A stretch of DNA of 64,000 nt from Massilia sp. WG5 (GTDB lineage: Bacteria; Pseudomonadota; Gammaproteobacteria; Burkholderiales; Burkholderiaceae_D): contig NZ_CP012640.2 of the NCBI RefSeq assembly GCF_001412595.2, forward strand, positions 2,480,001 to 2,544,000, written 5' to 3'. The translations under genes and the position numbers were made by a program. Below the pieces are notes generated by a model. It worked only from the letters and a program-made list of their open reading frames with translations, was not told the origin of the DNA and ran no database searches. Shown here piece by piece: positions 1 to 64,000 of this stretch; the first letter of the stretch is position 1, and every line of letters begins with the position of its first letter.

Positions 1-99
1 GACTTGTCCTAAATACGGCTTATATGTTCGGTGACTCACACAAGAAGCTGTGTCTGCCGACTAGGCTACCACCTTGGATCAAAAACGCAGGAAGCACTC

Positions 100-2349
100 A
101 TGAATCTGAATAGTCATATCCAGCCAGCAAGCTCGCCGCTCCAGCTCTGGGGCGGCCTCGAATGCACCGTCAACCGCGTACGCGACAACTACTTCTCCCA
201 GATGGACCGCAACGGCCATGCAGAACGCCTGCAGGACCTGGAACGTTTTGCCTCGCTAGGCATCCGCGCGATCCGCTATCCGGTGCTGTGGGAGCGCACG
301 GCTCCCGACGGCATCGACAGCGCCGACTGGTCGTGGCCGGATGAACGCCTGCCCGTGCTGCAGCAGCTGGGCGTCACGCCCATCGTCGGCCTGGTCCACC
401 ACGGCAGCGGCCCGCGCCATACCAGCCTGGTGTCCGAAGACTTCCCGGAAAAGCTGGCGGCGTATGCCGGCGCGGTCGCCCGGCGCTACCCCTGGGTCGA
501 GTACTACACCCCGGTCAACGAGATCTGCACCACCGCCCGCTTCTCCGGCCTGAACGGCGTCTGGTACCCGCACGGCAACAGCGAAGCGCTGTTCGTGCGC
601 GCCCTGATCGTCCAGTGCCGCGCGACCGTGCTGGCGATGCGCGAGATCCGCAAGGTCAACCCCGCTGCCAAGCTGGTGCAGACCGACGACCTGTCGCGCA
701 CCTACGGCACGCCGGAAATGGCCGAGATCACGAATTTCTTCAACGAGCGCCGCTGGCTCGGCTGGGATATGTTGTGCGGCAAGATCGACGAGCAGCACCC
801 GCTGTGGGATTACCTGCTCGAGTCGGAAGCGAGCGCCGAAGAGCTGCTCTGGTTCAAGGAGAACCCGTGCCCGCCCGACATCATGGGCGTCAACTATTAC
901 ATCACCAGCGAGCGCTGGCTCGACCATCGCCTGGATCGCTATCCGGAAAGCCATCGCACCCAGTACCGAGGGATCCCGCACGCCGACATGGAGTGCCCGC
1001 GCGTGCTGGCCACGCCGACCCCGGGCATCGGCCCGCTGCTGCAGGAAACCTGGGACCGCTACGGCCTGCCGATCGCGGTCACCGAAGCCCATATCGACGC
1101 CAACCGCGAAGACCAGCTGCGCTGGCTGGTCGAGATCTGGAACGCCGCCCGCAAGGTGCAGGAGAGCGGCGCCGACATCCGCGCCGTCACGGTCTGGGCC
1201 CTGCTCGGCTCCTTCGACTGGAACTGCCTGGTGACCGAATGCCGTGGCTATTACGAGCCGGGCCCCTACGACGTGCGCGGTCCGCAGCCGCGCCCGACCG
1301 CGGTGGCGCACCTGATGCGCGAACTGGCGACCGGCCGGCCGCTGTCGCATCCGGTGCTGCAGGGCCAGGGCTGGTGGCGCCGTCCGGGCCGCTTCTGGAC
1401 CAAGCCGGTCGCGACCCGCACCGCGGTGGCCGACATCAACGACCGCGGCGCCTTCCGCTCGACCTTCCCGCAGCCGATCCTGATTACCGGCGCCACCGGC
1501 ACCCTGGGCCGCGCCTTCGCCCGCATCTGCGAGCGGCGCAACCTGAGCTGCCACGTGCTGAGCCGCCAGGAGATGGACATCGCCGACCCGGCGTCGGTGG
1601 AAGCGGCGATCCTGCGTTATAAACCGTGGGCGATCATCAACGCCAGCGGCTACGTGCGGGTCGACGACGCCGAGCAGGAGCTCGAGCGCTGCATGCGCGA
1701 GAACGCCCACGGCCCGACCGTGCTGGCGCTGGCGGCGATCCGCCACGCGGTGCGCTTCCTGACCTTCTCCAGCGACCTGGTGTTCGACGGCGGCCTGGGC
1801 CGCGCCTACGTCGAGTCCGACCGGGTATCGCCGCTGAACGCCTACGGCCGCAGCAAGGCCGAGGCCGAGCGCCGCGTGCTGGATTCCGATCCGCAGGCCC
1901 TGGTGGTGCGCACCAGCGCCTTCTTCGGCCCCTGGGACCAGCACAACTTCGTGAGCCAGGCGCTGGCGGCGCTGAGCGAAGGCCGGCCGTTCGCAGCGGC
2001 CGGCGACATGACGGTGTCGCCGACCTATGTGCCGGACCTGGTGAATGCCTGCCTCGACCTGCTGATCGACAAGGAGTCCGGCATCTGGCACCTGAGCAAC
2101 GGCGAGGCCATGAGCTGGGCCGAGCTGGCCCGGCGCGCCGCGCTTGCTGCCGGCATCGACCCGGCCGGCATCGAGGAACGTCCGGCCGCCGAACTCGGCA
2201 TGGCGGCGCCGCGCCCGCTCCACAGCGCCCTGACCAGCGAACGCGGACTGATCCTGCCGTCCTTCGGCGATGCCCTGGCGCGCTACCTGCGCGAACGTGA
2301 AGTGGGCGAGCAGCGCAGCGGCGGCGGGGAGGCGCACTACGCCAGCTGA
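100..2349 (+). CDS. GH1-like glycosidase fused to RmlD-type sugar-nucleotide reductase
   Basis: The 749-residue protein joins two enzyme folds. Residues 1 to about 430 look like a family 1 glycoside hydrolase (TIM barrel). The acid/base Glu is in TPVNEI (E141, the usual NEP with P changed to I) and the nucleophile Glu is in AVTEAH (E329). From about residue 457 there is a dTDP-4-dehydrorhamnose reductase (RmlD)-like Rossmann domain with a GATGTLG nucleotide loop and a YGRSK catalytic pair (Y582, K586). The ATG at 100 was chosen over an in-frame ATG at 31 because AGGAAG lies just upstream and the fold begins after it. It has its own strong terminator. Substrate is unknown; both catalytic glutamates are present, so hydrolase activity is possible. 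The link to the nearby LPS genes is inference. Confidence 0.85.
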   Translation: MNLNSHIQPASSPLQLWGGLECTVNRVRDNYFSQMDRNGHAERLQDLERFASLGIRAIRYPVLWERTAPDGIDSADWSWPDERLPVLQQLGVTPIVGLVHHGSGPRHTSLVSEDFPEKLAAYAGAVARRYPWVEYYTPVNEICTTARFSGLNGVWYPHGNSEALFVRALIVQCRATVLAMREIRKVNPAAKLVQTDDLSRTYGTPEMAEITNFFNERRWLGWDMLCGKIDEQHPLWDYLLESEASAEELLWFKENPCPPDIMGVNYYITSERWLDHRLDRYPESHRTQYRGIPHADMECPRVLATPTPGIGPLLQETWDRYGLPIAVTEAHIDANREDQLRWLVEIWNAARKVQESGADIRAVTVWALLGSFDWNCLVTECRGYYEPGPYDVRGPQPRPTAVAHLMRELATGRPLSHPVLQGQGWWRRPGRFWTKPVATRTAVADINDRGAFRSTFPQPILITGATGTLGRAFARICERRNLSCHVLSRQEMDIADPASVEAAILRYKPWAIINASGYVRVDDAEQELERCMRENAHGPTVLALAAIRHAVRFLTFSSDLVFDGGLGRAYVESDRVSPLNAYGRSKAEAERRVLDSDPQALVVRTSAFFGPWDQHNFVSQALAALSEGRPFAAAGDMTVSPTYVPDLVNACLDLLIDKESGIWHLSNGEAMSWAELARRAALAAGIDPAGIEERPAAELGMAAPRPLHSALTSERGLILPSFGDALARYLREREVGEQRSGGGEAHYAS

Positions 2350-2376
2350 TCCGGCAGCTTTGTTTCAGCGAAATCG

Positions 2377-2412
2377 CAACAGCCGCGCCCTGAAAAGCGC
2401 GGCTGTTGTCTT
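2377..2412 (+). terminator. Rho-independent terminator after the GH1-RmlD gene
   Basis: A perfect 12-bp stem (CAACAGCCGCGC / GCGCGGCTGTTG) with an 8-nt loop is followed by the T-rich TCTTTC. It starts 27 nt after the stop codon at 2349. Confidence 0.85.
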
Positions 2413-2504
2413 TCTACCCTTAATCAATAGCATTTTATTTACCGTCTACACTTCTTTAGTTACACTGCGTTACACGATGTTACTCTGTGCAACTTGGTGT
2501 ACTC

Positions 2505-3449
2505 ATGAAGCTCTATCAAGATGAATTTGGCTGGGCCGAACGGCTCGTCGCCACCGCCGCTCCTTCAGTGACCCTGGACTCCGCGGTACCCTCCCACCTG
2601 TCGCGCCTGCCGTTGCTGCGCGAGCGGATCAAGATCCGCCTGCGCGCCCTGCTTCATCCGCAGCAGACGCCGGCCTGGCTGCGCCTGCTGAATTCGCATC
2701 CGGCCTTTTCGGAATACGTGCGCAACTGTCCACGCTTCCTGTACAAGGTCTACCGCCCCTACATCAGCAATGCCCTGCGCCCCGAGGACAGGCTGGCGGC
2801 GATCCAGGCCCACTACGAGTTCATGTTCCGCCGTGGCCTCGGCCAGACGGTGGCGCGCGCCAGCCTGGGGCCGGTGGTGCTGGCGGCCAGCGAGGGCAAG
2901 AGCGGCCTGCCCTACGAGATCCAGCTGCGGACGGTGAACATGTTCGACCGCGAGGGCGAACTGGTGCTGCAGCTGGACCAGGACGGCAAGACGATCTACA
3001 CGATCGCCTTCACGGTGGCGCCGCGCGACGGCCGCCCCGCCCTCAGCATCGGCTGCGTCCAGGGCGGCAAGCTGGATGATGCGCGCGAGGCGATCCGCCT
3101 GGCCACCCGCGACCTGCACGGCATCCGCCCGAAGCAGCTGATGGTGAGCCTGGTGCGCCAGCTCGGCCACGAATACGGCTGCGAGCGCCTGCACCTGGTG
3201 TCGAACCGCAACCGCGTGATCTACAAGGCGATCCGCCACGGACGCGTGCTGGCCGACTACGACCTGCTGTGGGAAGAGCTGGGTGCGACGAAGAACGCCA
3301 GCGGCGACTACGAGCTCGACTGCGCCCCGGTCGCGGCGCCGGACCTGGAGGCGATTCCGTCGAAGAAGCGTTCGGAAGCGAAGAAGCGGTATGAATTGAT
3401 GTGCCGCCTGGCCGGCGGGGTGTGCGAGAGCTTGCGGGCCCGCGGCTGA
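2505..3449 (+). CDS. VirK/YbjX family (DUF535) protein
   Basis: This 314-residue protein matches the VirK/YbjX (DUF535) family in length and pattern. Features seen are HPAFSEYVRNCPRFLYKVYRPY near residues 64-90, the central GEGxLxLxL-type strand region (EGELVLQLDQDGKTIYTIAF) and a C-terminal KKR-rich end. In enterobacteria the family is linked to virulence, outer-membrane lipid changes and antimicrobial-peptide resistance; the biochemical function is not settled. ATG 2505 (MKLYQDEF) is preferred over ATG 2487, since conservation starts there. It converges on waaF, separated by a large inverted repeat. Its placement beside LPS genes fits an envelope role, which is inference. Confidence 0.82.
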   Translation: MKLYQDEFGWAERLVATAAPSVTLDSAVPSHLSRLPLLRERIKIRLRALLHPQQTPAWLRLLNSHPAFSEYVRNCPRFLYKVYRPYISNALRPEDRLAAIQAHYEFMFRRGLGQTVARASLGPVVLAASEGKSGLPYEIQLRTVNMFDREGELVLQLDQDGKTIYTIAFTVAPRDGRPALSIGCVQGGKLDDAREAIRLATRDLHGIRPKQLMVSLVRQLGHEYGCERLHLVSNRNRVIYKAIRHGRVLADYDLLWEELGATKNASGDYELDCAPVAAPDLEAIPSKKRSEAKKRYELMCRLAGGVCESLRARG

Positions 3450-3457
3450 TCAACATC

Positions 3458-3531
3458 AAACCGGGGTCAGACTCCCGATTTTGGCAATAACTCGGTGGAC
3501 ATTGCCAAAAATCGGAGTCTGACCCCGGTTT
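3458..3531. repeat. Large imperfect inverted repeat (REP/BIME-like) between convergent genes
   Basis: Two 31-nt arms (3458-3488 and 3501-3531) are near-perfect reverse complements around a 12-nt loop. The outer part is AAACCGGGGTCAGACTCC and the inner part CCAAAAATCG or its variant. It fills the gap between the stop codons of the DUF535 gene and waaF. It could work as a two-way terminator. The GGGGTCAGACTCC core resembles interspersed palindromes seen in beta-proteobacteria, often tied to REP-associated transposases; that link is from memory, not shown here. Confidence 0.7.
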
Positions 3532-3539
3532 GTTTTTGC

Positions 3540-4577
3540 TTAAGCCCGCGCCAGGATCGGCCCCAGCTCGCTCCACACCCGATCTACGCTCATCTTGTTC
3601 ATGCAGTCGTGATGCCCCAGCGGGCATTCGCGCTGACGGCAGGGCGAGCATTCCAGGCGCAGCGAGACCGTGCGCGCCACTTCCGACAGCGGCGGCGCGT
3701 AGTTCGGGTCGGTCGAGCCGTACAGCGCCACCACCGGGCGGTTCAGGGCCGAGGCGATGTGCAGCAGGCCGGAGTCGTTCGAGACCACCGCGCGCGCCTG
3801 CGCCAGCAGGGCGATGGCGTCGTCGAGCGACGTCTGGCCGGCCAGGTTGCGGATCGTGCCGGCCGCCGCGCCTGCCTGGGCCTGGACCTGTTCGCAGGTT
3901 TCCAGGTCGTTCGGCGATCCCATCAGCGCAATCTGCACGTCCGGCATGAGCCCGGCCACGCGTTCGGCGAGCTGCCCGTAGTGGGCCGGCGGCCAGCGCT
4001 TGGCGATGCCGAACTCGGCGCCCGGGGCGAAGGCCACCAGCGGACGGTCCAGCGCGATGCCGAGGCGCCGGGCCACGGCTTCGGTTTCTTCGCCGGCCAC
4101 GACCAGCGAAGGCCGCGCCAGTTGCCCGGGCAGCGGCAGCTCGGGCTCGCGCGCCAGCGCCGCGTAGAACGGCACCATCGAGCGCGGCGGGGTCTCGTCG
4201 TGGTGCATCACGTTGACCATCCCGTAGCGCATCTCGCCCTTGTAGCCGACCCGGCGCGGAATCCGCGCCAGCCACGGGATCAGCGCGTATTTCAGGGTGT
4301 TCGGCAGCACGTAGGCATCGCTGTAGCCGCGCTGGCGCAGCTGGCTGGCGGTCTTCAGGCGCTCGCCCAGTTGCAGGGCGCGGTGGCGGAACGGCGTCAC
4401 CATGATGTGGTCCGCTTCCTGGATGCGCTTCCAGACCGGCACCACCTGCGGCGGGGCCAGCACGTCGATGGCGCGCTCCGGGTGGGCCTGCTTGAGCAGG
4501 CGCAGCAGGGGCTGGGCCATCACGGCGTCGCCGATCCAGTTCGGCGAAATGACGAGGGTACGCGCCTGGCCGCTCAT
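3540..4577 (-). CDS. waaF: Lipopolysaccharide heptosyltransferase II
   Basis: The 345-residue GT9 enzyme transfers the second L-glycero-D-manno-heptose to the LPS inner core at the cytoplasmic face. Features are the N-terminal LVISPNWIGDAVMAQPLLRLLK (WaaF hallmark WIGDxVM), the mid-region GAEFGIAKRWP (sugar-nucleotide site) and SNDSGLLHIASALNRPVVALYG near the C-terminus. CSPCRQRECPLGHHDCM near the end is the usual cysteine-rich WaaF tail. Its start overlaps the msbA stop by 4 nt, so the two are translationally coupled, with the O-antigen-ligase-like gene further upstream. Confidence 0.93.
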   Translation of the reverse strand: MSGQARTLVISPNWIGDAVMAQPLLRLLKQAHPERAIDVLAPPQVVPVWKRIQEADHIMVTPFRHRALQLGERLKTASQLRQRGYSDAYVLPNTLKYALIPWLARIPRRVGYKGEMRYGMVNVMHHDETPPRSMVPFYAALAREPELPLPGQLARPSLVVAGEETEAVARRLGIALDRPLVAFAPGAEFGIAKRWPPAHYGQLAERVAGLMPDVQIALMGSPNDLETCEQVQAQAGAAAGTIRNLAGQTSLDDAIALLAQARAVVSNDSGLLHIASALNRPVVALYGSTDPNYAPPLSEVARTVSLRLECSPCRQRECPLGHHDCMNKMSVDRVWSELGPILARA

Positions 4578-6319
4578 AGCGCTTCCACCGGGGTCGTGAA
4601 CTGCAGGCGGTACAGGTTGGCATACGTGCCGCCCTTCGCCAGCAGTTCTTCATGCGTGCCCTTCTCGACGATGCGGCCGCGCTCCATCACGACGATCAGG
4701 TCGGCGCGCTCGATGGTCGACAGGCGGTGCGCGACCACGAAGGTGGTGCGGCCGGCCATCAGGGTCTCGAGCGCGGCCTGCACGGCGCGCTCCGATTCGT
4801 TGTCCAGCGCCGACGTTGCTTCGTCGAGGATCAGGATCGGCGCGTCCTTGTAGATGGCGCGCGCGATCGCCACGCGCTGGCGCTGCCCGCCCGACAGGCG
4901 CAAACCGTTCTCGCCGATATTCGTCTCGACGCCTTCCGGCAGGCGCGCCACCACGTCGTCCAGGTGGGCGGCCTTGATTGCCGCGGCCAGGCGCGCATAG
5001 TCGACTTCCTCGACGCCGTAGGCGATGTTGGCCTTCAGCGTGTCGTCGAACAGCACCACGTTCTGGCTCACCAGCGCCATCTGGGCGCGCAGGCTGGGCA
5101 GCATGATGTCCTGGTAAGGCACGCCGTCCAGCAGGATGCGGCCGCCTTCCGGCTCGTAGAAGCGGGTGACCAGGTTGACGAAGGTCGACTTGCCGCCGCC
5201 CGACATGCCGACCAGGGCCACGGTCTGGCCCGGCTTCACGTCGAGCGAGACGCCGTCCAGCGCCGGCGCGTGCGCGTTCGGGTAGCGGAAGACCACGTTC
5301 TCGAAGCGCACCTGGCCCTGGGCGCGGCCCAGCACCCGGGTGCCCGGATCGTGCTCGACCGGCGCGTCGATCATCTCGAACACGGTCTCGGCGGCGGCGA
5401 TCCCGCGCTGCATCGGGCCGTTCACTTCGGCCAGCGCCTTCAGCGGCGTCAGCAGCATCAGCATCAGGGTCACGAACTGGGTGAATTCGCCGACCGTCAT
5501 GTCGGCCTGGATCGCCAGCACCACCACCAGCGACAGCGCCAGCGAGGTGGCGATCTGGGTCACCGGGGTGGTGGCGGCGAAGGCCACCGTCATGCGCTGC
5601 GAGAAGCCGCGCAGGGCCTCGCTGCGCAGGAAGAAGCGGTGGTTTTCGTAGCGCTCGCCGGCGAACACGCGGATCACCTGGTGGCCGCGCGCGGCTTCCT
5701 CGACCACCTGCGTCATCTCGGCGGTGACGCGCTGGTTCTCGCGGTTCAGGTGCCGCAGGCGCTTGCTGGTGGTGCGCACGATCACGGCGGTCAGCGGCAC
5801 CACCACGATCGCGACCAGGGTCAGCTTCCAGTTCAGCCACAGCAGCGAACCGACCAGGCCGATCACCACCAGGGCGTCGCGCACGAAGGAGATGAACACC
5901 GACTGGATCATGTCCACGACCTGGCGCACGTCGCCGACCACGGTGTTGATCACCTTGCCGGTCGACTCTTCCTGGAAGCGCGCCACCGGCAGGCGCAGCA
6001 GGCGTTCGAAGGCCTGGGCGCGCAGGTCGTTCAGGACCCGGCTCAGGACCCAGTTGTTGTAGTAGGCGGTGGCGAAGGTGCCGATGCCGCGCAGGACGAA
6101 GATCGACACCAGCACGCCCGGGATCCACCACAGGGAGAACGGGACCTTCTGCCTGAAGCCCAGGTCCATCAGCAGTTGCAGCGCCTTGCCCAGCAGCGGC
6201 TGGGTGGCGGCCGTCAGCGCCATCGCCAGCAGCGACAGGAAGGCCCGCCCGCGATAGGGTTTGACGATCGCCCAGAGGCGCTTGATGATGATACGGTTAT
6301 CCAATTTTATCTTTCGCAT
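4574..6319 (-). CDS. msbA: Lipid A export ATP-binding/permease protein MsbA
   Basis: The 581-residue half-transporter is a type IV ABC exporter that flips lipid A-core across the inner membrane. Residues 1 to about 320 hold the six-helix ABC transmembrane domain. The nucleotide-binding domain shows Walker A GMSGGGKST, signature LSGGQRQRVAIARA, Walker B ILILDEATSALD and the switch His in VAHRLST. It lies between the O-antigen-ligase-like gene (its start overlaps that gene's 3' end by 23 nt) and waaF (4-nt overlap), so all three look like one LPS transcript. Close relatives include many MsbA/lipid exporters; the waaF context supports this call. Confidence 0.93.
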   Translation of the reverse strand: MRKIKLDNRIIIKRLWAIVKPYRGRAFLSLLAMALTAATQPLLGKALQLLMDLGFRQKVPFSLWWIPGVLVSIFVLRGIGTFATAYYNNWVLSRVLNDLRAQAFERLLRLPVARFQEESTGKVINTVVGDVRQVVDMIQSVFISFVRDALVVIGLVGSLLWLNWKLTLVAIVVVPLTAVIVRTTSKRLRHLNRENQRVTAEMTQVVEEAARGHQVIRVFAGERYENHRFFLRSEALRGFSQRMTVAFAATTPVTQIATSLALSLVVVLAIQADMTVGEFTQFVTLMLMLLTPLKALAEVNGPMQRGIAAAETVFEMIDAPVEHDPGTRVLGRAQGQVRFENVVFRYPNAHAPALDGVSLDVKPGQTVALVGMSGGGKSTFVNLVTRFYEPEGGRILLDGVPYQDIMLPSLRAQMALVSQNVVLFDDTLKANIAYGVEEVDYARLAAAIKAAHLDDVVARLPEGVETNIGENGLRLSGGQRQRVAIARAIYKDAPILILDEATSALDNESERAVQAALETLMAGRTTFVVAHRLSTIERADLIVVMERGRIVEKGTHEELLAKGGTYANLYRLQFTTPVEAL

Positions 6320-7538
6320 TCAGGCAGAAGCCCATGAGCATGAACACCATGAGCGCGTAAAAAAGGCTGCCTTTCATAGACCAGAAGATCACCTCGGTCA
6401 GGCCGAAGCTCACATAGCTGGTGACCACCAATACGCCGGCCAGCGCAGGCGCGAACTGCGGCCCGCCCGCCCCGGCGCGCAATTCGCGCGCGAAGAACAG
6501 CAGCGGCGTCGCCAGGATCGCCGCCCACAGCGCAAATCCCACCACGCCGCCCGTCGCCAGGGACTGCAATGCATCATTATGCAGGTGCGGCAGCGGCAAT
6601 ACCACCGGGTCGAGCCTGCCTTCACGCGCAAATTCGGCCAGGCGCGCGCGGCAGGCCTGGAAATCCCGTCCCAGCAGCGGGTGCTCGGCGATCAGCATGG
6701 AAGCGCCCTTCCACAGCTCGAGCCGGGTGCCGACCCGGGTGTTGACGTTGCCGCCGTCGACCCAGGTGCGCACGTCGCCGACGCCTTCGTCGAAACGCGC
6801 CTGCATGCCGGTGGCCGGTACGAACCAGGCGACCAGCACCACCGCCGCGCCCGCCGCCAGCAGGGCCCGCACGCGGCGACCGCCCAGCGCGCGCGCATGG
6901 CGCAGGAACAGCAGCGCCGCCACGCCCAGGGCCACCCAGCCGCCGCGGCTGCCGGTCAGCAGCGAAGCGCCGAGGCCGGCCAAGGCCCCGATTCCGGCCA
7001 GGCCGGCCTGGCGCGCATCGTCCTTCATGTCGATCGCGGCCGTCACCGCCAGCAGCGCCAGCAGCAGGGCCAGGTCGCCGTAGGTGATCGCATTGATCAG
7101 GCCGCCCGGACGGTCGATGCCTTCCACCAGCCGCTGCCAGGCCACGAAGGGCAAGGCCGCCAGCGCGCCGCCGATCACGCCCCACCACAGCATGCGCCGC
7201 GACGGGCGCACGGCCAGCACCGCGGCCAGGCTACTTACCGCAAAGAACATGCGCGCCGGCTTTTCCACCGTGTTCATATTCGCTCCGCGCAGCAGGGCGC
7301 AGCCCAGCACGAACAGGAAATGCAGCAGAAAGGCTAGCACGACCCAGCGTACCTGCGGCCAGTGGCGCACCAGCGCGTCACGGCACCGCTTGAACGAGAT
7401 CAAAGCCGTGACCAGGAACAGGAAGCTGCCAAGACTGACGCCGAACAGGGTGACGAGGCTTAGAAAAGGAAACAGGAAGGCCAGGAATCCGGTCCAGAGT
7501 GGTCCCGGATCCCTCGTATTCGTCAGATTACTGTTCAT
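6297..7538 (-). CDS. O-antigen ligase/polymerase family membrane protein
   Basis: The 413-residue protein has about ten hydrophobic helices and a large periplasmic loop (about residues 210-330) containing LTGSRGGWVAL and HNDALQSLATGGVVGFALW. This is the Wzy_C/O-antigen ligase arrangement, including the ligase-type H-N loop (LPHLHNDAL). It probably joins O-polysaccharide to lipid A-core in the periplasm (WaaL role), but Wzy polymerases look alike, so no symbol is given. The ATG at 7538 was chosen because the upstream in-frame stretch (to 7631) overlaps the divergent glycosyltransferase and lacks membrane character. It is first in the msbA-waaF operon. Confidence 0.82.
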   Translation of the reverse strand: MNSNLTNTRDPGPLWTGFLAFLFPFLSLVTLFGVSLGSFLFLVTALISFKRCRDALVRHWPQVRWVVLAFLLHFLFVLGCALLRGANMNTVEKPARMFFAVSSLAAVLAVRPSRRMLWWGVIGGALAALPFVAWQRLVEGIDRPGGLINAITYGDLALLLALLAVTAAIDMKDDARQAGLAGIGALAGLGASLLTGSRGGWVALGVAALLFLRHARALGGRRVRALLAAGAAVVLVAWFVPATGMQARFDEGVGDVRTWVDGGNVNTRVGTRLELWKGASMLIAEHPLLGRDFQACRARLAEFAREGRLDPVVLPLPHLHNDALQSLATGGVVGFALWAAILATPLLFFARELRAGAGGPQFAPALAGVLVVTSYVSFGLTEVIFWSMKGSLFYALMVFMLMGFCLNAKDKIG

Positions 7539-7593
7539 TGATGTTCTTGTGGGATACTCTTGCCCCTGAATACAGCAGTGTACATCGGACCCT

Positions 7594-8430
7594 ATGCGGC
7601 ATGCACAGACAATCTCGGTCGTGATCACCACCTACAACCGGCCGGATGCGCTGGAGGCGGTGGTGCGGGCATGTTTCATGCAGAACGACAAGAATTTTGA
7701 AATCATTATCGCTGATGATGGCTCGACTGCCAACACGCGTGACTGCGTGGAAAGGCTTGCCGAGGGGGCGCCGGTGCCCCTGCGCCATGTCTGGCAGCCC
7801 GACCAGGGCTTCCGCGCGGCAATGGCGCGCAACCGCGGCACCCTGGCCGCGCACGGCGAATACATCATCTTCCTGGACGGCGACAGCATCCCGCAGCGCG
7901 ACTTCATCGCCCGCCACCGGGCGCTGTCCGAGCCGGGCTGCCTGGTGTCGGGCAGCCGTATCCTGATGAGCGAGCGCCTGACGCGCCGCGTCCTTGAACA
8001 AGGCATCGCGATTCCCGCCACCGGCGTCGCCACGCGCATGGCCTGGCGCCTGCGCGGCGACCTCAACAAGACGCTGCAACTGGGACTGCGCTGGCCCGAC
8101 CTGGGACGCGTGCGCAACAGTTTCAGCTGGCGGCGCATCAAGAGCTGCAACCTGGCCGTCTGGCGCAACGACCTGGAGCGCGTGAACGGCTTCGACGAGA
8201 GCTTTACGGGATGGGGCCACGAGGACTCGGACCTGGTCGTGCGCCTGTTTCACGCCGGGGTGAAGCGCAAGGACGGGGCCTTCGCCACCGAGGTGTTCCA
8301 CCTGTGGCACCGGGAGGCGCAGCGGGACCAGGAGTCCAGCAACCGGAAGGTGGTGCTGGAGCGGGCGGAAGCGAAGGTGACGCAGGCCACGATCGGCCTG
8401 CGCGAACACGCTCACGAATACGGCGTATAG
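7594..8430 (+). CDS. Family 2 glycosyltransferase (LPS-type, galactosyltransferase-like C-terminus)
   Basis: The 278-residue GT-A enzyme starts SVVITTYNRPDALEAVV, has the nucleotide/metal motif FLDGDSIP (about residues 91-98) and ends its fold with FTGWGHEDSDLVVRLFHAGV. That last motif is the W-G-x-E-D block of the galactosyltransferase (Glyco_transf_7C) type. No membrane segment is visible, so it should work in the cytoplasm. It is divergent from the O-antigen-ligase-like gene with 55 nt between starts. Its last 19 nt overlap the 3' end of the S8 peptidase gene on the other strand. A role in LPS core or O-chain synthesis is inferred from position. Confidence 0.85.
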   Translation: MRHAQTISVVITTYNRPDALEAVVRACFMQNDKNFEIIIADDGSTANTRDCVERLAEGAPVPLRHVWQPDQGFRAAMARNRGTLAAHGEYIIFLDGDSIPQRDFIARHRALSEPGCLVSGSRILMSERLTRRVLEQGIAIPATGVATRMAWRLRGDLNKTLQLGLRWPDLGRVRNSFSWRRIKSCNLAVWRNDLERVNGFDESFTGWGHEDSDLVVRLFHAGVKRKDGAFATEVFHLWHREAQRDQESSNRKVVLERAEAKVTQATIGLREHAHEYGV

Positions 8431-10286
8431 GCAAAACCCTGGCCGATGACCTTGGCCACGTTCTGTAGGTTTTCGGCGCTTTCGCTGAACTGGACCAGTA
8501 GTCCGGCGGCGCTCAGGCCATGGTTGATACCGTCGACCCAGAAAGCCAGGCCCTCGGCATCCGGGTGCCGGTGCAGAACGTTGGAGTATGCGGCGCTCAC
8601 GAGCGCAACATTGCTCGGATTGGCACCGTACAGGCCCGTAAATTCTGCCGATGCCACGAAATCCCTGGCGATCTGGTCGAGTGAAGTGCCATGGTCCAGG
8701 GCATTCATCCAGAAGCTCAGCCCGGCCGGGTCAGGCGTACGGCCCAGCGCTGCCTGGTACAGGCGATAGACTTCGCCTGCCAGCTCCCCTTTCCCCACAT
8801 CGATTGCAAGCGCCGTGTCGGCAAACTGCAGGCGCTCGACGTTGACCAGATGGTTCACCGAATGATCGGCCTTATTGACCACGTCCCAGGAACCGTCGCT
8901 GTTACGGGTAACCGTGAATGCCGACTTCGCGCCCGCATAATTCAACAGGTCGACGCCGCTGCCCAGGTCGTAGCTCGTGCCGGCGACTGCAGTGACGGTG
9001 TCGGCCAACGCCGTGCCGGCGTGGCCTGCCTGAAACTCGCCGAGCGCCTTGCTGTTGCCGAGCTCCGCACCGGCGGTGATTTTCCGGATGATCTCGGCGG
9101 CGGTCGCATTCGGGTTCTGCTGCCACAGCAGGGCTGTGAGCCCGGCCACATAGGGGCCCGCGAACGAGGTGCCGCCATCGTTCCAGTAGGTATAGCCGCT
9201 GTCGGAATTCGGTACCCAGCCGGTCGAACTGGCCATCACCCACGCGAAGGGATTGGCGCCCGGCTGGTTCGACGACTGGAAGGGACTGCCGCTCATGATG
9301 TCGTAATTGCCGACGTCGATGAGTTCACCTTTAAGGGCCTGTCCGATCAGCGCGGGGCCGGTTGGCGTGAAGCTGCTGAAGTTACCGCCAATGACCACCG
9401 TGACGACATTGTGCTGAAACGCATAGTGAATCGCATCCTGTACGGGCTGGTCGATCTGCGGCGAATTCGATTGCAGCGGCATGCAGATGACCTTGGCCCC
9501 ATTGTCCACCGCCCAGCGGATGCCGGCCGTCATATTCGTGGAGCTGCTGCCCTGGCTTGAGCCGACACGCACGTTCAGCAGTTGGGCATCCGGGGCCACA
9601 CCCATGGTGTCGCGGCCGTATTGCGGGTCATGGCTCGCAGCGATGATGGACGCCACGCCCAGCGAGTGGTCGCGATAGGCGCCGTTATCGGGCGAAGGAT
9701 CGTTGTCACCGTCCTGAAAATCGTAGCCACCCACGATCCTGCCGCTGATCTCGGGATTCGCGGCGATACCGCTATCGACGATGGCCACCTTGACGCCCTT
9801 CCCGGTAATCCCCGCCGCCCATGCGGAAGGCGCATGGATGGCATTCAGCGCCGCGTAGTTGTTCTGGCCGTTCATCGGCAGCTCTTTCGTATGGGCGATA
9901 CCCAGAGAGGCTTCTGCATCGATCAGGCCATAGCCCATGGCTGAGGACCACAGCCCATCCGGCGCCTGGACGATTTTTTCTTCGAAGCTGGTGAAAACCG
10001 GTTGGAAGTCCGTGCCCACCTTGATGTCGCCGGGGACGCTCGTGACGAACTTGAAGCCCACCTTGCCATCGTCGCTGGCCAGTTCCCAAACATGGGTGCT
10101 GGAAGTATCCTGCATCCGCGTCGCGCCCGGCGGGATGCTGCCGTAGGAGACCAGCTTTCCCGACTGGTCGATCCAGTACAGGTTCAGCGTTTCGCTGGAC
10201 GTATTCGTGACTTGGAACATCAACTTCCCACTACTGTTCGTGGAGATAACTGGAGAAGACAGCGGGAGAAAGTCGATAGTGGACAC
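8412..10286 (-). CDS. S8 (subtilisin-like) serine peptidase with C-terminal DUF4214 domain
   Basis: The 624-residue protein has a subtilase domain at about residues 145-440 with the complete triad: D171 (VAIVDSGI), H207 (YRDHSLGVAS) and S374 (GTSFAGPYVAG). The N-terminal ~110 residues are beta-rich and unlike a signal peptide. The C-terminal ~130 residues are DUF4214 (GEVYRLYQAALGRTPDPAGL and a second copy, SAAYSNVLHRHPDAEGL). DUF4214 with no signal peptide is typical of type I secretion substrates, and a T1SS lies 8 kb away. The start is a GTG at 10286: AAAGGA sits 6 nt upstream, better than the TTG at 10316. Its 3' end overlaps the convergent glycosyltransferase. Confidence 0.88.
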   Translation of the reverse strand: MSTIDFLPLSSPVISTNSSGKLMFQVTNTSSETLNLYWIDQSGKLVSYGSIPPGATRMQDTSSTHVWELASDDGKVGFKFVTSVPGDIKVGTDFQPVFTSFEEKIVQAPDGLWSSAMGYGLIDAEASLGIAHTKELPMNGQNNYAALNAIHAPSAWAAGITGKGVKVAIVDSGIAANPEISGRIVGGYDFQDGDNDPSPDNGAYRDHSLGVASIIAASHDPQYGRDTMGVAPDAQLLNVRVGSSQGSSSTNMTAGIRWAVDNGAKVICMPLQSNSPQIDQPVQDAIHYAFQHNVVTVVIGGNFSSFTPTGPALIGQALKGELIDVGNYDIMSGSPFQSSNQPGANPFAWVMASSTGWVPNSDSGYTYWNDGGTSFAGPYVAGLTALLWQQNPNATAAEIIRKITAGAELGNSKALGEFQAGHAGTALADTVTAVAGTSYDLGSGVDLLNYAGAKSAFTVTRNSDGSWDVVNKADHSVNHLVNVERLQFADTALAIDVGKGELAGEVYRLYQAALGRTPDPAGLSFWMNALDHGTSLDQIARDFVASAEFTGLYGANPSNVALVSAAYSNVLHRHPDAEGLAFWVDGINHGLSAAGLLVQFSESAENLQNVAKVIGQGFAYTPYS

Positions 10287-10314
10287 AACATTTCCTTTCG
10301 GGGGAATGAATAGC

Positions 10315-10348
10315 AAAAAGGCCAGCCCAGCGATGGACTGACCTTTTT
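10315..10348 (-). terminator. Rho-independent terminator of the chemotaxis receptor gene
   Basis: A 14-bp imperfect stem (AAAAAGGTCAGTCC with AAAAAGGCCAGCCC on the other side) ends in a TTTTT run on the minus strand. It lies between the receptor stop and the S8 peptidase start. Confidence 0.75.
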
Positions 10349-10415
10349 AGTTGAATAAATGCAACTATTTCGAAGCGATATTATCAGAACAATATGCTTC
10401 GAACAAGTCACGTGG

Positions 10416-11966
10416 CTAGGCCATTACCCGGAACACGCTCACCGTCTGCGCCAGCTTCGCCGCCTGCTCCTGCATCGCTTCCGAGGCCGCCGCGGCTTCC
10501 TCGACCAGCGCGGCGTTCTGCTGGGTCACCTGGTCCATCTGGGCGATGGCCTGGTTGATATGCTCGATGCCCGAGCCCTGTTCGTGGGTGGCGCTGCTGA
10601 TCGCGCCGATCATGTCGCTCACGCGGCTCACGCTGGCGACGATGTCCCGCATGGTGGCGCCGGCGTCCAGCACCAGCCGCGCGCCGTCGCCGACCTTCTC
10701 CACCGAGTCGCCGATCAGTTCCTTGATCTCCTTCGCCGCCGCGGCCGAACGGTGCGCCAGGTTGCGCACCTCGCCCGCCACCACCGCGAAGCCCCTGCCC
10801 TGCTCGCCCGCCCGCGCCGCTTCGACGGCCGCGTTCAGCGCCAGGATGTTGGTCTGGAAGGCGATGCCGTCGATGACGCCGATGATGTCGACGATCTTGT
10901 TGGAGGAAGCCTTGATCGCTTCCATGGTGTCGACCACGCGCGCCACCACTTCGCCGCCGCGGCCGGCAACGTCGGCGGCCGATTCGGCCAGTGCACTGGC
11001 CTGGCGCGCATTCTCGGCGCTCTGCTTCACGGTGGAGGTCAGTTCTTCCATCGACGCGGCCGTCTCTTCCAGCGAGCTGGCCTGTTCCTCGGTGCGGCTC
11101 GACAGGTCCAGGTTGCCGCTGGCGATCTGGCTCGATGCGGTGGCGATCAGGTCGGTGCCGCTGCGCACCTCGGTGACGATGCCTGCCAGTGCGCCGCGCA
11201 TCGCCTTCATGGCCGCCATCAGGCTGGCCTCGTCGCCCTTGCGCACGCTGACCTCGACGCCGAGGTCGCCGGCGGCGATGCGCTGCGCCACCTCGACCGC
11301 GTAGGCCGGGTCGCCGCCCAGCGACGCCTCGACCTTGCGGATGATGAGCACGACCACGATGGAGAGCAGCGCGCCGATCGCCGCCAGCCAGATGCCCGAC
11401 TGGATCAGCTGCCGGTAGAAGGCCTGGTCGAGGTCGTCGATGTACAGGCCGGTCATGATGTTCCAGCCCCAGGGTTTGTAGGCCAGGGTATAGGTCAGCT
11501 TGGGCACCGGCTGCTGCGAGCCCGGCTTGGCCCACAGGTATCGGGTGTAGCCGCCGCCATCCTTGCCGGCGGCCGTGGCGGCGATCGCGTCCAGGTAGAC
11601 CTGGCGACCTTCCGGATCGCGGGTGACGGCGATCTTCGAGCCGACCAGCTCGGCCTTGATCGGATGCATCAGCACCTGCTCGCCGTCGAACACGACCAGG
11701 TAGCCGGTTTCGCCGTAGCGCAGCGCCTTGATGCGGGCCAGCGCCTGCTTCTTTGCCTCATCGTCGGTCAGCGCATGGCTGGCGGCCAGCGCGCCGTATT
11801 CCCTGGCGATCGAGGCCGCCATCTGGCCGGCGTCGGCGAGCTGGGTCTTGCGCTCCTCCAGCCGCACCTCGCGGTTGTGCAGGGTGTCGATGACGAACAC
11901 GGCGAGCAGGCAAAGCAGGCTCAGCAGCAAAGGAAGGAAAAGCTTTTGGCGAAAGGTGAGCTTCAT
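10416..11966 (-). CDS. Methyl-accepting chemotaxis protein with single Cache domain
   Basis: The 516-residue receptor has an N-terminal transmembrane helix (residues 8-27), a periplasmic single-Cache (sCache_2) sensor at about 35-185 with [10 protein letters not shown] and [18 protein letters not shown], a second helix (about 190-210), a HAMP region and a long signalling coiled coil. The hairpin tip is [35 protein letters not shown], the invariant MCP motif. It ends with a short acidic/Ala tail and has no NWETF-like CheR pentapeptide. sCache_2 receptors usually bind small organic acids, but the ligand cannot be read here. Monocistronic, with its own terminator. Confidence 0.93.
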
Positions 11967-12121
11967 GATGTTGGCGTAGGCGATTGGAATTTCTGCAGAC
12001 CAACATTTATCGCTCGGCGCCTGATGAAACTCAATGGCAGGAAATTAAGAAGAACGGGAAATTTTGATGTTCAAAAACAAAAACATTCCCGATACAACAC
12101 TAGGAACGTCACGGTGGGCTC

Positions 12122-12147
12122 GTTTTGAGGCCCCCCGGCCTCAAAAC
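12122..12147. terminator. Perfect 11-bp hairpin between the mipA-like gene and the chemotaxis receptor
   Basis: GTTTTGAGGCC and GGCCTCAAAAC flank a 4-nt loop. It lies 22 nt past the MipA/OmpV stop. There is no separate U-tract after it on the minus strand, so it may be a transcript-end stabiliser rather than a classic terminator. Confidence 0.5.
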
Positions 12148-12168
12148 CCCACCCAGACTGTTTCAATG

Positions 12169-13023
12169 CTAAAAAGTATAGGAAGCAGCCACGCCAATGA
12201 TCCACTGGTTCTCGTTGCCGTGCCGTTCGACCACCGGGCTGTCCTTGGCGTCGCCCAGCAGGCGCTCATAACGGCCGCCGAGCGTGACCAGCCAGTTCGG
12301 GTCGACCTGTGAGGTCAGCGTGAACGGAATCTTGATCGAGGTCAGCCCACTCTGCGCACGGTAGGGAACGCCGTTACGCTCCGGGTAGAGGGCCAGGTCG
12401 CTGCCGTTCACGCCGAAGTACTTGTCGTTGAAATGGTCGCTGGCGAAGAACAGGCCGAAGCCAACCGAACCCAGCAGCGGCTTGCCCCACATGCCCGATG
12501 CGAACGGGTGGAAATAGGTCGCGCGGACATTGCCGGTGGCGCCGTCGTAGACATTGTTGGTGTTCCAGGTGATGTCGCCGGTGAAGACCACCTTGTGCAG
12601 CGGGTTGCTGTCGAGCGGCATGTGGTAGGCCACGAAGGCGCCCATCTCGGTGGCGCTGGCGATCGGCCGCATGCGCTTGACGGTCTCGTTGTCGACGTCG
12701 TCGTCGCGCCGCTGGCGCCAGCGAATCAGCGGGCCGGCGCGGAAGTCCTTGCGCGGCACGACGTTGAGCCGGATCTCGGGGCCGACGATCTGCACGTACA
12801 TCGGATTGCCCCAGGCATCGAAGTTATAGTGCAGCAGCGGCGCGGCGGCGCCCTTGTTCTTGTCCGAGCCGTAGTAGTCGGGTATCGAGAACACGCCGAG
12901 GCCGATCAGGTTGGTGTCTTCGCTGATCTGCAGGGGGATGATCTCCTGCGCAAACGCGCCCTGACCGAACATCATTGCAGCCGTTGCGGCAAGTCCCGCG
13001 CCCAAAACCCTGGATTTCGTCAT
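12169..13023 (-). CDS. MipA/OmpV family outer-membrane protein
   Basis: The 284-residue protein has a clear signal peptide (MTKSRVLGAGLAATAAMMFG, cleavage near AFA-Q26) and then alternating beta-strand sequence ending in GVAASYTF. The terminal aromatic residue is an outer-membrane barrel signature. The pattern PDYYGSD near residue 50 is the MipA/OmpV family mark. Members act as scaffolds for murein-synthesising complexes or as porins; here only outer-membrane location can be claimed. It is a single gene with its own hairpin downstream. Confidence 0.88.
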   Translation of the reverse strand: MTKSRVLGAGLAATAAMMFGQGAFAQEIIPLQISEDTNLIGLGVFSIPDYYGSDKNKGAAAPLLHYNFDAWGNPMYVQIVGPEIRLNVVPRKDFRAGPLIRWRQRRDDDVDNETVKRMRPIASATEMGAFVAYHMPLDSNPLHKVVFTGDITWNTNNVYDGATGNVRATYFHPFASGMWGKPLLGSVGFGLFFASDHFNDKYFGVNGSDLALYPERNGVPYRAQSGLTSIKIPFTLTSQVDPNWLVTLGGRYERLLGDAKDSPVVERHGNENQWIIGVAASYTF

Positions 13024-13298
13024 GCTCGCCTCCTGGAAAAATATGACGTGATCGCTTGTCGATATGCTGTGTGGATGCGAACCATCGTACGGGGAGAGGT
13101 CATGCCCCCTGTTTGCGCCGCCTCAATGGCGCGGGATGAACTTTAGTCTCAAGGGATCTCAACGTCGGCGCTTCGTGAGGCTGCCTAGAGGGAGAAGAAG
13201 GGAGAAGGCAGGCAGCGGCGCGGCGCGGCGCGTGGCGTGTGCACGCGCCGCCGGCGGGTGTGGCAATCCCGCCACAGGCGGGGCTGAATCCAGCGGAT

Positions 13299-16200
13299 TT
13301 AGTACTCGACCGCTACTTCTTTCGCGCCCAGCTGCAGTTCGAGCGCGTATTTCAGTTCGTCCGAGGGCGCCACGCGCCAACCGTCGCCCAGCTGCACCAC
13401 GCAGGAAATGCCCTGTGGCGCCACGCGCAGGCTGACCGGCAGGCCGCCTTCCTGGCGGTAGGGTTGCAGGATCTCCGCCAGCTTGGCCGGGCTCACCGTG
13501 CATTCGACATCCATTTCCAGCTTGTGGCCGTACTGGATGCGCGCGCTGGCGATGTCGAAGGCCTTCTCGGCGGTGATGCGCAGGCCGCCATTGAAGCGGT
13601 CTTCCGACACCTTGCCGACCACCAGCAGGAATTCGTCTTCGCGGAAGATGTTCTTGTTGGCCTCGAGCAGCTCGTTGTAGATCGTGACTTCGACCACGCC
13701 GGTCTTGTCGTCGAGCGTGACGATCAGGATCTTGCCGCGCTGGGTCAGCTGGGTGCGCACGCCGGTGATCACGCCGCACAGCATGCGCGGGTCGCGCGAA
13801 GGCTCGAGGTCCTTCAGCTTGGTCTTGGCGAAGCGCCGCACTTCCTGCTGGTAGGAATCGAACATATGGCCCGACAGGTAGTAGCCGAGCGCAGTCTTTT
13901 CCTCGGCCAGCTTCTGGCGGTCGGTCCAGGGGGTGGCCTTCACATACTCGGGCGGGGCGACCAGGTCGGAGTCGTCACCGCCGAACAGGCTGACCTGGTT
14001 GGCCGCCGCCGCCGCCTGGCCGGCCGCTTCCATCGCGAAGCCGACCGAGGCCAGCAGGATCGCGCGGTCGACGCCGAAGCAGTCCATGGCGCCGGCGCGG
14101 ATCAGCGACTCGATGGTGCGGCGGTTGATCTGCTTGCGGTCGACGCGCAGGCAGAAGTCGAACAGGTCCTTGAACTTGCCGCCCTCCTCGCGCGCCGCGA
14201 TGATGGCTTCGATCGCGCCCTGGCCGGCGCCCTTCACGCCGCCCAGGCCATAGCGGATGTTCGACACCTGCTTGCCGGTGACGGAACGCGGCGGGCCTTC
14301 CGGGGTGAAGCGGAACTGCGATTCGTTGACGTCCGGCGGCAGGATGGTCAGCTTGCAGACGTCGATCGAGTCCTCGACCAGGATCTTGATCTTGTCCGTG
14401 TCTTCCATGGCCAGCGACATGTTAGCTGCCATGAACGCGGCGGTGTGGTGGACCTTCAGGTAGGCCGTGTGGTACGACAGCAGCGCGTATGCGGCGGCGT
14501 GCGACTTGTTGAAGCCGTAGCCCGCGAACTTTTCCATCAGGTCGAAGATCTCGTCGGCCTTTTCGGTCGACAGGCCGTCCTTGGCGGCGCCGGCGCGGAA
14601 GATCGCGCGGTGCTCCGCCATTTCCTCGGCCTTCTTCTTGCCCATCGCACGGCGCAGCATGTCCGCGCCGCCCAGCGAGTAGCCGCCGACGATCTGCGCC
14701 ATCTGCATGACCTGCTCCTGGTAGACCATGATGCCGTAGGTCTCGGACAGGATCGACTCGGTGCGCGGGTCGGGGTAGTCGAACTTCTCGCCGTGCTTTC
14801 GCTTGCAGAAATCGGGGATCAGGTCCATCGGGCCCGGACGGTACAGCGCCACCAGCGCGATGATGTCCTCGAAGCGGTCGGGACGCGCATCCTTCAGCAT
14901 GCCCTGCATGCCGCGCGATTCAAGCTGGAACACGGCGACGGTCTTCGCCTCGGTCAGCAGCTTGTACGAGGGCCGGTCGGTCAGCGGCAGCGACTCCAGG
15001 TTGAACCCGGCATCCTGCGGATCGAGCGCGCGGATGTAGTTGACGGCGCGGTCGAGGATGGTCAGCGTGGTCAGGCCCAGGAAGTCGAACTTCACCAGGC
15101 CGGCCGCCTCCACGTCGTCCTTGTCGTACTGCGAGACCACGCCGGCGTCGCCGCCCTGGGTGTACAGCGGGCAGAAGTCGGTCAGCTTGCCGGGGGCGAT
15201 CAGCACGCCGCCGGCGTGCATGCCGATGTTACGGGTGATGCCCTCGACCTGCTGGGCGAGGTCGAGCAGCTGCTTGACCTCTTCCTCGTTCTCGAGCCGC
15301 TCCTTGAGCATCGGCTCCTCTTCGATCGCTTCCGCAATCGAGACCGGCTTGCCAGGCTTGAAGGGGATGAGCTTCGAGATGCCGTCGCAGAAGTTGTAGC
15401 CGAAATCGAGCACGCGGCCGACGTCGCGGATCGCGCCTTTCGCCGCCATGGTGCCGAAGGTGGCGATCTGCGACACCGCGTCGCGGCCGTACAGGTCCTT
15501 CACGTGCTGGATCACCAGTTCGCGCTTTTCCTGGCAGAAGTCGATGTCGAAGTCGGGCATCGAGACGCGTTCCGGGTTCAGGAAGCGCTCGAACAGCAGG
15601 TTGTATTTCAGCGGATCGAGGTCGGTGATCTTGAGGGCGTAGGCGACCAGCGAGCCCGCGCCCGAGCCGCGGCCCGGGCCGATCGGCACGCCGTTGTTCT
15701 TGCCCCACTGGATGAACTCCGCCACGATCAGGAAGTAGCCCGGGAACTTCATCTTGATGATGGTGTTGTTCTCGAACTCCAGGCGCGCCTCGTAGCGCGG
15801 ACGCTCCTTCTCGCGCTGCGCCGGATCGGGGAACAGCTGGATCAGGCGCTCTTCCAGGCCCTTCTTCGTTTCGGCGACCAGGAATTCGTCGATGGTCATG
15901 CCCGGGGTCGGGAAGTTCGGCAGCTGCGGCTTGCCCAGCGTGAGGGTCACGTTGCAGCGCTTGGCGATTTCGACGGAGTTGGCGAGCGCGCCCGGCAGGT
16001 CCCTGAACAGCTCGGCCATCTCGTCCTGGGACTTGAAGCACATGTTCTCGTTGAAGCGGCGCACGCGCTTGGCGTTGGCCAGCATCTCGCCCTCGGCGAT
16101 ACAGACGCGCGCTTCGTGGGCGATGAATTCGTCCTTGCTGATGAACTGCACCGGATGGGTCGCCACCACCGGCAGCCCGAGGCGGCCGGCCAGCGCCACC

Positions 16201-16793
16201 GAATGGCGCACCTGCTGCTCCTGGTTGGGCTGGCCGGCGCGCTGGATCTCGATGTAGAAATGGCCGGGGAAGATGCCGGCCCAGCGGGCGGCGCAGGCCT
16301 CGGCCTTGGCGATATCGCCGTTGTCGATGGCCTGGCCGATGTCGCCGAACTGGGCGCCCGACAGGACGATCAGGGCGTTCGACTGCGGCACGTCCGGCTC
16401 CAGCGTGGAGACGCTGGTCGCCAGCGCTTCCAGCCACTCGACGCGGATCTCGGCCCTGCCCTTGTACTGGTTGGTGAGCCAGGCCTTGGACAGCAGTTCG
16501 CACAGCTGCAGGTAGCCGGTCTTGTTCTTGCAAAGAATCAACAAGCGGAACGGCTTGTCGCGGTTCTCGTCGTTGGTGATCCAGGCGTCGACCCCGACGA
16601 TGGGCTTGACGCCCTTGCCGCGCGCAGCCTTGTAGAAGCGGACCAGGGCAAACGCGTTGGCCAGGTCGGTCACGGCCACGGCCGGCTGCTGGTCCTTGAC
16701 GGTAGCCGCCACCAGGTCGTCGATGCGGACCAGGCCGTCGACGATCGAGTATTCGGAGTGTACGCGCAGGTGGGTAAAGGTCGGGGAAGTCAT
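13299..16793 (-). CDS. dnaE: DNA polymerase III alpha subunit
   Basis: The 1164-residue replicative polymerase is close to the 1160 of E. coli DnaE. It starts with a PHP domain (FTHLRVHSEYSIVDGLV). The palm carries the catalytic Asp pair in PDFDIDF (D416 and D418) with GPGRGSGAGSLVAY ahead of it. Further motifs are NIGMHAGGVLIAP, YRPGPMDLIPDF and GYGFNKSHAAAYALLSYHTAYLK. A tandem HhH follows (YGLGGVKGAG) and an OB fold (ILIVTLDDKTGVVEVTIYNELL). It copies the chromosome as part of the Pol III core. The gene stands alone, divergent from trhO. Confidence 0.97.
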   Translation of the reverse strand: MTSPTFTHLRVHSEYSIVDGLVRIDDLVAATVKDQQPAVAVTDLANAFALVRFYKAARGKGVKPIVGVDAWITNDENRDKPFRLLILCKNKTGYLQLCELLSKAWLTNQYKGRAEIRVEWLEALATSVSTLEPDVPQSNALIVLSGAQFGDIGQAIDNGDIAKAEACAARWAGIFPGHFYIEIQRAGQPNQEQQVRHSVALAGRLGLPVVATHPVQFISKDEFIAHEARVCIAEGEMLANAKRVRRFNENMCFKSQDEMAELFRDLPGALANSVEIAKRCNVTLTLGKPQLPNFPTPGMTIDEFLVAETKKGLEERLIQLFPDPAQREKERPRYEARLEFENNTIIKMKFPGYFLIVAEFIQWGKNNGVPIGPGRGSGAGSLVAYALKITDLDPLKYNLLFERFLNPERVSMPDFDIDFCQEKRELVIQHVKDLYGRDAVSQIATFGTMAAKGAIRDVGRVLDFGYNFCDGISKLIPFKPGKPVSIAEAIEEEPMLKERLENEEEVKQLLDLAQQVEGITRNIGMHAGGVLIAPGKLTDFCPLYTQGGDAGVVSQYDKDDVEAAGLVKFDFLGLTTLTILDRAVNYIRALDPQDAGFNLESLPLTDRPSYKLLTEAKTVAVFQLESRGMQGMLKDARPDRFEDIIALVALYRPGPMDLIPDFCKRKHGEKFDYPDPRTESILSETYGIMVYQEQVMQMAQIVGGYSLGGADMLRRAMGKKKAEEMAEHRAIFRAGAAKDGLSTEKADEIFDLMEKFAGYGFNKSHAAAYALLSYHTAYLKVHHTAAFMAANMSLAMEDTDKIKILVEDSIDVCKLTILPPDVNESQFRFTPEGPPRSVTGKQVSNIRYGLGGVKGAGQGAIEAIIAAREEGGKFKDLFDFCLRVDRKQINRRTIESLIRAGAMDCFGVDRAILLASVGFAMEAAGQAAAAANQVSLFGGDDSDLVAPPEYVKATPWTDRQKLAEEKTALGYYLSGHMFDSYQQEVRRFAKTKLKDLEPSRDPRMLCGVITGVRTQLTQRGKILIVTLDDKTGVVEVTIYNELLEANKNIFREDEFLLVVGKVSEDRFNGGLRITAEKAFDIASARIQYGHKLEMDVECTVSPAKLAEILQPYRQEGGLPVSLRVAPQGISCVVQLGDGWRVAPSDELKYALELQLGAKEVAVEY

Positions 16794-16920
16794 CTCATCA
16801 TTTTACCGCGCCGGACCGGCGGACGGGAGCGTTGACATTGCTTTTAGGAACGCGCGTGGCGAATCTGCCAAGGCTTTGCCACCGTTGGGACCATACGACC
16901 AAGAGACCCATCAGGAGGCT

Positions 16921-16926
16921 TATAAT
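16921..16926 (+). promoter_or_regulatory. Candidate -10 box for trhO
   Basis: A perfect TATAAT lies 32 nt before the trhO ATG. No convincing -35 is present at 16-18 nt spacing. Confidence 0.45.
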
Positions 16927-16957
16927 ATCGGGCTAAAGCCTTGATCCAACAGCACTT

Positions 16958-17842
16958 ATGCAACCGACCTCCTACGTTAACATCGCCGCCTACAAATTCA
17001 TTACCCTCGACAATCTCGAAGAACTGCGCCCGCAATACCAGGCGCTGTGCGAAGAGCTTGGCCTCAAGGGCACGGTACTGCTGACGCCGGAAGGCATCAA
17101 TATGTTCCTGTCCGGTACCCGCGAACACATCGACCGCTACCTCGACTGGGTGCGCAGCGACGCGCGCCTGGCCGACCTGGAATGGAAGGAAAGCTTGTCG
17201 AGCGAGCAATCGCACCGCCGCATGCTGGTGCGGATCAAGAAAGAGATCATCACCATGCGCATGCCGCTCATCCAGCCGGAACTGGGCCGCGCCCCGTCCG
17301 TCGCGCCGGCAACGCTCAAGCGCTGGCTCGACCAGGGCCACGACGACGACGGCGTGCCGGTGGTGATGATGGAAACCCGCAATGCCTTCGAAGTCGATGT
17401 CGGCACCTTCGAGAATACCCTCGACTACCGCATCGACAAGTTCAGCGAGTTCCCGGACGTCGTCGCCAAGCACAAGGATGAGCTGCAGGGCAAGACCGTG
17501 GTCACCTTCTGCACCGGCGGCATCCGTTGCGAAAAGGCTGCGATCCACATGCAGAATATCGGCTACGAGCGCGTATACCAGCTCGACGGCGGCATCCTGA
17601 AGTATTTCGAGGAAGTCGGCGGCGACCACTACAACGGCGACTGCTTCGTCTTCGACTACCGCACCGCCCTGAACCCGAAGCTGGAACCGACCGAAACCAG
17701 GCAGTGCTTCGCCTGCCGCGCCGTGGTGACGCCGCGCCAGCAGTTGTCGCCGGAGTACGTGGTGGGGGTGTCCTGCCCGCACTGCGCCGGCAAGACCCAC
17801 CATGAGGCCGCGGCGCCGGACCAGGCCGGACCCGCCGCCTGA
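16958..17842 (+). CDS. trhO: tRNA uridine(34) hydroxylase, rhodanese family
   Basis: The 294-residue protein is a TrhO/YceA-type rhodanese that hydroxylates U34 of tRNAs using oxygen, the first step to cmo5U/mo5U. The rhodanese active loop CTGGIRC runs C185-C191. The N-terminal ferredoxin-like domain carries [16 protein letters not shown], the family hallmark. The C-terminus holds CFACR...CPHC pairs like a small zinc site. It is transcribed away from dnaE. Confidence 0.92.
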
Positions 17843-17845
17843 CAA

Positions 17846-17887
17846 AAGAAAAACCGCTCCCGACTGCGGCTGCGCAGTGGGGAGCGG
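17846..17887 (-). terminator. Terminator shared by trhO and the small DUF4214 gene
   Basis: CCGCTCCC and GGGAGCGG form an 8-bp stem around an 18-nt loop that can pair further (CTGCG/CGCAG). On the minus strand it runs into TTTTTCTTTT. It lies between convergent stops at 17842 and 17954, so it can serve both, best on the minus strand. Confidence 0.75.
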
Positions 17888-17953
17888 AATCTTGACTGTC
17901 TATAGCCTGTCGCGCCGCTGGTGCGTCATGCACCGTGCAACGCGCCGCGTGAC

Positions 17954-18535
17954 TCAGGCCATGGCATGCGGCGCATCGACGCCCTGCGGGGTACCGACGA
18001 TCTGGGCGATCGTGGTATCGATCACGCCCGGATCGCGCGCCGTTGCGGCGCTGGCCAGGTCGTGGATGGAACCGATCAGGCCCTCGGCAATGTCGAACGC
18101 CTTCGGATTCAGATAAGCGTTGATCTCCGCCTGGGTGTCGATGTGCTTCGTGAACTCGACGGCAACTGCGACACGTCCGTTGAACACCACGTTGTCGGCC
18201 GCTTGCAACTTCGCCGCCGCCGCGACCATCTGCACGACCATGTTATCGATCGTGATCCAGTGCTGGTCAAGCGCACTGGTCCAGAAATTGACGCCCTCCG
18301 TATCCCCTGCACGGCCGAAAGTGTTTTCATACACCTTCATGACTGCATCATGATTGCTCAATCCGCCATAGTTTGCCTGGTATTCCGCCGATGCCGCGAA
18401 GTCCTTCGCGATTTGCGAAAGAACATCCGGGTTCTGGTTCATAGCGTCCACCCAAAACTTCAATCCGTTCGGATCGGCCGGACGCCCGAAGTATTCGACG
18501 TAGAGCTTTTGAATCTCACTGACATTGTCTGCCAT
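17954..18535 (-). CDS. Small DUF4214 domain protein
   Basis: The 193-residue protein is little more than a DUF4214 unit: IQKLYVEYFGRPADPNGLKFWVDAM followed by a second helical repeat VYENTFGRAGDTEGVNFWTSAL. A helical segment follows and a short tail (APHAMA). There is no signal peptide or membrane segment. The start is ATG 18535 with a perfect AGGAGG 5 nt upstream; the preceding GTG would spoil this spacing. DUF4214 is found in RTX-type and S-layer-like proteins exported by type I systems. Here the gene sits directly downstream of a T1SS operon in the same direction but beyond its terminator, so it is an independent unit. It may be a T1SS substrate or adaptor (inference). Confidence 0.85.
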   Translation of the reverse strand: MADNVSEIQKLYVEYFGRPADPNGLKFWVDAMNQNPDVLSQIAKDFAASAEYQANYGGLSNHDAVMKVYENTFGRAGDTEGVNFWTSALDQHWITIDNMVVQMVAAAAKLQAADNVVFNGRVAVAVEFTKHIDTQAEINAYLNPKAFDIAEGLIGSIHDLASAATARDPGVIDTTIAQIVGTPQGVDAPHAMA

Positions 18536-18701
18536 CACTGCCTCCTGTCTCAGAAATGTGAATAAATTCTACCTGAATAAAAAAACAAGTGGCGCGACGT
18601 GCACATCAATTGAGCGCAACATTCCGATAGACACTATTTCTTATCGGAAGTGCTTACTTACTTTGATAAATAAATTGTTAAATAAAAATAATTCTCGGAA
18701 T

Positions 18702-18727
18702 AAAAAAACCCGCTGACATGCAGCGGG
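18702..18727 (-). terminator. Rho-independent terminator of the type I secretion operon
   Basis: CCCGCTG and CAGCGGG form a 7-bp stem with a 5-nt loop, followed on the minus strand by seven T residues. It is 22 nt after the TolC-like stop. Confidence 0.9.
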
Positions 18728-18748
18728 CTCTGTCGGGCAGCCGACGGA

Positions 18749-20125
18749 TTAGCGGAAGTAAGCCGCCACCTCGCGCACCGCGCCTTCATCGAGCGTGCCG
18801 GCGCCCGCGCGCAGGCGAACCAGGCTGATCAGGTAGTTATAGCGGGCCTGCGCCAGGTCGCGCTGGCTGGTGTACAGCTGCTGCTGGGCGTTGAGCAGGT
18901 CGAGGTTGATGCGCACGCCGCCCTTGATGCTCTGCTCGGTTGCGGTCATCAGCAGCTTGCCGGACTCCACGGCTTTCTCCAGCGCAGCGACCTTGGCGAT
19001 GCTGTTTTGCACCTGGTCGTAGGCCTTGCGCATGTCGGCCAGGATACGGTTGCTGCGCACGTCGAAGTCAGCCCTGGCACGTTCATAAGCTGCGGCCGAC
19101 TGGCGCGTCGAGGCGCTGATCGCTCCGCCCTGGTAAATGGGAATGTTCACCTGCACGCCGATCGTACGGTTGGTGGTTTCCTGGTTGAGCTGGTTGATCG
19201 CCTCGTTATTGCCCTTGCTGTAAGCGGCGACCAGGTCGACACGCGGAAAATGTCCAGCCCTCTGGCGCTGGATGTCCAGGCGCTGGTTTTCGATCGCCAG
19301 ACGCGCAGCGGCCAGCTCCGGATTATTCGCGATGGCAGTCTGCCGCCAGTCCTCGAAGCTCTTCAGCCCCAAGGCCTGCACATGGAAGTTCGGTCCCAGC
19401 TTGTCCAGCGTGCCCGGATCCATGCCGATCACGCCCGCCAGCGTATCGCGCGCGGCGGTTTCGTTGTCCTTCGCTTCGATCAGCTGGGCTTCGGCGAGGT
19501 CCAGGCGCGCCTGGGTCTCGATCATGTCGGTCTTGGTGCCCTCGCCTTTTTCGAACAGGTGCTGGTTGACCTTCTGCTGCTCGGCATACATGTCGCGCTG
19601 CACCCGCGAGAGCTCGGCCTGGTCTTCAGCGAACAGTGCGTCGGCGTAGGCGCTGATGACGCGGATGATGACGTCACTGGTGTTTGCCTCGAACTGCTTG
19701 GCGCCCTGCGCGGCCTGTACCTTGCCCTGGCGGTAGCGCGCGATCCCATCCAGGCTCAGGATCGGCTGGCGCAGCTGGACCACCGACGAGTGGCTGAGAT
19801 AACGTGGATGGGTCGGGGTTTCGACAATTTTTCCCGTCAGGGGATTTGCCTGAAAATAGGTGACGTCGGCCACGTTCCGGCTGCCGGAATAGCTGGCCGA
19901 CACCTGCGGCAACAGCGCCGAACGGCCCAGCACGGCATTTTCCTTGGCCGACTCGTTCTCCCAGAAATTCATGCGGTAGGCCGGGTCGTTCTTCAGGGCT
20001 GCCTCATAGGCCTGCTGCAGGCTGACCGCGCCGGCACTGCCGGACACGGCCGCCAGCAGCGCAGCCAGGGCGACAGCCTTCCGGCGCAGCACGCCGGTGC
20101 TCACGATTGCTTTGGCCACGGTCAA
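18749..20125 (-). CDS. TolC family outer-membrane protein of type I secretion
   Basis: The 458-residue protein has a signal peptide (residues 1-33, ending SAGA-V) and the two-fold TolC repeat: LQQAYEAALKNDPAYR in the first half and NPELAAARLAIENQRLDIQRQRAGHFPRVDL in the second, with long coiled coils between. It would form the trimeric outer-membrane channel-tunnel. It is last in a three-gene operon (ABC, HlyD, TolC) and overlaps the HlyD stop by 4 nt (ATGA). A terminator follows. Confidence 0.93.
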   Translation of the reverse strand: MTVAKAIVSTGVLRRKAVALAALLAAVSGSAGAVSLQQAYEAALKNDPAYRMNFWENESAKENAVLGRSALLPQVSASYSGSRNVADVTYFQANPLTGKIVETPTHPRYLSHSSVVQLRQPILSLDGIARYRQGKVQAAQGAKQFEANTSDVIIRVISAYADALFAEDQAELSRVQRDMYAEQQKVNQHLFEKGEGTKTDMIETQARLDLAEAQLIEAKDNETAARDTLAGVIGMDPGTLDKLGPNFHVQALGLKSFEDWRQTAIANNPELAAARLAIENQRLDIQRQRAGHFPRVDLVAAYSKGNNEAINQLNQETTNRTIGVQVNIPIYQGGAISASTRQSAAAYERARADFDVRSNRILADMRKAYDQVQNSIAKVAALEKAVESGKLLMTATEQSIKGGVRINLDLLNAQQQLYTSQRDLAQARYNYLISLVRLRAGAGTLDEGAVREVAAYFR

Positions 20126-21492
20126 TCCTCGCTCATCGAGGAATGGGCACGGTCGAACACCGGCTTGAGCAGGTAGCTCATCATGGTGCGCTCGCCGGTC
20201 TTGACGAACAGTTCCGCCGGCATGCCGGGACGGATGTCCATCTTGTGGTGGGCGATCATCTTCGCGCCTTCCGGCGTCACCTTCACGCGCACCTTGTAAT
20301 AGGGCGCGCCGGTACGCTCGTCGACGGTACGGTCGGCCGAGACAGCTTCCACCACGCCCGGGATGTGCGGGGTACGGTTGGCGTTGAAGGCCGAGAAGAT
20401 CAGCTCGGTCGGCAGGCCAACATGCACCTTGTCGATCAGGTTGACTTGCAGCTGGCCTTCGACGATCAGCGGATCGTCCGCCGGCACGATGTCCATCATC
20501 TTGAAGCCCGGCGACACCACGCCGCCGTTGGTGAACACGGCCAGGTTGACCACGGTGCCGTCGACCGGCGCCTTGACGTCGACGTTGGCCAGTTCGAATT
20601 GCTGGGCGCTCATGCGCGCACCCTGCGCTTCGGCTTCCTTCTGTGTCTCGGCCAGCTGCGTGCGCACTTCCTTCTGGTAATCCTGCATGCGCTGCGACTT
20701 GCGCAGGTTCAGTTCCAGCACCTGGCGCTGCGAACGACCGATATTGCCGATGTCTTCCGAAATCGCGCCCTGCAGCTGGGCATAGGTACGTTCCAGGTCC
20801 AGCAGGCGGTTGCGCGCCACATAGCCTTCCTTGGAGAGGTCACGCATGCCATCCAGCTGCTCCTTCAGGAAGCCGACCTGGGCCTTCTTGCTGTCGCGCG
20901 ATTCCTGCAGGCCCTGGATCTGTATCTTCAGTCCGGCAATGCTCTCGTCCACACCGCCCAGCTCACTCTGCAGCGAGGCGCGGCGCGAGGCCAGCAGCTG
21001 GGTTTGCAGCGTCATCGTCTCGGCCACGCGCGGATCGCTGGCGCGCTTGGTCAGCTCTTCCGGAAAGCGGATGGTCTTGAGTCCATCACGCTCGGCCAGC
21101 AGGCGTGCCTCGGTGGCGCGCGCACTCAGGTATTGGGCCTCGGTCATGTCGACGCCGGCACGCGCAGTGACAGGATTCATGCGCACCAGCACCTGGCCGG
21201 CCTTCACCACGTCGCCGTCCTTGACCAAAATTTCCTGGATGGTGCCGCCAGTCTGGTGCTGCACGGCCTTGCGATTCGATTCCTTGGCCACGGTGCCGGA
21301 CATCGGTACGCCCTTGTCGAGCGGCGCGAACGCTGCCCAGACCAGGAAGCCGATCACGCCGACCAGTACGATCAGCCAGCCGGTGCGTGCATAGGCGCGC
21401 GCGTCGGTGTTCACGGTCAGCGGCGCGACGTCATGACCGATGACTTCGGTTGCCGCATCCTTGTGCGCATCCTTGTTCTGAATGAGCTTCAT
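20122..21492 (-). CDS. HlyD family type I secretion periplasmic adaptor
   Basis: The 456-residue membrane fusion protein has one N-terminal transmembrane helix (about residues 36-57, TGWLIVLVGVIGFLVWAAF). Next come a lipoyl half (VKDGDVVKAGQVLVRMNP), long alpha-hairpin coiled coils (about 120-290), the second lipoyl half (FELANVDVKAPVDGTVVNLAVFTNGGVV) and a beta-barrel end. The C-terminal RPGMPAELFVKTGERT is the HlyD signature. It bridges the inner-membrane ABC protein to TolC. It shares one base with the upstream ABC stop (TAATG) and 4 nt with TolC. Confidence 0.94.
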   Translation of the reverse strand: MKLIQNKDAHKDAATEVIGHDVAPLTVNTDARAYARTGWLIVLVGVIGFLVWAAFAPLDKGVPMSGTVAKESNRKAVQHQTGGTIQEILVKDGDVVKAGQVLVRMNPVTARAGVDMTEAQYLSARATEARLLAERDGLKTIRFPEELTKRASDPRVAETMTLQTQLLASRRASLQSELGGVDESIAGLKIQIQGLQESRDSKKAQVGFLKEQLDGMRDLSKEGYVARNRLLDLERTYAQLQGAISEDIGNIGRSQRQVLELNLRKSQRMQDYQKEVRTQLAETQKEAEAQGARMSAQQFELANVDVKAPVDGTVVNLAVFTNGGVVSPGFKMMDIVPADDPLIVEGQLQVNLIDKVHVGLPTELIFSAFNANRTPHIPGVVEAVSADRTVDERTGAPYYKVRVKVTPEGAKMIAHHKMDIRPGMPAELFVKTGERTMMSYLLKPVFDRAHSSMSED

Positions 21493-23342
21493 TATTTGTT
21501 TCCTTGTTCGGTCATTGCGGCTGCTGCGGCCGCCTCTGCTTCGGCCTGCGCCTTGCGGGCCTGGGCCTGTGCCTGTGCCTGTGCCTGTGCCTGTTGTGCG
21601 GCCTGTGCCTGCTGCGCGGCCTGTGCCTGTGCCTGCTGCTGGGACAGCGCTTTCTGGTTGGCGTCCTGGATCGCAGCCAGTACCTGGTCGGTCGGACCGA
21701 ACATCTGAGCCACACCGTCGCGTAGCAGCAGCAGCTTGTTGGTGGCGCCGATGATACTGGTGCGGTGCGTGATCAGCACAATGGTCTTGCCGCGGCGGCG
21801 CAGGTCGAGCACTGCCTGCACCAGCGCCTGCTCACCGACTTCGTCGAGGTTCGAGTTCGGTTCATCCAGCACCACCAGCGCCGGGTCGCCGTACATTGCG
21901 CGGGCCAGGCCCAGACGCTGCTTCTGACCGCCGGACAGGCCGGCGCCGCCATCCCCCAGCAGCGTATCGTAGCCTTTCGGCAGGTGCAGGATCATATCGT
22001 GGACACCAGCGCGCTTTGCGGCCTCCACCACTTTTTCCGCGTCAACCTCGCCGAAGCGGGCAATGTTATCGCTGACGGTGCCGCCAAACAGCTCGATGTC
22101 CTGCGGCAGGTAGCCAATATTCGGGCCGAGTTCGCCCTTGTTCCAGCTGTAGATGTCGGCGCCGTCGAGGCGCACCTTGCCGGCCGCGGCCGGCCATACG
22201 CCCACCAACAGGCGCGCCAGGGTCGACTTGCCGGAACCGGACGGTCCGATTACACCCAGCGCATCGCCTGGGGCGATGGCGAACGTCAGGGCGCGCACCA
22301 CCGGCTGGGCGGCCCCTGGCGGCGCCGCAGTGACGCCTTCGACGGTCACGGCCCCCTGTGGCTTCGGCAACTCCATGCCGACGCCACGTTCCGGATTCGT
22401 GCTCAGCAGCGCAGTAAGACGCTCGTAGGAGCTACGCGTGCTGGCCCAAGATTTCCACACCGCAATCACTTGCTGCACCGGGGCCAGCGCGCGGCCTACC
22501 AGGATCGATGCGGCGATCATCATGCCCGGAGTGATCCGGCCGTCAATCACCAGCAGCGCGCCCAAGCCCAGCACGAGCGACTGCAGCGAAGTCTGGGTAA
22601 ACTTCGTGATCGCGCTCACGATACCGGCCTTCTGGCTGGCTTCAGCCTGCAAGCTGAGGAAACGGCTGTGCAACTTGTACCAGCGGCGCATCAGGTTGGG
22701 CAGCATGCCCATCGATTCGATGACTTCGGCGTTACGCAGATTGTTGGTAGCCAGGGTGCTGGCCGCGATTGCCATGCTGTTGGCTTCGCTCAGCGGTCCT
22801 TTCGACACCTTTTCGTTGACGATGGCGAGAATGACGAGCACCACCGTGCCGCACAGTGCGAACAGGCCGAGCCAGGGTTCGAAGAAGAAGATGACGATCA
22901 GGTAGATCGGAAACCAGGGAGCGTCAAAGAAGGCGAACAATGCGTTACCCGTGAGGAACTGACGCAAACCGGTCAGGTCGTTCAATGCCTGTCCCGCATT
23001 GCCACCGGCCTTCTTGAGGTTTTGCTCGAACGCGGCCGTATAGACACGCTTGTTGAGCATCATGTCGAACTTGGCGCCAATACGCACCAGCACAAAGCTG
23101 CGCATCATTTCCAGCGCGGACATTAACACGTAGGCGCCGAGCATCATGAGCGTCAGCATCAGCAGCGTGATCTCGTTGCGGCTCGCCAGGACACGGTCAT
23201 AAACCTGCAGCATGTACAGGGAGGGTGTCAATGCCAGCAGGTTCGTGATCGCGCTGAACGTACCGACGGTGACGAAAGTACTTTTGAAGCTGCGCAGGAT
23301 CTGCGCAATCTCGTTCTGGGGTTGGGATAGTTTGTTGTTCAT
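21492..23342 (-). CDS. Type I secretion system permease/ATPase
   Basis: The 616-residue ABC exporter has its transmembrane domain at about 15-300, without an N-terminal C39 peptidase. The nucleotide-binding domain carries Walker A GPSGSGKST, signature LSGGQKQRLGLARA and Walker B LVVLDEPNSNLD with the switch His in ITHRTS. The last ~70 residues are a Gln/Ala tract made by a hexanucleotide repeat. ATG 23342 is the start; a TTG at 23393 would lie only a few bases after the predicted transcription start. A CRP-like site and -10 box precede it. It powers secretion of unfolded substrates, most likely the large DUF4214/RTX-like protein encoded just upstream. Confidence 0.94.
   Translation of the reverse strand: MNNKLSQPQNEIAQILRSFKSTFVTVGTFSAITNLLALTPSLYMLQVYDRVLASRNEITLLMLTLMMLGAYVLMSALEMMRSFVLVRIGAKFDMMLNKRVYTAAFEQNLKKAGGNAGQALNDLTGLRQFLTGNALFAFFDAPWFPIYLIVIFFFEPWLGLFALCGTVVLVILAIVNEKVSKGPLSEANSMAIAASTLATNNLRNAEVIESMGMLPNLMRRWYKLHSRFLSLQAEASQKAGIVSAITKFTQTSLQSLVLGLGALLVIDGRITPGMMIAASILVGRALAPVQQVIAVWKSWASTRSSYERLTALLSTNPERGVGMELPKPQGAVTVEGVTAAPPGAAQPVVRALTFAIAPGDALGVIGPSGSGKSTLARLLVGVWPAAAGKVRLDGADIYSWNKGELGPNIGYLPQDIELFGGTVSDNIARFGEVDAEKVVEAAKRAGVHDMILHLPKGYDTLLGDGGAGLSGGQKQRLGLARAMYGDPALVVLDEPNSNLDEVGEQALVQAVLDLRRRGKTIVLITHRTSIIGATNKLLLLRDGVAQMFGPTDQVLAAIQDANQKALSQQQAQAQAAQQAQAAQQAQAQAQAQAQARKAQAEAEAAAAAAMTEQGNK
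21565..21594 (-). repeat. (ACAGGC)5 hexanucleotide repeat in the T1SS ATPase
   Basis: Five exact GCCTGT units read from the plus strand encode alternating Gln-Ala on the minus strand. More degenerate copies extend the Gln/Ala tail on both sides. Slippage would change tail length in steps of two residues without a frameshift. Confidence 0.85.
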
Positions 23343-23404
23343 CTTTGCCGTCTTAAGGGTAATGCCCGATAAGTGGGTAGCGGCCACTGTCAAGCAGTCG
23401 CGAC

Positions 23405-23448
23405 ATTATCGCTTAAAAACGGAACAAAATGTGACGTGGATCACATTT
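23405..23448 (-). promoter_or_regulatory. CRP-type site plus -10 box in front of the T1SS operon
   Basis: A 22-bp palindrome at 23427-23448 has the half sites TGTGA(C/T) and TCACA, a 4-bp centre and AAA/TTT flanks. This matches the E. coli CRP consensus outside the centre. On the minus strand GATAAT (23410-23405) follows 16 nt after the site. That puts the site centre near -39.5 and the transcription start near 23398, a class II layout in which the site replaces the -35 box. Confidence 0.75.
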
Positions 23449-23523
23449 AATGTATTTGACTTGTTGCTTTCCGGCGTATTGCGCGCCGGGGGACAGAACG
23501 ACAGCGAGTCTAGCAAAGAAATG

Positions 23524-23551
23524 AAAAAGCCTCCCAGCATGACTGAAGGCT
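23524..23551 (-). terminator. Rho-independent terminator downstream of the large surface-protein gene
   Basis: On the minus strand AGCCTTCAG and CTGGGAGGCT form an imperfect stem that leads into TTTTT. It lies about 200 nt after the stop and before the T1SS promoter, so the two transcripts are separate. Confidence 0.7.
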
Positions 23552-23669
23552 CGTGCACGGCAGCGTCAAGCAATCATTCCATTTGCGCCTACACCCAGCA
23601 GCCAGATGGCCGCATTCGAAAGCGCTGCAGAAAAAATCCTCATCGATGCTTACCGCGCTTGATGCAATG

Positions 23670-23739
23670 AGGCGGAAGGGTTGGATTTGCATCCGCGCCT
23701 TCCGCCTAGACCACTCACCTGCCCGAAAGCAGGTGAGTG
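23670..23739. repeat. Two perfect hairpins directly after the surface-protein stop
   Basis: CACTCACCTGC/GCAGGTGAGTG (11 bp, loop CCGAAA, 23712-23739) and AGGCGGAAGG/CCTTCCGCCT (10 bp, 23670-23707) stand in tandem. Neither has a T-tract. They may protect the 3' end of a very abundant mRNA or act as an inefficient terminator. Confidence 0.65.
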
Positions 23740-23748
23740 AACGAGCGA

Positions 23749-26700
23749 TTACACCAGGCCCAGGGTGCCGAAGTCGGCGTTGAAGCTCAGGTTGCTACCG
23801 TCGATGCCGGTCAGCTTGACGATCGAATCGACGCCATTGACGAAGGTATCGTGCGGACCACCGTGATCCACGACCACGTAGGTGTCGCCCTTGTAGTTGA
23901 ACCACACGGCAGCAGCGGCGCCACCTTCCTTCACTGCAGCATTGACGAAGTCCGAGAACTGTGCAGTCGCGTCGTTCAGGGTTGCGCCCAGCTTGGCAAC
24001 AGTAGCGCCAGCCGTCGTGCCCAGTTGCAGCAGGTCGCCGCCTTTGAAATCCAGGATTTCAGAGTAGGTGTTGGCCTGCTTGTTGCCAACGGTGTTCAGG
24101 ATGAACAGGTCGTTACCGTCACCGCCGGTCACCTTGGCGCCGTTGCTGCCCAGGCCGATGATGTCGTTACCGGCACCACCGTTGATAACGTCGGCCTTGG
24201 CATCCGTACCAACCGAAGCGTACAGGGTGTCAGCAGCCGAACCACCGGTGATGGTCATGGCGACTGCGCCGGTAGCGGCAACAGCCAGTTTGCCGGTCAG
24301 GGCAGTAGCGTCGATGGTTGCCAGCAGCGGGGTTGCTGCAGCGGTCAGACCCAGGGTGATGTTCGAGTTACCCGAAACGGTCAACAGGGCTGCCTTATCA
24401 GCATTCAGGTTCAGACTAGCGGTGTTGGTCACATTGCCGAACGCATCGGTAGGCGACAGATCACCGGCGTTGAGCGTGATAGTCTCGACGCCCGCCACGT
24501 TCACGGTGCCGAAGTTCAGGCTGTCGCCATCCACGGTGGTAACGATGTTGAAGCTATCGGCGGTGCCGGTAGCGTCAGCCATCTTCACGGTCACACCAGC
24601 GCCGCCATCAACCAGTTCCAGCGTGCTGTTGTTGGCCATTTTGTCCAGGGTCAAGGTCGACATCGGATTGCCAACATCTGCGCCATGGGTGGTGACATTG
24701 ACAGCAACAGCCGGGGCGGTAGCCGTGCTCTTCACGTTGGTGATTGCGAAGTCCGACGCAGCAGCGTCCGCTGCACTGAAATCCTTTGCGGTGAAGTCGA
24801 CGGTGCTACCGGTGACAGGGTCCACAACAGCGGTCCAATGTGCGAACGTCTTCGCTGCAACTGCGGCAGCGATATCGGCCGGGGTCATGTCGCTCGACAG
24901 GGTAATGGTGACGCCATCAAACACGATGGTGTCAGCGTCTTCGATCGCACCCGATCCACCGAATGCGGCTTTGAAGACTTCATTGGTAGTTGCATCGCCA
25001 GGAGTAGTGACGGTTACAGCCACGGCAGCAGTGGTAGCATCCGTATCGACGATGGCGAAGTCGGTCGCTTTCACGTCGGGGGCCGAAGCAGCATTCTGGG
25101 CCTGGAAGGTCACGACGGAACCGTTGACGCCGGTCACGATGTAATGCGTCGACGACTGGTTAATGAACTTCGCTGCGATCTGAGCTGCAGTTTCGCCGCC
25201 AGCCAGGGTGATGGTGAGGCCGTCGAAGGTGATGGTGTCGCCACCGCGGACTGCACCCGACGAAGCGAAGTCAGCATTGAACACTTCCTTGACAGCAGCA
25301 GCAGAGCTAGCGGCAGAGTTGTTGCTCACGACGTAATTGATGCCGTCCATATTGGCCATGTTGACCGTAGTGGCGGTAGTCACTTTGTCGGTGATTTCCA
25401 GCTTTTCGAAGCCGTCGATCTTCCCGGCGAAGGTAGCGTTGGCCGAGAACGCAGCGGCACTGGCACCATTCATTGCGATGGTGTCGACGCCTGCGCCACC
25501 GCTCAGGGTAGCGGTCGGCAGAGCGGCGGCGCCGGTGCTGGTCAGGACCAGTTTGTCGTCGCCTGCCCCCAGGTCGACAGCCTTGCTGATGGCGGTTTCT
25601 GCGTTGGCGATGGTCACGGTGTCGCTACCTGCGCCGCCGGTGTAGGTGGTGGTGGTGCCGTCGGCGATAGTGAACTCGGCGGTGCCGGCGGTCATGCCGC
25701 TGGTGTTGATCGAGGTGGCAGCAGCCAGGCCGCCAGTCGCGGTGGTACCGGCAACGTTACCGGTGCCTGCGACGTTGACGGCGGTAGCCGTAGCCGAGAT
25801 CAGGGTCGTCTGGACGTCGTCGCCGTTGATGGTGGCGTTGATGGTCTTCGTCGCGCCAGTTCCGACGCTGACGGTGCCGTCGACTTCGGTCAGGTTCAGT
25901 GCCAGGGTCGAAGCTGCGCTGCCGATAGCGAAGTCGCCGCCGTTCGACAGGGTGACGGTGGCCAGAGCCGTGTTGCCGGCGCCGACGCTGGTGATGGCGT
26001 CAGCACCGCTGGAGGTGTAACCGTCGATGGTGACGGTCTTCAGTGCAGCGCTGCCATCGATGGTGACGACACCGGTTGCCACGCCCAGGGTGTTCTGCGC
26101 GGAGACGGCAGCGAGACCTTGGGTGGTGGTGGTGGCGGTTGCATTGACCGTCGACAGCTCCAGGTCGGCCATGGCGGTGTTGGCCTTGCCGGTGAAGATG
26201 ACGGTGTCGTCGGTGGCGGTAGTGGTGCTCCAGTTGGCCAGCAGAGCACCAGTGTAAACACCTTTGGCGCTGATGCCCGAACCTTGGGTGTCGCCAGTAG
26301 CAGTGATCACGATGGGGGCCAGAGAGAATTCATTTGGCTTGATCGCGCTTGCCGACAGGTTCGTGAACGCTTGTGCAACTTCGGCAGCGGTCAGGTCCTT
26401 GGCAGCGGTAAAGGTCAGGCCGCCGACGGTAACGGATTCGGTCGCTTTCAGTGCGGTGAACTTGACGCTGGCCACTTCGGTTGCACCAGCCACGGCTGCG
26501 CGGCTCTTAGCGGTAACATCGGCGTCCTGCTTGACGGTGACGTCGGTGGTCACGGCGGTGGCAGTGATGTGCACGTCGCCTTGGGTGACGGTTTCCTTGC
26601 CGCCGTCAGCGACCAGGGCGCTGACGCCACTGGTGGCTTTCTGGGTCACGCTGATGACCTTGCCGCCTTCCACGGTGATGTCGCCCATCGCGACATTAGT

Positions 26701-27909
26701 GGTAGTGGCGGCGGTGGCGTTGTTGACCGCTGCTGCACCGGTTGCGACGATGGTGACGTTGCCCGCTGCATCAGTGCCGTTGCCGGTAACGCCGACGTTG
26801 ATCGCGCTGTGTGCGTCGCTGACGTTGACGTTGACGTTGTTGCCTCCAACAACGTTGATGGTGTCAGCCGCTACGAGAGTATCGACATTATCAACGGTTA
26901 CGATGTGAGCCGCCGCACCAGCATCCTTCAGCGTGACGCCGACGTCAGTGGTCGCGCCAGCGGTCGCGGTGACGGTGCCACCTGCCTTGAGGACGTTCAG
27001 GTTGGTCACGCCGGTGGTGGCGGTGGTGTCGACGGTGACAGCCTTGGTGCCCGACACTTCGACGACTTCGACGCTGCTCAGGGTCGGCAGAGCGATGGCA
27101 TTGCCGGTTTCGTCAGCGATGCGGACGGTGTCGATGCCGGCGCCGCCGTTGACGACGTCCAGGCCGCTGACGGTGTTCAGTTCGGCGGAAGCCGAGATCG
27201 AACCGCTGAAGATATCGTTACCGCCGGTGCCCGCCAGGGTATCCAGGCCTTTGGTGAACGCAGTAGCGGCGCCCTGGACCGGAGCATTGGTCAGGCCGTT
27301 CAGGGTGTCGGTGACGGTGTTCTGGTAAGCGGTGACGTCGGTCGAATTGCTAACGCCGCCCAGCAGCGAACGGCCTGCAGCGGCAGCCTGGTCGCCTGCG
27401 TACGCGGTGATTTCAGCCGGGGTGTCGATTGCGGTGGTGAACGAGGTGGCGACGGCCAGCTTGTTCTGCACGGTCAGCGCGTCCAGCTTGCCTTGCGCCG
27501 AGGTGTTGTCCAGCGCAGCCTGGGTGATCGAAGCAGCGGCGTTGGCTTTGGTCAGGGTGCCCGAGGTGATGGCGTTGACCCAGAAATTGAAACCGTCGAG
27601 GTCGGCGTCGCGGCCCAGGACGTTGTGGTAGATCGCGTTAACGAACTTGCCGATGCCGATCTGGCTGTTGTCGGAGCCGTACAGGGCAACCGATTCTGCC
27701 GAGTTGTTGAAGCTGTTGACCAGCTGCGCCAGTGCCGTGGTGCCAGCCGTGTCAGCCTGCACAGCAGCGTTCACTTCAGCGAAGGTCTTCGGTGCGCCCA
27801 TAGCGTCGAGTGCTGCCGAGAAATTCTGCAGGCCGTAGTAATCGGCCGGACGGCCGAAGTACGAAATGTACAGTTGCTGAACTACGCTGGTGTAGTCTTG
27901 TGCTGCCAT
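23749..27909 (-). CDS. Large DUF4214 / beta-repeat / RTX-like surface protein, predicted T1SS substrate
   Basis: The 1386-residue protein has no signal peptide. Its N-terminus is DUF4214 (VVQQLYISYFGRPADYYGLQNF, then IYHNVLGRDADLDGFNFWVNAI, to about residue 180). The middle is a long Thr/Ala/Val-rich beta-strand region that includes two ~100-residue repeats beginning KEVFNADFASSGAV and NEVFKAAFGGSGAI. The C-terminal ~130 residues hold RTX-like GGxGxD units (GGSAADTLYAS, NGGAGNDIIGLG, GGDGNDLFIL). Lys and Cys are scarce, as in S-layer proteins. The start has AAAGGA 9 nt upstream. It has its own CRP-like promoter. The T1SS operon starts 406 nt downstream in the same direction, making this the likely main substrate and a candidate cell-surface layer or adhesin. 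Exact function is inferred. Confidence 0.88.
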   Translation of the reverse strand: MAAQDYTSVVQQLYISYFGRPADYYGLQNFSAALDAMGAPKTFAEVNAAVQADTAGTTALAQLVNSFNNSAESVALYGSDNSQIGIGKFVNAIYHNVLGRDADLDGFNFWVNAITSGTLTKANAAASITQAALDNTSAQGKLDALTVQNKLAVATSFTTAIDTPAEITAYAGDQAAAAGRSLLGGVSNSTDVTAYQNTVTDTLNGLTNAPVQGAATAFTKGLDTLAGTGGNDIFSGSISASAELNTVSGLDVVNGGAGIDTVRIADETGNAIALPTLSSVEVVEVSGTKAVTVDTTATTGVTNLNVLKAGGTVTATAGATTDVGVTLKDAGAAAHIVTVDNVDTLVAADTINVVGGNNVNVNVSDAHSAINVGVTGNGTDAAGNVTIVATGAAAVNNATAATTTNVAMGDITVEGGKVISVTQKATSGVSALVADGGKETVTQGDVHITATAVTTDVTVKQDADVTAKSRAAVAGATEVASVKFTALKATESVTVGGLTFTAAKDLTAAEVAQAFTNLSASAIKPNEFSLAPIVITATGDTQGSGISAKGVYTGALLANWSTTTATDDTVIFTGKANTAMADLELSTVNATATTTTQGLAAVSAQNTLGVATGVVTIDGSAALKTVTIDGYTSSGADAITSVGAGNTALATVTLSNGGDFAIGSAASTLALNLTEVDGTVSVGTGATKTINATINGDDVQTTLISATATAVNVAGTGNVAGTTATGGLAAATSINTSGMTAGTAEFTIADGTTTTYTGGAGSDTVTIANAETAISKAVDLGAGDDKLVLTSTGAAALPTATLSGGAGVDTIAMNGASAAAFSANATFAGKIDGFEKLEITDKVTTATTVNMANMDGINYVVSNNSAASSAAAVKEVFNADFASSGAVRGGDTITFDGLTITLAGGETAAQIAAKFINQSSTHYIVTGVNGSVVTFQAQNAASAPDVKATDFAIVDTDATTAAVAVTVTTPGDATTNEVFKAAFGGSGAIEDADTIVFDGVTITLSSDMTPADIAAAVAAKTFAHWTAVVDPVTGSTVDFTAKDFSAADAAASDFAITNVKSTATAPAVAVNVTTHGADVGNPMSTLTLDKMANNSTLELVDGGAGVTVKMADATGTADSFNIVTTVDGDSLNFGTVNVAGVETITLNAGDLSPTDAFGNVTNTASLNLNADKAALLTVSGNSNITLGLTAAATPLLATIDATALTGKLAVAATGAVAMTITGGSAADTLYASVGTDAKADVINGGAGNDIIGLGSNGAKVTGGDGNDLFILNTVGNKQANTYSEILDFKGGDLLQLGTTAGATVAKLGATLNDATAQFSDFVNAAVKEGGAAAAVWFNYKGDTYVVVDHGGPHDTFVNGVDSIVKLTGIDGSNLSFNADFGTLGLV

Positions 27910-27999
27910 GATTTGAAATCCTTTAAGATTGTGTGGTTAGAACCAAGTCTGCTTCCGTAAGCTCTACAAACTTCCGGAACACTATTTGCAGAACTGCGA

Positions 28000-28044
28000 A
28001 GTATATTGCCAGATCGCCAGACTTGCGTTGTGACAGCGGTCACA
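28000..28044 (-). promoter_or_regulatory. CRP-type site plus -10 box in front of the surface-protein gene
   Basis: TGTGAC-AGCG-GTCACA (28029-28044) is a perfect 6+6 palindrome. TATACT (28005-28000, minus strand) follows 23 nt later, which places the site near -43.5 from a start at about 27993 and leaves an 84-nt leader. The rest of the 27910-28143 gap is AT-rich without coding sequence. Confidence 0.7.
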
Positions 28045-28143
28045 AATCAAATTTTTTTTACCGATTAGCGACAAATTTTTTACAGATTCTCTCAAATACT
28101 CTCTTCAGAGCTGATCAATATCTGTACAAACTCTTAATTTCTG

Positions 28144-29490
28144 TTATCTCCCCCATAACGTTGCACCGCTAACGGTAACGCCGGGAATCGTCAGGGACTT
28201 GAATATATAGCCGGCCTGCTCGGCATTGGGGCCGCCAAGATAACCGCGAATGAGCGTACTTGTACCCACATCCTCGTACAGCACGCCTTTATCGGTGACG
28301 ACACCATGGCCAGCGACGTCGACCTGGATACCAGTGGCTTTCACGGACAGTGAAGTTGCAAAGGTCCTTTTTGAGAAGTCCATATTCAATTGACCGGATT
28401 CAATATTGGCAGCACGATCAAGCCCATCGCTGTTGATGATGGCTTCGCCGCTCATCAGCTTGAAAGCCGCAGTGCCTTCTTTCGGCATGACTAGCGCAGA
28501 ATTTTTCAACCGCGTAATGGCATAAGGTGCGTAATAGGTGGCGATCTCCGTGTCCGCGGAGCCGATGCGGCCCGGCCTGGCAGGCAGCCCGGCAATCGCC
28601 TGCCAACGTCCCCAGAAAATCTCCTGGACTACTGGCACATCCGGACGTGACGTGTCGACGATCACCGGTGGGGGCGGCGGCGTAATGACCGGCGGCGGTG
28701 TGATGACCGGCGGCGGCGTGACGACCGGCGGTTGCTGGGTTTGTTCGCCGACGGGCTTGGCATTGCTCAGCTGTTCCGATCGCTGCGGATCGAGGTTGAC
28801 GGTTGCCAGCGGCCCAGGCGGCGCCTGCTTCACGGCAGGCTCGTCGCTGCGCGGCTTTTCAACCTGGTCGGGGAACAGCACCGGATTCTGGAGAAGTTGC
28901 GGCACGCGGTTGCCGCGCTCCACCTGGAGCAGCAATCCAGCTTGGCCGGCGAATAGCTCGCGGGTATCGCGGCCTTCGCACGGCCCGGTGCCGGCCGCCG
29001 AGCAATTCGCGCCGAAGCCGCTCATCACCACGCCGCCGGACAACACGGTCACGCGGGTAGTCTGCTGGTCGGTATAGACGGTAAAGTCGGTGCCGCGCAC
29101 GCCGATCGCCGCTACCGGAGTGTTGAAGCGAAAGTTCTGGCGCGCCTGCTTGACGCCCTGCCCAGAAATAGACCGCGCCACGCCCTGCAACAGCTCGAGC
29201 TTGACATGGGTTTTCGACGAATCGTTCCTGTCGATCGAATAGGCCACCACCCGCGCCGTGCTGTTCGGGCGAAGGATGAGGAAGCCATTGTCGACGGTCC
29301 TCATATATATATAGCCATCTGCGCCGGTCGACAGTTCGTCGCCCTCGCCTACTGCGGCATCCTGCGTTGCCGCATTGCGTCCGACCTGGGCTTGGCCGCT
29401 GACAAACACGACGCGGCCGGCCTCCGCCGCATATACCATGTCGGCAAACGACCACAGCAGTCCCACGGCTAAAGCAAGTTTTCGTAGCAT
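28144..29490 (-). CDS. FecR domain protein with proline-rich linker
   Basis: The 448-residue exported protein has a signal peptide (MLRKLALAVGLLWSFADMVYA-A) and then a FecR-type beta domain at about 25-165 (GEGDELSTGADGYIYMRTVDNGFLILRPNS, FNTPVAAIGVRGTDFTVY). A Pro-rich linker at about 255-285 is built from an 18-bp DNA repeat (PPPVIT units), and a C-terminal domain of unknown type follows. ATG 29490 is chosen because AAGGAG lies 6 nt upstream. No FecI-type sigma is adjacent; instead the neighbour is a divergent CHASE2 cyclase. Free-standing FecR-domain proteins of this kind may sense or bind periplasmic ligands (inference). It is upstream of the surface-protein gene in the same direction. 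Confidence 0.85.
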   Translation of the reverse strand: MLRKLALAVGLLWSFADMVYAAEAGRVVFVSGQAQVGRNAATQDAAVGEGDELSTGADGYIYMRTVDNGFLILRPNSTARVVAYSIDRNDSSKTHVKLELLQGVARSISGQGVKQARQNFRFNTPVAAIGVRGTDFTVYTDQQTTRVTVLSGGVVMSGFGANCSAAGTGPCEGRDTRELFAGQAGLLLQVERGNRVPQLLQNPVLFPDQVEKPRSDEPAVKQAPPGPLATVNLDPQRSEQLSNAKPVGEQTQQPPVVTPPPVITPPPVITPPPPPVIVDTSRPDVPVVQEIFWGRWQAIAGLPARPGRIGSADTEIATYYAPYAITRLKNSALVMPKEGTAAFKLMSGEAIINSDGLDRAANIESGQLNMDFSKRTFATSLSVKATGIQVDVAGHGVVTDKGVLYEDVGTSTLIRGYLGGPNAEQAGYIFKSLTIPGVTVSGATLWGR

Positions 29491-29509
29491 ATAGTTCTCC
29501 TTGTCTAGC

Positions 29510-29551
29510 ATTGTCCCTTCACAACTGCTAAAGTCTGTGACCTTCGTCACA
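29510..29551 (-). promoter_or_regulatory. CRP-type site in the fecR/cyclase divergent promoter region
   Basis: TGTGAC-CTTC-GTCACA (29536-29551) is a perfect 6+6 palindrome. On the minus strand a GACAAT box (29515-29510, 4 of 6) lies 20 nt after it, which puts the site near -40.5 for fecR. The site could also act at a distance on the divergent cyclase operon. Confidence 0.65.
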
Positions 29552-29614
29552 ATTTACAATATTACGGTTGAGCCCGCCACAACGTAATTTTTACTTGCCA
29601 GCAACACAACCCGT

Positions 29615-29620
29615 TATACT
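29615..29620 (+). promoter_or_regulatory. Candidate -10 box of the cyclase operon
   Basis: TATACT lies 26 nt before the ATG at 29646, implying a start near 29627. No good -35 is evident, so activation may be needed. Confidence 0.4.
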
Positions 29621-29645
29621 TCAGCTTTCTATCCCTCAAACTTTG

Positions 29646-31481
29646 ATGAGAATTCCCGGTTTCCTTTGCACCGGCCTGCGTGACATCCGCGCTCAGCGTG
29701 GACTCATCACGCTCGTAGCGCTCGCCCTGGGAGCGTGGCTGCAATGGCATGGCGGAGCGACCCCGGTCACCGCTGCGGATGAGTGGCTTCGCGACAAATT
29801 CATTCAACTGCAGGCAACGACGGAACCGGAACGGCGTGTGCTGGTAATCGACATCGACGAAAGCAGCCTGGCGCAGCATGCATGGCCCTGGCCGCGCGCG
29901 CGCATCGCCGACCTGATCGAACTCGCGCTCGCCGACGGCGCCCTCGGCGTCGGCCTCGACATTCTGTTCGAAAAACCGGCAGATACGGCCGGCGATACGC
30001 GCCTAGCGATGCTGGCGGCCCACGGCCCTGTCGTCCTGGCCCAGATGTTCGATTACCTGCAGACCGGCGAACCGCTGGCGGGCGGTCACCTGGTCGGTGG
30101 CGCTGCTGCACGCGGCCCGATCGGCGCGACCGCCGCGCAAGGCTACCTCGCCAACCATGAAGGATTCGTGCATGCGCGCCAGGCCGGTAATATCGGCGTG
30201 GTGCCCGATGCCGACGGCACGCTGCGCCGCCTGCCGATGCTCACCAGCTACCGGACTCGAGTTTACCCGACCCTGTCGCTGGCCCTGCTTCAATGTTGCG
30301 GCGCCGCGACAACGGCCTTGCCGCCGGTTCGCGCGATCGAACGCATTCCCTATTCCCGGGACTGGCCTGCCTACGACGTGGTCAAGGCTGGCGACCTGCT
30401 GGCCGGGCAGATGCCGGCCGAAATGGCGCGCGGCCGCCTTGTGCTGATCGGCTCCTCCTCGCTGAGCATCGGTGACCGTGTGTCGACCCCACTGCACGCC
30501 TCCAGCGCCGGTCTGCTGGTCCATGCCTCGATGCTGACTTCACTGCTCGACCGCCAGCAGGGACTGGCGCCGGCGCCGCTGCCCGGCAAAGCCATTGCCT
30601 TTGGCTTCGTGCTCCTTATCGTACTGCTGACCAGCTACACGCTGCCGCGTCGCTCGGCCGCCGCCAACACCTTGCTGCTCGGCGCCGGCGCCCTGCTATG
30701 GCTGGGCATTGCCTGGCTGCTGGCGCCGCACGACCCCGATTTCGCGCCTGCCGGGCCGCTGTTCTGCTGCCTCTACCTGCTGGCGGTGGCCGTACCTTTC
30801 CATTGGGAGTTGGCGCAGCGGCGTTCGCGCCAGCTGCTGGGCACGCTGCGTCAGTACGTGGCCGGTGAAGTAGTCGACGAACTGCTGCGAAGCGACCTTA
30901 AGGATCCGCTGGCGCCGCGCCATCTGGAAGTGACGACCCTGGTGGCCGACATGGAGGGCTATACCACCCAGGTCGAGTCACTATCGCTGGAAGATGCGTC
31001 GCGCTTGACTACCGACTTCCTGGAGTGCCTGACCGGTCCTGTCCTGGCGCATCGCGGCACGCTCGACAAGTATACCGGCGACGGCCTCGTAGCCTTCTGG
31101 GGTGCGCCGCTGCCGAACGCCGAGCACGCCGACCTGGCGCTGGACGCGGCGGCGCAGATTGTGCATGAGGTTGCGCGGTTCTCCAGCCTGCGCATCGCCA
31201 GCGGCAAGCCTGCGCTCCGGGTTCGCATTGGCATCGAGAGCGGCGCCGCGATGGCCGGCGACTACGGCACCGCGGCGCGCAGCATCTACACGGCCGTCGG
31301 CGACAGCGTGAACACGGCCGCGCGCCTGGAACAGGCCGCGCGCGACTATCCGCATGACGTGATCGTCGGCGAAGGCACGGCCGCCCTGGCGCGCCGCCAT
31401 CGCCTATTGCCGCTGGGCGAACGCCAGCTGCGCGGCAAGGGCCGGCCGATCCGCATCTATACCCTGGAGCGCAGCGAATGA
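29646..31481 (+). CDS. CHASE2-domain adenylate/guanylate cyclase
   Basis: The 611-residue membrane protein has one N-terminal helix, an extracytoplasmic CHASE2 sensor (about 45-290, including RRVLVIDIDESSL and GRLVLIGSSSLSIGD), a bundle of two to three helices (about 310-400) and a class III cyclase domain (about 425-605). The metal-binding Asp residues are D435 (VADMEGYT) and D479 (DKYTGDG). The purine-contacting Lys is K475, and GDSVNTAARLE is present. The Lys favours cAMP over cGMP, but specificity is not proven. ATG 29646 fits the -10 box; an in-frame TTG at 29568 lies upstream of it. The gene starts an operon ending in a Crp-type regulator, which suggests cyclase and receptor are made together. 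Confidence 0.92.
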   Translation: MRIPGFLCTGLRDIRAQRGLITLVALALGAWLQWHGGATPVTAADEWLRDKFIQLQATTEPERRVLVIDIDESSLAQHAWPWPRARIADLIELALADGALGVGLDILFEKPADTAGDTRLAMLAAHGPVVLAQMFDYLQTGEPLAGGHLVGGAAARGPIGATAAQGYLANHEGFVHARQAGNIGVVPDADGTLRRLPMLTSYRTRVYPTLSLALLQCCGAATTALPPVRAIERIPYSRDWPAYDVVKAGDLLAGQMPAEMARGRLVLIGSSSLSIGDRVSTPLHASSAGLLVHASMLTSLLDRQQGLAPAPLPGKAIAFGFVLLIVLLTSYTLPRRSAAANTLLLGAGALLWLGIAWLLAPHDPDFAPAGPLFCCLYLLAVAVPFHWELAQRRSRQLLGTLRQYVAGEVVDELLRSDLKDPLAPRHLEVTTLVADMEGYTTQVESLSLEDASRLTTDFLECLTGPVLAHRGTLDKYTGDGLVAFWGAPLPNAEHADLALDAAAQIVHEVARFSSLRIASGKPALRVRIGIESGAAMAGDYGTAARSIYTAVGDSVNTAARLEQAARDYPHDVIVGEGTAALARRHRLLPLGERQLRGKGRPIRIYTLERSE

Positions 31482-32725
31482 AGCGCTGGCTCGCCCATGC
31501 TGCGCTGGCCGCGGCTCTGTCGCCGTGCCTGACCCAGGCCCAGGCGCCCGCGAACGAACCCGCAGCCGAGCAGGAGATGCTATACCAGTCTGCGCTGCGC
31601 TTGCTGGCCGAGGGCCGCCTGGAAGATGCCGCCGCGATGCTGCAGCGCGTCGTCTCGCAGGAGCCGCGCCATGCCGGCGCCTGGCTGGATCTGGCGATCA
31701 GCCAATGCGAACTCGGCAACGCGGCCGAAGCGGAACGCCTGTTCAGAACGTTCGAGCAGCGCTTTCCTTCACCACCTGGCATCGCCGAAACTATCTCCCG
31801 CTACCGCGCGACCGGCTGCGGCAAGCCGGCGTCGACACGCCAGGGCAGCACATGGCTGCTGGCCGCCACCCGGGGGCGCGACGACAACGTCAACCAGGGC
31901 GCGAGCGATCCGCGTTTCACTATCGGCACCGGCAGCGCCCACACCGAATACGAACTGGCCCCCGCTTTCCTGCCGAAACCCGACAGTTTCAGCCAACTGG
32001 GCGTTTCTTACCTGCGCCCGCTCGGCAATTCTGGCATCAGCCTCATTGCCCAGGCCTATGGCCGCTGGCACGACCACGAGCGCGCACAGGACACGACTTC
32101 TGCGCTCGGCGCCCTCGAGCACACCTGGAAGGCTGGCGGCTGGCGGCTACGCGGCACGGCCGCGCTCGGCTATGTAACCCTCGATGGTATCCTCTACCAG
32201 CGCCAGCAACAGCTCCAGGCGCGCGTGACACCGCCGCTGAAGCTCCCCCAAAACGCCGAGTTCGCCCTATACGGTAACCTGAACCACGTAAACTATCCGA
32301 CCCGCTCTGCGTATGACGGCAACACGCTCGAACTGGGCGGTGTCTATGGCTATCGCACCATGCACGGCTTGTCCCAGGCGACCCTGACGGCATTGCGGGA
32401 CGATAGCACCAATGGCCGGCCGGGCGGCGACCGCAAGGGCTGGTTCGGCAGCCTGCAATGGTATGGCGAAGTCAATGACCGCTTCTCGCTCGAAGCCGGG
32501 CTGACCCACCAGTACTGGCGCAGCGACGACATCTATTCCGCCGGACTGATCGAGACGCTCCGCCTGCAGCAGTCAACGACGCTACGCGCGGCTGGCAACT
32601 GGCTGCTGCGCCCGCATACCAGCGTGGTGCTGGAGTGGCGTGGTACTTTCAACCACGAAAATATCTCGCTGTTCCAATATAATAGCCGGGCTCTGCAGCT
32701 GAGCCTGCGTTGGGATAATTTTTGA
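31478..32725 (+). CDS. TPR protein with outer-membrane beta-barrel
   Basis: The 415-residue protein has a signal peptide (residues 1-22, ends TQA-Q), two TPR-like helical repeats (about 30-105: MLYQSALRLLAEGRLEDAAAMLQRVV, AWLDLAISQCELGNAAEAERLF), then a run of amphipathic strands from about 120 to the C-terminal SLRWDNF. The final Phe is the outer-membrane insertion signature. The plan (TPR plus barrel) is like surface lipoprotein assembly modulators (Slam) and related DUF560 proteins, but homology cannot be settled by eye. It overlaps the cyclase stop by 4 nt. A role in surface-protein display is inferred from context. Confidence 0.78.
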   Translation: MKRWLAHAALAAALSPCLTQAQAPANEPAAEQEMLYQSALRLLAEGRLEDAAAMLQRVVSQEPRHAGAWLDLAISQCELGNAAEAERLFRTFEQRFPSPPGIAETISRYRATGCGKPASTRQGSTWLLAATRGRDDNVNQGASDPRFTIGTGSAHTEYELAPAFLPKPDSFSQLGVSYLRPLGNSGISLIAQAYGRWHDHERAQDTTSALGALEHTWKAGGWRLRGTAALGYVTLDGILYQRQQQLQARVTPPLKLPQNAEFALYGNLNHVNYPTRSAYDGNTLELGGVYGYRTMHGLSQATLTALRDDSTNGRPGGDRKGWFGSLQWYGEVNDRFSLEAGLTHQYWRSDDIYSAGLIETLRLQQSTTLRAAGNWLLRPHTSVVLEWRGTFNHENISLFQYNSRALQLSLRWDNF

Positions 32726-32730
32726 GCGGT

Positions 32731-33057
32731 ATGTCTTTTGAATTGATTGTTTTCCTGGCCGCTGCAAGCACGGTCGCCCTCGGCTGCCTGCTGCCGTCGC
32801 ACTGGCTGCCTCTGCTTCCGCATGACAAGCTGTTGCATTTCATCGCGTTCGCGGGCCTCAGCACGCTCGCGCTGCGCATCGAACCGGCTTGGCCGCTGCG
32901 CACCGTATGGCTGCTGGGCCTGCTGCTGGCCGGACTGGCGATCGAACTCCTGCAGAAGCTGGTTCCGGGCCGCAGTTTTTGCTGGCGCGACATGGGCGCC
33001 AACGCGGCGGGCATCGCCGCGACGGCCCTGGTTTTCGGACTGTTACAGGTAATCTGA
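32731..33057 (+). CDS. VanZ-like small membrane protein
   Basis: The 108-residue protein has three to four hydrophobic helices with the VanZ family positions: HDKLLHFIAFAGLS (residues 31-44), IELLQKLVPGRSF and the polar D-x-x-A-N-x-x-G (DMGANAAGIAA). ATG 32731 was chosen; a TTG at 32722 overlaps the previous stop. The VanZ family is named for a teicoplanin-resistance protein, but its general function is unknown. It sits within the cyclase-Crp operon, 5 nt before the regulator gene. Confidence 0.8.
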   Translation: MSFELIVFLAAASTVALGCLLPSHWLPLLPHDKLLHFIAFAGLSTLALRIEPAWPLRTVWLLGLLLAGLAIELLQKLVPGRSFCWRDMGANAAGIAATALVFGLLQVI

Positions 33058-33062
33058 GACGC

Positions 33063-33845
33063 ATGACATCATCGAGCAAACGCAAGAACGAAACAGATAT
33101 CGAAATCGCTCCGAGCGAACTAGTGCCGGACCCCGCAGCGGTGGCGGCAGACGCGCCGGCGCCGCAGGAAGTCAACCTGCAGATCCACCTGCGCAAGATC
33201 CCGCTGCTGGCCAACCTCAGCGAGGAAGACATGGCGCGCGTCAAGTCCGACCTGCGTATCCGCCAGTACGCCAAGCGCGACATCGTCCTGCAGAAGGGCG
33301 CGCCCGGCGACAGCCTGCTGTTCCTGCTGACCGGTTCGCTGCAGGTGATTGACGTCACCGAGGATGGCCGCGCGGTCGGCCTGCGCATGCTGCAGCCGGG
33401 CGACTTCTTCGGCGAGATCGCCCTCATCAATGGAACGATGCGCTCGGCATCGGTGGTGGCGCTGACGCCGGTGCTGGTGGCGCTGCTGCCGCGGGCCACG
33501 GCCATGTACCTGTTCTCGCACGCGCCGTCGGTGGCCAACCACATGCTGCGTTTTCTGGCCGAGAAGATCCAGCGCGATTCGGCTTTCCGCTCCCTGCTCA
33601 GCATCCACAACACTTCGCGCCGCATTTACAGCTTCCTCGACCTGCTGAAGGAAAAAAAGGAAGGCGACGTGCAAGTGGTGGAAAACCTGCCGACGCACCA
33701 GGACATTGCCAACATGATCAATACCAGCCGCGAGACCGTCACGCGGGCCCTGCTGGCGCTGACCCAGCAGGGTATCATCGAGAAGGGCACGCATCGCATC
33801 ATCATCATCAAGCCGGATGAGCTGCAAAAACTCATCCAAGGGTGA
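33063..33845 (+). CDS. Crp/Fnr family transcriptional regulator, CRP-like
   Basis: The 260-residue regulator has a ~40-residue polar N-terminal extension, a cyclic-nucleotide-binding domain (about 50-165) and a winged helix (about 190-255). The phosphate-binding cassette FGEIALI...RSASV keeps E118, R127 and S128, the cAMP-contact residues of the family. The recognition helix SRETVTR (222-228) keeps the Arg-Glu-x3-Arg pattern that reads TGTGA in E. coli CRP. No FNR-type cysteines are present. It is the last gene of the cyclase operon, and three TGTGA palindromes occur nearby, so it is the best candidate to bind them. Confidence 0.9.
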   Translation: MTSSSKRKNETDIEIAPSELVPDPAAVAADAPAPQEVNLQIHLRKIPLLANLSEEDMARVKSDLRIRQYAKRDIVLQKGAPGDSLLFLLTGSLQVIDVTEDGRAVGLRMLQPGDFFGEIALINGTMRSASVVALTPVLVALLPRATAMYLFSHAPSVANHMLRFLAEKIQRDSAFRSLLSIHNTSRRIYSFLDLLKEKKEGDVQVVENLPTHQDIANMINTSRETVTRALLALTQQGIIEKGTHRIIIIKPDELQKLIQG

Positions 33846-33901
33846 GCCAGGACTGAATTTGCAACAATTGGTAAAACGTAAATTACTACGTAGCACCATG
33901 T

Positions 33902-33937
33902 TATAATCGCCGACTTGTCATCGGGCGTTTGCCCGAT
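33902..33937 (+). promoter_or_regulatory. -10 box and leader stem-loop of the polysaccharide operon
   Basis: A perfect TATAAT (33902-33907) is followed 12 nt later by a perfect 7-bp stem-loop ATCGGGC-GTTT-GCCCGAT (33920-33937), near the expected 5' end of the transcript. No -35 of standard spacing and no ops element were found. A second GC hairpin (AGCGC/GCGCT) follows in the leader. Confidence 0.55.
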
Positions 33938-33993
33938 CCGGAAGCGCTCCGCGCTGCTCCGATTCCTGATGTAATGATCGAGTCCGTACACCT

Positions 33994-34794
33994 ATGATTT
34001 CCCGCTCAATGCTGGGTGGCGTCTGGCGCTACCGTGGTTTCATCACGGGTAGCGTACGCCGCGAATTCCAGGCCAGATACCGCAATTCCCTGCTCGGCGC
34101 CGCGTGGACGATCCTGAATCCGCTCGCGATGATCGTCGTCTATACCGTCATCTTCTCCCAAGTGATGCGCAACCGCCTGCCGGGCAACGCCGGCCAGTTC
34201 GCATACAGCATCTACCTGTGCGCGGGCGTGCTGACCTGGGGCTTGTTCGCCGAGATCACCACGCGCGGCCAGAACGTCTTCATCGAAAACGCCAACCTGA
34301 TCAAGAAACTGCAGTTCCCGCGCATCTGCCTGCCGATTATCGTGCTGCTGAATTCCTTGCTGAATTTCGCCATCATCTTCGGCCTGTTCAGCGTGTTCCT
34401 CGTCCTCAGCGGCGCCTTCCCCGGCTGGACCTTCCTGGCGCTGCTGCCCGTGCTCGCCGTGCAGCTCCTGTTCTCGATCGGCCTGGCGATGGTGCTGGGC
34501 GTGCTGAACGTATTCTTCCGCGACGTCGGCCAGTTCTTTAACATCGTGCTGCAGTTCTGGTTCTGGTTCACGCCGGTCGTGTATCCGGTGACGGCCCTGC
34601 CGAAGGAGATCCGCGCCCTGCTGGTGCTGAATCCGATGGCCGCCGTGGTGCAGTCCTACCAGGACATCCTTCTGAACGGCCAGGCGCCGGCCTGGGGCAG
34701 CCTGCTGCCGGTCACGCTGCTGGCATTGCTGCTGTGCGCGTTGGGCATGCACCTGTTCCGCAAGCGTGCGGGTGAAATGGTGGACGAACTGTAA
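33994..34794 (+). CDS. wzm: ABC-2 type polysaccharide export permease
   Basis: The 266-residue integral membrane protein has six helices and the ABC2_membrane pattern (YRGFITGSVRREFQARYRNSLLGAAWTILNPL at the start; FWFWFTPVVYPVTALP and NPMAAVVQSYQDILL near the end). It forms the channel that moves undecaprenyl-linked polysaccharide across the inner membrane. It shares one base with the ATPase gene (TAATG). The partner ATPase has the long O-antigen-type C-terminal domain, which supports the wzm call over a capsule or teichoic acid permease. Confidence 0.9.
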   Translation: MISRSMLGGVWRYRGFITGSVRREFQARYRNSLLGAAWTILNPLAMIVVYTVIFSQVMRNRLPGNAGQFAYSIYLCAGVLTWGLFAEITTRGQNVFIENANLIKKLQFPRICLPIIVLLNSLLNFAIIFGLFSVFLVLSGAFPGWTFLALLPVLAVQLLFSIGLAMVLGVLNVFFRDVGQFFNIVLQFWFWFTPVVYPVTALPKEIRALLVLNPMAAVVQSYQDILLNGQAPAWGSLLPVTLLALLLCALGMHLFRKRAGEMVDEL

Positions 34795-36014
34795 TGGGCG
34801 CGATCAAAGTCGATAAACTGGGCAAGGCCTACAAGCAGTATGGGAACCGCTGGAGCCGGCTCGCCGAGTGGATCCTGCCGGGCAACCGTCCGCGTCACAA
34901 GCTGAAGTGGGTGCTGCAGGACATCAGTTTCCAATTGGCGCCGGGCGACGCCGTGGGCATCATCGGCATCAACGGCGCCGGCAAGAGCACCCTGCTCAAG
35001 CTGATTACCGGCACGGCGCAGCCGAGCACGGGCAGCGTGTCGATCATGGGCAGCGTGGCCGCCCTGCTCGAACTGGGCATGGGTTTCCATCCCGACTTCA
35101 CCGGTCGCCAGAATGTGTACATGGCCGGCCAGCTGCTGGGAATTGCGCTGCACGAGATCGACGAGCTGATGCCGAAGATCGAGTCGTTCGCCGAGATCGG
35201 TGACTACATCGACCAGCCGGTGCGCGTGTACTCGTCGGGCATGCAGATGCGCCTGGCCTTCAGCGTGGCCACGGTGCGCCGGCCGGACGTGCTAATCGTC
35301 GACGAAGCGCTGTCGGTGGGCGACGCCTATTTCCAGCACAAGAGCTTCGATCGCATCCGCGAATTCCGCAAGCGCGGCACGACGCTGCTGATCGTCAGCC
35401 ATGACCGCGCCGCCATGCAGTCGATCTGCGACCGCGCGATTCTGCTCGACGGCGGCCGCCTGGCCAAGCAGGGCACGCCCGAGGAAGTCATGGACTATTA
35501 CAACGCCCTGATCGCGGAACGCGAAGGCAGCACCGTGGAACAGGTCGTGACGCCCGAAGGCAGGGTCCAGACCACTTCCGGCAACGGCCATGCCAATGTG
35601 ATCGAGGTGGCGCTGGAGAACGAGGAGGGCCGCGTGCTCGAGATGCTCAATGTCGGCGTGCCGGCCACGCTGCGCATCCGCGTGAAGGTCAACCAGGCCT
35701 TGCCGCGCCTGGTGCTGGGCTACATGATCAAGGACCGCCTGGGCCAGCAGATCTTCGGCACCAACACGCACTACCTCGACCACCCGCTCACCGAACTCGC
35801 CGCGGGCGAAACCATCGACTACCGCTTCCACTTCCCGCTCAACCTCGGGCCCGGCAGCTATTCGATCACGACAGCCCTGACCAGCAACGAAACCCACCTG
35901 GCCGACAACTACGAATGGCGAGACCTCGCGGCCATCTTCACGGTCGTGAACATGAACCGCCGCGAGTTCGTTGGCAGCAGCTGGCTGGAACCGCAAGTGG
36001 AGATCCGACGTTGA
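34794..36014 (+). CDS. wzt: Polysaccharide ABC exporter ATPase with carbohydrate-binding C-terminal domain
   Basis: The 406-residue protein has an ATPase domain (about 1-245; Walker A GINGAGKST, signature YSSGMQMRLAFS, Walker B VLIVDEALSVGD, switch SHDRA). A beta-sandwich follows at about 270-400 (VIEVALENEEGRVLEMLNVGVPATLRIRV ... PGSYSITTAL), the Wzt C-terminal domain. In known systems that domain binds the modified non-reducing end of the finished O-chain and gates export. Its presence predicts a chain-end cap, and the next gene is a methyltransferase. It is coupled to both neighbours. Confidence 0.92.
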   Translation: MGAIKVDKLGKAYKQYGNRWSRLAEWILPGNRPRHKLKWVLQDISFQLAPGDAVGIIGINGAGKSTLLKLITGTAQPSTGSVSIMGSVAALLELGMGFHPDFTGRQNVYMAGQLLGIALHEIDELMPKIESFAEIGDYIDQPVRVYSSGMQMRLAFSVATVRRPDVLIVDEALSVGDAYFQHKSFDRIREFRKRGTTLLIVSHDRAAMQSICDRAILLDGGRLAKQGTPEEVMDYYNALIAEREGSTVEQVVTPEGRVQTTSGNGHANVIEVALENEEGRVLEMLNVGVPATLRIRVKVNQALPRLVLGYMIKDRLGQQIFGTNTHYLDHPLTELAAGETIDYRFHFPLNLGPGSYSITTALTSNETHLADNYEWRDLAAIFTVVNMNRREFVGSSWLEPQVEIRR

Positions 36015-37408
36015 ACCAGACCCCGCCGAATCAAGTTTCTTTCTACCGCGCCTTCGAAGACCGCTACCGCGGAGCGCGACACACGATCAAGGACCGGCTG
36101 CGCGCCTATACGCCATTCACCGCCCCGCTGCTGCAGCTCGGCCGTCCGGCCGTCGCGCTCGACCTCGGCTGCGGCCGCGGCGAGTGGCTGGAGCTGCTGG
36201 GCGAAACCGGCTTCGAAGCCAAGGGTGTGGACCTCGACGAAGGCATGCTGGAAGCCTGCCGTGAACGCGGCCTGGATGCGAGCCACGGCGACGCACTGGC
36301 TGCGCTGCGCGCCCAGCCGGACGACAGCCTGGCGCTGGTATCGGCCTTCCACCTGGTCGAGCACCTGCCCTTCAACCTGGTACAAGAACTGATTGCCGAG
36401 GCATTGCGCGCGCTGCGGCCGGGCGGCCTGCTGGTCATGGAAACGCCGAACCCGGAAAACCTGACGGTTGGCGCCACCAGCTTCTACCTGGATCCTTCGC
36501 ACCTTCATCCGCTACCCCCGGGCCTGCTGGGCTTCGCGGCCGAGCATGCGGGTTTCGCGCGCCAGCGCATCGTGCGGCTGCAGGAGGACCCTCACCTGCA
36601 CGCGGACGCTCAGGTGGGCCTGATCACGGTGCTCGAAGGCGTCAGTCCCGACTACGCCGTGGTTGCGCAGAAGACAGCCGCGCCTGAAGCGCTGGCGCCC
36701 TTAGACGCCGCCTTCGCGACGCCATGGGGCATCACGCTCGGCCAGCTGGCGCAGCGCTATGAAGAACGGCTTGCCGCCCAGCACGCCGAGATCCACCGGA
36801 TCCTGGCGCGCATCGAGCTGCACGGCTCGCAGCTGGCCGGCGAGCAGGCCCGCACTGACCGGCAGCTAGACGTGCTCCACGGGCAGCTGGGCGACACGCA
36901 CCGTCAGCTGGGCGACGCGTACCGGCAGCTGGGCGAGCTGCACCAGCTGATGGACGAAGTGCGCCAGCATTCCGGTCGGCAGGACGAGCGCATCGCCCAC
37001 GTCGAGGCGCACGCGGCCGAGATGTCGCAGCGCGTGGTCGACCTGCTGTCGAGCACTTCGTGGCGCATTACCGAGCCCTTGCGACGCGTGATGGCGCTGG
37101 TGTACCGCCTGCGCAATGCCCGGCGCGAAGGCCGTCTCGGCAGCGCCGTAAAGTGGCGCGCCAAACACCTGGTGCGGCGGACCGGCGGCGCGGTGCTGCG
37201 CCGTCCCGCCATGAAGCGCGCTGCGCGCGTCGTGCTGCGCAAGATGCCCGCTCTGGAAGCGCGCCTATATGCGCTCATGCTGAACAACAGCGAGGCCACG
37301 CGCGTGGTGCTGGAACCGGAACCGGACGAACTGTCGCCGCGCGCGGCGCGGGTGTACCGCCAACTGAAAGAGGAACAAGCAAGGATGAACAATGCGGATC
37401 GTCATTGA
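36011..37408 (+). CDS. SAM methyltransferase with C-terminal coiled coil, possible O-chain terminator
   Basis: The 465-residue protein has a class I methyltransferase at about 40-190 (ALDLGCGRGEWLELLGETGFEAKGVDLDEG, AFHLVEHL, PGGLLVMETPNPEN). From about 250 to 350 it is a coiled coil with exact heptads, then STSWRITEPLRR and a basic amphipathic tail suited to membrane contact. No kinase domain is present. The layout resembles WbdD of E. coli O8/O9a, in which a coiled coil measures chain length before capping. The start is a TTG at 36011 with GGAG 8 nt upstream; it overlaps the wzt stop by 4 nt. The 3' end overlaps the next gene by 17 nt. Confidence 0.82.
   Translation: MNQTPPNQVSFYRAFEDRYRGARHTIKDRLRAYTPFTAPLLQLGRPAVALDLGCGRGEWLELLGETGFEAKGVDLDEGMLEACRERGLDASHGDALAALRAQPDDSLALVSAFHLVEHLPFNLVQELIAEALRALRPGGLLVMETPNPENLTVGATSFYLDPSHLHPLPPGLLGFAAEHAGFARQRIVRLQEDPHLHADAQVGLITVLEGVSPDYAVVAQKTAAPEALAPLDAAFATPWGITLGQLAQRYEERLAAQHAEIHRILARIELHGSQLAGEQARTDRQLDVLHGQLGDTHRQLGDAYRQLGELHQLMDEVRQHSGRQDERIAHVEAHAAEMSQRVVDLLSSTSWRITEPLRRVMALVYRLRNARREGRLGSAVKWRAKHLVRRTGGAVLRRPAMKRAARVVLRKMPALEARLYALMLNNSEATRVVLEPEPDELSPRAARVYRQLKEEQARMNNADRH
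36863..36946 (+). repeat. Four 21-bp tandem units encoding coiled-coil heptads
   Basis: Units at 36863, 36884, 36905 and 36926 each start CAGCT(G/A) and encode QLDVLHG, QLGDTHR, QLGDAYR and QLGELHQ. Loss or gain of one unit would shift the coiled coil by exactly one heptad. Confidence 0.85.
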
Positions 37409-40400
37409 CCTTCAGGGCGCGCAGTCCGAAAGCCGCTACCGCGGCATCGGCCGCTATTCGCTCGGGCTGGCGCTCGGCATGGCGCGCAACGCCGGTAGCC
37501 ACGAGGTATGGCTGGTCCTGAACGCCGCCCTCGGCAATGCCATCGAGGACATCCGCCAGGCCTTTGCAGGCCTGGTGCCGCCGGAGCGTATTTGCGTGTT
37601 CGACATCGCCGGCCCGACTGCCGAGGCGAACCGCCACAACGCGCCGCGCGCGCGCGCCGCCGAGCTGGTGCGCGAGTACGCGATTGCCCAGCTGCGGCCG
37701 GACGCGGTGGTGATCACCAGCCTGTTCGAAGGCTACGTGGACGATGCCGTGGTATCGGTCGGCCGCTTCGCCGATGGCGCCGCGACCGCCGTGGTGCTGC
37801 ACGACCTGATCCCCTACCTGAACCCGGAACAGTACCTGGCCCAGCCGGAACAGCGCAGCTACTACGAGCGCAAGATCGCCTCGCTGCGCCGTGCCGGCCT
37901 GCTGCTGGCAAACTCCGAGCATTCGCGCCAGGAAGCGATTGGCGCGCTGGACTTCGAGCCGGCGCGGATCGTGACGGTGTCGACGGCCGTGGACGAGCGC
38001 TTCCATCCGGCCGCCCTGGAACCTGAGCGGCTGGCTGCGCTGCGCGAGCGCTTCGGCATCGCGCGTCCGTTCGTCATGTGCGCGCCGGGCGGCTTCGATT
38101 CGCGCAAGAACATCGACGGCCTGGTCGCGGCCTGGGGCATGCTGCCGGCGCCGCAGCGCGCGGCACACCAGTTACTCATCGCCGGCAAGATCAACGATGG
38201 CGAGCGCCAGCGCCTTGCGGAGCTGGCGCGCCGCCATGGACTTGGCGCGAATGAACTGGCGCTGACCGGCTACGTCAGCGATGCCGAACTGATCGACCTG
38301 TACCGCAGCGCGGCGCTGTTCGTGTTTCCTTCACTGCACGAAGGCTTCGGTTTGCCGGTGCTGGAAGCGATGGCCTGCGGTGCATTGGTGATCGGCGCCG
38401 ACAGCACCAGCATCCCTGAAGTCATCGGCAATCCTGAGGCCTTGTTCGATGCCCGCCAGCCGGCTGCGATCGCGGCCAGGATCGCCGAGGTGCTCGGCGC
38501 CCCGGCGCTGCAGGCGCGCTTGCGTGAACACGGCGCCAACCAGGCCCGCAAGTTCAGCTGGGACCACAGCGCAAGCCGCGCGATCGCCGCACTGGAAGCG
38601 AACGTGGCGGCGCGCGCCGGGGCGGCGGCGCCTGCCGGCGCGTTGGCGCCGGCCCGGCCGCGCATCGCCTTCCTGTCGCCGCTGCCGCCGGAACGCACCG
38701 GCGTCGCCGACTATGCGGTGCGCGTGCTGCCGACCCTGCTGCCCCACTTCGACGTCGAACTGATCGTGCACCAGCCCGAGGTGACGCTGCCGCCGGAACT
38801 GGCGCACCTACCCCGGCATCCGCTCGACTGGCTCGACCAGCATCCGGACCGCTATGCCCACATCGTCTACCAGTTCGGCAACAGCCCCTTCCACAGCCAC
38901 ATGATCCCGCTGCTGCAGCGCCATCCGGGCGTAGTGGTGCTGCACGATTTTTTCCTGAGCAGCATGCTCTCGTATGAGCAGATCACCGGTGCGATGCCGG
39001 GCGCGTGGACCCGCAGCCTGCTGCATTCGCACGGCTATGCCGCGGTGCAGGTCAGTCTGGCGCCAGGCGGCGTCGACCGCGCCAAGGAAGACTACCCATG
39101 CAACCTGGAGATCCTGCAGGACGCATCGCACGTGATCGTGCACTCCGAATATGCGCGCCGGCTGGCGCGCGACTGGTATGGCCCGGAGGCCGGCCGCGAC
39201 TGGAGTCCGGCGCAGCTGCCGCGCGCCGCGCCGCTCGAAAACGACCGCGCCGCGGCCCGTCGCGCGCTCGGCATCGCCGACGACGCCTTCCTGGTCTGTA
39301 ACTTCGGCTTCGTCGCGCCTACCAAGCACTGCCTGGAGCTGCTGCAGGCCTGGCTCGCATCGAGCTTGCAACACGACGCCCGCTGCCACCTGGTATTCGT
39401 CGGCGCCAACCATGGCGGGGATTACGGACGCCTGCTGACCGACACTATCGACGCTGCGGGCGCCGGCAGGAACGTGAAGATCTCGGGTTGGACTTCGGAC
39501 GACGATTATTTCCGCTACCTGCAGGCGGCCGACATCGGCGTCCAGTTGCGGACCAGTTCGCGCGGCGAAACCTCGGGCACGGTCCTCGACTGCATGATCT
39601 ACGGCCTGCCGGTCATCATCAATGCCAACGGCGCCATGGCCGAATTCCCGCACGATGCCGTCTGGATGCTGCCGGATGCGTTCAGCCAGCCACAGCTGGT
39701 TGAAGCGCTCGAGACGCTGCGCGCCGACGATGCCCGCCGTTTGGCGCTGGGCGCCGCCGGATTCGCGCTGATGGGCACCCGCAACAGCCCGGAACGCGTA
39801 GGCCTGATGTACAAGGAGGCCCTGGCCGCGGATGCCTTGAAACAGCGCCAGGGCGGCCCCGCCCTGCTGCGCGCGCTGCTGCGGACCCCCGGCCTCGAAT
39901 CCGACGACGACATGCTGCAGCGACTGGCACGCTGCGTCGCACGCGCGCCCGACCCGCTGCAGCCGCGCCAGCTGCTGCTGGACGTGACGACGATCGCACG
40001 TCATGACCTGAAGACCGGCATCGAGCGCGTGGTGCGCAACCAGCTGCTGGAACTGCTGCAGCTGCGCGCCATCGGCTACCGTGTGGAACCGGTGTACCTC
40101 GACACCGCCGGCGGACAGCCGCAGTATCGCTATGCGCGCAACTATGCCGCTCGCCTGCTCGGCATCGAACAGGTGCTGGAGGGCTCGGATCCGGTGGTGG
40201 ACGTTCTGGCCGGTGACATCTACTACTGTGCCGATCATTCGCCGCATGCGGCGATGGAAGCGGCCCGGAGCGGCCTGTACGCGGCCTGGCGCGCACGCGG
40301 CGTGAGCATCAACTTCGTGGTGTACGACCTGTTGCCGGTGCTGCGCCCGGAATTCTTCCCGCCCCGTGCCGACGTCACGCATGCGGCCTTCCTCGACTGC

Positions 40401-41162
40401 GTGGCAGGTGAAGCCGACCGCTTCATCTGCATCTCGCAGGCGGTATGCGACGACCTGGCCGCCTGGCTCGATACACGTGATGCGCCGCGCCGCGCCGGCC
40501 AGCTGCTGACGGCCCTGCACCTAGGCGCCGACCTCGAACTCGAGCAGCCGCACGACACTGTCGAATCGCCGCTGCTGCAGCAGGTTCGCGCCCGCCCCAG
40601 TTTCCTGATGGTCGGCACCATCGAACCGCGCAAGGGCCACCTGCAGGCGCTGGAGGCCTTCGAACGGCTCTGGGCTGCGGGCGTAGACGTAAACCTGGTC
40701 ATTGTCGGCCGCGAGGGCTGGAAACCATTGCCCGATGCCGACCGTCGTACCCTGCCGCGCATCATGGAGCGCCTCCGCGGCAGTACGGAATTGGGCAAGC
40801 GCCTGCTGTGGCTGGACGGTATCGACGACGACACCCTGCAGCAGGTTTACCTGGCCAGCACCTGTCTGCTATTCCCGAGCGAAGGCGAAGGTTTCGGCCT
40901 GCCGCTGATCGAGGCCGCCCACCACGGCCTGCCGCTGCTGGCGCGCGACCTGCCCGTGTTCCGTGAAGTAGCCGGAGAGCATGCGCATTATTTTGCGGGG
41001 CTTGATAGCGAGTCGCTGGCCGCCGCCGTGCGCGAATGGCTTCGTCTGCATGCCGGTGAACGCCATCCCGCGCCCGGTGGGATGACCTGGATGACGTGGG
41101 CGGAGCAGGCCCGCGCACTGCTGGCCCTGCTGACCGCGCCGCGCAGCGAGCGCACGACATGA
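37392..41162 (+). CDS. Three-domain GT4-type glycosyltransferase
   Basis: The 1256-residue protein holds three GT-B units in a row. Unit 1 (1 to about 405) starts MRIVIDLQGAQSESRYRGIGRYS and has EGFGLPVLEA at about 317. Unit 2 (about 425-800) has RGETSGTVLDCMIYGLPVI near 725, in which the usual E-x7-E is changed. Unit 3 (about 860-1245) has GTIEPRKGH and EGEGFGLPLIEAA near 1166. This architecture is known for the multi-site mannosyl polymerases (WbdA type) that extend ABC-exported O-antigens. Here it probably makes the repeat unit in the cytoplasm, but sugars and linkages cannot be told. It overlaps both neighbours. Confidence 0.88.
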   Translation: MRIVIDLQGAQSESRYRGIGRYSLGLALGMARNAGSHEVWLVLNAALGNAIEDIRQAFAGLVPPERICVFDIAGPTAEANRHNAPRARAAELVREYAIAQLRPDAVVITSLFEGYVDDAVVSVGRFADGAATAVVLHDLIPYLNPEQYLAQPEQRSYYERKIASLRRAGLLLANSEHSRQEAIGALDFEPARIVTVSTAVDERFHPAALEPERLAALRERFGIARPFVMCAPGGFDSRKNIDGLVAAWGMLPAPQRAAHQLLIAGKINDGERQRLAELARRHGLGANELALTGYVSDAELIDLYRSAALFVFPSLHEGFGLPVLEAMACGALVIGADSTSIPEVIGNPEALFDARQPAAIAARIAEVLGAPALQARLREHGANQARKFSWDHSASRAIAALEANVAARAGAAAPAGALAPARPRIAFLSPLPPERTGVADYAVRVLPTLLPHFDVELIVHQPEVTLPPELAHLPRHPLDWLDQHPDRYAHIVYQFGNSPFHSHMIPLLQRHPGVVVLHDFFLSSMLSYEQITGAMPGAWTRSLLHSHGYAAVQVSLAPGGVDRAKEDYPCNLEILQDASHVIVHSEYARRLARDWYGPEAGRDWSPAQLPRAAPLENDRAAARRALGIADDAFLVCNFGFVAPTKHCLELLQAWLASSLQHDARCHLVFVGANHGGDYGRLLTDTIDAAGAGRNVKISGWTSDDDYFRYLQAADIGVQLRTSSRGETSGTVLDCMIYGLPVIINANGAMAEFPHDAVWMLPDAFSQPQLVEALETLRADDARRLALGAAGFALMGTRNSPERVGLMYKEALAADALKQRQGGPALLRALLRTPGLESDDDMLQRLARCVARAPDPLQPRQLLLDVTTIARHDLKTGIERVVRNQLLELLQLRAIGYRVEPVYLDTAGGQPQYRYARNYAARLLGIEQVLEGSDPVVDVLAGDIYYCADHSPHAAMEAARSGLYAAWRARGVSINFVVYDLLPVLRPEFFPPRADVTHAAFLDCVAGEADRFICISQAVCDDLAAWLDTRDAPRRAGQLLTALHLGADLELEQPHDTVESPLLQQVRARPSFLMVGTIEPRKGHLQALEAFERLWAAGVDVNLVIVGREGWKPLPDADRRTLPRIMERLRGSTELGKRLLWLDGIDDDTLQQVYLASTCLLFPSEGEGFGLPLIEAAHHGLPLLARDLPVFREVAGEHAHYFAGLDSESLAAAVREWLRLHAGERHPAPGGMTWMTWAEQARALLALLTAPRSERTT

Positions 41163-42904
41163 GCCGCCTGTACCGTACCGGCTTGGCAGCGCCCCCAACG
41201 CCCCTGGCCCGGCGCGGCGGCGCCCTCCTGCCCTGGCTCGGGGCGGACGGTGTACTGGGACTGGTAGTGGCCGCGTGCCTGGGCCTCGGCTTCGCCTTGT
41301 GGCTCTACAAATATCCCATGCTGCGGGGAACGGCGCCATTCTGGTGGCGCGAGGATGCCGACATCACGCAATATCTGGCGGGATTCAATGCCTTTGTCCA
41401 CGAACCATGGCATTGGCCGCTGCTGCGCATCGATTCACTAAACACGCCGGACGGCACGCTTGCCACCTTCCTCGATACGATTCCGCTGTATGCGATGTTC
41501 CTCAAGCTGGTGCACCCCGGCGCCGGCTACTGGAATCCCTATGGCCTGTGGATTGCGCTGTGCTTTGCGCTGCAGGGCGTCGGCGCATGGTGGATCTGTC
41601 GCGAAGCAAGGCTGCGCAACTGGGCTGCGCTGGTGGCCCTGGCCCTGCTGCTGGCCGCGTTTCCTGCGCTGACCCGACGCATTCCCCATACCAGCCTGAT
41701 GTCGCAATGGCTATTGCTGTTCGGTCTGGCGGTCTACCTCCGCAGCGGCCGTCTGGGCCGGATCGCCACGGGATCATGGGTTGTCCTGCTGAACTGCGCC
41801 TTCTACATCAACATCTACCTGTTCGCAATGACCTCGGCCTTGTTCGCTGCGGACGTGCTACGTGAACTGCTGCGCACGCCGTACAAGCGCAGCAGCATCG
41901 TGCGCGCCTTGCTGGCTCCGCTTGCCGTCTATGGGGTGCTGTTCGCTACCATGCTCGTCACCATGCTGCCGCTGCCGCTCGGCGCGGGCAATGGCGAATG
42001 GGGCTTCGGTTACTACTCCATGAATCTGCTGTCCCCGCTGAACGGGGGTCAACTACTGCATTTTGAGCATCCGGAATCCCAGCCCGGCCAGGGTGAGGGA
42101 CACAATTACCTGGGCATCTTTTTGCTGTCGCTGACGTTCTTCGTGTACAAGCTGCGCCAAGCCCACGACTGCCACTTCCTGCGTCGGCACTGTGCACTGC
42201 TGGGCGTGCTTGCAGTGCTGACGCTGTATGCGCTGTCGAATCGTGTCTACCTTGGCGAGACGCTGGTCTACACCTTGCAGCTGCCGCAGCAGCTGGACGG
42301 CGTGACCTCGACCTTCCGCTCATCGGGACGGTTCTTCTGGCCGGTGGGATATGCGATCGTCGTCTTCACGGTACTCGGCCTGGTACGCCACTTGAAAGCC
42401 GGCCAGGCAGCCGCCGTGCTGATGGTTCTCTTGTTGCTGCATTTCTGGGATCTTCAGCCGCACAACGACCGCGTTCGCGCCGAGATCGCGCAGGCCAGTG
42501 GTCACTCCATCAATGCGGCGCAATGGGAAGCGTTCCTGGGCACCAAGGTACGGGCACTGCATTACTATCCGCCTTTCCATTGTGCGCCGACCTCCCCGTC
42601 GGCCGCGCTGTTGCCTACGATGGCTTATGCGGTCAGGCACGGTTATTCGATGTCCACCGGGTATATCGCCCGGGCGGTGAAACCCTGCACTGGCTACGCC
42701 GCAGATATCATGAACTTGCCGGCAAACACCGCCGTCGTCTTCGACAAACAGGTCTTTACCCGTCAGGATGCCGCAGAGCAGCTCATGGGCGCCAATGCGA
42801 CCTGCGCCGACATGCAGATCGTGTTTTTATGCCGTCGTGATATCACTAATTTAGACAAAAAAATCCATGAAAAAATTAGTCTCGTTGGTCGCACCTTTTT
42901 ATAA
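41159..42904 (+). CDS. DUF6311-type integral membrane protein, possible GT-C glycosyltransferase
   Basis: The 581-residue protein has about eleven hydrophobic helices and a C-terminal periplasmic part (about 470-581) with paired cysteines. After the first helix comes PFWWREDADITQYLAGFNAFVHEPWHWPL, an acidic loop in the position of the GT-C catalytic Asp. FRSSGRFFWPVGYAIVVF is typical of DUF6311. The next two genes are GtrB-like and GtrA-like, so it fills the place of the serotype-specific GtrC transferase in Gtr modules (inference). It overlaps the previous stop by 4 nt and the next start by 38 nt. Confidence 0.78.
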   Translation: MSRLYRTGLAAPPTPLARRGGALLPWLGADGVLGLVVAACLGLGFALWLYKYPMLRGTAPFWWREDADITQYLAGFNAFVHEPWHWPLLRIDSLNTPDGTLATFLDTIPLYAMFLKLVHPGAGYWNPYGLWIALCFALQGVGAWWICREARLRNWAALVALALLLAAFPALTRRIPHTSLMSQWLLLFGLAVYLRSGRLGRIATGSWVVLLNCAFYINIYLFAMTSALFAADVLRELLRTPYKRSSIVRALLAPLAVYGVLFATMLVTMLPLPLGAGNGEWGFGYYSMNLLSPLNGGQLLHFEHPESQPGQGEGHNYLGIFLLSLTFFVYKLRQAHDCHFLRRHCALLGVLAVLTLYALSNRVYLGETLVYTLQLPQQLDGVTSTFRSSGRFFWPVGYAIVVFTVLGLVRHLKAGQAAAVLMVLLLLHFWDLQPHNDRVRAEIAQASGHSINAAQWEAFLGTKVRALHYYPPFHCAPTSPSAALLPTMAYAVRHGYSMSTGYIARAVKPCTGYAADIMNLPANTAVVFDKQVFTRQDAAEQLMGANATCADMQIVFLCRRDITNLDKKIHEKISLVGRTFL

Positions 42905-43808
42905 CGAATCGGGCAACGTTCTGGAGTTTTTCAGGCGTGTTGCCAGTATCGCAGACAGCTTGCCGCAGTACCGCTTCGAAGTCATCGCCGTCAATGATGG
43001 CAGCCGCGATAACACTTGGGCGGAACTGCTCGAGGCGAAAGAACGCTACCCGTGGACGCACTTGGTCGATTTGTCGCGCAATTTTGGTAAGGAAAATGCC
43101 CTGACGGCCGGACTGGATCGCGCCAAGGGCGACGCGGTAGTGCCGATCGACGCCGACCTGCAGCATCCACCAGAACTGCTTGAACAGATGCTGGCCCAAT
43201 GGGAACAGGGCGCCGAGGTGGTGCTCGCACGCCGGACAGACCGTCAATCTGACGGCAAGCTCCAGAAGCTCTCCGCTGTTTCCTTCTATCGCTTTCATAA
43301 CAAGATTTCGAATGTGCAGGTGCCGATGGATGTCGGCGATTTTCGCCTGATGGACCGGCGTGTCGTCGAGGCCTTGCACAAACTGCCGGAAAACCACCGT
43401 TTCATGAAGGGCTTGTTCGCCTGGGTCGGGTTTCGCACGGTAACGATCCCATATGTCCATGCTAATCGTCATGCAGGAGTGTCCAGCTTCAATGCCTGGA
43501 AGCTGTGGAACCTGGCCCTGGAAGGCATTACCAGTTTCTCGACCGCGCCACTGAAGGTCTGGACCTATGTCGGACTAAGTGTCTCGGCCTTGGCGCTACT
43601 GTACGGCATCGTGATCGTCGGTCGAACCATGATTCACGGCATCGATGTACCGGGCTATGCTTCATTAATGGCGAGCGGTATGTTCTTGGGCGGTATCCAG
43701 TTGATCGGTATTGGGGTGCTTGGGGAATATGTTGGACGCATCTATCACGAGGTCAAGCGCCGGCCAGTCTACCTCGTGCGTGAAGAGCATGCTCATGAAG
43801 CTTCTTGA
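42867..43808 (+). CDS. GtrB/DPM1-like family 2 glycosyltransferase
   Basis: The 313-residue enzyme has a GT-A domain (SLVAPFYNESGNVLEFF, VNDGSRDNTW, PIDADLQHPPELL) and two C-terminal transmembrane helices (about 230-250 and 265-290). These are the features of polyprenyl-phosphate glycosyltransferases such as GtrB and ArnC-like proteins. It likely makes undecaprenyl-phosphate-sugar in the inner membrane for the adjacent flippase. It overlaps the DUF6311 gene by 38 nt and the GtrA gene by 14 nt. Confidence 0.9.
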   Translation: MKKLVSLVAPFYNESGNVLEFFRRVASIADSLPQYRFEVIAVNDGSRDNTWAELLEAKERYPWTHLVDLSRNFGKENALTAGLDRAKGDAVVPIDADLQHPPELLEQMLAQWEQGAEVVLARRTDRQSDGKLQKLSAVSFYRFHNKISNVQVPMDVGDFRLMDRRVVEALHKLPENHRFMKGLFAWVGFRTVTIPYVHANRHAGVSSFNAWKLWNLALEGITSFSTAPLKVWTYVGLSVSALALLYGIVIVGRTMIHGIDVPGYASLMASGMFLGGIQLIGIGVLGEYVGRIYHEVKRRPVYLVREEHAHEAS

Positions 43809-44193
43809 GCAGTTGCTGGCGCGCCACCGCGCACTGATCGTCTTCGGCGCGATCGGCTTGCTGAATACCCTGCTTCATTCATGCACCGTGGTCGGCCTCG
43901 TGGAAAATGGAATCGCCGGCCCAGTGCCTGCCAACGTGACTGGCTTTGCCATCGCTAATACCTTTTCCTACTTTGCCAACTGCCGCTTCGCGTTCGGCCA
44001 GTCGCCGACCTGGAATCGCTACCGCAAGTTCCTGGCTGTGTCCCTGCTCAGCCTTGCCCTCACTGTCGGCCTGTCAACGCTGGCTGAAGCGATGCACTGG
44101 CACTACCTGATGGGTCTGCTGCTGGTATTACTCTTCGGCCCGGTGCTGACGTATGCATTACATAAGGCAGTAACTTTCCACCATGCAACCTAG
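43795..44193 (+). CDS. GtrA family membrane protein
   Basis: The 132-residue protein has four transmembrane helices in the GtrA pattern (IVFGAIGLLNTLLHSCTVVGLVE, GFAIANTFSYFANCRFAFG, FGPVLTYALHKAVTF). GtrA proteins are thought to flip undecaprenyl-phosphate-sugar to the periplasm. ATG 43795 was preferred over ATG 43789 because GAAGAG is better placed. Overlaps with both neighbours (14 and 11 nt) couple it to the GtrB-like and acyltransferase genes. Confidence 0.86.
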   Translation: MKLLEQLLARHRALIVFGAIGLLNTLLHSCTVVGLVENGIAGPVPANVTGFAIANTFSYFANCRFAFGQSPTWNRYRKFLAVSLLSLALTVGLSTLAEAMHWHYLMGLLLVLLFGPVLTYALHKAVTFHHAT

Positions 44194-45232
44194 CGTCATT
44201 CAAGCTTCCGCTGCGCAGCGTGACCATGGGCTGGATGGCATGCGCGTGTTCGCAACGCTATTGGTGATCACAATTCATGTTTGCGCCCAAGGATTCTTTC
44301 AGATGGGTGAACGGAACTGGTGGGCGGTCAATTGCTATGAGAGTGCGGCACGGGTAGCGGTGCCCCTGTTCTTCATGATCAGCGGCGCATTGCTGCTCCC
44401 ACGAACGCATACGATCCCGACGATCGGCCGCCGCATTTGGCGCATCGCCTTGCCGTTGCTGGCTTGGTCGGTCCTGTACTTACTATGGTTCCGTCATTCG
44501 GGAGAGCATCATCGCGCCTGGCTCAACCTGGTCGCCAACGGTCCTGTTGCGGGCCACCTCTGGTACCTGTACGCTCTGGCAGGCGTGTACGTGTTCCTGC
44601 CAGTGCTGGCAGCGTTCCACCAGGCGCTACCGCTACGCGAACAGGTGTTCTGCCTGGTGTTCTGGTTCGTTGCAGCCAGCCTGGTACCGCTTGAAATCTC
44701 GTTGACGGGACAGAGGGTGCTCGGCGTCGACTGGGCGGCGCTCCCGCTCTATCCAGGCTACATGGCTCTCGGCGCCATGCTATACCAGCGCCTGCCGCCC
44801 GTCCCGCAGCGCACCACGATTCTGCTCGCGTGGACTTCCTGGTTCGTGCTCACAGTAATGATCGCCTTGGCCACATGGTGGCGTAGTCATATCCTCGCGC
44901 ACGCCGACGAAACTTTCTATGTTTATTCCAGTCCGCTGGTCGTACTGGCTTCCATACCCGCATTCATTGCGTTGCGCGCATTATGCTCAGCGGATACAAA
45001 GCCGGGCAGCCCATCGCATATTGCTGTCAAATTTTTCGCCAATGTCAGCTTCGGTGTGTACCTGACCCACGTATGGGTACTGTTCGTGCTGGGCATTTAT
45101 GGCATTCACTATCGGTTCATCAATCCATGGATCGCCATTCCACTGCTGGTGCTGTTTGCCGCAGGAATTTCAGTCCTGCTTGTGCGCTTGCTACAGGCAA
45201 TGCCCGTGATTCGCGCCATCGTGCCGCGCTGA
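44183..45232 (+). CDS. Acyltransferase-3 family membrane protein (O-acetylase-like)
   Basis: The 349-residue protein has ten or so helices. Its N-terminus GLDGMRVFATLLVITIHVC keeps the essential His of acyltransferase-3 enzymes, followed by the R/K-rich patch GRRIWRIALPLLAWSVLY and GHLWYLYALAGVYVFLPVL. Such proteins move acetyl or other acyl groups to sugars at the membrane (OafA, WecH types). It is last in the polysaccharide operon, so O-antigen acylation is the likely role. No clear terminator follows. Confidence 0.88.
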   Translation: MQPSVIQASAAQRDHGLDGMRVFATLLVITIHVCAQGFFQMGERNWWAVNCYESAARVAVPLFFMISGALLLPRTHTIPTIGRRIWRIALPLLAWSVLYLLWFRHSGEHHRAWLNLVANGPVAGHLWYLYALAGVYVFLPVLAAFHQALPLREQVFCLVFWFVAASLVPLEISLTGQRVLGVDWAALPLYPGYMALGAMLYQRLPPVPQRTTILLAWTSWFVLTVMIALATWWRSHILAHADETFYVYSSPLVVLASIPAFIALRALCSADTKPGSPSHIAVKFFANVSFGVYLTHVWVLFVLGIYGIHYRFINPWIAIPLLVLFAAGISVLLVRLLQAMPVIRAIVPR

Positions 45233-45367
45233 TACCGGTCGCAGCATGCCACCTTAGTTTGGCCGTGAATCGGTGCGCTCACGAACGGAACACCTGACCT
45301 GCTGCTGCCAAACTATGGAAATAAACACGGCTGAAGGAAGCTGAGCCGTCCATTTTCCAAGGAACAC

Positions 45368-47074
45368 ATGGCGACCGGTAGCAACAAAGAGGGAAGGCTG
45401 GAGAAGCCGCTCGACCAGCAGGGCGGCGGCCAGAGCGCCGGCGTACCCGCCGAGGGCGAAGTCGAAGGCAATGCCTATTCGCCGCTCGGCAATCCCGGCG
45501 TCCAGCACTGGCAAGCCACCTTCATCAGCCAGGACGGCCTCCAGGACCGCGGCAACATCTTCTTCGCCGCCGTCGAGATGACGCGCATGCCGATGACCGT
45601 CACCGATCCGCGCCAGCCCGACAACCCGATCGTGTTCGCCAACGGCGCCTTCTTCGACCTCACCGGCTACAACAACGACGAAGTCATCGGCCGCAACTGC
45701 CGTTTCCTGCAGGGGCCGCAGACCGATCCCCGCACGGTGGACGAGGTGCGCAAGGCCGTCTCGGAAGAACGCGCGGTCGCGGTCGACATCCTGAACTACA
45801 AGAAGGACGGCAAGGCCTTCTGGAACGCCCTGTTCATCGGCCCCATCTTCGACAAGGACGGCAAGCTGCTGTACTTTTTCGCGTCCCAGATGGACATCAC
45901 CGAGCGCCGCACCACGCAGGAAGCCTACCTGCAGGCGCAGAAGATGGAAGCGATCGGCCAGCTCACGGCCGGCATGGCGCACGATTTCAACAACCTGCTG
46001 CAGGTCATCAACGGCAACCTCGAAGTCGCCCTGGTCACCCTGGAGCGGCCGGACATGGCGCGCCAGCAGCTCGAGCGCGCCCAGCGCGCCGCCATGCGCG
46101 CCGGCAAGCTCACCCAGCAACTGCTGACCTTCGCGCGCAAGCAGCGCCTGGAGCCGAAGCCGGTCAACATCAACAACCTGGTCGTCGATTTTTCCGAGAT
46201 GCTGGTGCGCACCCTGGGCGGCAAGATCGAGCTGCGCCTCGACCTGCGGCCCGGCCTGCCAGTCTGCATGCTGGACCAGACCCATCTCGAGATGGCCCTG
46301 CTTAACGTCCTGATCAATGCGCGCGACGCCATGCCCGCAGGCGGTGAAGTGACGGTCGCCACCTCGATCGTGCGCGGCGAGGATCGCCTGAAAGCGCATG
46401 GCCTGCCGCCCGGCACCTATATCTCGCTGTGCGTGATCGACCAGGGCCAGGGGATGTCGCCGGATGTGCTGCGCCGTGCGACCGAACCCTTCTTCACCAC
46501 CAAGGGCCCCGGCACCGGGCTCGGCCTGGCCATGGTGCACGGCTTCGTGCAGCAGTCACAGGGCCGCCTCGAAATCGCCAGCCATCCAGGCGAAGGCACC
46601 AAGGTCACGATGATCTTCCCGGTCGCCGACAACGGCGCCGGCCATGGCGACGCGGCGGCGGGAGCGGGCAACGCGCCATCGGCGGACCAGGCCCGGGCCA
46701 ACGCAAACAAGCCCTGCGTGCTGGTGGTCGAGGACAACGACGACGTGCGCGAGCTGGCGGAACAGGTGCTGGAGATGGAAGGCTACGCCGTACAGTCGGC
46801 GGCCAGCGGCGAACAGGCGATGGAGCTGCTGCGCCAGGACGGCACGGTCGACCTGCTGTTCACGGATGTGATCATGCCGGGCGGGATGAACGGGCTGGAC
46901 CTGGTCAAGCAGGCCCGCGCCCTGCGCCCCGGCCTGCCGGTGCTGGTCACGACCGGCTACATGGACGAGCTGCCGCGGGGAGGCCGCAGCGGCGGGCTGG
47001 AGATCCTGCCCAAGCCCTATCGGCAGGAGAACCTGCTGGAACGGGTGAGGAAGGCGCTGGAGGGAAACCGCTAG
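45368..47074 (+). CDS. LOV-domain hybrid histidine kinase
   Basis: The 568-residue soluble protein begins with a ~45-residue linker, then a LOV/PAS domain (about 60-180). Its flavin motif GRNCRFLQ carries the photo-reactive C111. A HisKA helix follows with H205 (GMAHDFNNLLQV), then a HATPase (about 290-420; N box NVLINARDAM, G boxes PGTGLGLAMVHGF) and a receiver with phospho-acceptor D500 (LLFTDVIMP). It should sense blue light through a flavin-cysteinyl adduct. No cognate output regulator is adjacent. AAGGA precedes the ATG. It converges on rhlE across a hairpin terminator. Confidence 0.92.
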   Translation: MATGSNKEGRLEKPLDQQGGGQSAGVPAEGEVEGNAYSPLGNPGVQHWQATFISQDGLQDRGNIFFAAVEMTRMPMTVTDPRQPDNPIVFANGAFFDLTGYNNDEVIGRNCRFLQGPQTDPRTVDEVRKAVSEERAVAVDILNYKKDGKAFWNALFIGPIFDKDGKLLYFFASQMDITERRTTQEAYLQAQKMEAIGQLTAGMAHDFNNLLQVINGNLEVALVTLERPDMARQQLERAQRAAMRAGKLTQQLLTFARKQRLEPKPVNINNLVVDFSEMLVRTLGGKIELRLDLRPGLPVCMLDQTHLEMALLNVLINARDAMPAGGEVTVATSIVRGEDRLKAHGLPPGTYISLCVIDQGQGMSPDVLRRATEPFFTTKGPGTGLGLAMVHGFVQQSQGRLEIASHPGEGTKVTMIFPVADNGAGHGDAAAGAGNAPSADQARANANKPCVLVVEDNDDVRELAEQVLEMEGYAVQSAASGEQAMELLRQDGTVDLLFTDVIMPGGMNGLDLVKQARALRPGLPVLVTTGYMDELPRGGRSGGLEILPKPYRQENLLERVRKALEGNR

Positions 47075-47079
47075 CCTGA

Positions 47080-47113
47080 TGCGTCGTTTCCCGGCAGTAC
47101 CGGGAACGACGCA
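47080..47113. terminator. Shared hairpin between the LOV kinase and rhlE
   Basis: TGCGTCGTTTCCCGG and CCGGGAACGACGCA pair with one bulged T around a 5-nt loop. It lies between convergent stops at 47074 and 47123, with no T-tract on either strand. Confidence 0.65.
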
Positions 47114-47122
47114 GCGGCGGAT

Positions 47123-48589
47123 TTACTGCTTCGGCAGGCCGCCCAGCAAGGCCGCCAGCTTCTGCTTGGGCTTGGCCGGCGCCACCGACACGGCTTCGGC
47201 CGGGTCCTTGCGCGGCGCGGCGGCCGGCTCGTAGGGCTTGAGGAACCACGGATCGATCTTCTCGCGGCGCGGCGCGCCCGGACCGCGCGGACCGCGTTCG
47301 CTGCGCTCGCCACGTTCGCTGCGCTCGGGACGCTCGAAGCTGCGGCCGTCGCCCTCGCGGCGTACGCCGCCACGGCGCTCGCTGCTCGGGCGCTCGCCGG
47401 TGCGGCCCGGCGCGAAGCCGGTCAGCTCGCCGCGCGTGATGGTCTGCTTGATCAGCTTCTCGATGTCGACCAGCAGGCGCTCGTCCTTGTCCGAATACAC
47501 CGACAGCGCATCGCCGGTCGCGCCGGCACGGCCGGTACGGCCAATGCGGTGCACGTAGTCTTCGGCGTTGTACGGCAGGTCGTAGTTGATCACGCACGGC
47601 AGGTCGGTGATGTCGAGGCCGCGCGCGGCGACGTCGGTCGCCACCAGCACGTCGATGTCACCGTTCTTGAAGGCGTCCAGCGCGGCGATGCGCTCCTGCT
47701 GGGTCTTGTCGCCATGGATGGCCGAGGCCTTGACGCCGGCCTGTTCCAGGTAGCGCGCCAAGCGCGAGGCGCCGATCTTGGTGTTCGAGAACACCAGCAC
47801 CTGCTTCAGGTCACGCGAGCGGAGCAGGTGCAGCACGACCTCGCGCTTCTGCTCTTCGTCGACCTTGTACAGCACCTGGGTGATCGAGGTGTTGGTCGCA
47901 TTGCTGCGCGCCACTTCGATGGTCAGCGGGTCGGTCAGGAAGCTGGCGGCCAGCTTCTTGATCTCCGGCGAGAAGGTGGCCGAGAACATCAGGTTCTGGC
48001 GCTTCTTCGGCAGCAGGTTGATGATGCGCTGCAGGTCGGGCAGGAAGCCCATGTCGAGCATGCGGTCGGCTTCATCCATCACCAGCATCTGCACCTGGCC
48101 GAGGCTGATGTTCTTCTGCTCCACGTGGTCGAGCAGGCGGCCGGGGGTCGCGATCACGATCTCGACGCCGCGGCGCAGGATCTCGGTCTGCGGCTTCATG
48201 TCCATGCCGCCGAACACGACGGTGGAACGCAGCGGCGTGTGCTGGGCGTAGGCCTTGACGTTCTCGGCAACCTGGATCGCCAGTTCGCGGGTCGGGGTCA
48301 GGACCAGTGCGCGCACGGCGTGACGGGCCGGCGACATGCTGGTATTCGCATGCGGCAGCAGGTTCTGGATGATCGGCAGCGAGAAGCTCGCGGTCTTGCC
48401 GGTGCCGGTCTGGGCTGCGCCCATGACGTCGCGGCCCTGCAGCACCACGGGAATGGCCTGGGCCTGGATCGGGGTCGGGTGGACATAGCCCTGGTCCGAC
48501 AGCGCGCGCTGGATCTCAGGCGCCAGACCGAAATCGGCGAAGCGCACGGTCGGTGCGCCGCCAGCATCATTAATGGTCGATTCAGACAT
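47123..48589 (-). CDS. rhlE: DEAD-box ATP-dependent RNA helicase, RhlE type
   Basis: The 488-residue helicase has the Q motif (FADFGLAPEIQRALSDQGYVHPTPIQ), motif I AQTGTGKT, Ia PTRELA, II DEAD, III SAT and VI HRIGRTGRAG. A basic Arg/Glu-rich tail of ~100 residues (repeated ERSERGERSER) follows, and the gene ends GGLPKQ. Such helicases remodel RNA in ribosome assembly and mRNA decay, and RhlE types often act in the cold. A long untranslated leader precedes it. Confidence 0.93.
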   Translation of the reverse strand: MSESTINDAGGAPTVRFADFGLAPEIQRALSDQGYVHPTPIQAQAIPVVLQGRDVMGAAQTGTGKTASFSLPIIQNLLPHANTSMSPARHAVRALVLTPTRELAIQVAENVKAYAQHTPLRSTVVFGGMDMKPQTEILRRGVEIVIATPGRLLDHVEQKNISLGQVQMLVMDEADRMLDMGFLPDLQRIINLLPKKRQNLMFSATFSPEIKKLAASFLTDPLTIEVARSNATNTSITQVLYKVDEEQKREVVLHLLRSRDLKQVLVFSNTKIGASRLARYLEQAGVKASAIHGDKTQQERIAALDAFKNGDIDVLVATDVAARGLDITDLPCVINYDLPYNAEDYVHRIGRTGRAGATGDALSVYSDKDERLLVDIEKLIKQTITRGELTGFAPGRTGERPSSERRGGVRREGDGRSFERPERSERGERSERGPRGPGAPRREKIDPWFLKPYEPAAAPRKDPAEAVSVAPAKPKQKLAALLGGLPKQ

Positions 48590-48961
48590 TTCTTCTTTCG
48601 GGCGTTACGAACCCTCCCACGGGCCTGCGACGTTTCGCGACGCTTCTGGGAGAAATTCTGCTAAACAATTGCGCTCTACGCCGGGCACGGCCCTGCATAA
48701 CCAACGCGAGAAACTCCGGGGTAACGGGGACGCGCCTATGCGGCGGTGGCGGCTTGGACGGACGTAGAGATACTAAACCGCGCTCAATTTACCTCAAATC
48801 TACCCCACTGTATATGAAATCATGCGTTTTCATCGCCCGATTACCGAGGTTTCATGCACATTTGCCTTTACATTCATTTACTTGGCTTTACCTGTTCCGC
48901 CATTCTGCCGACGCAGCTCGCATCCGATAATTGATGCATTGAATCAATAAAGGATCGCACT
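48590..48961. other. Divergent gap between rhlE and the EF-hand gene
   Basis: This 372-nt gap has no credible gene. A weak plus-strand promoter candidate is TTTACC (48788) with 17 nt to TATATG (48811). The half near rhlE is GC-rich with small inverted repeats, as in cold-shock-type leaders, but nothing decisive was seen. Confidence 0.4.
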
Positions 48962-49618
<657 letters not shown>

Positions 49619-49621
49619 GCC

Positions 49622-50356
49622 TCAGCGCCCCTGCCATCCCCGGGCGCGCGCCGCGCGCTCGGCGGCGGCATCCAGCGACGCGCCGGCGATGCGCTCGTCG
49701 ATCGCATCGAGCACCGCAGCCGGCATCCCGCTGCCGGCCTGGCGGTAGGCGCCGGCCGCCGCCTCCCGGTCCTGCGCCAGCACCGGAATCCGCCACGTTC
49801 CGGCTTCCCGGCACGCCAGTCCCGCGGTCGATCCCAGCGTGAAGCTGCGGCAGTACTCTCCCCCTTTTGCCACGAAACTGACACCGACCCGTACCGATCC
49901 CGCCGGCGCGTCCGCCGCCAGCTGGCGCGACAGCGCATCCGCCAGTTCGCCCCGGGCGACCAGGGCATCGCCCTGCCGGCCGAACGGCGCGGCGCCGCCC
50001 TGCAGCTGCTGCCAGCCCAGCGCGCCGGCCAGCACGCCGGCCGCCACTGATGCCGCCATTCCACCCCACTTGCGCCACGACCAGCGCGCCGGCAAGGGCC
50101 GCGCGCGCGCCGACGCCAGCACGTCCACGCGCACGTGGCCAGGCAAGCGCGCGGGATCCGCTAGCAGGCGCGCCGGCACCGGCTCGTCGAGCACACCGGC
50201 AAAGGCAGCGAAAACGTCGGCGCGCAGGGCGCGATGGCGCGCCACCGCGGCGGCGACCTGCGGATCGTCGCGCATGGCGCGCTCGACCTGCGCACGCAGT
50301 TCCGGCGCCAGTTCGCCGTCGGCATAGGCCATCAGGGTTTCGTCATCAAAGCTCAT
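49622..50356 (-). CDS. Anti-sigma factor with zinc-finger-like N-terminus and one membrane helix
   Basis: The 244-residue protein starts MSFDDETLMAYADGELAPELRAQVERAM, the typical helical anti-sigma domain, here without the usual His-x3-Cys-x2-Cys zinc residues. A transmembrane helix lies at about 100-120 (KWGGMAASVAAGVLAGALGW). The rest (about 125-244) is a periplasmic domain containing SFVAKGGEYCRSFTLGSTAGLACREAGTWRIPVL. Its ATG overlaps the sigma-factor stop (ATGA), so the pair is co-translated. It should hold the ECF sigma at the membrane until a signal arrives. Confidence 0.87.
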   Translation of the reverse strand: MSFDDETLMAYADGELAPELRAQVERAMRDDPQVAAAVARHRALRADVFAAFAGVLDEPVPARLLADPARLPGHVRVDVLASARARPLPARWSWRKWGGMAASVAAGVLAGALGWQQLQGGAAPFGRQGDALVARGELADALSRQLAADAPAGSVRVGVSFVAKGGEYCRSFTLGSTAGLACREAGTWRIPVLAQDREAAAGAYRQAGSGMPAAVLDAIDERIAGASLDAAAERAARARGWQGR

Positions 50357-50850
50357 CGTTCCTTCCTTGCCCGGTCGGACAACAGTTCCTGCAGGGCTTC
50401 CCGGGCGCGGGCCAGCCGGCTGGTCAGGGTGCCGATCGGGATTTCCAATACCTCGGCCGCCTCCTTGTAGGGCAGGCCGTCCACCAGCACCAAGCCGATG
50501 ACCAGGCGGTGATCCTCGGACAGCAGGCTCATTGCTTTCTCGATCGCCATCCGCTGCTGGTGCGCCGCCGCAAAGTCGTCGCCCACGTGCTCGCCCTCTT
50601 CCTCCGGCGCGAACAGCTGGTCGCGCCGCGCGCGCGAACGCACTTCGTCGATCCACGCGTTCTTCACGATGCGGAACATCCAGCTGTCCAGGCGCGTGCC
50701 CGGCTGCCACTGCTCGGCGCGGGTCAGCGCGCGCTCGACGGCAATCTGCACCAGGTCGTCGGCATCTTCACGGTGAAAGCTGATCGAACGTGCAAACCGG
50801 CGCAGGCGCGGCAGCAGGCCGGCGATGTCGTTTTCCAGGTTGTCGCTCAT
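50353..50850 (-). CDS. ECF-type RNA polymerase sigma factor
   Basis: The 165-residue sigma has region 2 (LPRLRRFARSISFHREDADDLVQIAVERAL, RLDSWMFRIVKNAWIDEVRSR) and region 4 (LSEDHRLVIGLVLVDGLPYKEAAEVLEIPIGTLTSRLARARE), with an acidic linker. It is coupled to the membrane anti-sigma gene, and a serine protease gene is divergent from it. A 40-bp inverted repeat sits in the shared promoter region. Target genes are not visible. Confidence 0.93.
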   Translation of the reverse strand: MSDNLENDIAGLLPRLRRFARSISFHREDADDLVQIAVERALTRAEQWQPGTRLDSWMFRIVKNAWIDEVRSRARRDQLFAPEEEGEHVGDDFAAAHQQRMAIEKAMSLLSEDHRLVIGLVLVDGLPYKEAAEVLEIPIGTLTSRLARAREALQELLSDRARKER

Positions 50851-50864
50851 GGTCTACAAGACAG

Positions 50865-50904
50865 AACGCTTGGGGGAGGGATTTTCTTCCCTGCCCCAAG
50901 CGTT
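50865..50904. repeat. 17-bp-arm inverted repeat between the ECF sigma and S8 protease genes
   Basis: AACGCTTGGGGGAGGGA and TCCCTGCCCCAAGCGTT pair with one mismatch around a 6-nt loop. It starts 15 nt upstream of the sigma ATG and ends 41 nt before the protease ATG. It could be an operator, a leader structure or a two-way attenuator. Confidence 0.75.
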
Positions 50905-50944
50905 TTATTGTTCAGGTCAAACATATGCATATTATCATCCACCC

Positions 50945-52231
50945 ATGAAACGTCTTTATGTCCTCCTGCCTATCCTGCTTTTCTGTGGCAGCGCTTCGGC
51001 CCAGCTGCGCCTGCCGTCGCTGGGACTGCCGCCCTCCCTCGGCCCGCTCGACAGCCTGCGCCGTCCGGTGCAGCAGCTGGCCGACCGCGTCGACCTGCCC
51101 GACTTGCGCGCAGTGCGCCTCGACACGGTCGGCCGGCTGCTGCGCGCGCATCCCGACGTGCTGGAAGCCGATCCGCACGGGGAACCGGTGGTGCGGGCGC
51201 AACTGCTGGCCTGGTCGCCCTCCGGCGCCGGCCTCGCGGCGGCGCGCGAAGCCGGCCTGCGCGTGCTGCGTGAAGAACGGTTCGAGGAGCTCGGCCAGAG
51301 CCTGGTGGTGCTGGGCGTGCCCGACGGCAGCGCCACTGCCGCCCTGCTGGAGCGCCTGCGCGCGCTCGATCCCGAGGGACAGTACGACTTCAACCACGTG
51401 TACACCGGCAGCGGCGTAGCGGCGCCGGCGTCGCCGGAACAGGACGCATCGTCCGCAGCGCCCGGCGCTGCGGACGGGACCGCCGCCAGGATCGGCCTGG
51501 TCGACAGCGGCGTCGACGCCGGGCATCCCGCGCTGCACGGCAGCACGATCCGGTCCTGGGGTTGCGACGCGCCCCATCCGGATGCGCACGGCACCGCGGT
51601 GGCCGCACTGATGGTCGGGCGCGACGGGCGTTTCCGCGGCGCCCTGCCCGGCGCCAGGCTGTATGCCGCCGACATCTATTGCGCCGATCCCGCGGGCGGC
51701 TCGGCCGCCCGGATTGCGGCGGCGCTCGGCTGGCTGGCGCGGGAACGGGTCGCCGTGATCAACCTGAGCCTGGTCGGGCCGCCCAACCAGGCGCTCGAAC
51801 GCATGGTCGCGGCGATGGTCGCACGCGGATACCTGCTGGTCGCCGCGGTCGGCAACGATGGCCCGGCCGCGCCGCCGCTGTATCCGGCCAGCTATCCGGG
51901 GGTGGTCGGCGTCACCGGGGTCGACCGCCGCGGCCAGCCGCTGCCGGAAGCCGCGCGCGGACCGCAGGTGCTGTTCGCGGCCCCGGGCAACAATATGGTC
52001 AGCGCCAGTCCCGGCGAGCCCCCCTACCGTGCGGTGCGCGGCACTTCCTACGCCGCACCGCTCGTCGCCGGCCTGCTCGCGCCCATGCTGGCGCGTCCGG
52101 ACCGCGCACAGGCGCAGGCTGCGGTGGCCGCGCTGGCGCGCCGGGCCGGCGACGGCGCCACCGTCAGCAACACCTTCGGCCACGGCATCGTCGGCGCCGA
52201 GCTGCGCATCGATCCTTCACGCCTGCGCTGA
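50945..52231 (+). CDS. Exported S8 subtilisin-like serine peptidase
   Basis: The 428-residue protein has a signal peptide (MKRLYVLLPILLFCGSASA-Q), a ~110-residue propeptide-like region with a possible anchor strand and a subtilase domain (about 175-420). The triad is D187 (GLVDSGVD), H215 (DAHGTAVAAL) and S368 (GTSYAAPLVAG), with the oxyanion Asn in AAVGND. The domain is compact (about 245 residues). Divergence from an ECF sigma/anti-sigma pair suggests that the protease belongs to that envelope response, as a target or in cleaving a partner; this is inference. Confidence 0.9.
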   Translation: MKRLYVLLPILLFCGSASAQLRLPSLGLPPSLGPLDSLRRPVQQLADRVDLPDLRAVRLDTVGRLLRAHPDVLEADPHGEPVVRAQLLAWSPSGAGLAAAREAGLRVLREERFEELGQSLVVLGVPDGSATAALLERLRALDPEGQYDFNHVYTGSGVAAPASPEQDASSAAPGAADGTAARIGLVDSGVDAGHPALHGSTIRSWGCDAPHPDAHGTAVAALMVGRDGRFRGALPGARLYAADIYCADPAGGSAARIAAALGWLARERVAVINLSLVGPPNQALERMVAAMVARGYLLVAAVGNDGPAAPPLYPASYPGVVGVTGVDRRGQPLPEAARGPQVLFAAPGNNMVSASPGEPPYRAVRGTSYAAPLVAGLLAPMLARPDRAQAQAAVAALARRAGDGATVSNTFGHGIVGAELRIDPSRLR

Positions 52232-52336
52232 AAATTTTTTTAAATTTTTTTTCGAAGCAATGGAATAAACGGCTGAGCAGCATCGTTTTCCCTACAACGG
52301 CGGCGGACAGTCCGCGCCAACTCAAGGAGAAACGAC

Positions 52337-53149
52337 ATGCACACCAAGACCAAGACCATCGCCCGCCAGATCACCCTGATCGCTGTCCTCGGCCTGAGCG
52401 CCTCGGCCCACGCCCAACTGCTCGGCGGCGGCCGGCTTGGCGGCTCGCTCGGTGGCTCCATCGGCGGCTCGCTCGGCGGCGCCGGGCAGTTCGGTTCGAT
52501 GGGCGTGCCGGTCACGCGCGTCGACGCGCTGGGCGAAGCCCGCCGCGCCACCCGCGCCGCCGACACCGAAACGCTGCGCCGTACTGCGTCGGCCGATGGC
52601 ACCGCATCCGGCCAGGCGGCCGTCAACGCTGCCGCCGGCGTGACCGGCAACGCTTCCGCCGCCCTGGCGCAGGCCGGCTCGCTCACTGCCGGCGCAGGCA
52701 GCGCGGCCGATGCGGCCAGGCGCGTCCCCACCGGCGCACCGGCCGCACCGGCCGCGCCGGATGCGCAGGCAGCAAGCACGAAGCCGGCGGCACTGCCGGC
52801 TGCGCCGACCGCGCAGCTCCTGGCCGGCGGTCACGGCAACATCGACGGGAACGGCGATGCAGCGCTGGGCGGATCCGGATCGGGCGCCGGCAGGAGCGCC
52901 TCGGGCGCCTCGACGCAGGCAGTGCGCGGCGTCACCGCGCCGGTCGGCCAGGGCGCCAGGACGCAGGCTGCGGCGACCCGCGGCTACGGCGCAGCGAGCG
53001 CGGCGAACGTCAGGAACACCGCGCGCGCGACCGGCCAGGGCGCGGCCTCGGGCGCCAGCGGCGCCGGCAGCACCGGCGGCAAGGCAGGGATCAGCGCCAG
53101 CCTGGCGCTCGGCGGCAACGCTTCGGCGGACGCAAGCGCCGGCAATTAA
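52337..53149 (+). CDS. Exported Gly/Ala-rich low-complexity protein of unknown function
   Basis: The 270-residue protein has a signal peptide (residues 1-26, ends AHA-Q), then a run of GGxLGGS repeats (LGGGRLGGSLGGSIGGSLGG) and Ala/Gly/Thr-rich sequence to the end. AAGGAG lies 7 nt before the ATG. It follows the S8 protease after a 105-nt gap holding two T-runs without a stem. I do not recognise a family. The composition suggests a flexible or structural envelope protein; confidence that it is a gene rests on the signal peptide and ribosome site. Confidence 0.72.
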   Translation: MHTKTKTIARQITLIAVLGLSASAHAQLLGGGRLGGSLGGSIGGSLGGAGQFGSMGVPVTRVDALGEARRATRAADTETLRRTASADGTASGQAAVNAAAGVTGNASAALAQAGSLTAGAGSAADAARRVPTGAPAAPAAPDAQAASTKPAALPAAPTAQLLAGGHGNIDGNGDAALGGSGSGAGRSASGASTQAVRGVTAPVGQGARTQAAATRGYGAASAANVRNTARATGQGAASGASGAGSTGGKAGISASLALGGNASADASAGN

Positions 53150-53192
53150 GCGGCAAGCAGGGAATCGGGCAGCGAATCGGCGGGTATGTGGC

Positions 53193-53810
53193 TCAGGAAG
53201 TAATCAGCCCGTGCTCGTCGAGCACGTCATGCAGCAGTTCCAGCCGGATCATCGGGTTATCCAGCATCAGCATGTTCTGCTTCTGCTGGTTCGGCAGCGG
53301 CAGCAGTTCGCACCAGCGGTTGGCGACCCAGCCGCAATCGTCGAGGCGGAACGGCGGCTGCACCGGCCAGCGGCTTTGCGGCACGTCGTGCAGCGAGGCC
53401 AGCACGCGGTCGAGGGCGTCGGCCGCGCCCTTCAGGTCGGACGGGATCCGCACCGCGTGGTCGTCTTCCAGCAGTTCGGCCTCGGCCATCCACAAGCCGT
53501 TGCTGCGGCGCTCGCTGCCCAGCACCTGGAAGCGCGCGCCGCCGCGGCATATCACCTGCAGCAGGCCCGGGGTCGAGGCCGTGGTGTCGTGTACCGAAGC
53601 CAGCGTGCCCGATCCGACGAAGCGCTCCAGCCCCTGCGGCGTGCGCACTTCCTGTCCGTGGGTCAGCAGCACGACGCCGAATGGCGCATCCTCCGTCAGG
53701 CAATGGCTGATCATGTCGAGGTAGCGCACCTCGAAAATCTGCAGCGGCAGCACGCCATCCGGAAACAGGACCGTGCTGAGCGGGAACAGCGGTAAGGAGA
53801 TCGTGGCCAT
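53193..53810 (-). CDS. LON substrate-binding domain protein
   Basis: The 205-residue protein is a stand-alone Lon N-terminal (PUA-like) domain: ISLPLFPLSTVLFPDGVLPLQIFEVRYLDMI at the start and GxxGTLASVHDT-type middle. No AAA+ or protease domain is present. Such proteins are common in beta-proteobacteria, with unknown function, perhaps substrate recognition. ATG 53810 was chosen because conservation starts at MATISLPLFPL. It converges with the low-complexity gene, with 43 nt between. Confidence 0.85.
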   Translation of the reverse strand: MATISLPLFPLSTVLFPDGVLPLQIFEVRYLDMISHCLTEDAPFGVVLLTHGQEVRTPQGLERFVGSGTLASVHDTTASTPGLLQVICRGGARFQVLGSERRSNGLWMAEAELLEDDHAVRIPSDLKGAADALDRVLASLHDVPQSRWPVQPPFRLDDCGWVANRWCELLPLPNQQKQNMLMLDNPMIRLELLHDVLDEHGLITS

Positions 53811-53852
53811 GCGCGCATCATGACAGATTCGCCGCGCGGGACGGAGCACGAT

Positions 53853-54335
53853 TCAATCGCCCGGCCCCTGCACCGGAAGCTCGCGTACGGCCTCGAACAA
53901 GAGCGCCAGGCGCCAGCGCAGACGGCTCCAGCCGGGGTCGGGTTGGGGCAGCACCCGCACCAGTACTTTCGAGGCCGGCGCGGCGTCGCAGGCGAAGGGA
54001 AAGTCGCCGGTCTGCTCGAAGGGAAGGCGCACCACGTGCCCCGGCAGCACCAGCACCTGGCCGAACACGTGCGGCGCCAGGTCGCGGTTACGCAGCAGCA
54101 GCACGTCGCGCACGCCCAGCGTCAGGCGCACCTCGGCGGGCAGCGGCGCGGGGCCGGCCTGGCCGCGCAGCACCGCCGCCCCGCGCGGGAATTCCAGCAC
54201 GCGTTCGCGGGTCGGATAGTGCAGCGGCGCCAGGGCGGCCCACAGCAGTACGGCGGCCAGGCCCGCGGCCAGCGACCATTGCAGGCGGCGCAGCAGGCTG
54301 GCGGGTGGAGTGGAGTTGGAGGCGTGCATCGGCAT
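53853..54335 (-). CDS. Membrane-anchored hypothetical protein, degenerate cupredoxin-like
   Basis: The 160-residue protein has one N-terminal helix (about 17-35, LAAGLAAVLLWAALAPL) and a beta-rich periplasmic domain. LLLRNRDLAPHVFGQVLVLPGHVVRLPF and DFPFACDAAPASKVLVRV resemble a cupredoxin fold with one His and one Cys, but the second His and Met ligands of a type 1 copper site are not visible. The start is uncertain between ATG 54335 and 54329, with no strong ribosome site. Copper binding is doubtful. Confidence 0.6.
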   Translation of the reverse strand: MPMHASNSTPPASLLRRLQWSLAAGLAAVLLWAALAPLHYPTRERVLEFPRGAAVLRGQAGPAPLPAEVRLTLGVRDVLLLRNRDLAPHVFGQVLVLPGHVVRLPFEQTGDFPFACDAAPASKVLVRVLPQPDPGWSRLRWRLALLFEAVRELPVQGPGD

Positions 54336-54465
54336 GGTGGAATGGGTGTCATAATTGTAGCCGCGGCAACAGTAACGCGCCAATGCCGCCGACTGTTGTG
54401 CGCCTTGCCGCACCACGGACGGGTATGCTCTTGCCTACCACCACGCCTTGCCGCGTACGACCTAC

Positions 54466-56742
54466 ATGCCCCTTTCCGATCCCGCCACCCATCGCGCTTC
54501 GCCACGCAGCCCGGCTGCCGTCCCGCTGCTGCTGGCCGCGCTGATCTTCCTGGTGGCGCTGATCGTGACCTATGTCGTGGCGGACAACGTCGAACGCAGC
54601 GCCGAAAACGAACTCGAAGCCACTTTCAATTACCGCGCCCGCGACCTGTCGGCCGTACTGGTGCGCCGCATGGCGGTCTACGAGCAGGTGCTGCAGGGCA
54701 CGCGCGGCTTCCTGCGCGGCTCGGTCGACGTCAGCCAGGCCGACTTCGCCGACTATTTTGCGGTCCTCAAGCTCACCGACAGCTTCCCCGGCATCGAGGC
54801 GCTGGGCATCGCCGCCATCATTCCGCCCGACCGGCTCGCCGCCCACATCGCCGCGATGCGCGCCGCCGGCTTCGCCGAGTACGAGGTCAAGCCGGCCGGC
54901 CCGCGCGACTTCTATACCTCGATCACCCACATCCAGCCCTTCGGCGGCCGCAACCTGCGCGCCTTCGGCTACGACATGTTCAGCGAGCCGGTGCGGCGCG
55001 CGGCGATGGAGGCGGCGCGCGATACCGGCGCGGCGGTGGCCACCGGCCGGGTCACCCTGGTGCAGGAAGGGGCGCGCAACGTGCAGTCCGGCTTCCTGAT
55101 GTACGTGCCGGTCTACCGCACCGGCCTGGCGCACGTTAGCGAGCAGGAGCGCCGCGCCGCCATCGCCGGCTGGGTCTTCGCGCCTTTCCGCATGAACGAC
55201 CTGATGCGCGGCCTGGGCGGCGAGCATGTGAGCGACCTCGAGATCGAGATCTACGACGGCAAGCAGGCGATTGACGCCGCCCTGCTGTACCGCTCGCCCG
55301 GCGCCCGGCCTGCCGGCGCCCACGCGATGTTCTCGCACGCCGAGATGATCGATACCGCCGGCCGCACCTGGCTGCTGTCGGTGCGCTCCGCGCCGCAGTT
55401 CGAGGCCACCCTCGACAAGCGCCCCACTACCGCGATCGCGGTGACCGGGGTCGGCCTGGGCCTGCTGCTCAGCCTCGTGGTATGGCTGCTGGCGACCGAG
55501 CGCCGTCGCGCGCTGCAGCTGGCGAACGGCATGACGCTCGAGCTGCGCGAATCGCACGACCGCATCGACGCCGAGCGCCAGCGCATCCGCCTGATCCTGC
55601 AGAACGCCTACGACGCCTTCCTCGCGGTCGGCCCGGACGGCCGCGTCACCGACTGGAACGCCCAGGCCAGCAAGCTGTTCGGCTGGACCGAGGAAGAAGC
55701 ACTCGGGCGCGAAGCCGCCGAGCTGATCGCCGGGCCGCCATGGCGCGAGCGCTGGCGCGCCCATTTCGCGGCCTTTACCGCGCGCGGCGAATGCGCGCTG
55801 CTGGCCGGGCCGACCGAGCTGAAACTGTCGGACCGCCACGGCCGCGCCTTCCCGGTCGAGATCGCGGTCACCGCCCTGCCCTCGGACGGCGGCTTCGGCG
55901 CGATCGCCTTCGTGCGCGACATCCGGCCGCGCAAGGAGGCCGAGGAACGCGAGCACCAGCGCCAGCAGCGCCTGGTCGAAGCGCGCCTGGCCCTGCAGCG
56001 CTCGCAGAAGCTGGAAGCGGTCGGCAAGCTCACCGGCGGGGTCGCGCACGACTTCAACAACATCCTGCACATCATCAGCGCCAACGTGCAGCTCATGATG
56101 CGCAACGAGGAAAGCAGCCGCAAGCGCCTGCTCAACATCATGGACGCGGTCGAACGCGGCAAGAAGCTGGCCGAACAGCTGCTGGCCTTCGCGCGCCGCC
56201 AGCCGCTGCACCCCAGCGTGGTCAACCTGGCGCAGCTGATCGAGCGCATGGACAGCCTGCTGCACCGCGCGGCCGGCGACGCGATCCGGATCGAGTTCGC
56301 GCTGGCCGCGAAGCTCTGGAATACCCTGGTCGATCCGAACCAGCTGGAGAACGTGCTGCTCAACCTGGTGATCAATGCGCGCGACGCCATGAACAACCAG
56401 GGCCGCATCACGATTGCCGCCGACAACGTCAGGGTCGACGAAGGCAGCGAGCTGGCCGACACGCATATCCAGCCGGGCGAGTACGTCCGGGTCGCCGTCA
56501 GCGACACCGGCAGCGGGATGCCGCCGGAGGTGATGGAGCGCGCCTTCGAGCCCTTCTTCACCACCAAGCCGGAGGGCAAGGGCACGGGCCTGGGACTGTC
56601 GATGGCGCACGGTTTCGTCAAGCAGAGCGGCGGCCATATCCGCCTGGCGAGCACGCCCGGCGAGGGCACCACGGTGACCATCTTCCTGCCGCGCGCCCTG
56701 CAGGAGAAGCCGGACCCGATGTACATCCGGACCCCGCATTAA
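54466..56742 (+). CDS. CHASE-domain PAS histidine kinase
   Basis: The 758-residue membrane kinase has a helix at about 22-45, an extracytoplasmic CHASE domain (about 70-260, with TRGFLRGSVDVSQADF and ALGIAAIIPPDR), a second helix (about 325-345), a PAS domain (about 370-490), and HisKA with H528 (GGVAHDFNNILHI). A HATPase follows (NLVINARDAM, DTGSGMPPEV, GKGTGLGLSMAHGF). There is no receiver. ATG 54466 is used; a TTG at 54448 is possible. The cytochrome P450 gene starts 10 nt after its stop, so both are probably on one transcript. The CHASE ligand is unknown. Confidence 0.92.
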   Translation: MPLSDPATHRASPRSPAAVPLLLAALIFLVALIVTYVVADNVERSAENELEATFNYRARDLSAVLVRRMAVYEQVLQGTRGFLRGSVDVSQADFADYFAVLKLTDSFPGIEALGIAAIIPPDRLAAHIAAMRAAGFAEYEVKPAGPRDFYTSITHIQPFGGRNLRAFGYDMFSEPVRRAAMEAARDTGAAVATGRVTLVQEGARNVQSGFLMYVPVYRTGLAHVSEQERRAAIAGWVFAPFRMNDLMRGLGGEHVSDLEIEIYDGKQAIDAALLYRSPGARPAGAHAMFSHAEMIDTAGRTWLLSVRSAPQFEATLDKRPTTAIAVTGVGLGLLLSLVVWLLATERRRALQLANGMTLELRESHDRIDAERQRIRLILQNAYDAFLAVGPDGRVTDWNAQASKLFGWTEEEALGREAAELIAGPPWRERWRAHFAAFTARGECALLAGPTELKLSDRHGRAFPVEIAVTALPSDGGFGAIAFVRDIRPRKEAEEREHQRQQRLVEARLALQRSQKLEAVGKLTGGVAHDFNNILHIISANVQLMMRNEESSRKRLLNIMDAVERGKKLAEQLLAFARRQPLHPSVVNLAQLIERMDSLLHRAAGDAIRIEFALAAKLWNTLVDPNQLENVLLNLVINARDAMNNQGRITIAADNVRVDEGSELADTHIQPGEYVRVAVSDTGSGMPPEVMERAFEPFFTTKPEGKGTGLGLSMAHGFVKQSGGHIRLASTPGEGTTVTIFLPRALQEKPDPMYIRTPH

Positions 56743-56751
56743 GGAGAACCC

Positions 56752-58014
56752 GTGGCGCTTCCCAACCGCCCCGTTCCCGCCGACAGCGGCTTCGACCACA
56801 CGCTGGGGCTGCTGTCCGAAGGCTACCGCTTCCTGACGGGCCGCTTCGAGCGCTTCGGTTCCGACATCTTCACTACCCGCCTCATGCTGCGCAAGGCGCT
56901 GTGCGTGCGCGGCGAGGACGCGGCGCGCATGTTCTACCAGCCGGGCCGGTTCACGCGCCGCCACGCGCTGCCGCCGACCACCCTGGCGCTGCTGCAGGAC
57001 TTCGGCAGCGTGATGGCGCTGGACGGCGAGGCGCACCGCAAGCGCAAGGCGATGTTCATGTCGCTGCTCGGACCGCTGGAGCGCCAGCGCCTGGTGGGGC
57101 TGGCGGCGGCGCAGTGGCGCGCGCAGTTCGCGCGCTGGGCCGGCATGCCGTCGGTGGTGGTGCACCAGGAAGCGGAGCTGGTCCTGTGCCGCGCGGTGTG
57201 CCAGTGGGCCGGGATCCCGATCAGCGTGGAGGAAGCGCGCGAGCGCACGGCGGAGTTTTCGGCGATGATCGACGGCGCCGCCTCGGCGGGCCCGCGCACC
57301 TGGAAGGCGCTGATGCTGCGCCACCGCACCGAACGCTGGGCGCGCGCACTGGTCGACGCCGTGCGCGCCGGCCAGGCCCAGCCGCCTTTCGACAGCGCGC
57401 TGAACGCGATCGCGCGCCATCGCGACGCCGACGGCCGGCCGATCGACCGCAAGCACGCGGCGGTGGAACTGATCAACTTCCTGCGCCCGACCGTGGCGGT
57501 GGCGCGCTTCATCGCCTGCGCGGTGCTGGCGATGCACGAGCATCCGGCCTGCCGCGAACGGATCGCCGCCGGCGACGACGCCTACCTGACAATGTTCGCG
57601 CAGGAAGTGCGGCGCTATTACCCCTTCCTGCCGGCGATCGGCGGACGGGCGCTGCACGATTTCGACTGGCACGGCATGCAGATCGCGAAAGGCACCTGGG
57701 TCCTGCTCGACCTGTACGGCACCGACATGCATCCGGCGATATGGGGAGACCCCGAGGTGTTCCGCCCGGAGCGTTTCGAACGCCGCGAGAGCAGCGGCTT
57801 CGACCTGGTCCCGCAGGGCGGCGGCGACCCCTATTCGGGACATCGCTGTCCCGGCGAATCGGCGACGATCGACCTGTTGAAATCGGCGGCGAAGCTGTTC
57901 GCCACCGGGATCGCCTACGAAGTGCCGCCCCAGGACCTGTCGATCAGCCTGCGCCGCATTCCGACGCTGCCGGCCAGCGGCATGGTGATCGAGAAGGTCA
58001 GGGTGCTCGCTTGA
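56752..58014 (+). CDS. CYP152-type cytochrome P450 peroxygenase
   Basis: The 420-residue protein has the P450 heme loop GHRCPGE with Cys ligand C366. In the I helix, NFLRPTVAVARF carries the Arg-Pro pair (R245-P246) in place of the usual acid-alcohol pair. That pair and the RPTVA motif mark CYP152 fatty-acid peroxygenases and decarboxylases (BSbeta, SPalpha, OleT types), which use H2O2 and need no reductase. No redox partner gene is nearby, which agrees. The start is a GTG with AAGGAGA upstream. It is co-directional with, and 10 nt from, the CHASE kinase. Hydroxylation against decarboxylation cannot be told here. Confidence 0.9.
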   Translation: MALPNRPVPADSGFDHTLGLLSEGYRFLTGRFERFGSDIFTTRLMLRKALCVRGEDAARMFYQPGRFTRRHALPPTTLALLQDFGSVMALDGEAHRKRKAMFMSLLGPLERQRLVGLAAAQWRAQFARWAGMPSVVVHQEAELVLCRAVCQWAGIPISVEEARERTAEFSAMIDGAASAGPRTWKALMLRHRTERWARALVDAVRAGQAQPPFDSALNAIARHRDADGRPIDRKHAAVELINFLRPTVAVARFIACAVLAMHEHPACRERIAAGDDAYLTMFAQEVRRYYPFLPAIGGRALHDFDWHGMQIAKGTWVLLDLYGTDMHPAIWGDPEVFRPERFERRESSGFDLVPQGGGDPYSGHRCPGESATIDLLKSAAKLFATGIAYEVPPQDLSISLRRIPTLPASGMVIEKVRVLA

Positions 58015-58467
58015 TCAATCGCGGATCAGGTGGCCCTGCTGCACGCGCACGCGCTCGCCGTTGCCATAGCGCGGACGGCCCTGCTCGGTGAAGGTGCGGT
58101 AGCCGCCTTTCGCCATCTTCACGCGCACGTCGGTGTAGGTCACGGATTTCATGTTGCGCTCGACGCGGTTGCCGGCATAGGCGCCGCCGACGGCGCCGGC
58201 AATGGTGGCCAGCGTGCGGCCGTTGCCGCTGCCGACCTGGTTGCCCAGCAGGCCGCCGACCACGGCGCCGCCACCGGCGCCCAGGCCGCTGCCGCGCTCG
58301 GCCGCGCGTTCATAGGTATGGGTCGAGACCACGGTGCCGCAATTCTGGCATTGCGCATAGTTGCGGTGATGGTCCGGCGCGGCCTGGGCGGCCAGCGGCG
58401 CGGCGCCGGCGGCGGCAAAAGCAGCGATCAGGGCAAGGCGGGCGCCGAGTGCGGATACGTTTTTCAT
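58015..58467 (-). CDS. Glycine-zipper 2TM domain protein
   Basis: The 150-residue protein has a signal peptide (residues 1-30, ends AQA-A), a CxxC pair (CQNCG), and a glycine-zipper segment at about 60-105 (GSGLGAGGGAVVGGLLGNQVG, AGAVGGAYAGNRVE) of the Rick_17kDa/SlyB type. A short basic C-terminal domain follows (YRTFTEQGRPRYGNGERVRV). ATG 58467 is supported by AAGGGGA. It is likely in the envelope. Its stop directly abuts that of the P450 gene. Confidence 0.87.
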   Translation of the reverse strand: MKNVSALGARLALIAAFAAAGAAPLAAQAAPDHHRNYAQCQNCGTVVSTHTYERAAERGSGLGAGGGAVVGGLLGNQVGSGNGRTLATIAGAVGGAYAGNRVERNMKSVTYTDVRVKMAKGGYRTFTEQGRPRYGNGERVRVQQGHLIRD

Positions 58468-58677
58468 GATGTTCCCCTTGGGTGTTGTTGTGTTAAGCAT
58501 GGACACAGGGTAACTGTGGCGGGCTGTTCCGAAAAGAGCGAATCGGTATCAAATGCAAGTGGTTGTAACTGAGCCATTGCCTCTACACACTAACGGCCGG
58601 GGGATGAGGGTTTGGCACGGCTACGGCTCTGATCGATGAACACGCGAATGCCAAATGGTATAGCAGGGTCGTCAACG

Positions 58678-58695
58678 GTGCCGCCTGTGCGGCAC
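58678..58695. repeat. Perfect hairpin upstream of the endonuclease III-like gene
   Basis: GTGCCGC and GCGGCAC flank a CTGT loop in the 58468-58762 gap. There is no T-tract. The gap has no other recognisable feature. Confidence 0.5.
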
Positions 58696-58762
58696 AGAAC
58701 GGAACATCGGCGCAAGCCGCTCTATCCTCGGGTCTCCTTTCCAATCGATGAAGGACCTGTCC

Positions 58763-59428
58763 ATGGAAAAGCACCCATTCGACGTCGGCGTGGCCTTCGA
58801 GCGCATCGAGGAAGCCGTGAAGCCCTGGCCCAAGGCGGCGCTGTTCCAGTTGGCCGAGGAAGGCTATGCCTCCGTCTTCGAGCAACTGCTGGCCTGCATC
58901 ATCTCGATCCGCACCTATGACGAGGTGACGCTGCCGGTCTCGCGCCGGCTGTTCGCGCGGGCGCGCACGCCGGCGGAGATCGCGCAATGTTCATGGGAAG
59001 AGCTGGATGCGTTGATCAGCCCGAGCACTTTTCATGAGCGCAAGGCGAACCAGATCCTGGCCATTGCGCGCGACGTCGAACAAACATTCGGCGGCGCCCT
59101 GCCCGGCGAGCGCGAGGTGCTGCTGTCGTTTGCCGGGGTCGGCCCCAAATGCGCGAACCTGGTGCTGGGCGTCGCCTGCGGCACGCCGGTCATCAGCGTC
59201 GACATCCACGTGCACCGGGTGACGGGACGCTGGGGCTATGTTGCCGCGCCGACGCCCGAAAAGACCCTGCTGGCGCTCGAGAAAAAGCTGCCGGAACAGT
59301 ACTGGATCGACATCAATCGCCTGCTGGTGCCCTTCGGGAAGCACATCTGCACCGGCACCCGGCCGCGCTGCTCGACGTGTCCGGTGCTGGACATGTGCCA
59401 GCAGGTGGGCGTGACGGAACATCGGTGA
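58763..59428 (+). CDS. Endonuclease III-like HhH-GPD DNA glycosylase
   Basis: The 221-residue protein has the helix-hairpin-helix LLSFAGVGPKCANLVLGVA with catalytic K129, the catalytic D147 in VDIHVHR (18 residues on, as in E. coli Nth) and a C-x6-C-x2-C-x5-C iron-sulfur motif at the C-terminus. It excises damaged pyrimidines and nicks AP sites. ATG 58763 has AAGGA 7 nt upstream; ATG 58748 is the alternative. It may be a second Nth paralogue; the canonical copy is not in this window. Confidence 0.88.
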   Translation: MEKHPFDVGVAFERIEEAVKPWPKAALFQLAEEGYASVFEQLLACIISIRTYDEVTLPVSRRLFARARTPAEIAQCSWEELDALISPSTFHERKANQILAIARDVEQTFGGALPGEREVLLSFAGVGPKCANLVLGVACGTPVISVDIHVHRVTGRWGYVAAPTPEKTLLALEKKLPEQYWIDINRLLVPFGKHICTGTRPRCSTCPVLDMCQQVGVTEHR

Positions 59429-59565
59429 ACTCGGCAAGTTCCCCTGCCCTCTTACGGGCTTGAGTGGCCTCACGTCAGCCCCCGATGCCGATTCGGATGG
59501 CTTATCTCCTGCATAGACTTGAATGACCGATCGCAGGTCTGGCTCATTCATATCAAGAGGAAACG

Positions 59566-60135
59566 ATGAACAGGACATTGAAGGTCATCACCGTGTTGGG
59601 GCTTGCGGCCGCTGCGGCCACGGCAGCCTCGGTCTCGGCGCACGACGACGGCAGGGACGATCGCTACGGCGAGCAACTGGTCCGGCTGGGCTACAAGCTG
59701 GTACCGCCCGGCGTGAAGCTGAACCTGGAAGGCAAGAACCGGGCCCTGGTCGGCCTGGGCAGCTATATCGTGAACACCAGCGGCTGCATCGACTGCCACA
59801 GCCATCCCTCGTATGCGCCGGGCGGCGACCCGTTCCTGGGGCAGCACGAAGTGATCAATGCGCCGGAATACCTGTCCGGAGGACGCCAGTTCGGGCCGAC
59901 GATCACCGCGCCCAACATCACGCCGGATTACGCCGGCAAACCCGCCGGCCTGACGCGCCAGCAATTCATCCAGACCCTGCGCACCGGGCACAATCCCAAG
60001 GATCCGCCGGGCGAGATCCTGCAGGTCATGCCCTGGCCCACCTTCGGCAAGAAGAGCGATGTCGACCTGGCGGCGATGTACGAGTACCTGCGCGCGATTC
60101 CTTCGCTACCGGACAATACCCATCCGGGACCGTAG
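59566..60135 (+). CDS. Periplasmic c-type cytochrome
   Basis: The 189-residue protein has a signal peptide (residues 1-25, ends VSA-H) and one heme-binding CIDCH (C74, C77, H78). The distal Met is probably in QVMPWPTFG. The protein is longer than a simple cytochrome c and is like the subunits of membrane-bound dehydrogenases, but no dehydrogenase gene adjoins it. AAGAGGAAA precedes the ATG. Confidence 0.87.
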   Translation: MNRTLKVITVLGLAAAAATAASVSAHDDGRDDRYGEQLVRLGYKLVPPGVKLNLEGKNRALVGLGSYIVNTSGCIDCHSHPSYAPGGDPFLGQHEVINAPEYLSGGRQFGPTITAPNITPDYAGKPAGLTRQQFIQTLRTGHNPKDPPGEILQVMPWPTFGKKSDVDLAAMYEYLRAIPSLPDNTHPGP

Positions 60136-60144
60136 CGCGAATTT

Positions 60145-60182
60145 CATGCGGCGGCGGCCACGCCCGGGGGCGCAGCCGCATG
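60145..60182. terminator. GC-rich hairpin between the cytochrome and SnoaL-like genes
   Basis: CATGCGGC and GCCGCATG pair at the base and GCG/CGC inside. It lies between convergent stops at 60135 and 60246, with no T-tract. Confidence 0.5.
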
Positions 60183-60245
60183 CGGTCAGGATGATCGGAA
60201 TTTCAGTATCGCTTCCGGGATGGGGAATGCAAGCAGACAGGGCGG

Positions 60246-60677
60246 TCAACCCGCTCCGGACCCGGCCGGTATCTGGCTGCCCTGATGGGCCTGCACCACT
60301 TTCAGGGTGTCCATCGATTGGCGGAAGGCGGCAATACGCCCGTCCCTGAGGGTGAAGACATGGACCCAGTCGCTGTCGAAGGCTGCGCCGTTGGACTTGA
60401 CGGTCCACGCATGATGGCCCAGCACGACCACACGGTCGCCGTCGCCGAAGAATTCCTGGGGTTCGAAGGAGCGCAATTGCTGTACCTGGGCCACCATGCC
60501 GAAGAATTCGGCAACCTCCCCGCGCCCGCGTCGCCTGCCGGAAAACACCAGCCCGGGCATCTCGGGAATATCCCAGTCGATATCGTCCGCCATGTACGAC
60601 AGCAGCAGGTCCTTGTCGCCCTCGAGGTAGGCATCGTAGAAGCGCTTCACGAATTCGATATTCTGCTGCGTGCCCAT
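60246..60677 (-). CDS. SnoaL-like/NTF2-fold protein
   Basis: The 143-residue protein has the SnoaL/ketosteroid-isomerase-like pattern: FVKRFYDAYLEGDKDLLLSYMADDIDWDIPE, then GRGEVAEFFGMVAQ and DSDWVHVFTLRDGRIAAFRQSMDT. Substrate is unknown. ATG 60677 has AAAGGAG 5 nt upstream. It is the last plain chromosomal gene before the intron-split tRNA, in the same direction. Confidence 0.85.
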   Translation of the reverse strand: MGTQQNIEFVKRFYDAYLEGDKDLLLSYMADDIDWDIPEMPGLVFSGRRRGRGEVAEFFGMVAQVQQLRSFEPQEFFGDGDRVVVLGHHAWTVKSNGAAFDSDWVHVFTLRDGRIAAFRQSMDTLKVVQAHQGSQIPAGSGAG

Positions 60678-60782
60678 CACCGCTCCTTTCTGGAGAATGG
60701 CCGTCGGATCGGCCCGGCCCGGTTCAAGTTCCGGTATTCGCGATGATGGCACAGACCGGGCTTGAACGCCGTCTGTCGTGAT

Positions 60783-60820
60783 TGGTAGGCCTCCCCGGAG
60801 TCGAACCGGGCACCAACGGA
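60783..60820 (-). tRNA. 3' half of an intron-split tRNA with CAU anticodon
   Basis: On the minus strand: anticodon-stem strand TCCGT, variable loop TGGTG, T-arm CCCGG-TTCGACT-CCGGG, acceptor GAGGCCT, A73 and encoded CCA. It continues the half at 63532-63572. Joined, all four stems pair, with a single G1-U72 wobble at the end of the acceptor. Confidence 0.93.
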
Positions 60821-60892
60821 GTAGGATGGGTAGCCAACCCCTTTCATAGCGCGGCGAAGCTGCGCTATGCAGGAAGTCAACCACCTTCCTCC

Positions 60893-60926
60893 GAACGCAA
60901 CGTGCAAGTTTCCAAGCATTACGCTC
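60893..60926 (-). ncRNA. Group II intron domain V
   Basis: Exactly 34 nt, starting GAGCG and ending GCGTTC, with a GAAA tetraloop at positions 15-18 and the CG bulge at 25-26. The AGC catalytic triad is present. Two tandem U-U oppositions lie just below the loop. Confidence 0.88.
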
Positions 60927-60966
60927 TCCATCAAGGCACGCTTTTACGCGAACTACGTCTTCCTCA

Positions 60967-62832
60967 CTATCTCGCCGCTGCGATGGGGTCGTGCAAATCC
61001 GACAACTTAAGGCCGTCATATATACCCTTGTGAATTTTCACATGACAGGGCGTACATGCTGGAATCTGCTTTCTGTTCAGGATAGCCATGAGTCGATTGA
61101 ACCCGGTCACCTTTTCCCCCATCTTCTTGACATGGCGTATGTGATGCATCGCCACTTTCTCGTCAGAACCACAAATCACGCAGTTCATCCAGAGTTTGCT
61201 TCGGGTACGCAGTGTTATGCTCTTCTGGAGAGCATAATCTGGGCTGGGAACCTCGCCGATCTTGAATCTGGTCGGGTCTCGTTTCCAGTCCACTACCGTC
61301 GGGAATGAAATGAAAGCCGTCTTAGCCTTCCGCTTCTTCTCGATCGCCAGCGCGTCACCAAATTTCTGGAAGATTCGTCTAACCGAAGTCCTATGCTTTC
61401 CAGCTAAGGTCTTCGCCGCTGAGTATTTCAGGATGTATTGAATCCTGCGTAGATCTGGATAGTTGTCTACGAAGCTATAGAAATTTATTAGCCCTCTCAG
61501 CACCGCTCCAGCCATCGAGACGATTTGATCGTCATCGAGGAACATCCATGCAGCCTTTCCGAGCGGGCGCCCGTCAAGGTCGCAGAAGCCTCTGGAATTT
61601 AGTCTGGTCACCAGCTTGTCGCACGGTGCAAACATTTGGGGTAACCATCCGGTAACCCGCTTCTGGTAATTGCGGCCGTTCTTATCAACGATACGAACCA
61701 CCTTCTGCGAATTAGCACCCACCTTAATTCTAGTACCCAAGAAGAAAGCCTCTTCATCTTTGGCATGTCGAATGTGGGTCTTCTCCATGTTCAGAGTAAG
61801 TCCGAGTTTGTCCGCCATGAATGCTTTGACCTCATCACGGATTTGCACGGCCAGATGTTTTGGACCATTGATTCCCACACACCAGTCGTCCGCGTATCTT
61901 ACATACTTCATCCTAATAAACGATCCGTCGTCCCGCATGGGACTGGATTGCTTCTGGGCCGTAAGAAGGGCTTTCAACTCTTTGAGTAGTTCCTTACGTT
62001 CGTCGGCGTCTTGTCCGGGCTCGCCTAGTTTCGAGCGTACCCTTTCAATCTGCTTCTGACGGTAGTTGTACTCGGTCGAGGTTCTTTTCTTATCCCCTTT
62101 CTCATGTGTCCCAATTAGTCCTGCCACGAACTCATCGAGTTCGTGAAGGAAGATGTTACACAGGATAGGAGATACGATTGAGCCTTGGGGTGTACCGACG
62201 ACACTGTCTACGGGTGTTTTGAACTCGTAGTAGCCTGCCGTTAGTGCTTTCCTAATCAGGTTTATGAATCTTTCATCCTTGATCCTACGACGCAGGATGT
62301 TGATTAGGATGTCGTGGTCAATACAATCGAAGGCAGCCTTAACATCGCCTTCAATGATCCACGTTACTCCGCTCCAGTTGTTGCGGATAGACTTTAACGC
62401 TGTGTGGCAGCCTCGCTTGGCTCTGAAGCCATGACTGTCGTCGCTGAAACTGCTCCCATAGGGGCTGTCGTACACAGCTTCGAGGATCATTCTCATGACC
62501 TCTTGTACGATCTTGTCCCGAGGAGGAGCGATACCTAGCGGACGGGTTTTACCATTTGCCTTGGGAATGTGAACACGTCGAGCACGGGAGAACTGGAAAG
62601 ACTCGTCCTTGATGTTCGATATGATCCTCTCAATGGTCCTCAGTGAGAATTCATCGAGTGTAGTCCCGTCGGGACCTGGCGTCATGTTTCCGGGGACGCT
62701 TTTGAGCTTCTGATACGCCACGACATACAAGTCGGTTTTGTACATTAGCCTATATAGGTCTCCGTTGACCCAACCGGGTTTGGCGTTGAGTTTACGTAGT
62801 GTTTCTAGTCGTTCCAGGTCTTTATTACTCAT
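60967..62832 (-). CDS. ltrA: Group II intron reverse transcriptase/maturase with HNH endonuclease
   Basis: The 621-residue intron-encoded protein has RT blocks RT0-RT7 (PGPDGTTLDEF, RARRVHIPKANGKTRPLGI, GSSFSDDSHGFRAKRGCHTAL, GTPQGSIVSPILCNIFLHELD). The catalytic YADD is near residue 313, a maturase X domain follows (about 440-520), and an HNH endonuclease ends it (CVICGSDEKVAMHHIRH ... CTPCHVKIHKG, about 555-605). All catalytic motifs are intact and there is no frameshift, so retrohoming could be live. AAAGG lies 9 nt before the ATG. It is encoded within intron domain IV. Confidence 0.94.
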   Translation of the reverse strand: MSNKDLERLETLRKLNAKPGWVNGDLYRLMYKTDLYVVAYQKLKSVPGNMTPGPDGTTLDEFSLRTIERIISNIKDESFQFSRARRVHIPKANGKTRPLGIAPPRDKIVQEVMRMILEAVYDSPYGSSFSDDSHGFRAKRGCHTALKSIRNNWSGVTWIIEGDVKAAFDCIDHDILINILRRRIKDERFINLIRKALTAGYYEFKTPVDSVVGTPQGSIVSPILCNIFLHELDEFVAGLIGTHEKGDKKRTSTEYNYRQKQIERVRSKLGEPGQDADERKELLKELKALLTAQKQSSPMRDDGSFIRMKYVRYADDWCVGINGPKHLAVQIRDEVKAFMADKLGLTLNMEKTHIRHAKDEEAFFLGTRIKVGANSQKVVRIVDKNGRNYQKRVTGWLPQMFAPCDKLVTRLNSRGFCDLDGRPLGKAAWMFLDDDQIVSMAGAVLRGLINFYSFVDNYPDLRRIQYILKYSAAKTLAGKHRTSVRRIFQKFGDALAIEKKRKAKTAFISFPTVVDWKRDPTRFKIGEVPSPDYALQKSITLRTRSKLWMNCVICGSDEKVAMHHIRHVKKMGEKVTGFNRLMAILNRKQIPACTPCHVKIHKGIYDGLKLSDLHDPIAAAR

Positions 62833-62918
62833 CCGAGTAAACCTTTCGCTTCTATCGACTTCCTTGCGTCTTCGCTTTCCCTTGCCCCAGAGTTACCTAG
62901 GCTGTATTGGGTGTACTT

Positions 62919-62995
62919 TGGTAGGCCGTGCAGGACTTGAACCTGCGACCCCGGAATTATGAGTTCCTTGCTCTGACCAGCTGAGCTAACGGCCC
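62919..62995 (-). tRNA. Intact tRNA with CAU anticodon inside the group II intron
   Basis: The 77 nt include the encoded CCA. Acceptor GGGCCGT/ACGGCCT has a G1-U72 wobble, D-stem GCTC/GAGC, anticodon arm AGGAA-CTCATAA-TTCCG (one A-G mismatch at the stem base), variable loop GGGTC and T-arm GCAGG-TTCAAGT-CCTGC. The anticodon is CAU: either minor isoleucine tRNA (lysidine-modified, reads AUA) or elongator methionine. C4-G69 and C5-G68 are present, as in TilS-recognised tRNA-Ile2. It differs clearly from the split tRNA, so it is not a recent duplicate. Confidence 0.9.
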
Positions 62996-63227
62996 AACAT
63001 TTCTACCACAACGGGTACTATCGAATAGTCCGTTGCCGAATCGTTCCACTACGTTGCCGTAACTTCATCGATTCTACCTGAGTTGCATATCTCAACTCAA
63101 GCTTCTAGGGATTACTCCCCGTAGGCAATCCCGTAGTTAACACATTCTCGCGGTCCAGTTTTAGGTGTCCCATACATCCTTCTCATCCCTACTTGGGTGC
63201 CGGCTGACGAAGAAGCTTGAGAGGTAT

Positions 63228-63233
63228 TCATAA
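63228..63233 (-). other. EBS1 of the group II intron
   Basis: TTATGA on the minus strand is the exact complement of TCATAA, the six bases just before the 5' splice site in the split tRNA. It defines the target choice. Confidence 0.7.
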
Positions 63234-63531
63234 TCGCTACCGCTCATTCGTCAAGATGGACGTAAATATGCGTGTCCACCAGTTGCTCGTGATGCTCCGG
63301 TCGGATTAGGTTTCAGACAATCAGCCTTCACCATGACTGGCCTAACTGACAGACCTGTTAAGCTTGCATATTAGCTTTCGTCTGCCTTTTGACGGCATGC
63401 TGCAGTCCCCTCAAAGTTTCCTTTTCAGGTATCCTAGGGTTTACCTCCCTAGTAAGCCGCTGTTTTACCCACATTGCTTCAGTGGGGTGAAACTATTTTC
63501 ACAACGAGAATGCGCCCTATCTACGGCGCAC

Positions 63532-63572
63532 TTATGAGTCCGCTGCTCTAACCAGGCATGAGCTAGAGGCCC
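63532..63572 (-). tRNA. 5' half of the intron-split tRNA with CAU anticodon
   Basis: On the minus strand: GGGCCTC, TA, D-stem GCTC/GAGC, anticodon-stem strand GCGGA and loop CTCATAA, where the exon ends. The split is between the last loop base (38) and the 3' anticodon stem (39). TTGGT after the anticodon arm and C4-G69/C5-G68 favour tRNA-Ile2 (CAU), but elongator Met is not excluded. Confidence 0.93.
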
Positions 63573-63596
63573 GAAACTGGTGCATCCTGGGATGTT

Positions 63597-63650
63597 AAAA
63601 CTCGCCACTTGCGGGCCGGCGCCGAAGCGGCGAAAACCCGAAGTGGCGAG
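63597..63650 (-). terminator. Rho-independent terminator of rpoD
   Basis: CTCGCCACTT and AAGTGGCGAG form a perfect 10-bp base, extended by GGG/CCC, around an inner GC hairpin. TTTT follows on the minus strand. It lies between the rpoD stop (63692) and the split tRNA. Confidence 0.85.
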
Positions 63651-63691
63651 AGCATATTGCTTTTAGTGCAGGTCCGTCAAGACCAACAAGC

Positions 63692-64000
63692 TTAGCTGCT
63701 CCCCTCGAGGAAACTCTTCAGCTTGTCAGAGCGCGACGGATGGCGCAGCTTGCGCAGGGCCTTGGCTTCGATCTGGCGGATGCGCTCGCGGGTGACGTCG
63801 AACTGCTTGCCGACTTCTTCCAGCGTGTGGTCGGTCGACATCTCGATGCCGAAGCGCATGCGCAGGACTTTCGCCTCGCGCGGGGTCAGCGAATCCAGCA
63901 CGTCCTTCACCACGCCGCGCATCGAGGCATGCAGGGCCGCGTCGGACGGGGCCAGCGTGTTGTTGTCCTCGATGAAGTCGCCGAGATGCGAATCGTCGTC
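63692..64000 (-). CDS. rpoD: RNA polymerase sigma factor RpoD, C-terminal end (partial)
   Basis: The last 102 residues of the housekeeping sigma are present; the gene runs off the window at 64000. Visible are the end of region 3 ([19 protein letters not shown]) and all of region 4, with [48 protein letters not shown] (the -35-binding helix-turn-helix) and the terminal [10 protein letters not shown] terminator and the intron-split tRNA follow. Confidence 0.97.

What the first reader, a model, noticed from the sequence alone, without database searches (positions are those of the whole stretch)
62919..62995. The intron carries an intact tRNA with the same anticodon as the one it interrupts
A complete CAU tRNA lies inside the intron, upstream of the RT gene. 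It shares the CTCATAA loop and the odd G1-U72 closing pair with the split tRNA, but has a different body. This looks like a cargo replacement gene that would make insertion harmless, similar to the way some islands restore tRNA genes. I know of no described group II intron that does this.
Basis: partly seen in the sequence, partly recalled or inferred. Interest (0 to 1): 0.95.

Follow-up and report, generated by a model that had tools for sequence, protein, structure and literature searches.

The report
Intron carrying a replacement tRNA gene
An intron of the self-splicing, mobile kind cuts a bacterial tRNA gene in two at its anticodon loop and carries inside itself an intact tRNA gene with the same anticodon, a match seen for four different anticodons across related introns, so the passenger would likely replace the gene that the insertion breaks.

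Summary
A 2,711-nt group II intron (60821-63531, minus strand) splits the CAU tRNA gene downstream of rpoD and contains a complete CAU tRNA (62919-62995) upstream of its RT/HNH gene. The joined exons equal, letter for letter, the uninterrupted tRNA of two congeners. It is not a one-off: in five distinct elements whose target could be read (Massilia, Cupriavidus, a second Massilia intron, two Pseudomonas plasmids) the intron sits at tRNA position 38/39, and the tRNA inside has the anticodon of the one it splits: CAU, CAU, UGA, UAA, UAG. A sixth, damaged copy (Microvirga) fits, but its target anticodon is open. EBS1 lies at the same alignment place in all five and is complementary to the anticodon loop of its own target. 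Of 89 loci with related RTs, none shows a tRNA inside the DNA held, and none shows a tRNA 3' half behind the RT (14 of them hold under 400 nt there). The passenger stands before or behind the RT gene, so it was probably gained or moved more than once. Best reading: a natural 'home-and-rescue' element. Anatomy and matching are shown; expression, splicing and rescue are inferred. Eight open-access literature searches on the theme listed no such report.

The parts
63532..63572 (-). 5' half of the split tRNA (CAU, predicted tRNA-Ile2), ends at position 38; last 6 nt TCATAA = IBS1
   Evidence: joined flanks are read as tRNA-CAT and equal the intact gene of L018 and L031
60821..63531 (-). group II intron, 2,711 nt, GTGCGCC...CCATCCTAC
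63228..63233 (-). EBS1, TTATGA, complementary to anticodon loop 33-38
   Evidence: same alignment place (columns 314-315) in 5 introns
62919..62995 (-). intact cargo tRNA, anticodon CAU, CCA encoded
60967..62832 (-). 621-aa group II intron reverse transcriptase/maturase with C-terminal HNH endonuclease
   Evidence: YADD and HNH residues conserved
60821..60928 (-). domain V and VI
   Evidence: RF00029, 51.4 bits
60783..60820 (-). 3' half of the split tRNA, from position 39 to CCA
63692..64000 (-). 3' end of rpoD, upstream neighbour of the split tRNA
   Evidence: a query of rpoD end plus 5' tRNA half matches in 386 of 399 order genomes

Best explanation
A group II intron with a reverse transcriptase/endonuclease gene splits the CAU tRNA gene (predicted tRNA-Ile2) behind rpoD at the 3' edge of the anticodon loop and carries inside itself an intact tRNA gene with the same anticodon, which would likely supply the tRNA that the insertion disables or slows. 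Steps: (1) shown by sequence: EBS1 of the intron is complementary to the anticodon loop of its target, so aiming the intron means reading an anticodon. (2) inferred: the RNP retrohomes into that loop of the one or few genes with this anticodon. (3) shown by sequence: the joined exons make an intact tRNA; inferred: splicing restores some of it. (4) inferred: the cargo is cut out of the intron RNA, or of a transcript of its own, by RNase P and 3' nucleases and works as an ordinary tRNA, so insertion into a single-copy essential tRNA gene is tolerated from the first moment and the site stays habitable even if splicing fails. (5) shown in part: the cargo keeps the loop but has another anticodon stem (21 of 40 stem positions differ over four pairs, 0 of 28 loop positions); inferred: this helps to keep the intron from homing into its own cargo. 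The element thus works like a home-and-rescue drive, and switches target and cargo together.
For: Anticodon matching in five elements, four anticodons. Insertion at 38/39 in all five joins made (window, L002, L010, L043, L044) and by the 5' side in L003; EBS1 complementary to the own loop over 6-7 nt at the same alignment place. No tRNA and no tRNA 3' half in 89 loci of relatives, among them two inside the same RT clade (L046, L054). Cargo has two locations: before the ORF (window, L002, L003, L010, L043) and behind it (L044, L012). Cargo keeps tRNA folding: two double compensatory changes, pairs 6:68 and 29:43 of the 77-nt string, between Massilia and Cupriavidus; the Ser and Leu cargo have long variable arms. 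Need for it: in G445 (genome of L002) a BLAST with the cargo shows no other intact Ser-UGA gene; in the own genome the other two places of the CTCATAA-arm pattern are a different tRNA, predicted elongator Met. Cargo is intact in two damaged copies (L012/L159, L011).
Against: No expression, splicing or growth data. Every split tRNA whose two halves are held is still intact, so splicing may suffice. The window cargo has one A-G mismatch in the anticodon stem (20 of 21 pairs), a GGGGTC variable loop like that of the own predicted elongator tRNA-Met, and a D loop shorter than that of the target; in B. cenocepacia the D loop adds to recognition by TilS (PMC12514573, section 4), so modification of the cargo is uncertain. 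No promoter above chance (3 found on both strands, 2.6 expected). EBS2 could be proposed for only 2 of 4 introns, so the self-protection step is weak. The L044 loop has complements of 6-7 nt elsewhere in other introns too, so there only the aligned place counts. The BLAST for Ser-UGA did not show the split halves either, so it could miss diverged genes. For Microvirga the target anticodon may be CAT or CCT.
Confidence: 0.72

Rival explanations
1. The cargo tRNA works inside the intron RNA and not in translation: its anticodon loop is a copy of IBS1 and can pair with EBS1 in cis, as a decoy that times splicing or blocks re-attack on mature tRNAs, or it is a structural module of the ribozyme.
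For: The loop is identical to IBS1 in all four pairs (0 of 28 positions differ), and in window, L002, L003, L010 and L043 the tRNA sits before the ORF, next to the ribozyme core.
Against: A decoy needs a loop, not a whole tRNA with CCA, variable arm and compensatory changes in the acceptor stem. In L044 and L012 the tRNA lies behind the ORF. The relatives L046 and L054 have no such tRNA.
Confidence: 0.13
2. The cargo is a passenger without effect on the host: introns that live in tRNA genes pick up tRNAs by recombination, and splicing alone keeps the host alive.
For: The split tRNAs are intact. Two hosts are plasmids, where tRNA genes may be dispensable (my inference); one of them carries a tRNA array.
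Against: Random capture would not give the same anticodon four times (about 4e-7 if some 40 anticodons were equally likely, a rough figure of mine). Cargo is only 71-82% identical to the split gene, so it is no fresh copy of it, and it is intact in two damaged copies.
Confidence: 0.1
3. Selection acts on tRNA supply: the intron is a carrier that brings extra tRNA genes to hosts or plasmids, and the shared anticodon merely reflects which tRNAs are in demand.
For: C. oxalaticus and Microvirga plasmids hold such tRNAs beside decayed introns.
Against: Demand does not explain why the cargo equals the tRNA that the same intron splits, nor the agreement with EBS1.
Confidence: 0.05

Closest known systems
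Group II introns with RT/HNH protein, retrohoming type (Evolution of group II introns, PMC4424553, passages read)
   Same: GTGCG...AC ends, domain V, EBS1-IBS1, RT with maturase domain and HNH
   Different: most bacterial ones lie outside housekeeping genes according to that review, which names some exceptions; the passages I saw describe none with a tRNA inside or aimed at bacterial anticodon loops
Plastid trnK intron with matK (PMC4424553, passages)
   Same: group II intron with maturase gene inside an essential tRNA gene; the window RT has a weak, sub-threshold MatK_N match (22.3 bits, cut-off 31.4)
   Different: MatK has lost RT activity according to that review; no second tRNA is known to me inside the trnK intron (recalled)
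Group I introns in bacterial tRNA genes, Leu-UAA, fMet, Azoarcus tRNA-Ile (PMC4033280, PMC4390854, passages)
   Same: self-splicing intron in the anticodon loop of a bacterial tRNA
   Different: group I ribozyme, most at position 37/38; PMC4033280 says that tRNA introns of bacteria are group I introns; RT and tRNA cargo are not mentioned in the passages I saw
Fungal mitochondrial introns with duplicated host-gene ends (Tremella, PMC7315562, abstract and passages)
   Same: mobile intron brings a piece of the gene that it enters
   Different: only an N-terminal piece that replaces part of the host gene, not a whole separate gene
Home-and-rescue gene drive HomeR (PMC7968924, abstract and outline)
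   Same: homing into an essential gene together with a replacement for it, in design
   Different: engineered Cas9 system in flies; here natural, guided by EBS1, in bacteria
Integrative elements that rebuild a tRNA gene end (recalled, no call)
   Same: damage to a tRNA gene is made good by the element
   Different: integrase, rebuilds the same gene by its att site; no second complete tRNA inside an intron

Membership tests
group II intron | 5' GUGYG and 3' AY ends | tested here: met
   GTGCG...TAC in window, L002, L010, L044; GTGCG...AAC in L043
group II intron | domain V/VI | tested here: met
   RF00029 51.4 bits, gathering 40; L010, L043, L044 60.1-68.0
group II intron | RT with maturase domain | tested here: met
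   RVT_1 107.4 and Intron_maturas2 97.4 bits, HNH 23.2 with cut-off 23; TIGR04416 242.5, below its cut-off of 300
group II intron | EBS1-IBS1 pairing | tested here: met
   6-7 nt exact in window, L003, L010, L043, L044 at one alignment place
group II intron | splicing and retrohoming | not testable with these tools
   needs RNA or a mobility assay; empty sites with the exact joined sequence exist
home-and-rescue drive (works like) | element inserts in a gene and carries an intact equivalent | tested here: met
   same anticodon in 6 of 6 copies with readable target: window, L002, L003, L010, L043, L044
home-and-rescue drive (works like) | rescue copy resists homing | tested here: inconclusive
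   anticodon stem differs at 21 of 40 positions (count), EBS2 found in 2 of 4 introns only
home-and-rescue drive (works like) | target needed by the host | tested here: inconclusive
   G445: no other intact Ser-UGA gene found by BLAST with the cargo, which also missed the split halves; own genome: no other candidate for Ile2 by one pattern; plasmid hosts not tested
home-and-rescue drive (works like) | rescue gene is functional | not testable with these tools
   intact fold and compensatory changes only
tRNA-Ile2 (split and cargo) | C4:G69, C5:G68 and, for Burkholderia TilS, G3:C70 (PMC12514573) | tested here: met
   read from both sequences; the own predicted eMet genes begin GGTGATA and lack them; a tilS match over the cut-off is present
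tRNA-Ile2 (split and cargo) | lysidine at C34 and charging with Ile | not testable with these tools
   needs mass spectrometry or charging assay; the D loop of the cargo differs from that of the target

The most novel reading that the evidence does not exclude
A clade of bacterial group II introns lives in anticodon loops as natural home-and-rescue elements: EBS1 reads the anticodon, and a recoded, homing-resistant tRNA of the same anticodon travels inside, so that the element can invade single-copy essential tRNA genes at little cost, makes the host depend on it, and switches tRNA family by changing EBS1 and cargo together.
Probability: 0.55. Interest if true: 0.96.

Novelty: new variant of a known kind. 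Interest (0 to 1): 0.91.

Why it matters
Most bacterial group II introns lie outside housekeeping genes, where their splicing matters little to the host (PMC4424553). Here is a way round: bring the gene you break. It would be a natural counterpart of the engineered home-and-rescue drives, with an RNA guide whose target (an anticodon) and antidote (the tRNA with that anticodon) can be checked against each other by sequence alone, so the idea can be tested on every genome. It would also add tRNA genes to what group II introns carry, and could make a host depend on a mobile element for an essential tRNA.

Tried and rejected
Looked for further copies: 2 of 62 genomes of the genus (one of them the own), 1 of 399 of the order (own), 1 of 398 of the Cupriavidus family (G770, the contig of L003), 1 of 312 of the class (own), 1 of 210 of the family (own), 1 of 213 of the phylum (own), at E limits from 1e-100 to 1e-140; some genomes were drawn in more than one search. 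The element is rare in these samples. A split-tRNA pattern in viral contigs gave 21 stretches, 20 without any tRNA and one with a tRNA-Thr 2 kb away: I take them as chance. The protein search scored 7,996 candidates and gave 1,188 relatives at E <= 1e-100, 120 listed, whose DNA could not be fetched, so the true share of tRNA carriers is unknown.

Rejected: tRNA as an old neighbour of the site (20 of 29 rpoD loci of other genomes have an intact CAT tRNA, none like the cargo). Rejected: cargo as a duplicate of the own predicted elongator Met (71% identity). Not settled: EBS2 (2 of 4), promoter of the cargo (not above chance), domain of the cargo (partly by eye). The weak Plastid-ycf2 Rfam matches lie on the complementary strand of tRNAs and are ignored.

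Row choices: the 89 loci without tRNA are L004, the eight loci L046-L053 and the 80 viral loci L054-L133; 91 viral relatives were found and the tool kept 80. Some are cut by contig ends: 14 hold under 400 nt behind the RT, and six of the 89 hold under 900 nt before it. Their insertion sites were read for L046 and L054 only; for the rest I tested for a tRNA 3' half behind the RT. L012/L159 is counted apart because its 5' half is missing; L003 has no 3' half (contig end), and its intron holds an N and a repeated stretch, perhaps an assembly fault. In L043 a further tRNA-Leu(CAA) lies outside the intron.

Full report
WHAT IS THERE. On the minus strand, behind rpoD (63692-64000), a CAU tRNA is split in two: 41 nt at 63532-63572 and 38 nt at 60783-60820. 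Between them lies a 2,711-nt group II intron, 60821-63531, GTGCGCC...CCATCCTAC, with a domain V/VI match of 51.4 bits and a 621-aa reverse transcriptase/maturase with an HNH domain. At 62919-62995 the intron holds a complete tRNA with anticodon CAU and encoded CCA (Rfam 64.1 bits). One match to the RT was found in the 6.2-Mb genome at E <= 0.001.

THE SITE. Joined, the two halves are read as tRNA-CAT and are identical in 79 of 79 letters to the uninterrupted tRNA behind rpoD in two genomes of the same genus, L018 and L031. A query of the rpoD end plus the 5' tRNA half matches in 386 of 399 genomes of the order; of the 30 loci fetched, 29 are from other genomes and 20 of these show an intact CAT tRNA within 1.5 kb, none of them the cargo. 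In the own genome the pattern GAGC-N6-CTCATAA has four places: cargo, split gene, and two tandem genes of another kind (GGTGATA...), which I read as elongator Met. The split tRNA and the cargo both have C4:G69 and C5:G68, the pairs by which TilS of E. coli knows tRNA-Ile2, and G3:C70, which matters to TilS of Burkholderia cenocepacia (PMC12514573, passages and section 4); a tilS match over the family cut-off is present. So both are predicted to be Ile2; this was not tested. The shared G1-U72 is real, but several intact rpoD-linked genes of relatives have it as well.

COPIES. L002 (Massilia sp. YIM B02763) has the same intron at the same site, 2,647 of 2,711 letters equal (97.6%), while the rpoD stretch is 93.2%, the spacer 58% and the 300 nt downstream 44% identical; the 3' exon differs by two letters that keep the T stem paired. 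That fits separate entry into each host's own gene (inferred). L003 (Cupriavidus lacunae, RT 87%) has the same 5' side behind rpoD (its 3' side is not held), and its cargo differs at 13 of 77 letters: two pairs changed on both sides and stayed paired, one pair changed on one side, and the A-G mismatch of the window is a G-U pair there. In all three the cargo stands at the same place before the RT gene.

OTHER tRNAs. L010, a second intron in genome G445 (RT 52%), splits tRNA-Ser(UGA) and carries tRNA-Ser(UGA); G445 holds the 4,863 nt of L009 letter for letter as in L002, so it is most likely the genome of strain YIM B02763. L043, Pseudomonas sp. FeN3W plasmid (RT 43%), splits tRNA-Leu(UAA) and carries tRNA-Leu(UAA). 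L044, P. silesiensis plasmid pPL1 (RT 41%), splits tRNA-Leu(UAG) within a plasmid tRNA array and carries tRNA-Leu(UAG), here behind the RT gene. ARAGORN reads each pair of joined exons as a tRNA with exactly that anticodon. L012/L159, Microvirga lotononidis, is a damaged copy: the RT start is missing and a second group II intron sits in domain V, but a CAT tRNA lies behind the RT and a tRNA 3' half follows. That 3' half is found in an intact CAT tRNA of M. ossetica but also in CCT tRNAs of Microvirga VF16, so its target anticodon stays open. Count: 6 of 6 copies with a readable target anticodon (five elements) carry the same anticodon.

HOW THE TARGET IS READ. In the five joins the cut is at position 38/39, the 3' edge of the anticodon loop. 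At one alignment place (columns 314-315 of A2) each intron has the complement of its own loop: TTATGA for TCATAA (window, L003), TTTCAA for TTGAAA, TTTTAA for TTAAAA, ACCTAA for TTAGGT. A given hexamer at a fixed place has a chance of 2.4e-4. Complements of the L044 loop also occur elsewhere in the other introns, so the place is what counts. EBS1 is in effect an anti-anticodon, and the choice of target and the choice of cargo must agree. A possible EBS2 at intron nt 220 pairs with the 5' anticodon stem in L010 and L044, not in window or L043.

CARGO VERSUS TARGET. Identity 71-82%. The 7 loop letters are equal in all four pairs; the ten anticodon stem letters (-12 to -8 and +1 to +5) differ at 6, 6, 5 and 4 places for window, L010, L043 and L044 (my count from the sequences). 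This is what a homing-resistant copy would look like, but tRNA stems vary anyway, so it is only suggestive. Among the 20 intact rpoD-linked genes the window cargo is nearest to L037 (84.4%) and the L003 cargo to L026 (88.3%), nearer than to the own predicted eMet (71.4% and 74.0%).

PLACE IN THE INTRON. Relatives without cargo at this place fold a short hairpin behind the ACGGAG motif (L044, L046, L054, and the nested Microvirga intron). In L043 the minimum-energy fold closes the same hairpin round the tRNA. In L010 the fold also encloses the tRNA, but with another 5' strand; in window and L003 the tRNA aligns there, but the four pairs that I see by eye are not in the minimum-energy fold. I take this as the tip of domain III, with reserve. 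In L044 and L012 the tRNA is behind the ORF. Two places within one clade mean that cargo was probably gained or moved more than once (inferred).

CONTROLS. No tRNA in 80 viral loci, in L046-L053 or in L004: 0 of 89. ARAGORN would not see a split tRNA, so I also looked for a tRNA 3' half (T arm, acceptor strand, CCA) within 700 nt behind the RT: it is found in window, L002, L010, L043, L044 and L159 (longer stretch there) and in 0 of the 89 (14 of them hold under 400 nt there). In the RT tree (FastTree, 64 sequences) window, L003, L010, L012, L043, L044, L046 and L054 form one clade (support 0.983). L046 sits in the HEARO/omega-RNA (weak match, below the gathering score) before an iscB-like gene and L054 in a tnpB-like gene (both genes named by eye); neither has a tRNA. 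So within the clade tRNA cargo goes with tRNA target.

IS THE CARGO USED? Indirect signs: the fold is kept under change; Ser and Leu cargo have long variable arms; in G445 a BLAST with the cargo finds no other intact Ser-UGA gene, only Ser-GCU and Ser-GGA, though it missed the split halves too; and the tRNA is intact in two damaged copies, Microvirga and L011, a Cupriavidus oxalaticus plasmid with a CAT tRNA between short remnants similar to the intron (downstream similarity reached by 0-2 of 2,000 letter shuffles, upstream by 13-48; no domain V). Against: the split genes are intact, the window cargo has one mismatch, its D loop differs from the target's, and no promoter stands out.

LITERATURE. 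Ten searches in the open-access PMC library, eight of them on this theme (not 107 and 108), listed 0 to 20 papers each; in those titles and abstract starts I saw no group II intron with a tRNA inside, and none in a bacterial tRNA gene. Look-ups of the word 'tRNA' in PMC8637638, PMC12350094, PMC8919778 and PMC4424553 gave nothing of the kind; PMC4033280 (passages) names only group I introns for bacterial tRNAs; PMC4390854 (passages) mentions both groups in general. Subscription journals are mostly not held, so absence is not proven.

VERDICT. Anatomy and anticodon matching: shown. A rescue function by a natural home-and-rescue intron: most likely, about 0.7, untested.

Noticed in passing
L046 about 3363-5950 (Cupriavidus necator C39 plasmid p1): A relative of the intron with a broken RT interrupts the HEARO/omega-RNA just before an iscB-like gene (RF02033, 48.8 bits, below its gathering score).
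   Followed up: partly
L054 about 3478-5990 (IMG/VR contig): A relative of the intron sits inside a tnpB-like gene, so this RT clade visits RNA-guided nuclease loci as well as tRNAs.
   Followed up: partly
L159 about 1760-4160 (Microvirga lotononidis plasmid): Twintron: a second group II intron with its own RT lies in domain V of the tRNA-carrying intron.
   Followed up: partly
L044 1153-6596 (P. silesiensis pPL1): Plasmid tRNA array with nine intact tRNAs, one of them the cargo, and a split Leu-UAG gene.
   Followed up: no
L160 3965-4040 and L161 3963-4038 (Microvirga VF16 plasmids): Plasmid tRNAs with anticodon CCT and the same 3' half as the CAT tRNA of M. ossetica; the anticodon loop of L160 ends in CTAC like the intron's 3' end.
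   Followed up: no
L011 3440-3660 (C. oxalaticus plasmid unnamed4): Intact CAT tRNA between short remnants similar to the intron, without RT or domain V.
   Followed up: partly
L003 3084-3345 (Cupriavidus lacunae): An N and a repeated stretch of domain I inside the intron, perhaps an assembly fault or a small insertion.
   Followed up: no
window 60967-62832: The RT has a weak sub-threshold match to the plastid MatK N-terminal domain (22.3 bits, cut-off 31.4).
   Followed up: no
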